DNA from: Roseobacter sp.
Lineage (GTDB): Bacteria > Pseudomonadota > Alphaproteobacteria > Rhodobacterales > Rhodobacteraceae
Length of the DNA stretch: 39,216 nt
NCBI GenBank assembly: GCA_024636425.1
Contig: JAGXHB010000205.1
Span: 1 to 39,216, forward strand
Direction: 5' to 3'
The translations under genes were made by a program, and so were the position numbers. This document shows positions 1 to 39,216 of this stretch, piece after piece. The notes beneath the pieces were generated by a model. That model made no database searches, was not told where the DNA came from, and saw nothing but the letters and a program-made list of their open reading frames with translations. Numbering within the stretch: the first letter of the stretch is position 1; each line of letters begins with the position of its first letter.

Positions 1-59
1 ACCTGCGCCAAAACCTCTATCCGATTCAACTCGCGCTCGCTCATCATCACCCATCCCAT
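1..59 (-). pseudogene. N-terminus of an ISNCY-like transposase, running off the window edge
   Basis: Reverse-strand ATG at 59 gives MGWVMMSERELNRIEVLAQ, resembling the N-terminal motif (M[ST]ERELxRIEVL) of ISNCY-type transposases. Completeness cannot be judged. Confidence 0.55.
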
Positions 60-212
60 GTCCAATCTCCCATTGCTCATTTGAACAAGAGAGTGACACT
101 TCTGCTTTGCTTAGGGGTGACATTATCGCTTTGCGGCTACACAAGTTGTTTTCCCATAAGGTTAATTATGTATTATTATGAATGGGTGGGCTACGATAAG
201 AGGCCGACCCGA

Positions 213-340
213 TCATAACCCCAACGCGTAACCCGCGCCGCGCACCGTTCCAATTCGGTCCGATCAGCCGTGAACCTTCAATGCCTTGCGCAACCGCGCG
301 ATGTGCACGTCCGCGGTGCGCGTGTCGACATAGATATAGC
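213..340 (-). pseudogene. C-terminal remnant of a PhoB/OmpR-type response regulator
   Basis: Reverse-strand reading [40 protein letters not shown]. The DNA-binding winged-helix motif is recognisable and carries one in-frame TGA. Confidence 0.6.
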
Positions 341-519
341 AGCAACGCGACGTACATCGGTCGGTGGCCGAATTGGAAGCCGACATTATGGCCTTCATCG
401 ACGCACACAACGATGACCCAAAGCCATACAAATGGGTCAAATCGGCTAATGAAATCCTCGCTTCCGTGAAACGCTTCTGCCTCAAAACAATGAACCGCAC
501 TTCGATTCCGGGTGATTAG
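340..519 (+). pseudogene. C-terminal remnant of an IS630-family transposase
   Basis: Frame reads QQRDVHRSVAELEADIMAFIDAHNDDPKPYKWVKSANEILASVKRFCLKTMNRTSIPGD*, the typical IS630 transposase C-terminus. An in-frame TAG lies immediately upstream. Confidence 0.75.
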
Positions 520-610
520 AGCGTTTCGACATTTCCGCAAGCACTAAGCGCTTGGCCCGATATGTTACTTCCGTCCGGGGAACACAGGAACAGCACCTTA
601 GCCACCACAT

Positions 611-905
611 CTTCGGGCACACAAAGGGCTCAACAACCGCATAGAGGGTTCGCATCGGCCGCCCCGCAAACGAGAGAAGGTCATGGGTCGGTTCAAATCG
701 ATCCGACAGACGCAAAGGTTCCTCGTGGCCCACGATCAAATCAACACAATGTTTAGGCACCGCCGCTACCGCCTCTCCAACGTCTCATACCGCCTCGCAA
801 GGTCCGATGCCTTCGACCTGCGGCACGGTTATGCGCTCGAAATGACGGCCTGAAAAATCACACTTGGCGACCTTCACAGGTCAGTGTCGTTAAGTTGGCA
901 ATACC
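611..905 (+). mobile_element. 3' remnant of an IS6-family element (transposase C-terminus plus right terminal repeat)
   Basis: 611-853 reads LRAHKGLNNRIEGSHRPPRKREKVMGRFKSIRQTQRFLVAHDQINTMFRHRRYRLSNVSYRLARSDAFDLRHGYALEMTA*, which aligns with the C-terminus of the intact IS6 transposase at 25118-25837. About 50 bp after the stop, 'aagttggcaatacc' (to 905) resembles the terminal repeat of the intact copy. Confidence 0.8.
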
Positions 906-986
906 GGATCGCGACCTCTGAATAAGGGCGGCCCAAAAACCCATGCTTTGGACCGAAATTGACGCTCTCTCCTTTGAGCAGTTACC

Positions 987-1493
987 TCACTGGCCCAGAC
1001 GAACTGCGACAACTTCAATCTCGACAAGCCAAGATGGGTTTGCCAGACCCGCTACCTCGAAGACAGAACGGGTAGGCAGATCTGGTTGGTCCTCGGTGCC
1101 AAAAAACTGCGTATAGCCGTCCATAAAGCCTTGAAAATCCATAGCATCCTCCCCTTCTGGTGCGACGAGATAAGCCTGCATTTTGACTACATCCCCCATA
1201 TCAAGGTCGATCGCAGCGAGTTTTCTCTTGATCGCAGCGAGCACACTTTCGGACTGGGCGGCGGTGTCACCAAACTGTTCGGGCGACCCACTTTCCGCAC
1301 TATCGTCAATCACCTCCGGCACAGTGCCACTTAGGTAAACCAATGTTGCATCCGCAGGAATTTCGACAGCTTGCAGAATCGGGAAATCAGAATCCGGCAA
1401 CCCATGACGGACCACCTCTGAACTCTGAGCGAAGGCTCCCGCTGCGGAAAGCGTCAGCGCAGCGGCGAGGGGGGAGAGCATTTTGTGGATCAT
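987..1493 (-). CDS. RidA (YjgF/YER057c/UK114) family protein with N-terminal signal peptide
   Basis: MIHKMLSPLAAALTLSAAGAFAQSS... is Sec-signal-like. The remainder has a RidA-like pattern (LVYLSGTVPE...AAIKRKLAAIDLDMGDVVKMQAYLV...PTRSVFEVAGLANPSWLVEIEVVAV). ATGA overlap with the upstream cytochrome gene. Confidence 0.85.
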   Translation of the reverse strand: MIHKMLSPLAAALTLSAAGAFAQSSEVVRHGLPDSDFPILQAVEIPADATLVYLSGTVPEVIDDSAESGSPEQFGDTAAQSESVLAAIKRKLAAIDLDMGDVVKMQAYLVAPEGEDAMDFQGFMDGYTQFFGTEDQPDLPTRSVFEVAGLANPSWLVEIEVVAVRLGQ

Positions 1494-2011
1494 TCGTGTT
1501 CCTCCGTATTTTGGTTTACTGGTTCAGCGGGGCGAATACCCGCAACTGCTTCGACCGTCCCATCCGGGTCGTAATCGTTATCTAGGTTTGTCTGAAGGTA
1601 ATCGGTGATGGCAACCACCTGTTCATCATCAAGGAAATGCCCAAGGCTCGGCATTGCTTTCTGCCCGTTGACGATGATGTACGTTGCATAGCCAGCATAT
1701 TCGAGGTTAGGGTTATCTCTCAGTGCCGGATATGCTCCCGCACCGACAGCGCCCGCCCCATCAGTCATATGACAACCGGAACATAGCGACTGGTACAATT
1801 CTTCTCCATCGCTGCTGGTATATTCCTGAACCCATTCTTCACCACCGTCGGCCATCTCGGTCAGGTCACGTTCTTGAGGCCGTGCTTCGGTTTGCGACTG
1901 CTCTGCGGATGACGTCGTTTGACCGGTATCGGAGGGATCGCTGGTTTGTGCCCAGACAGGTTGAGTGCTGAGGGCGCACAGTACTAAAGTTGTGATAAAT
2001 TTCTGTCGCAT
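1490..2011 (-). CDS. exported c-type cytochrome
   Basis: Signal peptide MRQKFITTLVLCALSTQPVWAQ; haem motif CSGCH followed by MTDGAGAVGAGAYPALRDNP; likely Met ligand region QKAMPSLG. Confidence 0.88.
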   Translation of the reverse strand: MRQKFITTLVLCALSTQPVWAQTSDPSDTGQTTSSAEQSQTEARPQERDLTEMADGGEEWVQEYTSSDGEELYQSLCSGCHMTDGAGAVGAGAYPALRDNPNLEYAGYATYIIVNGQKAMPSLGHFLDDEQVVAITDYLQTNLDNDYDPDGTVEAVAGIRPAEPVNQNTEEHE

Positions 2012-2015
2012 TGCT

Positions 2016-3587
2016 TCACCCGTTGATTACCTTGTCATGGAGACGCGAGATTGCGTCGAGGGAAGAGAGAATCGCTCCTTCCTGCCACGCGGGCAGATAG
2101 GACAGATGCTCGCCCGCGCAGACCACGCGGTTATCGATCTTGACCGCTTCATCGTAGTTTTCGCGGTTTTCCCAGACGCCGGAACAGCCGAGAACCCATG
2201 GCACCTTGTGCCAGGCCACACTGACCCCGGTCTTGAATTCCTCCCGATACTGGGGATGGATTTTTTCGCCTTGGCGTAGCGCCCATTCCAGCCGCTCATC
2301 AGGCTGCATTGCGTTGAACTTATAGCTGTTCTCACCACGCCATGTGTACCCGCCCAAAAGGACACCGGGTCCGTCCGACAAATAGCCGGTTGAAGGGTAA
2401 CTGATCTGGCTGATCGCCTGATCGGTATAGCTTATCCCGCCATAGATGTTCTCGTCCTCTTCCCAGAAACGGCGCTTGAACTCCAAGCCCCATTTCGTGG
2501 AGCCGTTATAGTACATCGTGCTGATCGTATCCGCCAAACCACCCGAAAGGTTATGGTCGATCTGTCCAAGGACCGAGAAAGGGATGGTGCAAACGCAATA
2601 GTCCGCGGTACTTGTCTGCGTTCCGCCATCACTGGTATTTTCCCACGTGACGGTTACACCGTTCTCATCTTGCTGCAACGAGACAACTTTTGCGTTGTAT
2701 GTAATGAGATCCCCAACCTCACGCTCAAAACCTCTTGCAATTCCGTCCATGCCACCAACCGGCTGGAACATGGGCGCTTGATGGTCGACAGTCTCGTGCG
2801 TCGCAAGATATTCCCACAGGCGCGACTGGACGATTTGTTGAGGATCAAGCAGGTCGGATGCTTCAGGTTCAGCACCGACACCGCCGCCCGGTTGCTTGCC
2901 ATAACCGCGATAAACGCTTGTTTCCAAGCTTTTCACATATTCATTCTGCTCGTTGAGAGCACCAAAGCTGCGCAGGCTCTCGATCAAGACCTCGCGATCA
3001 TCGCTGCTGACCAGCTTATCAAGATCCCCTTGATTGATCCCTTTGGCCAGCAATTCCGAGACATGGCCGCGATAGTCGCTTTTGATATGGCGCAGGCGTT
3101 GAGGTTTGCCGTCAAAGGCATCGGATTTATGGAGGTAGGAGTTGTAATTCAACTGAATGAAAGGCTCCAGCGGTACTTTCAGCCGTTTGCAATAGTCCAG
3201 CACCGCGTGGTGATCATGCGGCAGGCGCCATGGGCCGGGATTGATGTAATTGCCTTCGGCAAAATCGACATTCTGTGTCGCCCCGCCAAGCTCGGTGAAG
3301 CTGTCACCGGAACGCAGTGTCCAACACCTGCCACCTACCTTTTCGCGAAACTCCAGTACTTCGACCTCGTAGCCAGCAGCGCGCATTTCATAGGCCGCCG
3401 TCAAACCAGCTAGGCCAGCTCCTAGAACAAGCACTTTCGCACCCTGGGGATCGCCATCCAGTTTGATTGGCCCACTGTAGTCGGAGGGTGCCGCATACCC
3501 CATTGACGTCATTGCATGATACATGGCGGTACTACCCGCCGTTGCCCCGATCATGGTCAGTAAGTTTCGGCGTGTGAATTCTGTCAT
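2016..3587 (-). CDS. FAD-dependent amine oxidase/dehydrogenase with Tat-type leader
   Basis: Internal ATG at 3587 gives MTEFTRRNLLTMIGATAGS (twin-arginine). Dinucleotide-binding motif VLVLGAGLAGLTAAYEMRAAGYEVEVLE and C-terminal WQEGAILSSLDAISRL are typical of the flavin amine oxidase family. The ORF track extends to 3656. Confidence 0.85.
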   Translation of the reverse strand: MTEFTRRNLLTMIGATAGSTAMYHAMTSMGYAAPSDYSGPIKLDGDPQGAKVLVLGAGLAGLTAAYEMRAAGYEVEVLEFREKVGGRCWTLRSGDSFTELGGATQNVDFAEGNYINPGPWRLPHDHHAVLDYCKRLKVPLEPFIQLNYNSYLHKSDAFDGKPQRLRHIKSDYRGHVSELLAKGINQGDLDKLVSSDDREVLIESLRSFGALNEQNEYVKSLETSVYRGYGKQPGGGVGAEPEASDLLDPQQIVQSRLWEYLATHETVDHQAPMFQPVGGMDGIARGFEREVGDLITYNAKVVSLQQDENGVTVTWENTSDGGTQTSTADYCVCTIPFSVLGQIDHNLSGGLADTISTMYYNGSTKWGLEFKRRFWEEDENIYGGISYTDQAISQISYPSTGYLSDGPGVLLGGYTWRGENSYKFNAMQPDERLEWALRQGEKIHPQYREEFKTGVSVAWHKVPWVLGCSGVWENRENYDEAVKIDNRVVCAGEHLSYLPAWQEGAILSSLDAISRLHDKVING

Positions 3588-3888
3588 TGGAAGCCCTCTG
3601 CTGCGAAATATCGTGCGCACCAAAAATCTAGGTACTAGCGCCGAAAGCGCACCCACCGGATTAAAGCGCCTAACGGTTTAACCTGCGCGTCAGGCTTATG
3701 TTCCAATGAAACACTGCGGATCGGTGGGAGACCGATAAGCTAAGAAAAGCTTCTTGCTATGATACAAACTGACTATTGCTAATCTTATCAAGTCTTTGCG
3801 CGCGTGGTGTTTGAGATGGCATGGTTTACCACGCATGAGAAACCTGACCCCACGACTTCATTATGGGGTAAAGTCTTTGGGTTAGACC

Positions 3889-4854
3889 CTAAAAATCCAC
3901 CTCGATCGCGATCTTTTGCGCAACAGCCATATCAACAACCGCCGCCGCAACAGCCAGATCCTGCAAGCCCACGCCGGTCCCGTCAAAGAGCGTAATCTGA
4001 TCGGCGCTGATCCGCCCCGCATGGGTCCCGTTTATCACCGCCCCAAGCTGGTGCACATCGCTTTGTGCAATCAGCCCTGCCGCCACCGCATGCTGTGCCT
4101 CGCCGATCGACACCGATTGCGCGACCTCGTCGGTAAAGACCGTCGCCTGCGCCAGAAGCGCCGCCTCGACCTCTTGCTTGCCTTTGGTGTCGGTGCCCAT
4201 GCACGCCAGATGACAGCCCGGCGCCACATGATCGGCCATCAACGACGGGGAAAATGCCGAGGTGATGGAAATGATCACATCCGCCTCGATCATGTCGGGC
4301 AGATCGACCGGCTGAAACGGGATGCCCGCCTCATTGGCGATCTTCTCGATGTTGGGCAGCATTTCAGGATGATAGTTCCAGCCGATTACTTTCGTGAATT
4401 CCCCCTGCTCCAGTGCCGCGCGCAGCTGGAACGTTGCCTGATGGCCCGCCCCCACCATGCCGATCACCCGCGCATCCTTGCGCGCCAGATGTTTGATCGA
4501 CACGGATGACGCCGCCGCCGTGCGCAGGGCGGTCAACAGATTGCCGCCCACCATCGCCCGTACCTTGCCCGTATCGGGATCGAATAGAAACACCGTGGAC
4601 TGGTGATTGATCAGGTCACGCTTTTCCAGGTTGTTCGGCCAATAGCCGCCCGCCTTCAACCCAAGCGTCAGCCCCGCGCGATCAAACCCGCCCTTGAAGC
4701 CATACAGGGCATCCTCGTGGCCGATCGCCTCGCGCACGACGGGAAAGTTATAGGCATCCCCCGCCGCCATGGCGGCAAATACCTGTTCGACGGCATCAAA
4801 AGCAGCGGCGCGGGTCATCAAGTTGGCGATTTCGCATTCAGGGACGATTAGCAT
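3889..4854 (-). CDS. bhcD: iminosuccinate reductase (ornithine cyclodeaminase/mu-crystallin family)
   Basis: Ornithine cyclodeaminase-family sequence (GGNLLTALRTAAASSVSIKHLARKDARVIGMVGAGHQA) as the last gene of a bhcABCD-ordered set. Confidence 0.88.
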   Translation of the reverse strand: MLIVPECEIANLMTRAAAFDAVEQVFAAMAAGDAYNFPVVREAIGHEDALYGFKGGFDRAGLTLGLKAGGYWPNNLEKRDLINHQSTVFLFDPDTGKVRAMVGGNLLTALRTAAASSVSIKHLARKDARVIGMVGAGHQATFQLRAALEQGEFTKVIGWNYHPEMLPNIEKIANEAGIPFQPVDLPDMIEADVIISITSAFSPSLMADHVAPGCHLACMGTDTKGKQEVEAALLAQATVFTDEVAQSVSIGEAQHAVAAGLIAQSDVHQLGAVINGTHAGRISADQITLFDGTGVGLQDLAVAAAVVDMAVAQKIAIEVDF

Positions 4855-4917
4855 TTGGGGGGACTCCGGTCAGTAAGGGATGTGAAGGCGACCGGTTGCC
4901 GCCTTCAACAGATGGTA

Positions 4918-6081
4918 TCAATAGGCCTTTCCGCGCGCCGACACGGGCCACAGGGTTTCAACCTTGTCGCCGCGCACACCGACGTACCAGTCATGCACAT
5001 TGGCAGTTGGATCGCAGTGCCCCGGCACGAGCCGCAACTTATCGCCGACTTTCAGCACGCCATCGGGGTCCGACACCACGCCGTGTTCATCGGAACATTT
5101 GGCGTACTCCACATCAGTGCGGCCAAAGATCACCGGCAACCCGCTGTCGACCGACTGCACCTTCAGGCCCGCATCCACAATCGCCTTGTCAGCCTTGGCG
5201 TGGCTCATGACCTGCGTGAGGATAAAGAACGCGTTTTCCCATTCACCCTGGTCAATCCGCTGGCCTTTGTCGTCCAGTATCCGGCCATAGTCGGCATCCA
5301 TAAATGCATAGGACCCGCATTGCAGTTCGTTATAAACGCCCGAATTAGCCTCAAAGTAATAGCTGCCCGTGCCACCGCCCGAGACCAGATCGCAAGTGAT
5401 CCCTTGCGCCGCCAACCCGTCAACCGCGTCCTTCACCTGCGCGATTGCGATGTCGAGCTTGGCCTTGCGGTCATCAAAGCTGTTCAGATGTTGCATCGCA
5501 CCCTGATAGGCCTGAATCCCCGTAAACTTCAGCCCCTCCGCCGCCTGCACAGCCTTGGCGATCTCGATCACGGCGTCCGTTGTCGTCACGCCGCAACGGC
5601 CCGCGCCGCAATCGATCTCGATCAGCACTTCGATCTGGGTGCCATGCTTGACCGCCGCGGCCGATAATTCAGCCACATTCGCCACATCATCGACACAGAC
5701 GATTGTGCGGGCCCCGAACTTGGGCAGCCGTGCCACCCGGTCGATCTTGGCGGCGTCCCGGACCTGGTTCGAGACCAGAATATCCTTGATCCCGCCCCGT
5801 GCGAACACCTCGGCCTCGGACACCTTCTGACAGCAGACCCCAACGGCCCCGCCCAGCCGTTCCTGCAGCTTGGCCACATCGACCGACTTGTGCATCTTGC
5901 CGTGCACACGGTGGCGCATCCCGTGCGCCCTGGCATAGTCGCCCATCTTGACAATGTTGCGTTCAAGCGCATCCAGATCCAGCACAAGGCAGGGCGTCTG
6001 AATGTCGGCGGCATCCATGCCAGGCAGCGCTGGCACGTCATAGCCCACTTCGAGGCCGTCAAAGTTAACAGGTGCGTTCAT
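4918..6081 (-). CDS. bhcC: beta-hydroxyaspartate aldolase (DSD1/D-threonine aldolase-like)
   Basis: Start MNAPVNFDGLEVGYDVPALPGMDAADIQTPCLVLDLDALERNI at 6081, giving 387 aa. Alanine racemase N-terminal-type PLP fold motif (HRVHGKMHKSVDVAKLQ). Context between bhcB and bhcD. Confidence 0.9.
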   Translation of the reverse strand: MNAPVNFDGLEVGYDVPALPGMDAADIQTPCLVLDLDALERNIVKMGDYARAHGMRHRVHGKMHKSVDVAKLQERLGGAVGVCCQKVSEAEVFARGGIKDILVSNQVRDAAKIDRVARLPKFGARTIVCVDDVANVAELSAAAVKHGTQIEVLIEIDCGAGRCGVTTTDAVIEIAKAVQAAEGLKFTGIQAYQGAMQHLNSFDDRKAKLDIAIAQVKDAVDGLAAQGITCDLVSGGGTGSYYFEANSGVYNELQCGSYAFMDADYGRILDDKGQRIDQGEWENAFFILTQVMSHAKADKAIVDAGLKVQSVDSGLPVIFGRTDVEYAKCSDEHGVVSDPDGVLKVGDKLRLVPGHCDPTANVHDWYVGVRGDKVETLWPVSARGKAY

Positions 6082-6094
6082 GGTTTTGGCTCCT

Positions 6095-7063
6095 TCAATT
6101 GGACCACGGCAGGGCGTCAAGATCGACGTTCCCACCGGTGATGATGATTCCGACCCGCTTGCCCGCGAACCGGTCCTTGTTTGCAAGGATGGTGGCGAGA
6201 GGCACAGCGCTGCTGGCCTCCATCACGATTTTCATACGCTTCCACGTCAGTTTCATGGCCTCCACGATCTGATCTTCGGATGCGGTCAGAATGTCGCTGA
6301 CGTGGTTCGACACGAAATGCCATGTCAGATCCTTCAGGGGCACCTTCAGCCCGTCAGCAATCGTTTCGGGGGCGTCGTCGGCGATGATATGACCGGCGTG
6401 GTAGCTGCGCGCGGCATCGTCGGCCTGTTCCGGCTCGGCGGCAATGATCTGCACCTCTGGTGCCAGATGTGACAACGTCAGGCAGGTGCCAGAGATCATG
6501 CCACCGCCGCCGATAGGGGCCATGACAATATCCAACCCGTCCGTCTGTTCCATCATTTCGCGCGAACAGGTGCCCTGCCCCGCGATCACCCGCGGATCAT
6601 TGTAGGGATGCACAAAATCACCCCTTGTGCGCGCCTGCACCTCGGCAAAGACTGCCTCGCGCGATGTGGTGGACGGGTCGCATTCGGTAATCACGCCGCC
6701 ATATCCGCGCACCGCGTCCTTTTTCGCCTGCGGCGCCGTACGTGGCATTACCACGTTGCACGGGATGCCCCGCCGCCCTGCCGCATAGCTTAACGATAGT
6801 GCGTGGTTACCCGAAGAATGAGTGCAAACGCCGAACTCGACATCGGCCTCGGACAAACCGAACACCGCGTTCGACGCACCGCGCACCTTGAACGCTCCGG
6901 CCTTTTGAAAGTTCTCGCATTTGAAAAACAATTGCGCGCCGGTCAATTCGTTCAGGAACGACGAGGTCAGAACGGGCGTGCGATGGATATATGGCGCAAT
7001 CCGGTCCTGCGCCGCCAGTACGTCGTCAAAGGTCGGGATATACATGGCCGTATCCTTCATCAC
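6095..7063 (-). CDS. bhcB: beta-hydroxyaspartate dehydratase (threonine/serine dehydratase family)
   Basis: PLP motif KCENFQKAGAFKVRGASNAV and GGGGMISG loop; 322 aa; ATGA overlap with bhcA. Confidence 0.9.
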   Translation of the reverse strand: MMKDTAMYIPTFDDVLAAQDRIAPYIHRTPVLTSSFLNELTGAQLFFKCENFQKAGAFKVRGASNAVFGLSEADVEFGVCTHSSGNHALSLSYAAGRRGIPCNVVMPRTAPQAKKDAVRGYGGVITECDPSTTSREAVFAEVQARTRGDFVHPYNDPRVIAGQGTCSREMMEQTDGLDIVMAPIGGGGMISGTCLTLSHLAPEVQIIAAEPEQADDAARSYHAGHIIADDAPETIADGLKVPLKDLTWHFVSNHVSDILTASEDQIVEAMKLTWKRMKIVMEASSAVPLATILANKDRFAGKRVGIIITGGNVDLDALPWSN

Positions 7064-8250
7064 GCCGCGTCCTGCTGACGGGTCGTGCGGTTGACGCGAT
7101 AATACTCCTGCGCCGCCGACACGCCTGAGCCCAGTTGAATATCCAACCCCAGATCAGCCATGCACATTTCCGCCGTGGCAATGCCCGACAGCATCATGAC
7201 ATCCGTTAGGCTGCCCAGGTGACCGATGCGGAACACCTTGCCCGCAACCTCCCCCAAACCCACACCAAAGGCGACGCCGTAGGCATCTGCCGCGTGGCTG
7301 ACGATGCTGGTCGCGTTGAACCCCTCGGGCGTGCGGATGGCGCTGACCGTGTCGGAATAAAGATCCGGGCCCGCCGCGCACAGTTCCAGCCCCCAGGCGC
7401 CCACTGCCGCCCGCACGCCTTCGGCAATCCGGTGATGCCGGGCAAAGACATTGTCCAGCCCCTCGTCCAGCAGCATCCCGCAAGCGGTATTCAAACCGTT
7501 CAGCAGGCCCACTGCAGGCGTGTAGGGATAAGCGTTGTTGGCATAGCCCCTGGCCATGTCATGAACGTCAAAAAAGGTGCGCGGCAGCTTGGCGGTGTTC
7601 GTGGCCTCCATCGCCTTGGCGCTGAACCCGACGATGCCCAGACCAGCAGGCAGCATGAACCCCTTTTGCGATCCGGTCACAGCCACGTCCACGCCCCACT
7701 CATCAAAACGGAAGTCCATCGACCCGATGGACGACACGCCATCAACAAACAGCATGGCAGGGTGATCTGACGCGTTCAGCGCCCGACGGATAGCCCCGAT
7801 GTCCGACCGCACGCCGGTCGCGGTTTCATTATGCGTGGCCAGAACCGCCTTGATCTTGTGGTTTATGTCGGCCGCCAGTATTTCCGCATAGCGCTCCGCA
7901 GGGACGCCCTGGCCCCAGGACGTCTCGACCACTTGGACGTCCAGACCGTGGCGCTGACACATGTCGATCCAACGTTGCGAAAACATACCGTTCCGCGCCG
8001 CCAGCACGGCATCGCCCGCGCTTAGCGTGTTGGTCAACGCCGTTTCCCAGCCGCCTGTGCCGGTTGTCGGGAAGATGAACACCTCGGCACTTGTGCTCTT
8101 CAGCACCCTTTGAACACCGGCGCGAGCCGGATGCAGGATCTTGCCGAACAGCGGCGACCGGTGGTCGATCGTCGGCATGTCGCAGGCCTTGCGCAGGATC
8201 TCGGGGATGTTGGTTGGCCCCGGAATGAAAACTGGGTTCTGAAAGCTCAT
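7060..8250 (-). CDS. bhcA: L-aspartate-glyoxylate aminotransferase (class V)
   Basis: Class-V aminotransferase (FIPGPTNIPEILRKA...TGTGGWETALTNTLSAGD...VTGSQKGFMLPAGLG), 396 aa, first gene of the bhcABCD set. Confidence 0.9.
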   Translation of the reverse strand: MSFQNPVFIPGPTNIPEILRKACDMPTIDHRSPLFGKILHPARAGVQRVLKSTSAEVFIFPTTGTGGWETALTNTLSAGDAVLAARNGMFSQRWIDMCQRHGLDVQVVETSWGQGVPAERYAEILAADINHKIKAVLATHNETATGVRSDIGAIRRALNASDHPAMLFVDGVSSIGSMDFRFDEWGVDVAVTGSQKGFMLPAGLGIVGFSAKAMEATNTAKLPRTFFDVHDMARGYANNAYPYTPAVGLLNGLNTACGMLLDEGLDNVFARHHRIAEGVRAAVGAWGLELCAAGPDLYSDTVSAIRTPEGFNATSIVSHAADAYGVAFGVGLGEVAGKVFRIGHLGSLTDVMMLSGIATAEMCMADLGLDIQLGSGVSAAQEYYRVNRTTRQQDAA

Positions 8251-8307
8251 GTCCGTCTCCTTAATGTGTTGCCCCCACCCTAGAGCAGCAATCGCGCTTA
8301 CCCAATT

Positions 8308-8330
8308 TTTTTGAAATCATTTTTCAAAAA
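8308..8330. promoter_or_regulatory. candidate BhcR (IclR-family) operator
   Basis: Perfect 9-bp inverted repeat TTTTTGAAA-tcatt-TTTCAAAAA in the 8251-8417 intergenic region between bhcA (-) and bhcR (+). The form resembles IclR-family operators. Confidence 0.5.
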
Positions 8331-8417
8331 TGCTATGGTTGAGATAGTCATTCAATATCAATGGCTTGCATTTTTCATACCGTAGAATCAGCTTTCACGT
8401 TAAATCAAAGGCATTAT

Positions 8418-9245
8418 ATGATTTCCCAAGATAATCCTCCCTCTGAACCCCGTCGCGCCCGTGGCCGCCCCCGCGACTGGTCAGACAAGACCGCCCAGAA
8501 TACCATCAAATCGCTGGACCGCGCGATGCAGGTGTTCGAGTTTCTCAGCGAACATCAGGGCAAGGCGCTGACCACGCTGGCGGCGGAAACCGGCCAATCT
8601 CCGGCCACGGTGTACCGCATCCTTGTCACGCTTGAAGGGCGCGGGCTGGTGGAATTTGACCCTGTCGAACAGCTTTGGCATATCGGCCCGCGCGCCTTTG
8701 TCATCGGTGCCCGGTTCCTGCGCCGCACCAGTCTTGTCGAACGCGCCCGCCCGGTGATGCGGCGGCTGATGCAGCAGACAGGCGAAACGGCCAATCTTGG
8801 AATCGAACGCGGCGGGCAGGTTCTGTTCGTCAGCCAGGTCGAGACCGAAGCGACGATCCGCGCCTTCTTCCCTCCCGGCACCCTCTCGCCCATGCACGCC
8901 TCGGGCATCGGCAAGGCGCTGCTGGCCGAAATGGACGAGGCGCGGTTGCAGCGGGCGTTGGCGGGCAACGAGCTGACCGCCTTCACCTCGCATAGCATCA
9001 CCGACCTGGGCGCCTTGCGGGCCGATCTGGTACAGGTCCGGGCGCGCGGATATGCCGTTGATGCGGAAGAACGCAACATCGGCATGCGCTGCATCGCGGC
9101 ACCCGTGTTCGACATTAACCAAGAGGCAGTGGCGGGGATTTCGGTCTCTGGCCCGACAAGCCGGGTCGGTCTGGACGATATCGAACGGCTGAGCGTGGCG
9201 GTACGTGCCGCAGCAACGGATTTGTCTGCGACTTTAGGGGGTTAG
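8418..9245 (+). CDS. bhcR: IclR-family transcriptional regulator of the BHAC operon
   Basis: N-terminal HTH (LDRAMQVFEFLSEHQGKALTTLAAETGQSPATVYRILVTLEGRGLVEF) and IclR effector domain. Divergent from bhcA. Start MISQDNPPSEPRRARGRPRDWS preferred over the ATG at 8361. Confidence 0.88.
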   Translation: MISQDNPPSEPRRARGRPRDWSDKTAQNTIKSLDRAMQVFEFLSEHQGKALTTLAAETGQSPATVYRILVTLEGRGLVEFDPVEQLWHIGPRAFVIGARFLRRTSLVERARPVMRRLMQQTGETANLGIERGGQVLFVSQVETEATIRAFFPPGTLSPMHASGIGKALLAEMDEARLQRALAGNELTAFTSHSITDLGALRADLVQVRARGYAVDAEERNIGMRCIAAPVFDINQEAVAGISVSGPTSRVGLDDIERLSVAVRAAATDLSATLGG

Positions 9246-9390
9246 GCAGTTTGTCATTTGGTGGGGGCGGCGTGCAATCAAGCGCTTCAGCCAATCCTGA
9301 AATCAACCTCTCGGTCGACAAATCCACCTTGCCCCACCATAGCTCGGAAACAAAGTGCGTACCACTGCCGACATTTTTATTGATCTGCGC

Positions 9391-10218
9391 TCAGAACGCC
9401 TGCCGCAGGCTCATATGCCGGTTCACATCCTTGTACAGCAGATATCGGAACCGCCCCGGACCGCCCGCATAACAGGCCTGCGGGCAGAAGGCGCGCAGCC
9501 ACATATAGTCGCCGGCCTCAACCTCGACCCAGTCCTGGTTCAGCCGGTAAACCGCTTTCCCCTCAAGCACATACAGCCCGTGCTCCATCACATGCGTTTC
9601 GGCAAAGGGGATCACCGCCCCCGGCTCGAAGGTCACGACGGTCACGTGCATATCGTGGCGCAGGTCCGACGGATCGACAAACCGCGTGGTCGCCCATTTG
9701 CCATTCGTGTCCGGCATTACCGATGGCAAAATGTCGGCTTCGTTCGTCACGACCACCTCGGGCAACGGCAGCCCCTCGACCGGCACATACGCCTTGCGCA
9801 CCCAGTGAAACCGCAGCATTGCGTCGCTCTGGTTGTGGAGGGTCCAGCCGCACTTGGGCGGCAAGAACGCAAATCCGCCGGGAGTCATCGTGTGAACGTC
9901 ATCGTTCACCCGCAGCGTTGCCGTACCCTCGACGATGAACAACACGCCCTCAGCGGCGGCGTCATTCTCGGGGCGGTCAGAACCGCCACCGGGGGCAACC
10001 TCCATGATGTACTGCGAAAACGTCTCAGCAAAACCGCTAAGCGGGCGCGACAGGACCCACAGACGGGTGTGCTCCCAGAACGGCAGAAAGCTGGTGACAA
10101 TGTCGCGCATGGTGCCCTTGGGGATCACCGCATATGCATCGGTAAAGACCGCGCGGTCGGTCAAAAGCTGCTCTTGTCCCGGATGCCCGCCAGTGGGGGC
10201 GTAATATTTCGCTGACAT
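9391..10218 (-). CDS. allE: (S)-ureidoglycine aminohydrolase (bicupin)
   Basis: MSAKYYAPTGGHPGQEQLL... with YVLEGKAVYRLNQDWVEVEAGDYMWLRAFCPQACYAGGPGRFRYLLYKDVNRH, typical of AllE/YlbA. AAGGAG precedes the ATG at 10218. Confidence 0.85.
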   Translation of the reverse strand: MSAKYYAPTGGHPGQEQLLTDRAVFTDAYAVIPKGTMRDIVTSFLPFWEHTRLWVLSRPLSGFAETFSQYIMEVAPGGGSDRPENDAAAEGVLFIVEGTATLRVNDDVHTMTPGGFAFLPPKCGWTLHNQSDAMLRFHWVRKAYVPVEGLPLPEVVVTNEADILPSVMPDTNGKWATTRFVDPSDLRHDMHVTVVTFEPGAVIPFAETHVMEHGLYVLEGKAVYRLNQDWVEVEAGDYMWLRAFCPQACYAGGPGRFRYLLYKDVNRHMSLRQAF

Positions 10219-10264
10219 CAGCTTCTCCTTTAAGGCCGTAGAATCCGGTGCAATATGGGCCGCA

Positions 10265-10316
10265 CCGCCCGTAGCAGCCATCTGGAAAAACCGCCCGTAG
10301 CAGCCATCTGGAAAAA
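10265..10316. repeat. perfect 26-bp tandem duplication upstream of allE
   Basis: ccgcccgtagcagccatctggaaaaa at 10265-10290 is repeated exactly at 10291-10316. Confidence 0.95.
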
Positions 10317-10372
10317 GGCGACAGGACCTATCGGTTTGATTTGACAATCCTCAAGCGGCTATCGGTTTTCAA

Positions 10373-11704
10373 CTACAGCGCGGCTTCCAGCACGGGGCTG
10401 CGGTGCGCTTTCTTGCTGGCCCGCCCGGCAACGTAAACCTGTGCCACCGCGCGGTCATCACCCAGCATTTGCAGCACGAACAACTCGTCCGACAGGCTGT
10501 CCGCTCGCTGCATCCGCAAGTCCATGGCGGGCGTCGCGCGCGCGTCCAGCACCACGACATCGGCCTCGGTCCCGGCGTCCAGCGTGCCGATCTTTTCGAC
10601 CATCCCCAGCGTCACGGCATTGCCCCGCGTGATCCAGTGAAACGCCCGCAGCGGGTGCAGCGACTGGCCTTGCAATTGCAGCACTTTGTAGCCTTCGTTC
10701 AGCGTTTGAAGCATGGAATAGCTGGTGCCGGCCGCCACATCGGTGGCAATCGCATTGGCTATCCCGCGGCCGCGCAGACCTGCATCGTCAAACAGTCCGC
10801 TCCCCAGAAACAGGTTCGACGTGGGGCAGAATACCGGATGGGCGCCGGTTTCAGCCAGCGCGTCAATCTCGCGCGGGGTCAGGTGGATGGCATGGCCCAA
10901 AAGCGCCTTGGGCCCCAGCAGACCATATGTTTCATAAACATGCAGATAGTCCCGAGCCTGCGGATAGAGCTCCCGGGTAAAGGCGATCTCGGCGTGGTTC
11001 TCGGACAGATGCGTTTGCACATGGCAATCGCGGTTCTCTGCCACCAGCGTCTGCGCCATCTCCATCTGCCCAGGGCTAGAGGTGATCGCAAACCGGGGCG
11101 TGATTGCATAGGACGCCCGCCCCCTGCCGTGCCACTCACGGATCAGCGCCTGTGTGTCATCATAGCCCGATTGTGGTGTGTCCATCAGCCCGTCAGGCGC
11201 ATTGCGGTCCATCAACACCTTGCCGCCGATCATCCGCATATCGCGCCGCGCGGCCTCGGTGAAAAACGCATCTGCCGACGCCTTGTGCACCGAACAATAG
11301 GCCACGGCGGTCGTGGTGCCGTGCCCCAGCAAAAGGTCGTAAAACGCGCTCGCCATCGCCGCGCTGTGTGCGGGGCTGGCAAAGCGGGTTTCCTCGGGAA
11401 AGGTATAGTTGTTCAGCCAGTCCAGCAGCTGCGACCCCCACGAGGCAATCACCTGCACCTGCGGGAAATGGATATGCGAGTCGATGAACCCTGCCATCAG
11501 CAAGTGCGGGCGGTGGTCGATGACCTGCGGCTGCACCGCTTGGGCGGCAACTGTCGAATGGTCACCCGACGCGACGATCATGCCGCCCTGGATCAGCACC
11601 GCGCCGTCTTCGCAATACTGATAGGCGCTGGTGTCGTCGGGCCCGTTGGGCTCTGACGAAAAACTAAGCGTGCGGCCGCGCAACAGGGTTTGGCTGGATG
11701 TCAT
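10373..11704 (-). CDS. guaD: guanine deaminase
   Basis: Amidohydrolase metal motif GFIDSHIHFPQ, then WLNNYTFPEE...HLSENHAEI...LLGHAIHLT...FCPTSNLFLGSGLF; adjacent purine genes. Confidence 0.9.
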   Translation of the reverse strand: MTSSQTLLRGRTLSFSSEPNGPDDTSAYQYCEDGAVLIQGGMIVASGDHSTVAAQAVQPQVIDHRPHLLMAGFIDSHIHFPQVQVIASWGSQLLDWLNNYTFPEETRFASPAHSAAMASAFYDLLLGHGTTTAVAYCSVHKASADAFFTEAARRDMRMIGGKVLMDRNAPDGLMDTPQSGYDDTQALIREWHGRGRASYAITPRFAITSSPGQMEMAQTLVAENRDCHVQTHLSENHAEIAFTRELYPQARDYLHVYETYGLLGPKALLGHAIHLTPREIDALAETGAHPVFCPTSNLFLGSGLFDDAGLRGRGIANAIATDVAAGTSYSMLQTLNEGYKVLQLQGQSLHPLRAFHWITRGNAVTLGMVEKIGTLDAGTEADVVVLDARATPAMDLRMQRADSLSDELFVLQMLGDDRAVAQVYVAGRASKKAHRSPVLEAAL

Positions 11705-11764
11705 GTATTGTGTCCTTCAACGCTTGGACCCAAGGCGCACCAAGCGCCTTGGGCAAAGATTTGG

Positions 11765-13348
11765 TTATTCCCCCGGCGTGATGCCGGGCGCATTTTCGGG
11801 CAGCGGCATGTCGCGGGTCACCTCGTCGCGATGGAAAATCGGGTAGATAAACAAGAACCCTGCCGCGATTAGATAGCCCACGGCAACACCACTGAACGCA
11901 GGCCAGTGCAGGCTGGCCGCGTGTATGACCCCCACCAGCGACATGCCGAACGCCGCCAGCGCAAAGCCGCCCGCGTTGCGGAAGTTGCCGTCGATCACGC
12001 TGGCCACGATGGCACCCCAGATCAGGCCGGTCAGGATCGCCCCCTGACTTAAGGCAAGATGACCTTTGAAATGCGCTCCCTGTTGCAGCAACGCCGCCGT
12101 CAGCGCCGGATCGCCCAGTTCCGGCAACGACTGCGCCCCGACAGCGGCCAGCGCTCCCATCATCGCGCCCCATTTGATCATCAGAAATCCCGAGATGTGC
12201 GGCATCATCGCGATGGTGACAGCGGCCATATGCTCGGTCTTGACCGAATGAGCGGTGTTGGTGATCAGGCTGAGCGCCACGAACACCAGTACTGGAGCCG
12301 CCGCCGCTACGGGGATCAGATTGTTCAGAAACGCCAGCAAGCCAAAGAAGACGGCGAAGGGGATAACCAGCCCGACCCCGATGATATAGCCTGAATGCGC
12401 TCCCATGCGTTTATACGCTGGATGGCCGATGTAGGCCGTCGTCGGAAATGGCGAGCCGAAGAGCGCCCCGATCATTGTGCCCACGCCATCCGTCACCTGA
12501 CAGGTCGCCACGGGATAAGTATCCCCCGCCGCTTCAGCGCTTTCGACGTTGTTCATGGTTTCGATGAAATTATAGATCTGCACCGGCACCAGAACCAAGA
12601 ACAGCTCGGGGTTGGCAAACAGGTGCCGGATGCCCACGATCAGGTCTCCGAAATAGGGCAGCGGCGGATAGAACGCGACACCCTCGAGAGTGATGCTGGC
12701 CTTGCCCATGCCCAATGCCACCACGGTGCCGACGATCAGCGCCAGCAATCCGGCGGGTATATTGAACGGCAGCCGGAACCGGCCGACCAGCCCCCACAGG
12801 ATGATGATCATCGAGGCAAAGCCCACGTACGGATCTTCGAACACGGTCGCCAGGGGCACGGTGCCGATGAACACCAGCGCGATGCCGCACAGCGTGCCCA
12901 GCATCCCCGCGCGCGGTGTGACGCGCTTTAGAAGCGGGCCGACGATGGCCCCCATGGCGGCGACTATACCCCCCATAAATCCCGCACCAATGCCCACCTG
13001 CCACGCCAGCAGCGGGTCGTTCGTGGCCCAGTAAATCGGGCCTATGACGCCAAACAGATACACAAACATCACCGGCGTCGAAATGCCGTAGGGCAGTGCA
13101 GTGAAATCACGCCTTACCCGCGTCGCCGCGCGTTTCGCCAGCCAGGTATAAACCGCAACCCCCGCCATGATCGCCACCGCCGCCCCGGGCAGAATGCGCC
13201 CGAAGACGATGTCCGCAGGCATGTCGAACACAAACTGGCACACCCCCGCCAGCACGATCAGGTTGATCAGATTGTCGGTAAACAACGCCCAGAATGCGCT
13301 GAAATCACTGCGCGCAAACAGTCTGTAATTGTAATTCTTGCCGTCCAT
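11765..13348 (-). CDS. multi-pass permease, NCS2/xanthine-uracil-permease-like, probable purine transporter
   Basis: Many hydrophobic segments (e.g. AVAIMAGVAVYTWLA, ALLALIVGTVVALGMG-type); located between guaD and xdhC. Substrate inferred from context only. Start MDGKNYNYRLFARSDFS at 13348. Confidence 0.7.
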   Translation of the reverse strand: MDGKNYNYRLFARSDFSAFWALFTDNLINLIVLAGVCQFVFDMPADIVFGRILPGAAVAIMAGVAVYTWLAKRAATRVRRDFTALPYGISTPVMFVYLFGVIGPIYWATNDPLLAWQVGIGAGFMGGIVAAMGAIVGPLLKRVTPRAGMLGTLCGIALVFIGTVPLATVFEDPYVGFASMIIILWGLVGRFRLPFNIPAGLLALIVGTVVALGMGKASITLEGVAFYPPLPYFGDLIVGIRHLFANPELFLVLVPVQIYNFIETMNNVESAEAAGDTYPVATCQVTDGVGTMIGALFGSPFPTTAYIGHPAYKRMGAHSGYIIGVGLVIPFAVFFGLLAFLNNLIPVAAAAPVLVFVALSLITNTAHSVKTEHMAAVTIAMMPHISGFLMIKWGAMMGALAAVGAQSLPELGDPALTAALLQQGAHFKGHLALSQGAILTGLIWGAIVASVIDGNFRNAGGFALAAFGMSLVGVIHAASLHWPAFSGVAVGYLIAAGFLFIYPIFHRDEVTRDMPLPENAPGITPGE

Positions 13349-13390
13349 GACGGGCACTCCTCCACTGCGACCGGACACGCACGCCTGAAG

Positions 13391-14260
13391 TCAGGCGGTC
13401 CTCCCTGTCCGGTCTGTTTGTGCGCCCCCCCCGGGCGCTTCGATTTCCCCGATCGGGGCAGTTGCGGCAGTTTCAGAGGTCAATTCAGCCATCACTTCGG
13501 CGACCACAAAGGCCGCAATGACGCTGGGCCGCTTGTCGCGGCTGCCGCTTGCCCCAATGGGACAAATCAAGTTTCGGATGCTTTGGCCTTCGCAATGATC
13601 GCGCAGCCAGTTGCGAAATTTCACTCGTTTGGTGGCAGACCCGATCATGCCCACATAGGCCGCATCGCCCCGGTCCAACGCTGCCGAGGCCAGCAGAAAA
13701 TCTAGCCCGTGATCATGCGTCAGCACGACAAACGCGCTGCCCGCAGGGGCGCGTGCGATCTCAACTTCGGGGATCACGCTGAACCGTATGTCCACATCTG
13801 CGCGACACTGGGCCAGTTCCTCGGTTCGGGTGTCGACCAACACACAGGTCACTGGCAAGTGCTGCAACTGATCCGCCAGCGCCTGCCCTACATGGCCCGC
13901 ACCCATCACATAAACCGACGGCAACAAGGACTGTTCCGCTGCGGCGCGTTTCAAAGCGGCACGGCGGTCCCCCTGCCGCATCCGAACCAGCGACAGCTCG
14001 ACCCGTCCGCCGCAGCATTGCCCGATTTCCGGCCCCAGCGGCACGTCCATCACGGCATTAAGCGCGCCGTCTGACAGCATGGCGCGGGCGCGTTCAATCG
14101 CCATATGCTCCAATTGCCCGCCGCCGATGGTGCCATAAAGCGTGTGCGGTGCCACGAACATGTCCGTACCCACATTGCGCGGCGACGATCCCCGCACACG
14201 CGTCAGCGTCACGCGGATCACCGAAACCTGGGCCGAGAGAAAAGCGGCAAGCGCGGTCAT
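13391..14260 (-). CDS. xdhC: xanthine dehydrogenase accessory protein XdhC
   Basis: VTLTRVRGSSPRNVGTDMFV...GTIGGGQLEHMAIERA...VYVMGAGHVGQALADQL; directly follows xdhB. Confidence 0.93.
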   Translation of the reverse strand: MTALAAFLSAQVSVIRVTLTRVRGSSPRNVGTDMFVAPHTLYGTIGGGQLEHMAIERARAMLSDGALNAVMDVPLGPEIGQCCGGRVELSLVRMRQGDRRAALKRAAAEQSLLPSVYVMGAGHVGQALADQLQHLPVTCVLVDTRTEELAQCRADVDIRFSVIPEVEIARAPAGSAFVVLTHDHGLDFLLASAALDRGDAAYVGMIGSATKRVKFRNWLRDHCEGQSIRNLICPIGASGSRDKRPSVIAAFVVAEVMAELTSETAATAPIGEIEAPGGGAQTDRTGRTA

Positions 14261-14264
14261 TGCC

Positions 14265-16583
14265 TCAGACCCCTGGCCGCAAACGTGCCACAGCCATCAG
14301 CACCCGTTCTGGCGTCGCAGGCGCATCCAGACGCGGGCAGACCTTGTAATCCGCGACAGAAGCAACAGCCATCGACAACGCCTCGAACACCGAAATACCC
14401 AGCATGAACGGTGGCTCGCCCACGGCTTTCGACCGTTTGACCGTCAGTTCGCGATTTTCGGACCAATCTGCCAGATTGACGTTGAACGTGCGCGGGCGGT
14501 CGCTGGCCAGCGGGATTTTATAGGTCGACGGCGCATGGGTGCGAAGCGCGCCTTTATCGTCCCACCACAACTCCTCGGTGGTTAGCCAGCCCATGCCCTG
14601 AATAAACGCGCCTTCGACCTGCCCCTTGTCCAGCACGGGGTTAAGGGACCGGCCTACATCGTGCAGGATATCTGTTCGCGTGACGCGGTATTCGCCGGTC
14701 AGCGTATCGATGGTCACCTCGGAACAGGACGCGCCGTAAGCGTAATAATAAAACGGTCGCCCCTTGCCGCTGGCACGGTCCCAGTGGATGTCCGGCGTCT
14801 TGTAGAATCCCGCAGCCGAAAGCTGCACCCGCGCCATATAGGCCTGCTTGATGAAACTGTCGAACGGCACCGTGGCGTCGCCGATTTGTATGAAGTTGGG
14901 TCGGAACCGGACGTCTTGAGGCGCGACGCCCCATTTTTCCGCAGCAAAATCCACCAGCCGCGCCTTGATCTGCTCAACCGCGTTAAGCGCCGCCATCCCG
15001 TTCAGGTCCGATCCCGACGAGGCGGCCGTGGCTGATGTGTTCGGCACCTTTTCAGTGGTGGTCTTGGTGATCTTGATTCGGTCAAAGTCCACCTGAAACG
15101 CCTCAGCGACGACCTGCGCCACCTTGGTGTTCAGCCCTTGGCCCATTTCGGTTCCGCCATGGTTCAGCGCAATCGACCCGTCAGAATAGACATGCACCAA
15201 TGCACCGGCCTGATTGTAGTGGGTCGCGGTGAAGGAAATGCCGAATTTCACCGGCGTCAGCGCGATGCCCTTTTTCAGAACCCCGGACCCTGCGTTGAAC
15301 GCTAAAATCTCGGCACGGCGTTTGCGATAGGAGGACGTCTCTTCCAGTTCGTCCACCAGTCGGCCAATGATATTGTCCTGCACCTGCTGGTGATAGGGCG
15401 TCAGATCACGCCCTGCATCGCCATAGAAATTAACCTTGCGCACATCCAGCGGATCGCGGCCCGTGGCATAGGCGATCTCTTCGATCATCCGCTCGGCGGC
15501 CACCACTCCCTGCGGCCCACCAAAGCCGCGAAAGGCCGTGTTCGAGACTGTATTGGTCTTCATCGGACGGCTGGTCAGGCGCACATGTGGATAGAAGTAG
15601 GCGTTGTCAGCGTGAAACAACGCGCGGTCGGTCACGGGACCAGACAGGTCCGACGAATACCCGCAACGCGCGGCAAAGCAGCTTTCGACCGCCTGAATGC
15701 GTCCGTCGTCGTCAAAGCCCACATCGTAATCCACCACGAAATCATGGCGCTTGCCCGTGGCAGTCATGTCCTGATCGCGATCGGGGCGGATTTTCACTGC
15801 GCGGTTCCATTTCTTTGCGGCCATAGCGGCGACCACGCAGAACAGGTTCATCTGGCTTTCCTTGCCGCCAAACCCGCCGCCCATGCGCCGCACATTCACC
15901 GTGACCGCATTGGACGGCACGCCCAGAACATGCGCCACCATATGCTGCGCTTCCGACGGATGCTGGGTGCTGCAATGCACCTCCACATCGTCGTCCTCGC
16001 CCGGGATGGCAAAGGCGATCTGCCCCTCCAGATACATGTGATCTTGACCGCCGATGGTGACGCGCCCCTGCAAACGGTTGGGCGCGCCGGCAAAGCCGTC
16101 TTCGACCGTGCCACGCTCCAGCTTCAGCGGCGCGGTGACATGAGGGTATCCGGCCTTTTGCGCCGCAGCCACGTCCATCGCGTGGGGCAACACGGTGCAA
16201 TCCACTTGCGCCAGCTCTGCCGCTCGGCGGGCGCCATCGCGGGTTTCGGCGATCACGGCAAACAACGGCTGGCCGTGGAACTCGATCTTGTCGGTCGGGA
16301 AAACCGGCTCGTCGTTCTGCCCCGTGGGACTGATGTCATTGCACCCCGGCACATCTTCGGCCGTCAACACGCCGATCACGCCGGGGGCAGTTCGAACCGC
16401 ACTCAGGTCCAGCGCGTTCAACTTGGCGTGCGCCACGTTCGAGACACCCAGGTAAGCGTGCAGCGTGCCTTGCGGTTGCGGAATATCGTCGGTGTAATCT
16501 GCCGTACCTGTCACATGTTTGATGGCGCTGTCGTGAATGCGGTCGGTGTGGACCGTGCCACGGATCGAAATATCGTCTTTCAT
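14265..16583 (-). CDS. xdhB: xanthine dehydrogenase, molybdopterin-binding subunit
   Basis: Start MKDDISIRGTVHTDRIHDSAIKHVTGTADYTDDI at 16583. Molybdenum-subunit signatures RRMGGGFGGKESQ, FRGFGGPQG and GGTEMGQGLNTKVAQV. Confidence 0.95.
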   Translation of the reverse strand: MKDDISIRGTVHTDRIHDSAIKHVTGTADYTDDIPQPQGTLHAYLGVSNVAHAKLNALDLSAVRTAPGVIGVLTAEDVPGCNDISPTGQNDEPVFPTDKIEFHGQPLFAVIAETRDGARRAAELAQVDCTVLPHAMDVAAAQKAGYPHVTAPLKLERGTVEDGFAGAPNRLQGRVTIGGQDHMYLEGQIAFAIPGEDDDVEVHCSTQHPSEAQHMVAHVLGVPSNAVTVNVRRMGGGFGGKESQMNLFCVVAAMAAKKWNRAVKIRPDRDQDMTATGKRHDFVVDYDVGFDDDGRIQAVESCFAARCGYSSDLSGPVTDRALFHADNAYFYPHVRLTSRPMKTNTVSNTAFRGFGGPQGVVAAERMIEEIAYATGRDPLDVRKVNFYGDAGRDLTPYHQQVQDNIIGRLVDELEETSSYRKRRAEILAFNAGSGVLKKGIALTPVKFGISFTATHYNQAGALVHVYSDGSIALNHGGTEMGQGLNTKVAQVVAEAFQVDFDRIKITKTTTEKVPNTSATAASSGSDLNGMAALNAVEQIKARLVDFAAEKWGVAPQDVRFRPNFIQIGDATVPFDSFIKQAYMARVQLSAAGFYKTPDIHWDRASGKGRPFYYYAYGASCSEVTIDTLTGEYRVTRTDILHDVGRSLNPVLDKGQVEGAFIQGMGWLTTEELWWDDKGALRTHAPSTYKIPLASDRPRTFNVNLADWSENRELTVKRSKAVGEPPFMLGISVFEALSMAVASVADYKVCPRLDAPATPERVLMAVARLRPGV

Positions 16584-16596
16584 CGCAATCTCCTCT

Positions 16597-18060
16597 CTAC
16601 GCAGTGGCCAGCTGGACCGGCCCCGTCGCCGCATCGTCCTGTTCCAGATAGAAACGGCGCAGCAGGTTCTGGGCCGCCAGCATCCGATACTCGGACGATG
16701 CCCGCCAATCAGTGAGCGGCGCAAAATCCTGCGCCAGAGCTTGGGCTGCCTGCTCAAAAGCGCCCTCGGACCAGGTCGCCCCGCTCAAGGCCGCCTCGGC
16801 GCGCGCCGCCCGCTTCGGGGTTGCCGCCATTCCGCCAAAGGCGATGCGCGCCTCGGCAATCTTATCCCCGGCACGCGTCACGCTGATCCCTGTCGCAACC
16901 GAAGAAATATCCTCGTCCCGCCTTTTCGAGATTTTATAGGCAGCGTTTACCTGTCCCTGTGCGGGCAGCGGCACGCGTATGCTTTCGACAAACTCGTCCG
17001 CTGCGCGGTCCTGCTTGCCATAGTCGATAAAGAACTGCTCCAACGGCAGCACGCGCCGCGCATCGCCGCGCCGCAGGGTGATCTTGGCCCCCAAAGCAAT
17101 CAACACCGGCGGCGTGTCCCCGATGGGAGAGCCGTTGGCGACGTTGCCGCCGACCGTGCCCATATTGCGCACCTGCCAGCCCGCGATGCGGTCCCAATAG
17201 GAGGCCAGATGTGGGAAATGCTTTGAAATGGCATCCTGACAGTCGCTATAGCTGGCTCCTGCCCCGATGTGCAGCACGCCGCCGTCGACCTGCACCGTTT
17301 TCAACGCATCCAGATGCCCAAGGAAAATCGCAGGCCCGATCGGCCGCAGGAATTTCGTCACCCACAGGCCCACGTCGGTCGCCCCCGCGATCAGGGTGGC
17401 CTTCGGATACTCCAGCAGTGCTGCCGCCAGATCATCCACATCCGCAGGCAGGATCGCCAGATCATCCGCGGCACCTGTGACGACACGCACCCCGTCGCGC
17501 AGCGCCGTAAGCTGTTCGGTCACGCGGTCACGCTCGGTGTTCAGATGGTCGGCAGCGGGTGACCCATAGCGGCTGACCGCAACGGCGGCGCGGATGATCG
17601 GCGCATAGCCGGTGCAGCGGCACAGGTTGCCCTGGACCGCGGTTTCCACCTGCGCCTCGGTCGGCTCGGGCACCGCCATCCACAGCGCATAAAGCGACAT
17701 CACGAACCCCGGCGTGCAGAACCCGCACTGGCTGCCGTGATGATCCACCATCGCCTGTTGCACCGGATGCAACCGCCCGTCGGGACCAGCCAGATCTTCG
17801 ATGGTCACCACATGGCACCCGTCGACAGAGGCCAGAAACCGGATGCAGGCGTTGACCGGCGCATAGCGCAAACCCTCCGACCCCAACCGACCGACCAGCA
17901 CGGTGCATGCGCCGCAATCGCCCTCGGCACAGCCTTCCTTGGTGCCGGTCATGCGCCGCTCAAGCCGGAGGAAATCCAGCAGGGTCTGGCTCGCGCCGGT
18001 ATTAGGGGAGGCCACCTCGCGGCCGTTCAGAAGAAAGCGGATGTGATTGCGTTGGGTCAT
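16597..18060 (-). CDS. xdhA: xanthine dehydrogenase small subunit (2Fe-2S and FAD)
   Basis: CAEGDCGACTVLVG, CGFCTPGFVMSLYAL, NLCRCTGYAPI; FAD domain GNVANGSPIGDTPPVLIAL. Start MTQRNHIRFLLNG at 18060. Confidence 0.95.
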   Translation of the reverse strand: MTQRNHIRFLLNGREVASPNTGASQTLLDFLRLERRMTGTKEGCAEGDCGACTVLVGRLGSEGLRYAPVNACIRFLASVDGCHVVTIEDLAGPDGRLHPVQQAMVDHHGSQCGFCTPGFVMSLYALWMAVPEPTEAQVETAVQGNLCRCTGYAPIIRAAVAVSRYGSPAADHLNTERDRVTEQLTALRDGVRVVTGAADDLAILPADVDDLAAALLEYPKATLIAGATDVGLWVTKFLRPIGPAIFLGHLDALKTVQVDGGVLHIGAGASYSDCQDAISKHFPHLASYWDRIAGWQVRNMGTVGGNVANGSPIGDTPPVLIALGAKITLRRGDARRVLPLEQFFIDYGKQDRAADEFVESIRVPLPAQGQVNAAYKISKRRDEDISSVATGISVTRAGDKIAEARIAFGGMAATPKRAARAEAALSGATWSEGAFEQAAQALAQDFAPLTDWRASSEYRMLAAQNLLRRFYLEQDDAATGPVQLATA

Positions 18061-18236
18061 GGGAGCCTCCTCAGGGTCGTCCGTCGGCAGTGGGCCAGAG
18101 CGGAGTCGCCTTAGGATAGGCGATGCCACTACATCGAAAAACAGCGGCTTTTGGCAAAGACTTTAAACAAAACATTGATAATGGTGTCGTGAAATGGGCC
18201 TATAAAGGCACATCCAACAACAGCCCGAGCCAGCGC

Positions 18237-19139
18237 ATGTCTTATATCGAAAGCCTCAGAGTCTTTGTCCGTGTGGTCGAACTGGGCAGCATCACGTCAG
18301 GCGGGCGCGACTTGCGGCTGACCCCGGCTGTGGCCAGCAAGCGTATCAAGGAATTGGAAAAACATCTGGGCGTGCGTCTGTTCAACCGTACCACACGGTC
18401 GCTGTCACCCACCGAAGTCGGTCATGTATTCTATGACGAGGCGAAATCGGTTCTGGGCGCGCTCAACACCGCCGAGGCCAAGGTCGCCAACTATTCCGCC
18501 CAACCGCGCGGCACCATACAGATCACCGCACCGCTGGGGGCCGGCCGTCGTCTGATTGCGCCGCTTGTGCCGCGATTTGTCGATGCCTTTCCCGACACGC
18601 GAGTGCGAATGCGGCTTTCGGATCGCAAGGTGGACATACTGGCCGACGGTCTGGACATCGCTTTTTTCATCGGCACGCCGGGCGATTCAAACATGAAGCT
18701 GCGCAAAATTGCCGATTGCACCCGTGTCCTGTGCGCTGCGCCGCGCTATCTGGCGCAACAGGGTACGCCGCAGCGCCCCGATGATCTGATGGATCACAAC
18801 TGCCTGTTGCTGCGCTACCCCCGCTCGCCCGAATATTTCTGGACGCTCAACACCACCCACGGCCCGCGCAAGCTGGAGGTGGCGGGGAAATACGATGCTG
18901 ATGACGGTGATGTGCTGACCGATTGGGCGCTGGCCGGGCGCGGGATCGTGAACAAGCCGCGCTTTGACGTGGCTAGGCATCTGGCGCAGGGCGATCTGGT
19001 GGAGGTGCTGCCCGATACGCCGCCGGTGCCTACGATCCTTGGGTGTTTGTATCCGCATAAGAAGTTGCAGGACCCGAAGGTGCGGTTCTTCATGGATTTC
19101 GTGGTGAAACATTGCGAAGGGCTGTTGCCTGCCGCTTAG
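18237..19139 (+). CDS. LysR-family transcriptional regulator, divergent from xdhA
   Basis: MSYIESLRVFVRVVELGSITSGGRDLRLTPAVASKRIKELEKHLGVRLFNRTTRSLSPTEVG (LysR HTH). Confidence 0.9.
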   Translation: MSYIESLRVFVRVVELGSITSGGRDLRLTPAVASKRIKELEKHLGVRLFNRTTRSLSPTEVGHVFYDEAKSVLGALNTAEAKVANYSAQPRGTIQITAPLGAGRRLIAPLVPRFVDAFPDTRVRMRLSDRKVDILADGLDIAFFIGTPGDSNMKLRKIADCTRVLCAAPRYLAQQGTPQRPDDLMDHNCLLLRYPRSPEYFWTLNTTHGPRKLEVAGKYDADDGDVLTDWALAGRGIVNKPRFDVARHLAQGDLVEVLPDTPPVPTILGCLYPHKKLQDPKVRFFMDFVVKHCEGLLPAA

Positions 19140-19294
19140 TCAGCTGGTTGTAGATTGCTCAGCCAGGGTCGGGTTTGAACCCTTTTGTAACCTTGCCACA
19201 AAGGGCAGAACCCGAAAGCAGGCGGGCACTGAGACGCATGTCAGTGACACGTTATCTCCAATCCTTGGCGTGTGGATCATGGACCGCAGCCCGC

Positions 19295-20527
19295 TTAATC
19301 CGCTGACGCCGCCCGCACCCAAGCGACAATCTGGCGGCGGGCGTTTTCGTCCATCTGCACCGCGTTCGGCGGCGGCATCGCGTGGCTTAGCCCCGCCTGC
19401 ATGTAGATCTGCGATGCATGGCGCACCACATCGCTTTTTGTTTCCAGCAGCACGCCCTTTGGCGGCCATTGCAGCCCTTCCCACACCGGCTCGCGGGCAT
19501 GGCACATCGAACAGTTGGAGATCACCACGTCATAGGCCGCATCGAACCCCTCTGCCGACGCGAACCGCAGTTCGGTCGCAGTCAGGGGTCGCGCCTCGGC
19601 CTCTTCATAGGTGTCGTTCATCGACGCCGTAGACAGCCAAGCGATCAGGATGAACAGGATCACTGTCATCGCCCACGTCCAGTGCGGCCCCTTACCGGTC
19701 GCGTGCATGGTGTTGAAATAATGCCGAATCGTGACGCCGGTCAGGAACACAAGACTGGCGATGATCCAACTGTATTCGGTCGCAAACGACAGCGGGTAAT
19801 GCGTCGAGAGCATCAGGAACACCACCGGCAGTGTCAGATAGTTGTTGTGGGTCGACCGCAACTTGGCGATATTGCCGTACTTGGGATCTGGCGTGCGCCC
19901 TTCTTGCAGGTCTTTAACCACGATCCGTTGGTTCGGCATGATGATGAAAAACACGTTGGCCGTCATGATCGTGGCCGTAAACGCACCCAGATGCAGCAGT
20001 GCGGCACGGCCCGTGAAAATCTGGTTATATCCCCACGACATCACCGCTAAGATCACGAACAGCAGCAACATCAGAAAAGTGGGCGTCTCGCCCAGTCTCG
20101 ATTTGCACATCAGGTCGTACAAGATCCAGCCAATCGTCAGCGACCCACCTGAAATCAGGATGCCCTGCCACAGCAACAGGTCTGCCTTGGTCGGGTCCAG
20201 CAGGAACAACTCGCCGCCGACCCAATAGACGATCATCAACAGCGCCGCCCCCGACACCCATGTGATGTAGCTCTGCCATTTGTGCCAGATCAGATGCTCG
20301 GGCATGTTCTCTGGTGCCACTAGATATTTCTGGATGTGATAAAACCCGCCGCCGTGCACCTGCCATTCTTCTCCATTCACGCCGTAAGGCATGTTCGGTG
20401 CTTTCTTCAGCCCTAGATCCAGCGCGATGAAAAAGAACGACGCGCCGATCCATGCCATCGCGGTGACCACATGCAACCAACGGACGGCGAATGCGGCCCA
20501 ATCCCACAAGACAGCCAGATCATACAT
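19295..20527 (-). CDS. puuD: urate hydroxylase PuuD (membrane domain plus C-terminal cytochrome c)
   Basis: N-terminal multi-TM region (WLHVVTAMAWIGASFFFIALDLGLK) and C-terminal haem motif NCSMCHAREPVWEGLQWPPKGVLLE, the PuuD architecture. Confidence 0.92.
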   Translation of the reverse strand: MYDLAVLWDWAAFAVRWLHVVTAMAWIGASFFFIALDLGLKKAPNMPYGVNGEEWQVHGGGFYHIQKYLVAPENMPEHLIWHKWQSYITWVSGAALLMIVYWVGGELFLLDPTKADLLLWQGILISGGSLTIGWILYDLMCKSRLGETPTFLMLLLFVILAVMSWGYNQIFTGRAALLHLGAFTATIMTANVFFIIMPNQRIVVKDLQEGRTPDPKYGNIAKLRSTHNNYLTLPVVFLMLSTHYPLSFATEYSWIIASLVFLTGVTIRHYFNTMHATGKGPHWTWAMTVILFILIAWLSTASMNDTYEEAEARPLTATELRFASAEGFDAAYDVVISNCSMCHAREPVWEGLQWPPKGVLLETKSDVVRHASQIYMQAGLSHAMPPPNAVQMDENARRQIVAWVRAASAD

Positions 20528-20627
20528 GGCGGTTCTCCCTAAAATTCTTTGTCACGCCACTCTAGGCGCTTGCACATTCTTCTGCTATTGAAGCAAAAGG
20601 CCAAGCAGCATCAAAAAAAACAGAACA

Positions 20628-21545
20628 ATGTCATATCTTGATAACATCCGTACCTTTGTGCGTGTCTACGAATTGGGCAGCATGTCCGCAGCGGGGCGCG
20701 ATTTGCGCATTTCTCCGGCAGTGACCTCGTCGCGAATTTCCCAGCTTGAGGATCATCTGAGCGTGCGCCTGTTCCAGCGCACCACGCGCAGCCTGACTCC
20801 GACCGAACAGGGCAAGGCGTTTTACAGCGGCGCCCGCCAAATACTGGAAGCTGTCGACAACGCTGAGGCGCAGGTGGTCTCGATAACCGACAACCCCAAG
20901 GGCGCGTTGTTCGTGGCGGCTCCCCTGGGGGTGGGCCGTCGCCTGATCGCGCCACAGGTGCCTGCGTTCCTCAAAGCCTACCCCGAGGTGTCGGTGCGCC
21001 TCCGCCTGACCGACCGCAAGGTGGACCTGACCACCGAAGGGCTGGATCTGGCTTTCTTCCTCGGCCAGCCCGAAGACAGTAACCTGCGCATCCGCAAGAT
21101 TGCCGATGTCGAACGAGTTCTGTGCGCGGCCCCTGAATACATCGCCGCGCGCGGCAATCCCGCGTCGGGCGAGGCGCTGGTGACGGACCGTCACGAATGC
21201 CTGAACCTGCGGTTTCCCGGCGCGCCCGAATTCCAATGGCGGCTGATGACGCCCGAGGGGCCAAAACGCTTTGCCGTCATGGGCCGCTCCGAATCCGACG
21301 ACGGCGACGTGCTGATCGACTGGGCGCTGGCCGGCCACGGGATCGTACTGAAACCGATCTTCGAGGTCGCCGACCACCTTCGCGCCGGGCGGTTGGTGCC
21401 AGTGGCCACGCAAACCCCGCCCGAGCCGATCCAGATGGCGTGCCTGTTCACCCACCGGAAAGGGCAGGACCCCAAAACGCGCCTGTTCATGGATTTCGTC
21501 ATCGACCGCATCAGCAAGGACGTGCGCGACAGCGGGATGCTTTAG
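20628..21545 (+). CDS. LysR-family transcriptional regulator, divergent from puuD
   Basis: MSYLDNIRTFVRVYELGSMSAAGRDLRISPAVTSSRISQLEDHLSVRLFQRTTRSLTPTEQG; close paralogue of the regulator at 18237. Confidence 0.9.
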   Translation: MSYLDNIRTFVRVYELGSMSAAGRDLRISPAVTSSRISQLEDHLSVRLFQRTTRSLTPTEQGKAFYSGARQILEAVDNAEAQVVSITDNPKGALFVAAPLGVGRRLIAPQVPAFLKAYPEVSVRLRLTDRKVDLTTEGLDLAFFLGQPEDSNLRIRKIADVERVLCAAPEYIAARGNPASGEALVTDRHECLNLRFPGAPEFQWRLMTPEGPKRFAVMGRSESDDGDVLIDWALAGHGIVLKPIFEVADHLRAGRLVPVATQTPPEPIQMACLFTHRKGQDPKTRLFMDFVIDRISKDVRDSGML

Positions 21546-21672
21546 AGATGGGCGGTGTTGGTGCCCAGAGTGACCTGACCGAAGGGCAGCGCACCTTGTG
21601 TCAAGACTTCGGTGTGTGAAGATAGCGTTGGTTGCATGTGACGAACGGCAGTTTTGAGTCTTATCGACCTGA

Positions 21673-22026
21673 TTAACGCGGATGAGATAGGATGTTGAGA
21701 AGCTGCCCAGTCGGATCGAACAGGTAGAAGCGGCGGACGCCCCAAGGTTCATCGGTCAGCTCATACTCGATTGTGTGACCAAGGCTATTGGCGCGTTGGT
21801 AAACTGCATCCACATCCTCGACCCCGATCGAGAGATCAGGAACCGCAGTTCCCGAGCCGCCCTCCATGGCTATGCTGATCTGTGTTTGCGCAGCTTGGCC
21901 AGATGCAAGGGTGACAATCCATCCGTGATCCATCACCACATCCAACTCAAAAAGTTCTGCATAGAATTTGCTGACTTCCTCGACTGACGTTGCCGCGATA
22001 TTTGAAACGATACGGATCACAGTCAT
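21673..22026 (-). CDS. VOC (glyoxalase/dioxygenase-fold) family protein
   Basis: NIAATSVEEVSKFYAELFELDVVMDHGWIVTLAS...DEPWGVRRFYLFDPTGQLLNIL. Confidence 0.8.
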   Translation of the reverse strand: MTVIRIVSNIAATSVEEVSKFYAELFELDVVMDHGWIVTLASGQAAQTQISIAMEGGSGTAVPDLSIGVEDVDAVYQRANSLGHTIEYELTDEPWGVRRFYLFDPTGQLLNILSHPR

Positions 22027-22118
22027 TTGCGCGTCCCCTTTTTCAACAAACGCTATTACCGAGTTCTAACAGTGTCTGCTTCGTCTGCATACCCAGCCAT
22101 GCCGCCGGTCCCCCAGAC

Positions 22119-22472
22119 CTAACTTCCCCGATAGGTCGCATACCCGAACGGCGAAAGCAGCAGCGGCACATGGTAATGCATCGCTTCCGACATCCCGAAC
22201 CTCAGCGGGATCACGTCCAGAAAGCGCGGCGCTTCCGGTGGGGTGCCGCAAGCGTCCAGATAGTCGCCAGCGTGAAACATCAGCTCGTATGTGCAAAGCC
22301 GAAACTGATCGGCGGGCAAAATCTGGGCATCCGTGCGCCCGTCCGTGTTAGTCTCAAGCGTGGTCAGATGCACCCGCACCTTACCCTCGATGCGATACAG
22401 ATCAATCCGCAATCCCGCTGCAGGGCATCCCCGGGCCGTGTCCAGAACATGGGTTGTCAAATAGCCGGTCAT
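22119..22472 (-). CDS. uraH: 5-hydroxyisourate hydrolase
   Basis: [26 protein letters not shown] ... [18 protein letters not shown]-type C-terminus (here [19 protein letters not shown]), transthyretin-like HIUase; 117 aa from 22472. Confidence 0.95.
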
Positions 22473-22624
22473 CGAATGTCCTCCTGTACGCCGTGGGGGC
22501 ATATAGACAGAGGGCACAGCCCCCCGCAAAGCTCCGGGCTCAAGAGGCTGTTTCTGGCATTTTTTGATAATCCCAGCGATTGTTTTGGATTACAGGGGTG
22601 TGGACTCGACTAAAGGAGACCACC

Positions 22625-24037
22625 ATGAACCGCTATCCCCGAGACATGACCGGCCATGGTGCCACCCCGCCTGCGGCCAACTGGCCCAATGGCGCGAAGA
22701 TCGCCGTTCAGATCGTGCTGAACTATGAAGAGGGCGGCGAGAACAACATCCTGCATGGTGATGCCGCCTCGGAGGCGTTCCTGTCCGAGATCACCGGCGC
22801 GCAGCCATGGGTCGGACAGCGGCACTGGAACATGGAATCCCTCTATGAATATGGATCGCGCGTCGGGTTCTGGCGTCTGCACCGCATGATGGCTGACCTG
22901 CCCATTACCGTCTACGGCGTTGCCACCGCCTTGGCCCGTGCGCCAAAACAGGTCAAGGCGATGCAGTCAGCAGGTTGGGAAATCGCCAGCCACGGCCTGA
23001 AATGGGTCGAAAACAAGGACACGCCCGAAGACGAAGAGCGTGCCCAGATCGCCGAAGCCATCCGCCTGCATACCGAGGTCACTGGCACCCCGCCGCGCGG
23101 CTGGTACTTGGGGCGCTGTTCGATGAACACCAACCGTCTGGCTGCCGAGACGGGCCAGTTTGCCTATCTGGCCGACAGCTATTCCGACGAGCTGCCCTAT
23201 TGGGAACGCTTCAACGGTCGCGACCAACTGATGGTGCCCTATACCATGGACTGCAACGATATGCGCTTTGGGATTCAGGCGGGCTTTACCACCGGTGACC
23301 AGTTCGAAAGCTATCTGAAGGTCAGCTTTGACATGCTTTATGCAGAGGGCGAGGAAGGCGCGCCCAAGATGCTGTCGATCGGCCTGCACTGCCGAATCGC
23401 GGGTCGTCCCGGGCGGGCTGCGGCGCTGAAACGGGCGCTGGAGTACATGAAATCCCACGAGGGCGTCTGGTTTGCCAGCCGACTGGAGATTGCCGAACAT
23501 TGGGCTCGAAACTACCCTGCCCCGACGGCACAGCGCCCCTCGGACATGGACCGCGATACATTTGTGCAGGCGTTCGGTGGCATCTTTGAACACAGCCCCT
23601 GGATCGCCGAGCGCGCGCACGCGCTGGAACTGGGCCGCACCCACGACACCGCGCAGGGCATACATCAGGCGCTGGCCCGCGTATTCCGCACCGCAACGGC
23701 ACAGCAACGTCTGGACGTGCTGACCGCCCATCCCGATCTCGCCGGCAAGCTGGCGACGACACACCGTCTGACGGCAGAGTCTACCGCCGAACAGGCCTCG
23801 GTCGGGCTAGACGCGCTGACAGATGCGGAACGCGCCCAATTCATCAAAATGAACGATGCCTACACCGCCAGATTTGGCTTTCCCTTCATTGTCGCCGTAC
23901 GCGACAACACCAAAGCGTCGATCAAGAACGCCTTTGCCCGCCGTCTCAACAACGATCGCGACACCGAATTTGCCGAGGCCTGCGCACAGGTCGAACGCAT
24001 CGCGGAACTGCGCCTGATCGAGAAGTTTGGCGGATGA
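22625..24037 (+). CDS. puuE: bifunctional allantoinase (PuuE-type) / OHCU decarboxylase fusion
   Basis: N-terminal polysaccharide-deacetylase-like PuuE (RYPRDMTGHGATPPAANWPNGAKIAVQIVLNYEEGGENNILHGD) fused to a UraD-like C-terminal domain (FVQAFGGIFEHSPWIAERA...AHPDLAGKL...FGFPFIVAVRDNTKASIKNAFARRL). Confidence 0.9.
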   Translation: MNRYPRDMTGHGATPPAANWPNGAKIAVQIVLNYEEGGENNILHGDAASEAFLSEITGAQPWVGQRHWNMESLYEYGSRVGFWRLHRMMADLPITVYGVATALARAPKQVKAMQSAGWEIASHGLKWVENKDTPEDEERAQIAEAIRLHTEVTGTPPRGWYLGRCSMNTNRLAAETGQFAYLADSYSDELPYWERFNGRDQLMVPYTMDCNDMRFGIQAGFTTGDQFESYLKVSFDMLYAEGEEGAPKMLSIGLHCRIAGRPGRAAALKRALEYMKSHEGVWFASRLEIAEHWARNYPAPTAQRPSDMDRDTFVQAFGGIFEHSPWIAERAHALELGRTHDTAQGIHQALARVFRTATAQQRLDVLTAHPDLAGKLATTHRLTAESTAEQASVGLDALTDAERAQFIKMNDAYTARFGFPFIVAVRDNTKASIKNAFARRLNNDRDTEFAEACAQVERIAELRLIEKFGG

Positions 24038-24522
24038 CCCGGATTCTGAAACTCACCCCGCTGGTGACGGGCGCGTTTGCCCCTTTCGGGGATGTCCTTG
24101 ATATCTCGGGCACGCCGGACAAGATCATCAATCAGGGCCTCTGCGACCGGCACCACGACCGCGCCTTGCTGGATTTCGGTGACGGGCGCGCGGGCATCAG
24201 CCTGTTCAGCGCCAAGCTGCGCCAGTTCCCGATCACGCTGGACCTGGTCGAACGTCACCCCGAAGGTAGCCAGGCCTTTATCCCGATGAGCCTCCATCCC
24301 TTTGTTGTGGTGGTTGCCCCCGATGAGGATGGCAAACCCGGCATGCCGCATGCCTTTGTGACGACGGCAGGACAAGCGATCAACCTGCATCGCGGCACAT
24401 GGCATGGCGTGCTCACACCGATTCACGCACCGGGCCTTTTCGCCGTCGTCGACCGCATCGGCACGGGCGCGAACCTTGACGAATACCGGTTCGAGACGCC
24501 TTACGAGATTCTCGAAGGCTGA
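24034..24522 (+). CDS. allA: ureidoglycolate lyase
   Basis: LTPLVTGAFAPFGDVLDI...HPEGSQAFIPMSLHPFVVVVAPDEDGKP...NLHRGTWHGVLTPI; overlaps the puuE stop by 4 nt. Confidence 0.92.
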   Translation: MTRILKLTPLVTGAFAPFGDVLDISGTPDKIINQGLCDRHHDRALLDFGDGRAGISLFSAKLRQFPITLDLVERHPEGSQAFIPMSLHPFVVVVAPDEDGKPGMPHAFVTTAGQAINLHRGTWHGVLTPIHAPGLFAVVDRIGTGANLDEYRFETPYEILEG

Positions 24523-24545
24523 CTGTCGCGTTGCCTTTAAATCGG

Positions 24546-24792
24546 TTCTTCCTTGGTTCGATTGGCGCCATGAAGGCGTTTCTTTTGCAAAAAAGGCAGA
24601 GACGCCTTCTTGAGTTTCCTCTTTCTTCCAGCAGTCTGCGAGTGCGTTGGCAGAATAATCGGCCGCGTCCACAGGATCAGTCCCCGCAAGTGCGCGGCAC
24701 AGGGACTTGGCCCGCGCGACAGCGCCGGGCGCGCAATTCAAAATTGTCAGAATTTCGTCTTCGACCACCGCATCAAGTTCCTCGGCATTCAT
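24546..24792 (-). pseudogene. C-terminal remnant of an enoyl-CoA hydratase/isomerase-family gene
   Basis: Reverse-strand peptide NAEELDAVVEDEILTILNCAPGAVARAKSLCRALAGTDPVDAADYSANALADCWKKEETQEGVSAFFAKETPSW, the typical crotonase C-terminus; no N-terminal two-thirds is present. Confidence 0.75.
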
Positions 24793-25077
24793 TGTATTTT
24801 AAATTGAAGTGCAACAGGGGATCCGGTTTCGAGCCTGCTGTAGAAGCTTGCTCGTTTGAGCCGCCTGGGTCATTTCGTCCCCGTGGCCGTTTTGAGTCCG
24901 TCGCGGTGGACGGTGGACTCAACCCTGAGTAGCTCAAATTCCTATAAGCATCTGAAATCACTATGATTGTTAACGCGACACCAGATCTGGTCTCTTCGAT
25001 TAAAAAACTTAACAGTTTTAGATGCTTATGTGATTTTTAGCACCTCAAGGACTCTGCGCAAAGCTGGAGGGGGCTTG

Positions 25078-25888
25078 GGGGTATTGCCAAGTTGTTGACG
25101 GGGTTTGCTAAAGGTATGTGGACCCCATGAATATTCCAATTGATTTGCCACGCCTGAAGGGCTTTCGTTATCCTCGTGAGATTATTGCTTACGCTGTTTG
25201 GGCGTACCACCGGTTAGCTCTGAGCACGGCTGATGTTGAAGACCTGTTGGCCGCGCGGAGCGTGATTGTCAGCCGAGAAGCGATCCGACTTTGGGTCAAT
25301 CGCTTTGGTCAACACTTTGCAAATTGCATTCGCCGGGATCGACCACGGCCGAACAACAAGTGGCACATGGATGAAGTCGTGATCACGATCCGTGGCAAGA
25401 AACATTGGCTGTGGCGTGCGATCGACGCGGATGGAGACGTCCTCGATATTCTCGTGCAAACACGCCGCAACGCCAAATCAGCAAAGCGCTTTTTACAAAG
25501 ATTAGTTTCACAGTTTGGCGAGCCGAGGGTGGTCATAACTGACAAGTTGCGTAGCTATATCAAGCCGGTTAAAACACTGACCCCGAACGCTTACCATCAC
25601 GCGCACAAGGGCTTGAACAACGCGATCGAAGTGTCGCACCGGCCGACACGTAAACGAGAGAAGATCTTCGGCAAATTCAAATCCCACCGGCAGGCCCATA
25701 GGTTTTTGGCCGCACATGACCAGATCAACTTGCTCTTCCGTCCCCGCCGCTATCAACTGAACGCAACTTCATACCGCCACGCCCGCTCCGATGCTTTCAG
25801 CCTCTGGGCAGATTACACCGCGGAAATGGTGGCATGATCCTGCCTATGCCAAGCTTCACAAGCTGATGCCAACAACTTGGCAATACCC
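25078..25888 (+). mobile_element. intact IS6-family insertion sequence (about 811 bp)
   Basis: 19-bp perfect terminal inverted repeats gggtattgccaagttgttg (25078-25096) and caacaacttggcaataccc (25870-25888) bracket an IS6-type transposase. No matching 8-bp target duplication (flanks ggggcttg and acgcagca). Confidence 0.92.
25118..25837 (+). CDS. IS6-family transposase
   Basis: 239 aa; FRYPREIIAYAVWAYHRLALSTADVEDLLAARSVIVSREAIRLWV...WHMDEVVITIRGKKHWLWRAIDADGDVLDILVQTRRNAKSAKRF...HKGLNNAIEVSHRPTRKRE, a complete DDE-type IS6 transposase. Confidence 0.95.
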   Translation: MDPMNIPIDLPRLKGFRYPREIIAYAVWAYHRLALSTADVEDLLAARSVIVSREAIRLWVNRFGQHFANCIRRDRPRPNNKWHMDEVVITIRGKKHWLWRAIDADGDVLDILVQTRRNAKSAKRFLQRLVSQFGEPRVVITDKLRSYIKPVKTLTPNAYHHAHKGLNNAIEVSHRPTRKREKIFGKFKSHRQAHRFLAAHDQINLLFRPRRYQLNATSYRHARSDAFSLWADYTAEMVA

Positions 25889-25942
25889 ACGCAGCACATT
25901 ACGGCCGATGCGGCCAAATCCATTGATGGCAACTTTCGTCAT
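25889..25942 (-). pseudogene. gap: 5' fragment of glyceraldehyde-3-phosphate dehydrogenase gene, truncated by IS6
   Basis: Reverse-strand ATG at 25942: MTKVAINGFGRIGRNVLR, the GAPDH N-terminus, then directly into the IS6 terminal repeat. Lies just downstream of the pyk stop. Confidence 0.85.
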
Positions 25943-25980
25943 GTCGTTTTTCCTTTTCATCTCGAAGGGTTTCAAGGGCG

Positions 25981-27416
25981 TCACGCCAGTGCAATGCGCA
26001 AGATGTTAGTGGACCCGCTATCTTCGATGGGGACCCCTGCCGTTACGACCAATTCATCGCCCGCCTTGGCAAACCCAACGGCACGGCTTTGTTCCGAGGC
26101 ATGCGTTGTCGCGTCTTTGAAGCGGTCAGCCTGCGCAACAACGACACTACGGAGCCCCCAGACGAGACAAAGCCTGCGCGCCGTCGTCTCGTGCGGTGTC
26201 ATCGCGAGGATCGGTTTCGAAGGTTTCTCGCGCGCGACAAGCAGTGCAGTCGTTCCGGACTGCGTGAAACAGCAAATTGCCGATATCCTTGCGCGATCGG
26301 CAATCTCGCGGGCGGCAGCGGCAATCGCATGCGAGGTATCCAGCTCGCTGTCATCAGCGGGCCGGATGGACATCAAATCCGCATAGCGCGGGTCTGTTTC
26401 CGTTTCATGGGCCACGGCGGTCATGACCTTCACAGCCTCGACAGGAAAGGACCCCGACGCCGTTTCCGCAGACAACATCACTGCGTCGGCACCATCGTAG
26501 ATTGCTGTAGCGACATCAGACACTTCGGCACGAGTCGGCACCGGAGCCTCGATCATGCTTTCCAGCATCTGGGTTGCAACGATTACAGGTTTTCCTGCCG
26601 CCCGCGCCTTGGCGACGAGAAATTTCTGCACGCGTGGAACCTCTTGAACCGGCAATTCGACACCGAGATCGCCGCGGACCACCATCACCCCGTCGGAGAC
26701 CCCCAAAATCCCGTCAAAGTTCGTGACCGCCGCCGGCTTTTCAATCTTGGAAACAACCAGCGCGCGCCCCTTCACCAATGCCTTGGCTTCGATCACATCC
26801 TCGGGGCGCTGCACAAACGACAGGGCGAGCCAGTCGACGCCCAGATTGCACACAAATTCGAGATCCCTGCGGTCTTTGTCGCTGAGCGCACTTAGCGGAA
26901 GAAGGACATCCGGCAAGTTGACGCCCTTACGGTTTGAAATTTCGCCGCCCACAACGACCTCGCAATCCACGTGGCTTTCAGACGCATGGCGCACGCTCAA
27001 CCTGATCTTGCCGTCATTGACCAAAATGACAGAGCCGGATTTCAGTGCGGTCAGAACTTCGGGATGTGGGAGACACACCCTATGCGCGTCCCCCTCTGTT
27101 GGATCGATATCGAAGCGGAAAGTATCGCCAACGCGCAGTGTCTCGGACCCCTTGGCAAACACGCCGCAGCGAATCTTGATCCCCTGCAGATCAGCCAGGA
27201 TACCGATAGGTCGGCCAAGGATTTCTTCAGCAGCTCTGATAGACGCATACATCTGCTCAGCGGCTTCATGCTCTCCATGGCTCATATTCAGCCGGAACAC
27301 ATCAGCCCCGGCTCTAGCGAGATCGAGTATCCGGTCAGCAGTACAAGAAGCCGGCCCGAGGGTCGCAACAATCTTGATGGATCGGTGGTTTTTTTCATAG
27401 CGTTTCCAATACTCAT
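25981..27416 (-). CDS. pyk: pyruvate kinase with apparent frameshift at an A7 tract near the start
   Basis: Main ORF 25981-27300 is clearly pyruvate kinase (FRLNMSHGEHEAAEQ...MVVRGDLGVELP...KPVIVATQMLESMIEAPVPTRAEVSDVATAIYDGADAVMLSAETASG). Upstream in the same frame reads RSIKIVATLGPASCTADRILDLARAGADVFRLNM with no ATG. ATGs at 27416/27398 are one base out of frame. Confidence 0.85.
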
Positions 27417-28570
27417 AGGGCGCCTTCGAGGATTTTCACGAAGTCCTCGTGGCGTAGCTCGACTGCGTTTTTCTTGCTGGAAGAGGCATTTAGTCCGCCG
27501 CATGCGAGTGTATCGAGTGCGTTTGCCTCAACGCCCCAATCGGAAAGGCGCGGCAGCGAGTGATCACTCATCCAAGCGTCAAAGCCGGAGAAATCGTCGC
27601 CATTGCCTAGCGGTGGGAATACGTCCGAGATCATGGAAGCGCACTCCGCAATCCTTTTGCTCGCGGTTGATCGCGGGTCCGCGCGGGCGGAATTGCAGCG
27701 CAAGACAGGAATGAGCAGACGGCCACACAGCGCACCATGCGGCGCGTCATACTGCCCTCCGATCACCGCCGCCAGACCATGCGCCGCACCAAGGCCCGAG
27801 TTCGCCAGCGCGATACCGCTTGACAGACTGACCCATGCCATCTCATCCCAAGACGCGGCACCCCCCTGCTCCACCACACCGCGAAGCGCGCGGAGCCCCC
27901 GGCCTATGCCAAGCAAACTCAACCCGTCGGAAAAGGGTGTCGCGGCATTCGATGTATAGGATTCAATAACCTGAGTAACAGCGTCCAGTCCCGACCCCAA
28001 GATCACATGCTCGGGTGCGCCAGTCATCAGGGACGGATCGACCAAGGCAATCGCCGGGTTGAGCGCGCGGCCCCGCAGGCTCAGTTTTGCGCCTCTGGAG
28101 GCAACTGAGACAACGGAATTGGACGTCACTTCGGCGCCTGTTCCCGCAGTGGTTGGAACCGCGATGCAGGGGATGGATGGGGGCCTGATCAACAGCTCTT
28201 GATCAAAGCGATCGAAGTCCTCCATCATGTCGAGACCATGGGACAAAAGAAATGCAACGATCTTGCCTGTGTCGACAACCGCACCGCCACCGCAGGCCAC
28301 AACCACGTCTGGCCTGCTGCCCGCCAACTGCGCGAGGGTACTAGAAACAGAGGCCACAGATGGCTCTGCAGGGCAGCGCACTTGCGCAACCTCCAACCCA
28401 GACCGCCGCAAATCCTGCAGGATCGGCTTCGCCACCGTCCCACTGGCTCCCGTCAATACAGCTACTGCCCTTGTGCCACGCGGCAGATGGCCAATCAAAG
28501 AGGTACTGACACCGGCCCCGAACTCGACCTGCGTCGGGCAAGTCACACTGAACGTCATTGCTTGGCTCAT
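27413..28570 (-). CDS. iron-containing alcohol dehydrogenase family protein
   Basis: VEFGAGVSTSL...VVVACGGGAVVDTGKIVAF...CIAVPTTAGTGAEVTSNSVVS...GLGAAHGLAAVIGGQYDAPHGALCG (Fe-ADH metal-ligand region). Confidence 0.88.
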   Translation of the reverse strand: MSQAMTFSVTCPTQVEFGAGVSTSLIGHLPRGTRAVAVLTGASGTVAKPILQDLRRSGLEVAQVRCPAEPSVASVSSTLAQLAGSRPDVVVACGGGAVVDTGKIVAFLLSHGLDMMEDFDRFDQELLIRPPSIPCIAVPTTAGTGAEVTSNSVVSVASRGAKLSLRGRALNPAIALVDPSLMTGAPEHVILGSGLDAVTQVIESYTSNAATPFSDGLSLLGIGRGLRALRGVVEQGGAASWDEMAWVSLSSGIALANSGLGAAHGLAAVIGGQYDAPHGALCGRLLIPVLRCNSARADPRSTASKRIAECASMISDVFPPLGNGDDFSGFDAWMSDHSLPRLSDWGVEANALDTLACGGLNASSSKKNAVELRHEDFVKILEGAL

Positions 28571-28571
28571 C

Positions 28572-30059
28572 TCAATACCTCAACGTGCAGTCGACAGCGC
28601 GGCGCCAGTCGGAGTACTTCGCCGTCCGGACAGGCCCAGGCATTGCCGGCTCGAATGTGCGTTCCAGCGCCCATTGCCTGGCAAATTCGTCCTGACCCGG
28701 CAGTGCCCCGATTTTCATCCCGGCAAGCCAGGCAACCCCGAGCGCCGTCGTCTCGAGTACTTCTGGGCGGTCCACCGGCGCTCCGGTGATATCGGCCAGA
28801 AACTGCATCGCCCAGTCCGATGCGCTCATGCCGCCATCGACGCGCAGAACGTCTGATGCGTCATCACTTGCCCAGTCGGCGCGCATCGCGTCTAGCAAAT
28901 CTCGCGTCTGAAAGCCCACGCTTTCAAGCGCGGCCTTGGCAAGCTCGTTCGGCCCTGAATTTCGCGTCAGGCCGAAGACGGCCCCGCGACATTCAGGGGA
29001 CCAATAGGGCGCGCCCAAACCAGTGAATGCAGGGACAAGCACGACACTCTGCGTCTCGTCTGCACGCTCGGCCAGCGGTTGGGTCTCAGACGCTTCGCGG
29101 ATGATTTTAAGCCCGTCACGCAGCCATTGCACGACGGCGCCCGCGATAAAGATCGACCCCTCCAAAGCGTATGTCGGCTTGCCGTCGAGTTGGTAGGCAA
29201 TCGTCGTCAGAAGCCGGTTTTTCGAACGCACAGGCGTATCACCGGTGTTGAGCAAGGCAAAACAGCCGGTCCCATAGGTGGATTTCATCATGCCGGGCCG
29301 GAAACAGGCCTGCCCGATGGTCGCGGCCTGCTGATCACCGGCAACCCCGCAAATCGGAATGGCAACGCCGAAAAGATCTTCGCGGCACAGACCGAAATCA
29401 TCCGCGCTGTTTTTGACCTCGGGCAGCATTTCGAACGGAATGTCGAACAGCTCGCAAATGGTTCTGCTCCAGCAGCCTTTGCGAATGTCATAAAGCATCG
29501 TGCGTGCGGCATTAGTCGCATCTGTCGCGTGAACGCGGCCACCCGTCAGCTTCCAGATGAGGTAAGTATCGACAGTGCCGAAGAGCAATTCGCCGCGGCG
29601 GGCCATATTGCGCGCGCCCTCCACATTATCCAGAATCCATTTTAGTTTTGTAGACGAGAAATAGGGATCAATAAGGAGACCGGTCCGGTCTGCGAACATT
29701 TCTGCGTGTCCTTGATCACGCAGAAACTTGCAGTATTCCGAGGTGCGCCGGTCTTGCCAGACAATGGCATTATAAACCGGCTTTCCCGTGTCTTTATGCC
29801 AGACGAGCGTGGTTTCGCGCTGGTTGGTAATGCCAATGGAAATAACGTCGGATCCGCGTATGCCAGCGCGTTCAACGACTTCGCGGCATGTACCGGCTGT
29901 GGTTGCCCAAAGGTCTGCCGGATCATGTTCGACCCAGCCTGATTTTGGAAAGATCTGCGGGAATTCTTCTTGGGCGGATGCCACCGGTGTCAAGGCTTCG
30001 TTGAACAGGATAGCCCGTGTGGACGTTGTGCCCTGGTCGATTGCCAAAACATATTTCAT
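28572..30059 (-). CDS. glpK: glycerol kinase
   Basis: [20 protein letters not shown]...[11 protein letters not shown]...[30 protein letters not shown]...[12 protein letters not shown]...[22 protein letters not shown]. Confidence 0.97.
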
Positions 30060-30155
30060 GCCATCACCTCATCGAAATTTTGACCGCAAAAAGGGGGGCG
30101 GCAAAGCCGCACTCCAGTTGCCTGTTACAGAGTTATCTTTGGGAGAGAGTTTAAG

Positions 30156-30183
30156 GGTGCGGGACGCATCAGCGCCCCGCACC
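30156..30183 (-). terminator. stem-loop between glpV and glpK
   Basis: GGTGCGGGACGC-atca-GCGCCCCGCACC: 12-bp arms with one mismatch, immediately after the glpV stop. No strong U tract, so it may be a processing or attenuating hairpin. Confidence 0.55.
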
Positions 30184-30198
30184 TAGGATGAACAGGTG

Positions 30199-31920
30199 TT
30201 ACTGCTGCCAGGACTGGATCAGCTCGTCATAGCCGACAGTCATCGGTTCCTCGTCTTCGTTCTCGAGGGCGGGCTTGGGCGAACCGGGCTGTTCCAGCCA
30301 GTAAGCCTCGTCGCGCTCCTCGTTCAGAACCGGACCAAGCTCCCCCTGCACGCCTGCACGCTCAAGACGCGCCAGAACGTCCTCTTGCTGTTCGCAAAGG
30401 TTGTTCAGGGCTTCCTGTGCGCTCAATGCGCCCGAGGATGCATCACCGATATTCTGCCACCACAGTTGTGCCAAACGCGGATAATCAGGGATGTTGGTGC
30501 CGGTGGGCGACCATTGTACCCGCGCCGGCGAGCGGTAGAACTCCACCAGACCACCCAAGAGCGGCGCACGTTCGGTGAAGCTGTCATGGTCGATCGAGCT
30601 TTCGCGAATGAAGGTCAGACCGGCGTGGGATTTTTCCACGTCAACCGTCATCGAAGTGACGAACTGGGCATAGAGCCAGGCCGCTTGGGCCCGATCCACC
30701 GGGGTGGACTCAAGGATCGTCCAGGATCCAACGTCCTGATAGCCGATCTTCATGCCGTCTTCCCAGTAGACCCCGTGCGGGCTGGGGGCCAGACGCCAGC
30801 GCGGCGTACCGTCGTCGTTCATCACCGGGATACCCGGCTCGACCAGTGAGGGCACGAAGGTCGTATACATGAACATCTGCTGTGCAATGTTCCCCTGCGC
30901 CGGAACAGGCCCGGATTCGGAGAACGTCATACCGGCAGCTGCGGGCGGCGCATAGTCGGTCAGCCATTCGACATACTTCTCGATGGCATAGACGGCAGCG
31001 GGAGAGTTGGTCGCCCCGCCACGCGCCACGCAAGAGCCAACAGGCTGTGAGTTCTCGTTGACCCGGACGCCCCATTCGTCGACCGGCAGGCCGTTGGGCT
31101 CCCCTACGTCGCCCATGCCGGCCATCGACATCCAGGCGTCGGTGAAGCGCCAGCCAAGGCTCGGATCCTTTTTGCCGTAGTCCATGTGACCGAAGATATC
31201 TTCCTCGATCCCCATGTGCGACAGGTCGCGGCCCGTGAAGAAAGCAGCGATATCCTCATAGGCGGACCAGTTCACCGGAACGCCGAGAGGATAGCCGTAT
31301 TCAGCCTCGAAATCGGCCATGTTCTTTTCGTCATTGAACCAGTCGTAGCGAAACCAGTAGAGGTTCGCGAATTGCTGAGACGGCAATTGATACAGCTGGC
31401 CGTCCGGCCCGGTGGTGAAGTCGAGGCCGATAAAATCCTCGAGGTTTAATGTCGGGCTGGTCACGGACGCACCTTCGCCCGCCATCCATTCCGTCAGGCT
31501 GCGGGCCTGCTGATAGCGCCAGTGGGTGCCGATCAGATCGCTGTCGTTGACATAGGCGTCGTAGATGTTCTCGCTCGACTGCATCTGGGTCTGCAACCGC
31601 TCGACGACATCGCCTTCGCCGATCAGGTCATGCGTGACGCGAATGCCCGTGATTGCCTCGAACGCGGGCGCAAGCACGGTGGATTCGTATTCGTGCACCG
31701 GAATGGTCTCGGACACGACGCTAATTTCCATGCCGCGGAAGGGCTCGGCCGCATCGATGAACCATTGCATTTCCGATTCCTGTTCCGTGCGGGTCAGCGC
31801 GGAACGCTCAATCGTTTCGTCAAGGAATGCGGTCGCCGCCTCCATATCGGCAAACACGGGCGTGCCCATGGCCGTCAACAGCACGGCAATTGCGGTGCTT
31901 GATTTCAAAGAAAGTGTCAT
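30199..31920 (-). CDS. glpV: ABC transporter periplasmic substrate-binding protein, probable glycerol binding
   Basis: Start MTLSLKSSTAIAVLLTAMGTPVFADM at 31920 (signal peptide). Large SBP upstream of glpK and downstream of DUF2160/permease/ATPase genes in the order of the rhizobial glpSTPQUV system. Confidence 0.85.
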   Translation of the reverse strand: MTLSLKSSTAIAVLLTAMGTPVFADMEAATAFLDETIERSALTRTEQESEMQWFIDAAEPFRGMEISVVSETIPVHEYESTVLAPAFEAITGIRVTHDLIGEGDVVERLQTQMQSSENIYDAYVNDSDLIGTHWRYQQARSLTEWMAGEGASVTSPTLNLEDFIGLDFTTGPDGQLYQLPSQQFANLYWFRYDWFNDEKNMADFEAEYGYPLGVPVNWSAYEDIAAFFTGRDLSHMGIEEDIFGHMDYGKKDPSLGWRFTDAWMSMAGMGDVGEPNGLPVDEWGVRVNENSQPVGSCVARGGATNSPAAVYAIEKYVEWLTDYAPPAAAGMTFSESGPVPAQGNIAQQMFMYTTFVPSLVEPGIPVMNDDGTPRWRLAPSPHGVYWEDGMKIGYQDVGSWTILESTPVDRAQAAWLYAQFVTSMTVDVEKSHAGLTFIRESSIDHDSFTERAPLLGGLVEFYRSPARVQWSPTGTNIPDYPRLAQLWWQNIGDASSGALSAQEALNNLCEQQEDVLARLERAGVQGELGPVLNEERDEAYWLEQPGSPKPALENEDEEPMTVGYDELIQSWQQ

Positions 31921-32002
31921 GATTTCCTCCCTTAGTGGAAATATTGCTTCGATGTTGGCAGCGCAGTGGTGGTGAACTGGAAGGGCTGCCACCCTCCTTT
32001 GC

Positions 32003-32275
32003 TTAGACCCAGCGGAAAACCGCGGCGGCATAAACAAGACACACTATCAGTGCGTACGGTTGGTTCGCACTGATCACCCCGAGCCACGCCAGATTGATAA
32101 AGGCGGAGCCTAGGAGTGTGATGAAAAGACGATCTCCTCGGGTCGTCTCTATTCCCAGAACACCTTTGCGGGGTGTTTCAGGAAATTTGATTGCCAGGAC
32201 GGAGAACACCATCAGCGTCGTGGCGATAATTATGAAGAACAGGGCGGTCGGCCAAGTCCATGCCATCCATTTCAT
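32003..32275 (-). CDS. glpU: small DUF2160-type membrane protein of the glycerol ABC operon (GlpU-like)
   Basis: 90 aa, three hydrophobic stretches (TALFFIIIATTLMVFSVLAIKF; LFITLLGSAFINLAWLGVI; YALIVCLVYAAAVFRWV); conserved position between permease and SBP. Confidence 0.75.
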   Translation of the reverse strand: MKWMAWTWPTALFFIIIATTLMVFSVLAIKFPETPRKGVLGIETTRGDRLFITLLGSAFINLAWLGVISANQPYALIVCLVYAAAVFRWV

Positions 32276-32296
32276 ATTTCAGTCCTTTCGTATGTC

Positions 32297-33169
32297 TTAC
32301 ACGCGGCCCAGGGCAAAGCCCTTGGCGATGTAGTTGCGAACAAAGTAGATGACCAAGGCACCGGGCAGCACGGTCAGCATGCCAGCGGCGGCAAGCACGC
32401 CCCAATCCACACCGGACGCACCCTGTGTGCGGGTCATGATCGCTGCGATCGGCTTGGCGTCGACGCTGGTCAGCGTCCGGCTCAGCAACAGCTCTACCCA
32501 TGAGAACATGAAGCAGAAGAAGGCTGCGACCCCGATGCCCGATGAAATCAGCGGCATGAAGATCTTCAAAAAGAACCGACCAAACGAATAGCCGTCGATG
32601 TAAGCAGTCTCGTCGATTTCCTTCGGCACGCCGCGCATGAACCCTTCGAGGATCCAGACCGCAAGCGGGACATTGAACAGACAGTGCGCCAGTGCCACAG
32701 CAATGTGCGTGTCGAACAAACCAACAGACGAATAGAGCTGGAAGAACGGCAAGGCGAACACTGCAGGGGGTGCCATACGGTTTGTCAGCAGCCAAAAGAA
32801 CAAATGGTTGTCACCCATGAACCGGTAGCGGCTGAAAGCGTAGGCCGCAGGAAGCGCCACCGAAAGGCTGATGACCGTGTTCAACACCACATAGATCACC
32901 GAATTAATGTAGCCCATGTACCATGTAGGATCCGTGAGAATGGTCGCGTAGTTCGCAAACGTCAGATCGCGGGGAAACAAGGTGAATTCGCTCAGAATCT
33001 CCGTGTTCGTCTTGAGGCTCATGTTCAGGAGCCAGTAGATCGGCAACAGAAGGAAGATCAAATACAGCGTCATCACGATGACAGAGCCTTTGACGGGCAA
33101 GCGGCGTTTGCGGGCAGGTACGCTTTTCGCGGCTTTCGTCGGGGTGGATACGGTCACGTCGGCCATCAC
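32297..33169 (-). CDS. glpQ: ABC transporter permease (glycerol)
   Basis: MalG-type permease: ALPAAYAFSRYRFMG, EAA loop EGFMRGVPKEIDETAYIDGYSFGRFFLKIFMPL. Confidence 0.85.
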   Translation of the reverse strand: MMADVTVSTPTKAAKSVPARKRRLPVKGSVIVMTLYLIFLLLPIYWLLNMSLKTNTEILSEFTLFPRDLTFANYATILTDPTWYMGYINSVIYVVLNTVISLSVALPAAYAFSRYRFMGDNHLFFWLLTNRMAPPAVFALPFFQLYSSVGLFDTHIAVALAHCLFNVPLAVWILEGFMRGVPKEIDETAYIDGYSFGRFFLKIFMPLISSGIGVAAFFCFMFSWVELLLSRTLTSVDAKPIAAIMTRTQGASGVDWGVLAAAGMLTVLPGALVIYFVRNYIAKGFALGRV

Positions 33170-34041
33170 TTGCCCTCCTCCTTCTTATCCATGTTGACCA
33201 TCACGGTGTAGAACACCCATGAGATCATCAGGATCACGAGATAATACATCAGCGAGAACGCGGCCGCCGGTCCCAGATCGAACTGGCCCAATGCCATTTT
33301 GACTAGGTCGATGGACAGCAGCGTGGTGGAATTGCCAGGGCCACCGCCAGTGACAACGAAAGGTTCCGTGTAGATCATGAAGCTGTCCATGAACCGCAGC
33401 AGGATCGCGATCATCAGAACACCCATCATCTTGGGCAACTCGATATAGCGGAACACGGCCCAGCGGGATGCCTGATCAATTTTTGCCGCTTGATAATAGG
33501 CGTCAGGGATCGATTTGAGTCCCGCAAAGGCCAGCAGCGCGACAAGCGATGTCCAGTGCCACACGTCCATCACAATAATCGTCACCCACGCGGCTAAGAC
33601 GTTTTGAGTATAGTTGTATTCAATTCCGATCGCATCAAGCGTGTAGCCAAGCAGGCCAATATCGACACGGCCGAAAATCTGCCAGATCGTGCCGACCACG
33701 TTCCACGGAATCAGCAAGGGTAGCGACATCATCACCAAACAAAAGCTCGACCAAAATCCGCTCTTGGGCATGTTCAGGGCAACGAAAACACCTAGCGGGA
33801 TCTGGATGGCAAGGATGATGGCCGAGAACATAAGCTGGCGGCCAAGCGCATCCCACATCCGTTCGGAATGCAGCATTGTTTCGAACCATTCCAATCCGGC
33901 CCAGAAGAACTGGTTGTTCCCGAATGTGTCCTGAACCGAATAGTTCACAACCGTCATGATCGGAATGACCGCCGAGAAGGCGACAAGCACGAGAACCGGA
34001 AGAACCAGAAACCATGCCTTTTGATTCACCGTCTTATTCAT
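33166..34041 (-). CDS. glpP: ABC transporter permease (glycerol)
   Basis: MalF/UgpA-type permease with EAA-like loop LKSIPDAYYQAAKIDQASRWAVFRYIELPKM; ATGA overlaps on both sides. Confidence 0.85.
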   Translation of the reverse strand: MNKTVNQKAWFLVLPVLVLVAFSAVIPIMTVVNYSVQDTFGNNQFFWAGLEWFETMLHSERMWDALGRQLMFSAIILAIQIPLGVFVALNMPKSGFWSSFCLVMMSLPLLIPWNVVGTIWQIFGRVDIGLLGYTLDAIGIEYNYTQNVLAAWVTIIVMDVWHWTSLVALLAFAGLKSIPDAYYQAAKIDQASRWAVFRYIELPKMMGVLMIAILLRFMDSFMIYTEPFVVTGGGPGNSTTLLSIDLVKMALGQFDLGPAAAFSLMYYLVILMISWVFYTVMVNMDKKEEGK

Positions 34042-35117
34042 CCTGCAACCTCCCCTTCTTTCAGCCAGTCGTTGACGTAGACATTGACCCGGTCAGGATC
34101 GAACGTGACGCAATTCATATCCGCACCGATCGTTTGATCTTCGCCCGCGACGATATTGATTTCCTCGCCGAACAGTTCGGCGCGAATGATCTTGTGACGG
34201 CCAACGTCTTCAACGCGGCGCACTTTGACAGGCAGGCCTTTGCCTTCGGTCAGGGTCACGAATTCCGGCCGGATGCCAATTTCAACTTTCCCGTCGAGAG
34301 CACCAAACGACTGGCCCAGCTCGACGGTCATGCCTTGCACAATGGCGGCGTTGCCGCTGACCTGTGCGGGGATGACATTCATGCCCGGCGAGCCGATGAA
34401 ATAGCCGACGAACGTATGTTCCGGCTTGTCGAACAGCTGTTCCGGCGTGCCTATCTGCACGACGCGACCGTCATACATTACGACAACCTTGTCCGCGAAA
34501 GTCAGCGCCTCTGTCTGGTCGTGGGTGACATAAATCATCGTATGACCGAATTCATGGTGCAGTGATTTCAACTGCGTGCGCAATTCCCACTTCATATGCG
34601 GGTCGATCACGGTCAGCGGCTCGTCGAACAGCAGGGCGTTCACGTCCTCGCGGACCATGCCGCGTCCCAGACTGATTTTTTGTTTGGCATCTGCCGTCAG
34701 CCCTCGCGCGCGCTTATCCAGCTCGGCCTCCATGCCGATCATGGCTCCGATCTGCTGAACGCGGTCCGCGATATATTGGGCGCTGGCACCACGGTTTTTT
34801 AGCGGGAAAGCGAGGTTATCGCGAACGGTCATGGTGTCGTAGACCACCGGGAACTGGAAGACCTGTGCGATGTTGCGGTCTGCGGTGCTTGCCTGCGTTA
34901 CATCGACGTCGTCGAACAGGATCCGCCCCTGACTGGGGTTTAGCAAGCCGGAAATGATGTTCAGCAATGTGGATTTACCACAGCCTGACGAGCCCAACAG
35001 TGCGTAAGCCTCGCCATCCGCCCAGACGTGGTTCAACTCCTTCAGCGCGAAATCGTCTTCTTTTGTCGCGTTCGGGTAGTAGGAATGCGCCAGATTATCG
35101 AGTGTGATCTTTGCCAT
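34038..35117 (-). CDS. glpT: ABC transporter ATP-binding protein (glycerol)
   Basis: Walker A LLGSSGCGKSTLL, degenerate signature region ADAKQKISLGRGMV, Walker B NALLFDEPLTVIDPHMKWELR, H-loop YVTHDQTEALT. Confidence 0.88.
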   Translation of the reverse strand: MAKITLDNLAHSYYPNATKEDDFALKELNHVWADGEAYALLGSSGCGKSTLLNIISGLLNPSQGRILFDDVDVTQASTADRNIAQVFQFPVVYDTMTVRDNLAFPLKNRGASAQYIADRVQQIGAMIGMEAELDKRARGLTADAKQKISLGRGMVREDVNALLFDEPLTVIDPHMKWELRTQLKSLHHEFGHTMIYVTHDQTEALTFADKVVVMYDGRVVQIGTPEQLFDKPEHTFVGYFIGSPGMNVIPAQVSGNAAIVQGMTVELGQSFGALDGKVEIGIRPEFVTLTEGKGLPVKVRRVEDVGRHKIIRAELFGEEINIVAGEDQTIGADMNCVTFDPDRVNVYVNDWLKEGEVAG

Positions 35118-35128
35118 CGGTGTGCTCC

Positions 35129-36217
35129 TTATGCCGCCAACGCGTATGACGCAGGCGCGACAAGATCGCCGGCTTCACTGAAGATGTAGATGTGGCGCGG
35201 ATCCAGATAGACCCGCAACGCAGAGCCAAGGTCCAGATCATGTATGCCGTGGATCAGACCCACCCATTTTTCACCATGGTGATCGAGATGAATAAATGTC
35301 TCGGACCCGGTAAGCTCGGTAACAATCAGCTGTGTATCAAATGGCATGGCGCCATCGCTGTGTGAGATTATCTCAAGATGGTTGGGCCGGAACCCTGCGA
35401 GGTAGCGGCCATCCGCCAGATTGGCCAGCGGGCCTGCCGCCGCAACGCTTTGGCCATCCCCGAACACGATGTTCCCACTTGCCTTGCTAACCTTCAGAAA
35501 ATTCATCGGCGGGTCGCTGAACACGCGGGCAGTGGTGGCATCGATTGGCTGTCGGTAGACCGTGGGCGTCTGATCGAACTGGGTCACGCGGCCTTCCCAC
35601 ATCGCTGCGGTGTTTCCGCCGAGCAACAACGCCTCTTCAGGCTCTGTCGTGGCATAAACAAAGATCGAGCCCGCTTCTTCAAATATCTTGGGGATTTCCA
35701 CGCGCAACTCTTCGCGTAACTTATAGTCCAAATTCGCCAATGGTTCGTCCAGCAACACAAGCCCCGCATCTTTGACCAGTGCGCGCGCAAGGGCACATCG
35801 TTGTTGCTGTCCGCCCGAGAGCTCAAGCGGTTTACGCTGCAGCATCGGCGTAAGCTGCATTAAGTCCGCCGCCTTTTGAACTGCGGCGTCAATTTCAGCC
35901 GCAGTCTTGCCCATCAACCGCAGCGGCGATGCAATGTTATTGTACACCGTCATCGACGGGTAGTTGATAAACTGTTGATAAACCATCGCGACCTTACGGT
36001 CTTGAACGCGCATCCCGGTCACGTCGCGGCCTTCCCAAAACACCTTGCCTTCGTTGGGGACATCAAGGCCGGCCATCAGCCGCATCAACGACGTTTTGCC
36101 GGACAATGTCGGCCCCAGAAGAACGTTCATCGTGCCTTTTTCAAGACGCAGATCCGTGGGGCTGATATGCACCTGTCCGTCTACGACCTTTGATACGCCT
36201 TTGAATTCTAGTGTCAT
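35129..36217 (-). CDS. glpS: ABC transporter ATP-binding protein (glycerol)
   Basis: Walker A LLGPTLSGKTSLM, signature LSGGQQQRCALARALVKDAGLVLLDEPLANLDYKLREELR; the switch position reads YATTEPEEAL (T instead of H). Confidence 0.88.
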   Translation of the reverse strand: MTLEFKGVSKVVDGQVHISPTDLRLEKGTMNVLLGPTLSGKTSLMRLMAGLDVPNEGKVFWEGRDVTGMRVQDRKVAMVYQQFINYPSMTVYNNIASPLRLMGKTAAEIDAAVQKAADLMQLTPMLQRKPLELSGGQQQRCALARALVKDAGLVLLDEPLANLDYKLREELRVEIPKIFEEAGSIFVYATTEPEEALLLGGNTAAMWEGRVTQFDQTPTVYRQPIDATTARVFSDPPMNFLKVSKASGNIVFGDGQSVAAAGPLANLADGRYLAGFRPNHLEIISHSDGAMPFDTQLIVTELTGSETFIHLDHHGEKWVGLIHGIHDLDLGSALRVYLDPRHIYIFSEAGDLVAPASYALAA

Positions 36218-36226
36218 GTTTCCCCC

Positions 36227-37813
36227 TCACTCCACTGCCGCAGACAAAGTCTTTTGCAGGCGGCTCTTGATCCATTTGTCCAAGGTCGCGATCTGGGTTT
36301 CTGTCAGCCGCAGGCCTAATTTCGAGCGGCGCCAGACAATGTCATCGGCCGCACAAGCATATTCGTATTTCATGAGCCATTCGACTTCATGTTCGGTCAG
36401 GTCGGCGCCGAAATCAATTCCCAGATCGCTCACCGACTGTGCATCACCAAGGATGTCCCACGCCTCTGTTCCGTAGGCCCGAACGAGCCGCTGCGCCCAG
36501 CGTGAGGTCAGGAAGGGAAAGTCCCGTCGCAGCGCCGCAATCAGGTCCTGCACGCCATCGACCGGGAAATCGCCGCCCGGCATGGCCACACCAGCTGTCC
36601 ATTTTGGCGGCAGCTTTCCGAATACTTGTGCGATTTCGTCCAGCGCGCTTTCGGCCAAGCGGCGATAAGTGGTGATCTTGCCCCCGAAAATATTAAGTGC
36701 CGGAGCGCCACGGCTTTGGTCTAATTTCAGAACGTAATCGCGGGTCGCCGCAGAGGCGCTGCTGGCACCGTCATCATAGAGAGGACGCACACCGGAATAG
36801 GTCCAGACGACATCATCGTCGCTGATCGGCCTGTCGAGGTATTGGTTGATAAACTGGATCAGATAGGCCTGTTCCTCGACCGTACATTCCGGTTTTACAG
36901 ATGCGTCAGGGTGATCGGCATCTGTCGTCCCGATCAGGGTATAATCGGTCTCGTAAGGGATCGCGAAGGCGATGCGCCCATCGGTCCCTTGGAAAAAATA
37001 GCACTTGTCGTGATCGAAAAGTCGTTTCGTGACGATGTGGCTGCCGCGCACGAGGCGAACATCGCCCTGCTGATTACTCTTAAGCGTTCCCCGCAGAACA
37101 TCACCCACCCACGGCCCTGCGGCATTGACCACCATTCGCGCCGTGACCGTTGATGTCTCGCCACTCAGGTCGTCATACAGATCGACCTGCCAGGTGCCGT
37201 CCTCTACGCGCGCGCCGGATACTTTGGTGCGCACACGGATCGTTGCACCACGGGCTTCAGCGTCGCGGGCATTCAAGACAACCAGCCTCGAATCTTCGAC
37301 CCAACAGTCGGAATATTCGAAGGCCTTCTCGAATTTGCCAGCCAACGGGACTCCTTCAGGTCCTGTCCGAAGATCCACGCTTTTGGTGCCGGGCAGAATG
37401 TCCCGCCCGCCAAGATTATCATAAAAGAAAAGGCCGAGCCGAATGAGCCACGCGGGACGCCGTCCTTTCATCCAGGGCATGACGATATTCAATATCTTAG
37501 ACGTCGGCGTCGTCAGGTCGAACCGCATACTGGAATGGTAGGGCAACACAAACCGCATCGGCCAGGCAATGTGTGGCATCGCCTTCAGCAGCGTCTCCCG
37601 CTCGATCAGCGATTCACGCACGAGCCGAAACTCGAAATATTCCAGATACCGAAGACCACCGTGGAACAGTTTGGTTGAAGAGGCGGACGTGGCGGACCCA
37701 ATATCGCTCATCTCAGCAAGGCACACAGCCAGACCACGACCGCTTGCGTCTCGCGCAATGCCGCAGCCGTTTATGCCGCCACCAATGATGAGCAGATCGA
37801 AATCCGGTTCCAT
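36227..37813 (-). CDS. glpD: aerobic glycerol-3-phosphate dehydrogenase
   Basis: DLLIIGGGINGCGIARDASGRGLAVCLAEMSDIGSATSASSTKLFHGGLRYLEYFEFRLVRESLIERE. Confidence 0.97.
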   Translation of the reverse strand: MEPDFDLLIIGGGINGCGIARDASGRGLAVCLAEMSDIGSATSASSTKLFHGGLRYLEYFEFRLVRESLIERETLLKAMPHIAWPMRFVLPYHSSMRFDLTTPTSKILNIVMPWMKGRRPAWLIRLGLFFYDNLGGRDILPGTKSVDLRTGPEGVPLAGKFEKAFEYSDCWVEDSRLVVLNARDAEARGATIRVRTKVSGARVEDGTWQVDLYDDLSGETSTVTARMVVNAAGPWVGDVLRGTLKSNQQGDVRLVRGSHIVTKRLFDHDKCYFFQGTDGRIAFAIPYETDYTLIGTTDADHPDASVKPECTVEEQAYLIQFINQYLDRPISDDDVVWTYSGVRPLYDDGASSASAATRDYVLKLDQSRGAPALNIFGGKITTYRRLAESALDEIAQVFGKLPPKWTAGVAMPGGDFPVDGVQDLIAALRRDFPFLTSRWAQRLVRAYGTEAWDILGDAQSVSDLGIDFGADLTEHEVEWLMKYEYACAADDIVWRRSKLGLRLTETQIATLDKWIKSRLQKTLSAAVE

Positions 37814-37861
37814 GCATTCCTCCCTCGCAGGTCCTCCACCTGCTGATGAAAACTGTACAAG

Positions 37862-37896
37862 AAACGAACATCATATGAAGTAAAATATGTTCGTTT
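37862..37896. promoter_or_regulatory. candidate GlpR operator in the glpD-glpR intergenic region
   Basis: Perfect 10-bp inverted repeat AAACGAACAT-N15-ATGTTCGTTT. The ATGTTCG/CGAACAT half-sites match the known E. coli GlpR half-site form. A further AAACGAAATT lies at 38051-38060, just before glpR. Confidence 0.65.
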
Positions 37897-38071
37897 GCGT
37901 CCGTTTTTGCGCAAAGCACTGAAAAGTATCAGAAGTTATTTCTGAAAGATTAACGTTTTCGCTTTAGATTTGAGCGACTCAGCAGCGCAGGACGCCAAGT
38001 CGAATGCAAGAAATGATTGAATGCGCAGTATCTCACTCTAATTTGAGCACAAACGAAATTGAAGGAACGTG

Positions 38072-38836
38072 ATGACCCAGACCCTGCGCAAACCCGAAAT
38101 CATCAACATCGCGCGTCGCGATGGCATGGTCACTGTGGAAGGGCTGGTAGAGTTTTTTGGCGTGACCCCACAAACGATTCGCAGAGATCTAGCCGAACTC
38201 GCTGATTCAGGCCAACTCGACCGCGTTCATGGCGGCGCAATACTTCCTTCAACGACCGTCAATATCGGCTACAGCGAACGTCGGCATATCAACCAGGCCT
38301 CGAAGGTGGATATCGCACGCGAGTGTGCAGCCCAAATTCCGAATGACTGTTCGGTGTTTCTCAATATCGGCACCACGACTGAAGCGGTGGCAACAGAACT
38401 GCTCCGGCATGAGGGGCTACTGGTGGTCACCAACAATATCAACATTGCGGTGATCCTGTCTGCCAACGCAAAAGCAGAAGTCATCGTCACAGGCGGCAAT
38501 CTTCGCCGGATGGACGGTGGCCTTATCGGGGACCTGGCCAAAGAGACTATCAACCGCTTTCGTTTCGATTTTGCCGTCATCGGCTGTTCTGCCCTGCACG
38601 AAAGCGGTGACATTCTGGATTTTGACGTTCAAGAGGTCGGTGTCAGTCAGGCCATTATCATGCGAAGTGACAAGGTGTTTCTCGTGGCCGACAGATCGAA
38701 GTTTGACCGAAAGGCACCAGCTAAAATTGCATCGTTGACAGATGTCGATACATTTTTTTCTGACAAGGCCCCCCCTGCGCCCTGTATCGATCTATGCGCG
38801 CGATCGGGAACGGAAGTCTGTCTGGTGTCGGCCTGA
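38072..38836 (+). CDS. glpR: DeoR-family glycerol-3-phosphate regulon repressor
   Basis: RKPEIINIARRDGMVTVEGLVEFFGVTPQTIRRDLAELADSGQLDRVHGGAI; divergent from glpD. Confidence 0.93.
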   Translation: MTQTLRKPEIINIARRDGMVTVEGLVEFFGVTPQTIRRDLAELADSGQLDRVHGGAILPSTTVNIGYSERRHINQASKVDIARECAAQIPNDCSVFLNIGTTTEAVATELLRHEGLLVVTNNINIAVILSANAKAEVIVTGGNLRRMDGGLIGDLAKETINRFRFDFAVIGCSALHESGDILDFDVQEVGVSQAIIMRSDKVFLVADRSKFDRKAPAKIASLTDVDTFFSDKAPPAPCIDLCARSGTEVCLVSA

Positions 38837-39099
38837 GCGCGAGAGCAGCACGGCGCGCAATGCTCCAAGCGTTCAGCCGGTGGGCCAATGGCGCGCATTC
38901 CCCTTGCTTCGCGTAATGCCAGAGGCGCTGTCGCGTAGCCCTTAACCCGAATTATTCATGAGGGGATGACAAAGCGGGTGCGACGGAGGTAGACTGCATC
39001 ATGGTGAGGGGGCGCCTTGAAAATTTGAAAGTTTGGTCGAGACAACCAAAAAATACCTGCTTTCAAATGCGGGGATGCGGACAAAAACTTGGACTGTTT

Positions 39100-39216
39100 T
39101 CACGGCATAAGGCCGAGGCTTTTACGATATTCGATTGGGCTTCTGCCACCAAGGGACATCTTGATGCGTGTTTCGTTATACCAGCGGATGTAGGCGTCAA
39201 CCTCATCAATAAACTG
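39100..39216 (-). CDS. C-terminus of an IS3-family transposase (OrfB), truncated by window edge
   Basis: Reverse-strand reading QFIDEVDAYIRWYNETRIKMSLGGRSPIEYRKSLGLMP*, the typical rve-domain C-terminus of IS3-family OrfB. Confidence 0.85.
   Translation of the reverse strand, partial: QFIDEVDAYIRWYNETRIKMSLGGRSPIEYRKSLGLMP

Follow-up and report, generated by a model that had tools for sequence, protein, structure and literature searches.

A gene cluster of the form lao-cccA-ridA was described by Rodrigues et al. in 2016 in Gluconacetobacter diazotrophicus PAL5, where it consists of GDI2456, GDI2455 and GDI2454 (PMC5053998). The lao product has a twin-arginine (Tat) leader and is a close match to the L-amino-acid oxidase (LAAO) of R. 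opacus. Transposon mutants of lao made no auxin (IAA) and had lowered transcripts of all three genes, while ccm mutants retained 5% of IAA. The cytochrome c and RidA were suggested to work with the enzyme, and the cluster was also reported in Caulobacter and Xanthomonas (PMC5053998).

A second group of described systems comes from flavin amine oxidoreductases, for which a Tat leader together with an adjacent cytochrome c predicts cytochrome use, as shown by stopped flow in 2025 (PMC12224317). That set was made up of hits to NicA2, amino acid oxidases are absent from its text, and for one enzyme with a cytochrome gene next to it O2 served about as well as the cytochrome. In Chlamydomonas, LAO1 with its LAO2/RidA partner makes H2O2, and the cluster was described without a cytochrome (PMC10805672). 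A paper of 2015 had already remarked on Rid genes clustered with those for FAD amine oxidases (PMC4433059). The Rid3 proteins PSPTO_3006 and PFL_1385 hydrolyse in vitro the imines that an LAAO makes from Leu, Gln, Phe, Met and His (PMC5619798).

Layout of the locus

The window, i.e. the whole stretch of 39,216 nucleotides from Roseobacter sp. that was analysed, contains three tightly packed genes at 987-3587 on the minus strand (Table 1). Its host is a marine bacterium, apparently a Sulfitobacter. The cytochrome c gene comes after the flavoenzyme gene, from which it is separated by 4 nt (2012-2015), and the Rid gene, overlapping the cytochrome gene by 4 nt (1490-1493), is last. The position, gap and overlap agree with the original prediction, as does an export signal on each product, judged by eye. 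The flavoenzyme begins with MTEFTRRNLLTMIG, a twin-arginine leader in which TRRNLLT occupies residues 5-11; the cytochrome has the Sec-type leader MRQKFITTLVLCALSTQPVWA and the haem site CSGCH; and the Rid protein has the Sec-type leader MIHKMLSPLAAALTLSAAGAFA. Pfam also names the cytochrome gene Cytochrom_C. In a scan of the locus for promoters and terminators, hits were no commoner than in shuffled sequences.

With an adjacent, co-oriented LAAO, cytochrome c and Rid, a Tat leader and 2jae as nearest structure, the locus belongs to the lao-cccA-ridA type. It also has the gene pattern of the cytochrome-using dehydrogenases, namely a Tat leader on the flavoenzyme and an adjacent Sec-exported cytochrome c. 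The system had been put forward as a candidate undescribed one, which we can no longer maintain: the cluster and its Tat leader are already in the 2016 paper, which proposes the same parts for cytochrome and RidA (PMC5053998), and Tat-exported, cytochrome-c-using enzymes of the superfamily are an established class (PMC12224317). What is new here is the comparative support, consisting of a cytochrome fixed in 104 LAAOs, oxidase operons at two loci and four gene fusions.

Table 1. Genes of the locus, related arrangements elsewhere and frequencies of the locus types (L numbers denote labelled loci).
Feature	Position	Strand	Loci	Remarks
FAD-dependent L-amino-acid oxidase/dehydrogenase (lao-like)	2016..3587	-		523 aa, Tat leader; Pfam Amino_oxidase 2.6e-54
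Exported monohaem class I cytochrome c (cccA-like)	1490..2011	-		173 aa; Pfam Cytochrome_CBB3 2.1e-13
Exported Rid-family protein, Rid3-like, predicted imine deaminase	987..1493	-		168 aa; Pfam Ribonuc_L-PSP 8.2e-16
Cytochrome-Rid fusions	L043:7485-8660, L044:7554-8549, L060:7560-8492, L020:6801-7697	-		exported, adjoin LAAO gene
LAAO-cytochrome pair + haem-copper oxidase operon	L176 (D. shibae pDSHI02) 1-7033; L027:8419-16289			
Type: enzyme + cytochrome c + Rid			92/132	
Type: enzyme + cytochrome			22/132	
Type: with added upstream cytochrome domains			6/132	
Type: with added haem-copper oxidase operon			2/132	
Type: Rid + diheme cytochrome			3/132	
Type: Rid alone			4/132	
Type: neither cytochrome nor Rid			3/132	

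The flavoenzyme and its likely substrates

In a sequence search of solved structures, the closest match to the flavoenzyme was 2jae, the R. opacus LAAO (1.6e-86; about 35% identity over nearly the full length), followed by vertebrate LAAOs, while among amine oxidases of other kinds the best values were only about 6e-13. An AlphaFold model of moderate quality (mean pLDDT 68.6), built from 16 sequences and used for fold ranking rather than pocket geometry, gave the same order: 2jb1, the R. opacus LAAO with L-alanine, was the top match (7.2e-41), with NicA2 far lower (5ttk, 3.2e-19). Judged by this rank, the flavoenzyme probably falls outside the NicA2/Pnao clades of PMC12224317. Residues R6, R7, R121, K365 and W501 are invariant in an alignment of 16 Rhodobacterales homologues. 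Among them, R121 aligns with the arginine of GATRIPQS in the R. opacus enzyme, K365 is the flavin-side lysine and W501 the active-site tryptophan. The equivalent of R121 in the R. opacus structure is the residue that we take to bind the substrate carboxylate.

Full-length similarity to LAAOs and the retained carboxylate arginine place the flavoenzyme, by sequence, in the L-amino-acid-oxidase branch and not among amine oxidases at large. This refines the label of FAD amine oxidase in the original prediction, and the substrate given there, an amine or amino acid, can be narrowed. On the basis of the LAAO matches, the fold rank of 2jb1 and the invariant R121, K365 and W501, the substrates are most likely L-alpha-amino acids; we infer several of them, possibly including aromatic ones such as tryptophan.

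A narrower alternative is a tryptophan-specific enzyme making indolepyruvate for auxin signalling to algae or plants. It would differ in purpose, which would not be the general use of amino acids, and perhaps not in redox chemistry. The loss of IAA in the G. diazotrophicus lao mutants speaks for it, as does a close homologue (88%) on a plasmid of Sulfitobacter indolifex. Nevertheless, R. opacus-type LAAOs have a broad substrate range, nothing in the sequence points to a preference for tryptophan alone, the operon around the enzyme showed no genes for IAA, and a paper on IAA in Sulfitobacter mediterraneus names other routes (PMC12114110). We regard this alternative as improbable.

Conservation of the three genes

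Searches recovered the enzyme from 17 of 395 genomes in the order (E <= 1e-40) and from 28 of 399 genomes sampled evenly across the phylum (E <= 1e-60). In the even phylum sample it occupies 29 places, of which 23 have a neighbouring cytochrome c and 14 the full triad. From a public genome collection the best 80 of 571 relatives were read, and these named loci are skewed toward close relatives. Altogether 132 LAAO loci were labelled, the window included, and their types are listed in Table 1; triheme or diheme cytochromes are present at some of the other loci. The recurrence of the enzyme, cytochrome c and Rid arrangement, at 92 of the 132 loci and 14 of the 29 phylum places, is not due to chance. 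Conservation beyond the source genome had been named as a test of the original prediction, and it was found to reach far.

In a tree of 114 enzymes (quick search, with SH-aLRT as the only support measure), a clade of 104 has SH-aLRT support of 98, and every one of its 104 members has an adjacent cytochrome c. The tree shows 2 state changes for the cytochrome and 17 for Rid, although the latter may be an overcount because short loci (4.5 kb) could hide Rid genes lying farther away. From this difference we take the cytochrome, not Rid, as the fixed partner. Some of the more distant homologues (L135-L137, L139-L141) have a Tat-like leader and often a Rid gene, with no cytochrome in the 1.5-kb flanks that were read. 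A comparison of 16 Rhodobacterales loci brought out no other gene, for instance for regulation or transport, as a conserved neighbour.

The cytochrome and its fusions with Rid

Residues C77, C80, H81 and M120 are identical in all 123 aligned cytochrome homologues, and the single CxxCH with a methionine ligand marks the protein as a class I monohaem cytochrome c. In four relatives, all Rhodobacterales (Oceanicola granulosus HTCC2516, two Sulfitobacter and a further genome, G246), the cytochrome and Rid form a single reading frame behind one leader, beside the LAAO gene. The fusions arose one to three times on the tree, and no published description of them was found among open-access papers. The haem of c-type cytochromes is attached outside the cytoplasm, which necessarily puts the Rid domain of a fusion there as well, and the four fusions suggest that the cytochrome and Rid share one compartment.

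Two loci give a further clue to the electron path. On plasmid pDSHI02 of Dinoroseobacter shibae the LAAO-cytochrome pair comes after coxB, ctaD and a gene for oxidase assembly; in one genome of the same genus as the host the pair lies near the same oxidase gene set. Such a pair with its oxidase operon is possibly a dedicated amino-acid respiratory chain. Although only 67% complete, the host genome contains COX1 in two copies, TatC and the genes needed to assemble cytochrome c.

These observations bear on the simplest alternative, a conventional periplasmic L-amino-acid oxidase with O2 as acceptor, whose H2O2 would perhaps be an antimicrobial or a signal and whose cytochrome would remove H2O2 or serve otherwise. 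It draws on the fact that the nearest enzymes of known structure, the LAAOs of R. opacus and snakes, are oxidases, on the H2O2 made by Chlamydomonas LAO1 with its RidA partner, and on the tested enzyme with a neighbouring cytochrome that used both acceptors. However, it would be strange for a pure oxidase to keep a cytochrome throughout a clade of 104, haem-copper oxidase genes adjoin two loci, and CxxCH with a methionine ligand in 123 of 123 cytochromes points to an electron carrier more than to a peroxidase. We consider a conventional oxidase unlikely, but the most serious of the alternatives.

The Rid protein

The closest solved relatives of the Rid protein are 9bka (PSPTO3006, 1.1e-32) and 9bkc (PFL1385, 5.4e-26), with TdcF (1.1e-6) and YjgF (4.1e-5) following. 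R142, E158 and E160 are identical in 100 of 100 aligned Rid homologues. With Rid3 exemplars as its nearest relatives and the catalytic arginine R142 present, the protein is closer to the Rid3 subfamily than to the archetypal RidA that had been named.

Neighbourhood and likely mobility

The genes bhcABCD of the beta-hydroxyaspartate cycle lie upstream in the direction of transcription, and all four pass NCBIfam cut-offs. The triad follows bhcD by about 300 bp on the same strand, which raises the alternative that it extends this cycle by supplying glyoxylate or amino groups to BhcABCD. Against this, bhc genes occur at none of the 125 other LAAO loci, bhcD of the same genus, where found, precedes other genes (in several genomes, by eye, a permease and ureide-type genes), and the triad differs in composition (GC 53-55% vs 60-62%; GC3 0.50-0.62 vs 0.73-0.77) and lies near a contig end and a transposase-like remnant. 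We reject a functional link to the cycle as very improbable; the adjacency is peculiar to the source genome and offers no functional clue.

The remnant, at 360-520 of the window (plus strand), is a frame that by eye resembles the C-terminal end of an IS630-type transposase. A transposase with a DDE_Tnp_IS240 domain (IS6 type) is encoded at 25118-25837 (plus strand). Plasmids of Sulfitobacter faviae and S. indolifex carry near copies of the locus, and insertion sequences are found close to these. On a plasmid of Sulfitobacter sp. W074, a copy annotated in pieces (L175:6040-7119) covers 71% of the enzyme and is probably a broken gene. We regard the triad as most likely a mobile accessory module that the source genome has acquired.

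The bhc genes themselves stand beside genes for purine catabolism (guanine deaminase, xanthine dehydrogenase and a PuuE-type allantoinase) at 3889-24037 of the window, and in relatives (L166, L169-L172) beside a permease and ureide-type genes, judged by eye. Glyoxylate is one possible product when purines are degraded, and this would account for the repeated association of these genes in the genus.

Proposed mechanism

We propose that the putative operon encodes a periplasmic L-amino-acid dehydrogenase module, with a probability of about 0.72. In this scheme, the Tat-exported flavoenzyme would take two electrons from an L-amino acid and release an imino acid. The reduced flavin would give its electrons one by one to the dedicated cytochrome c, and this in turn would reduce a terminal haem-copper oxidase. 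Energy could then be conserved, and H2O2 would form in small amounts at most. The Rid3-type protein, itself exported, would turn the imino acid into a 2-oxo acid and ammonium. The presumed benefit is that amino acids outside the cytoplasm become a source of nitrogen and energy, with 2-oxo acids such as indolepyruvate as by-products.

Comparison of loci lends support to the mechanism as originally predicted, that is, periplasmic oxidation, a dedicated cytochrome c as acceptor and imine hydrolysis by Rid. The adjacent cytochrome c throughout the clade argues for the dedicated acceptor, and the electron route from flavin through cytochrome c to oxidase, which we infer, is supported by the haem-copper oxidase genes beside two loci and the triheme and diheme cytochromes at others. 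For the Rid step, the support comes from the action of PSPTO_3006 and PFL_1385 on LAAO-made imines (PMC5619798). Precedents are the cytochrome use predicted from a Tat leader and a neighbouring cytochrome c in assayed enzymes (PMC12224317) and the IAA defects of the G. diazotrophicus lao and ccm mutants (PMC5053998); the COX1, TatC and cytochrome c assembly genes of the host also fit. Several points count against the mechanism: the R. opacus LAAO uses O2, one enzyme accepted both O2 and cytochrome (PMC12224317), some distant homologues have no cytochrome in the flanks read, the leaders were read by eye, and no assay of any member of the LAAO clade with its own cytochrome was found.

A wider proposition is that the LAAO clade is a lineage of L-amino-acid:cytochrome c dehydrogenases outside the tested NicA2-type clades, in which the cytochrome-Rid fusions handle both products of the active site and some species add a dedicated terminal oxidase. 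We regard the odds on it as even.

Significance

If the proposal is true, bacterial L-amino-acid oxidases with such a gene arrangement are misnamed, and the deamination of amino acids outside the cytoplasm would be coupled to respiration without much H2O2. Also, 2-oxo acids, for example the auxin precursor indolepyruvate, would be released where algae and plants can encounter them. Because the cytochrome partner is fixed and natural fusions exist, the proposal can be tested directly in cultured Sulfitobacter indolifex, Oceanicola granulosus and Paracoccus species.

Comparison with known systems

The G. diazotrophicus operon resembles the locus in its three genes, Tat leader, closest structure (R. 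opacus LAAO) and proposed partner roles, a likeness drawn from its published description. It differs in belonging to another lineage and in being tied by its mutants to tryptophan and IAA. The R. opacus LAAO itself (2jae, 2jb1) shares fold, branch and about a third of its residues with the window enzyme; unlike the enzyme proposed here it is an O2-using oxidase, and we know of no cytochrome partner for it.

Chlamydomonas LAO1 is likewise a periplasmic LAAO that attacks extracellular amino acids in concert with a Rid protein, but its product is H2O2 and a cytochrome is absent from the described cluster (PMC10805672). The Rid3 proteins PSPTO_3006 and PFL_1385 (9bka, 9bkc) are the nearest solved relatives of the Rid protein of the window, but they were studied as free proteins, apparently with no partner enzyme identified (PMC5619798). 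NicA2 and Pnao with CycN share with the locus a Tat-exported flavoenzyme beside a Sec-exported cytochrome c (PMC12224317, PMC9396064). Enzymes of that type act on amines or unknown substrates, whereas the window enzyme is of the LAAO branch and has a Rid partner; the oxidative half-reaction is probably the same in both.
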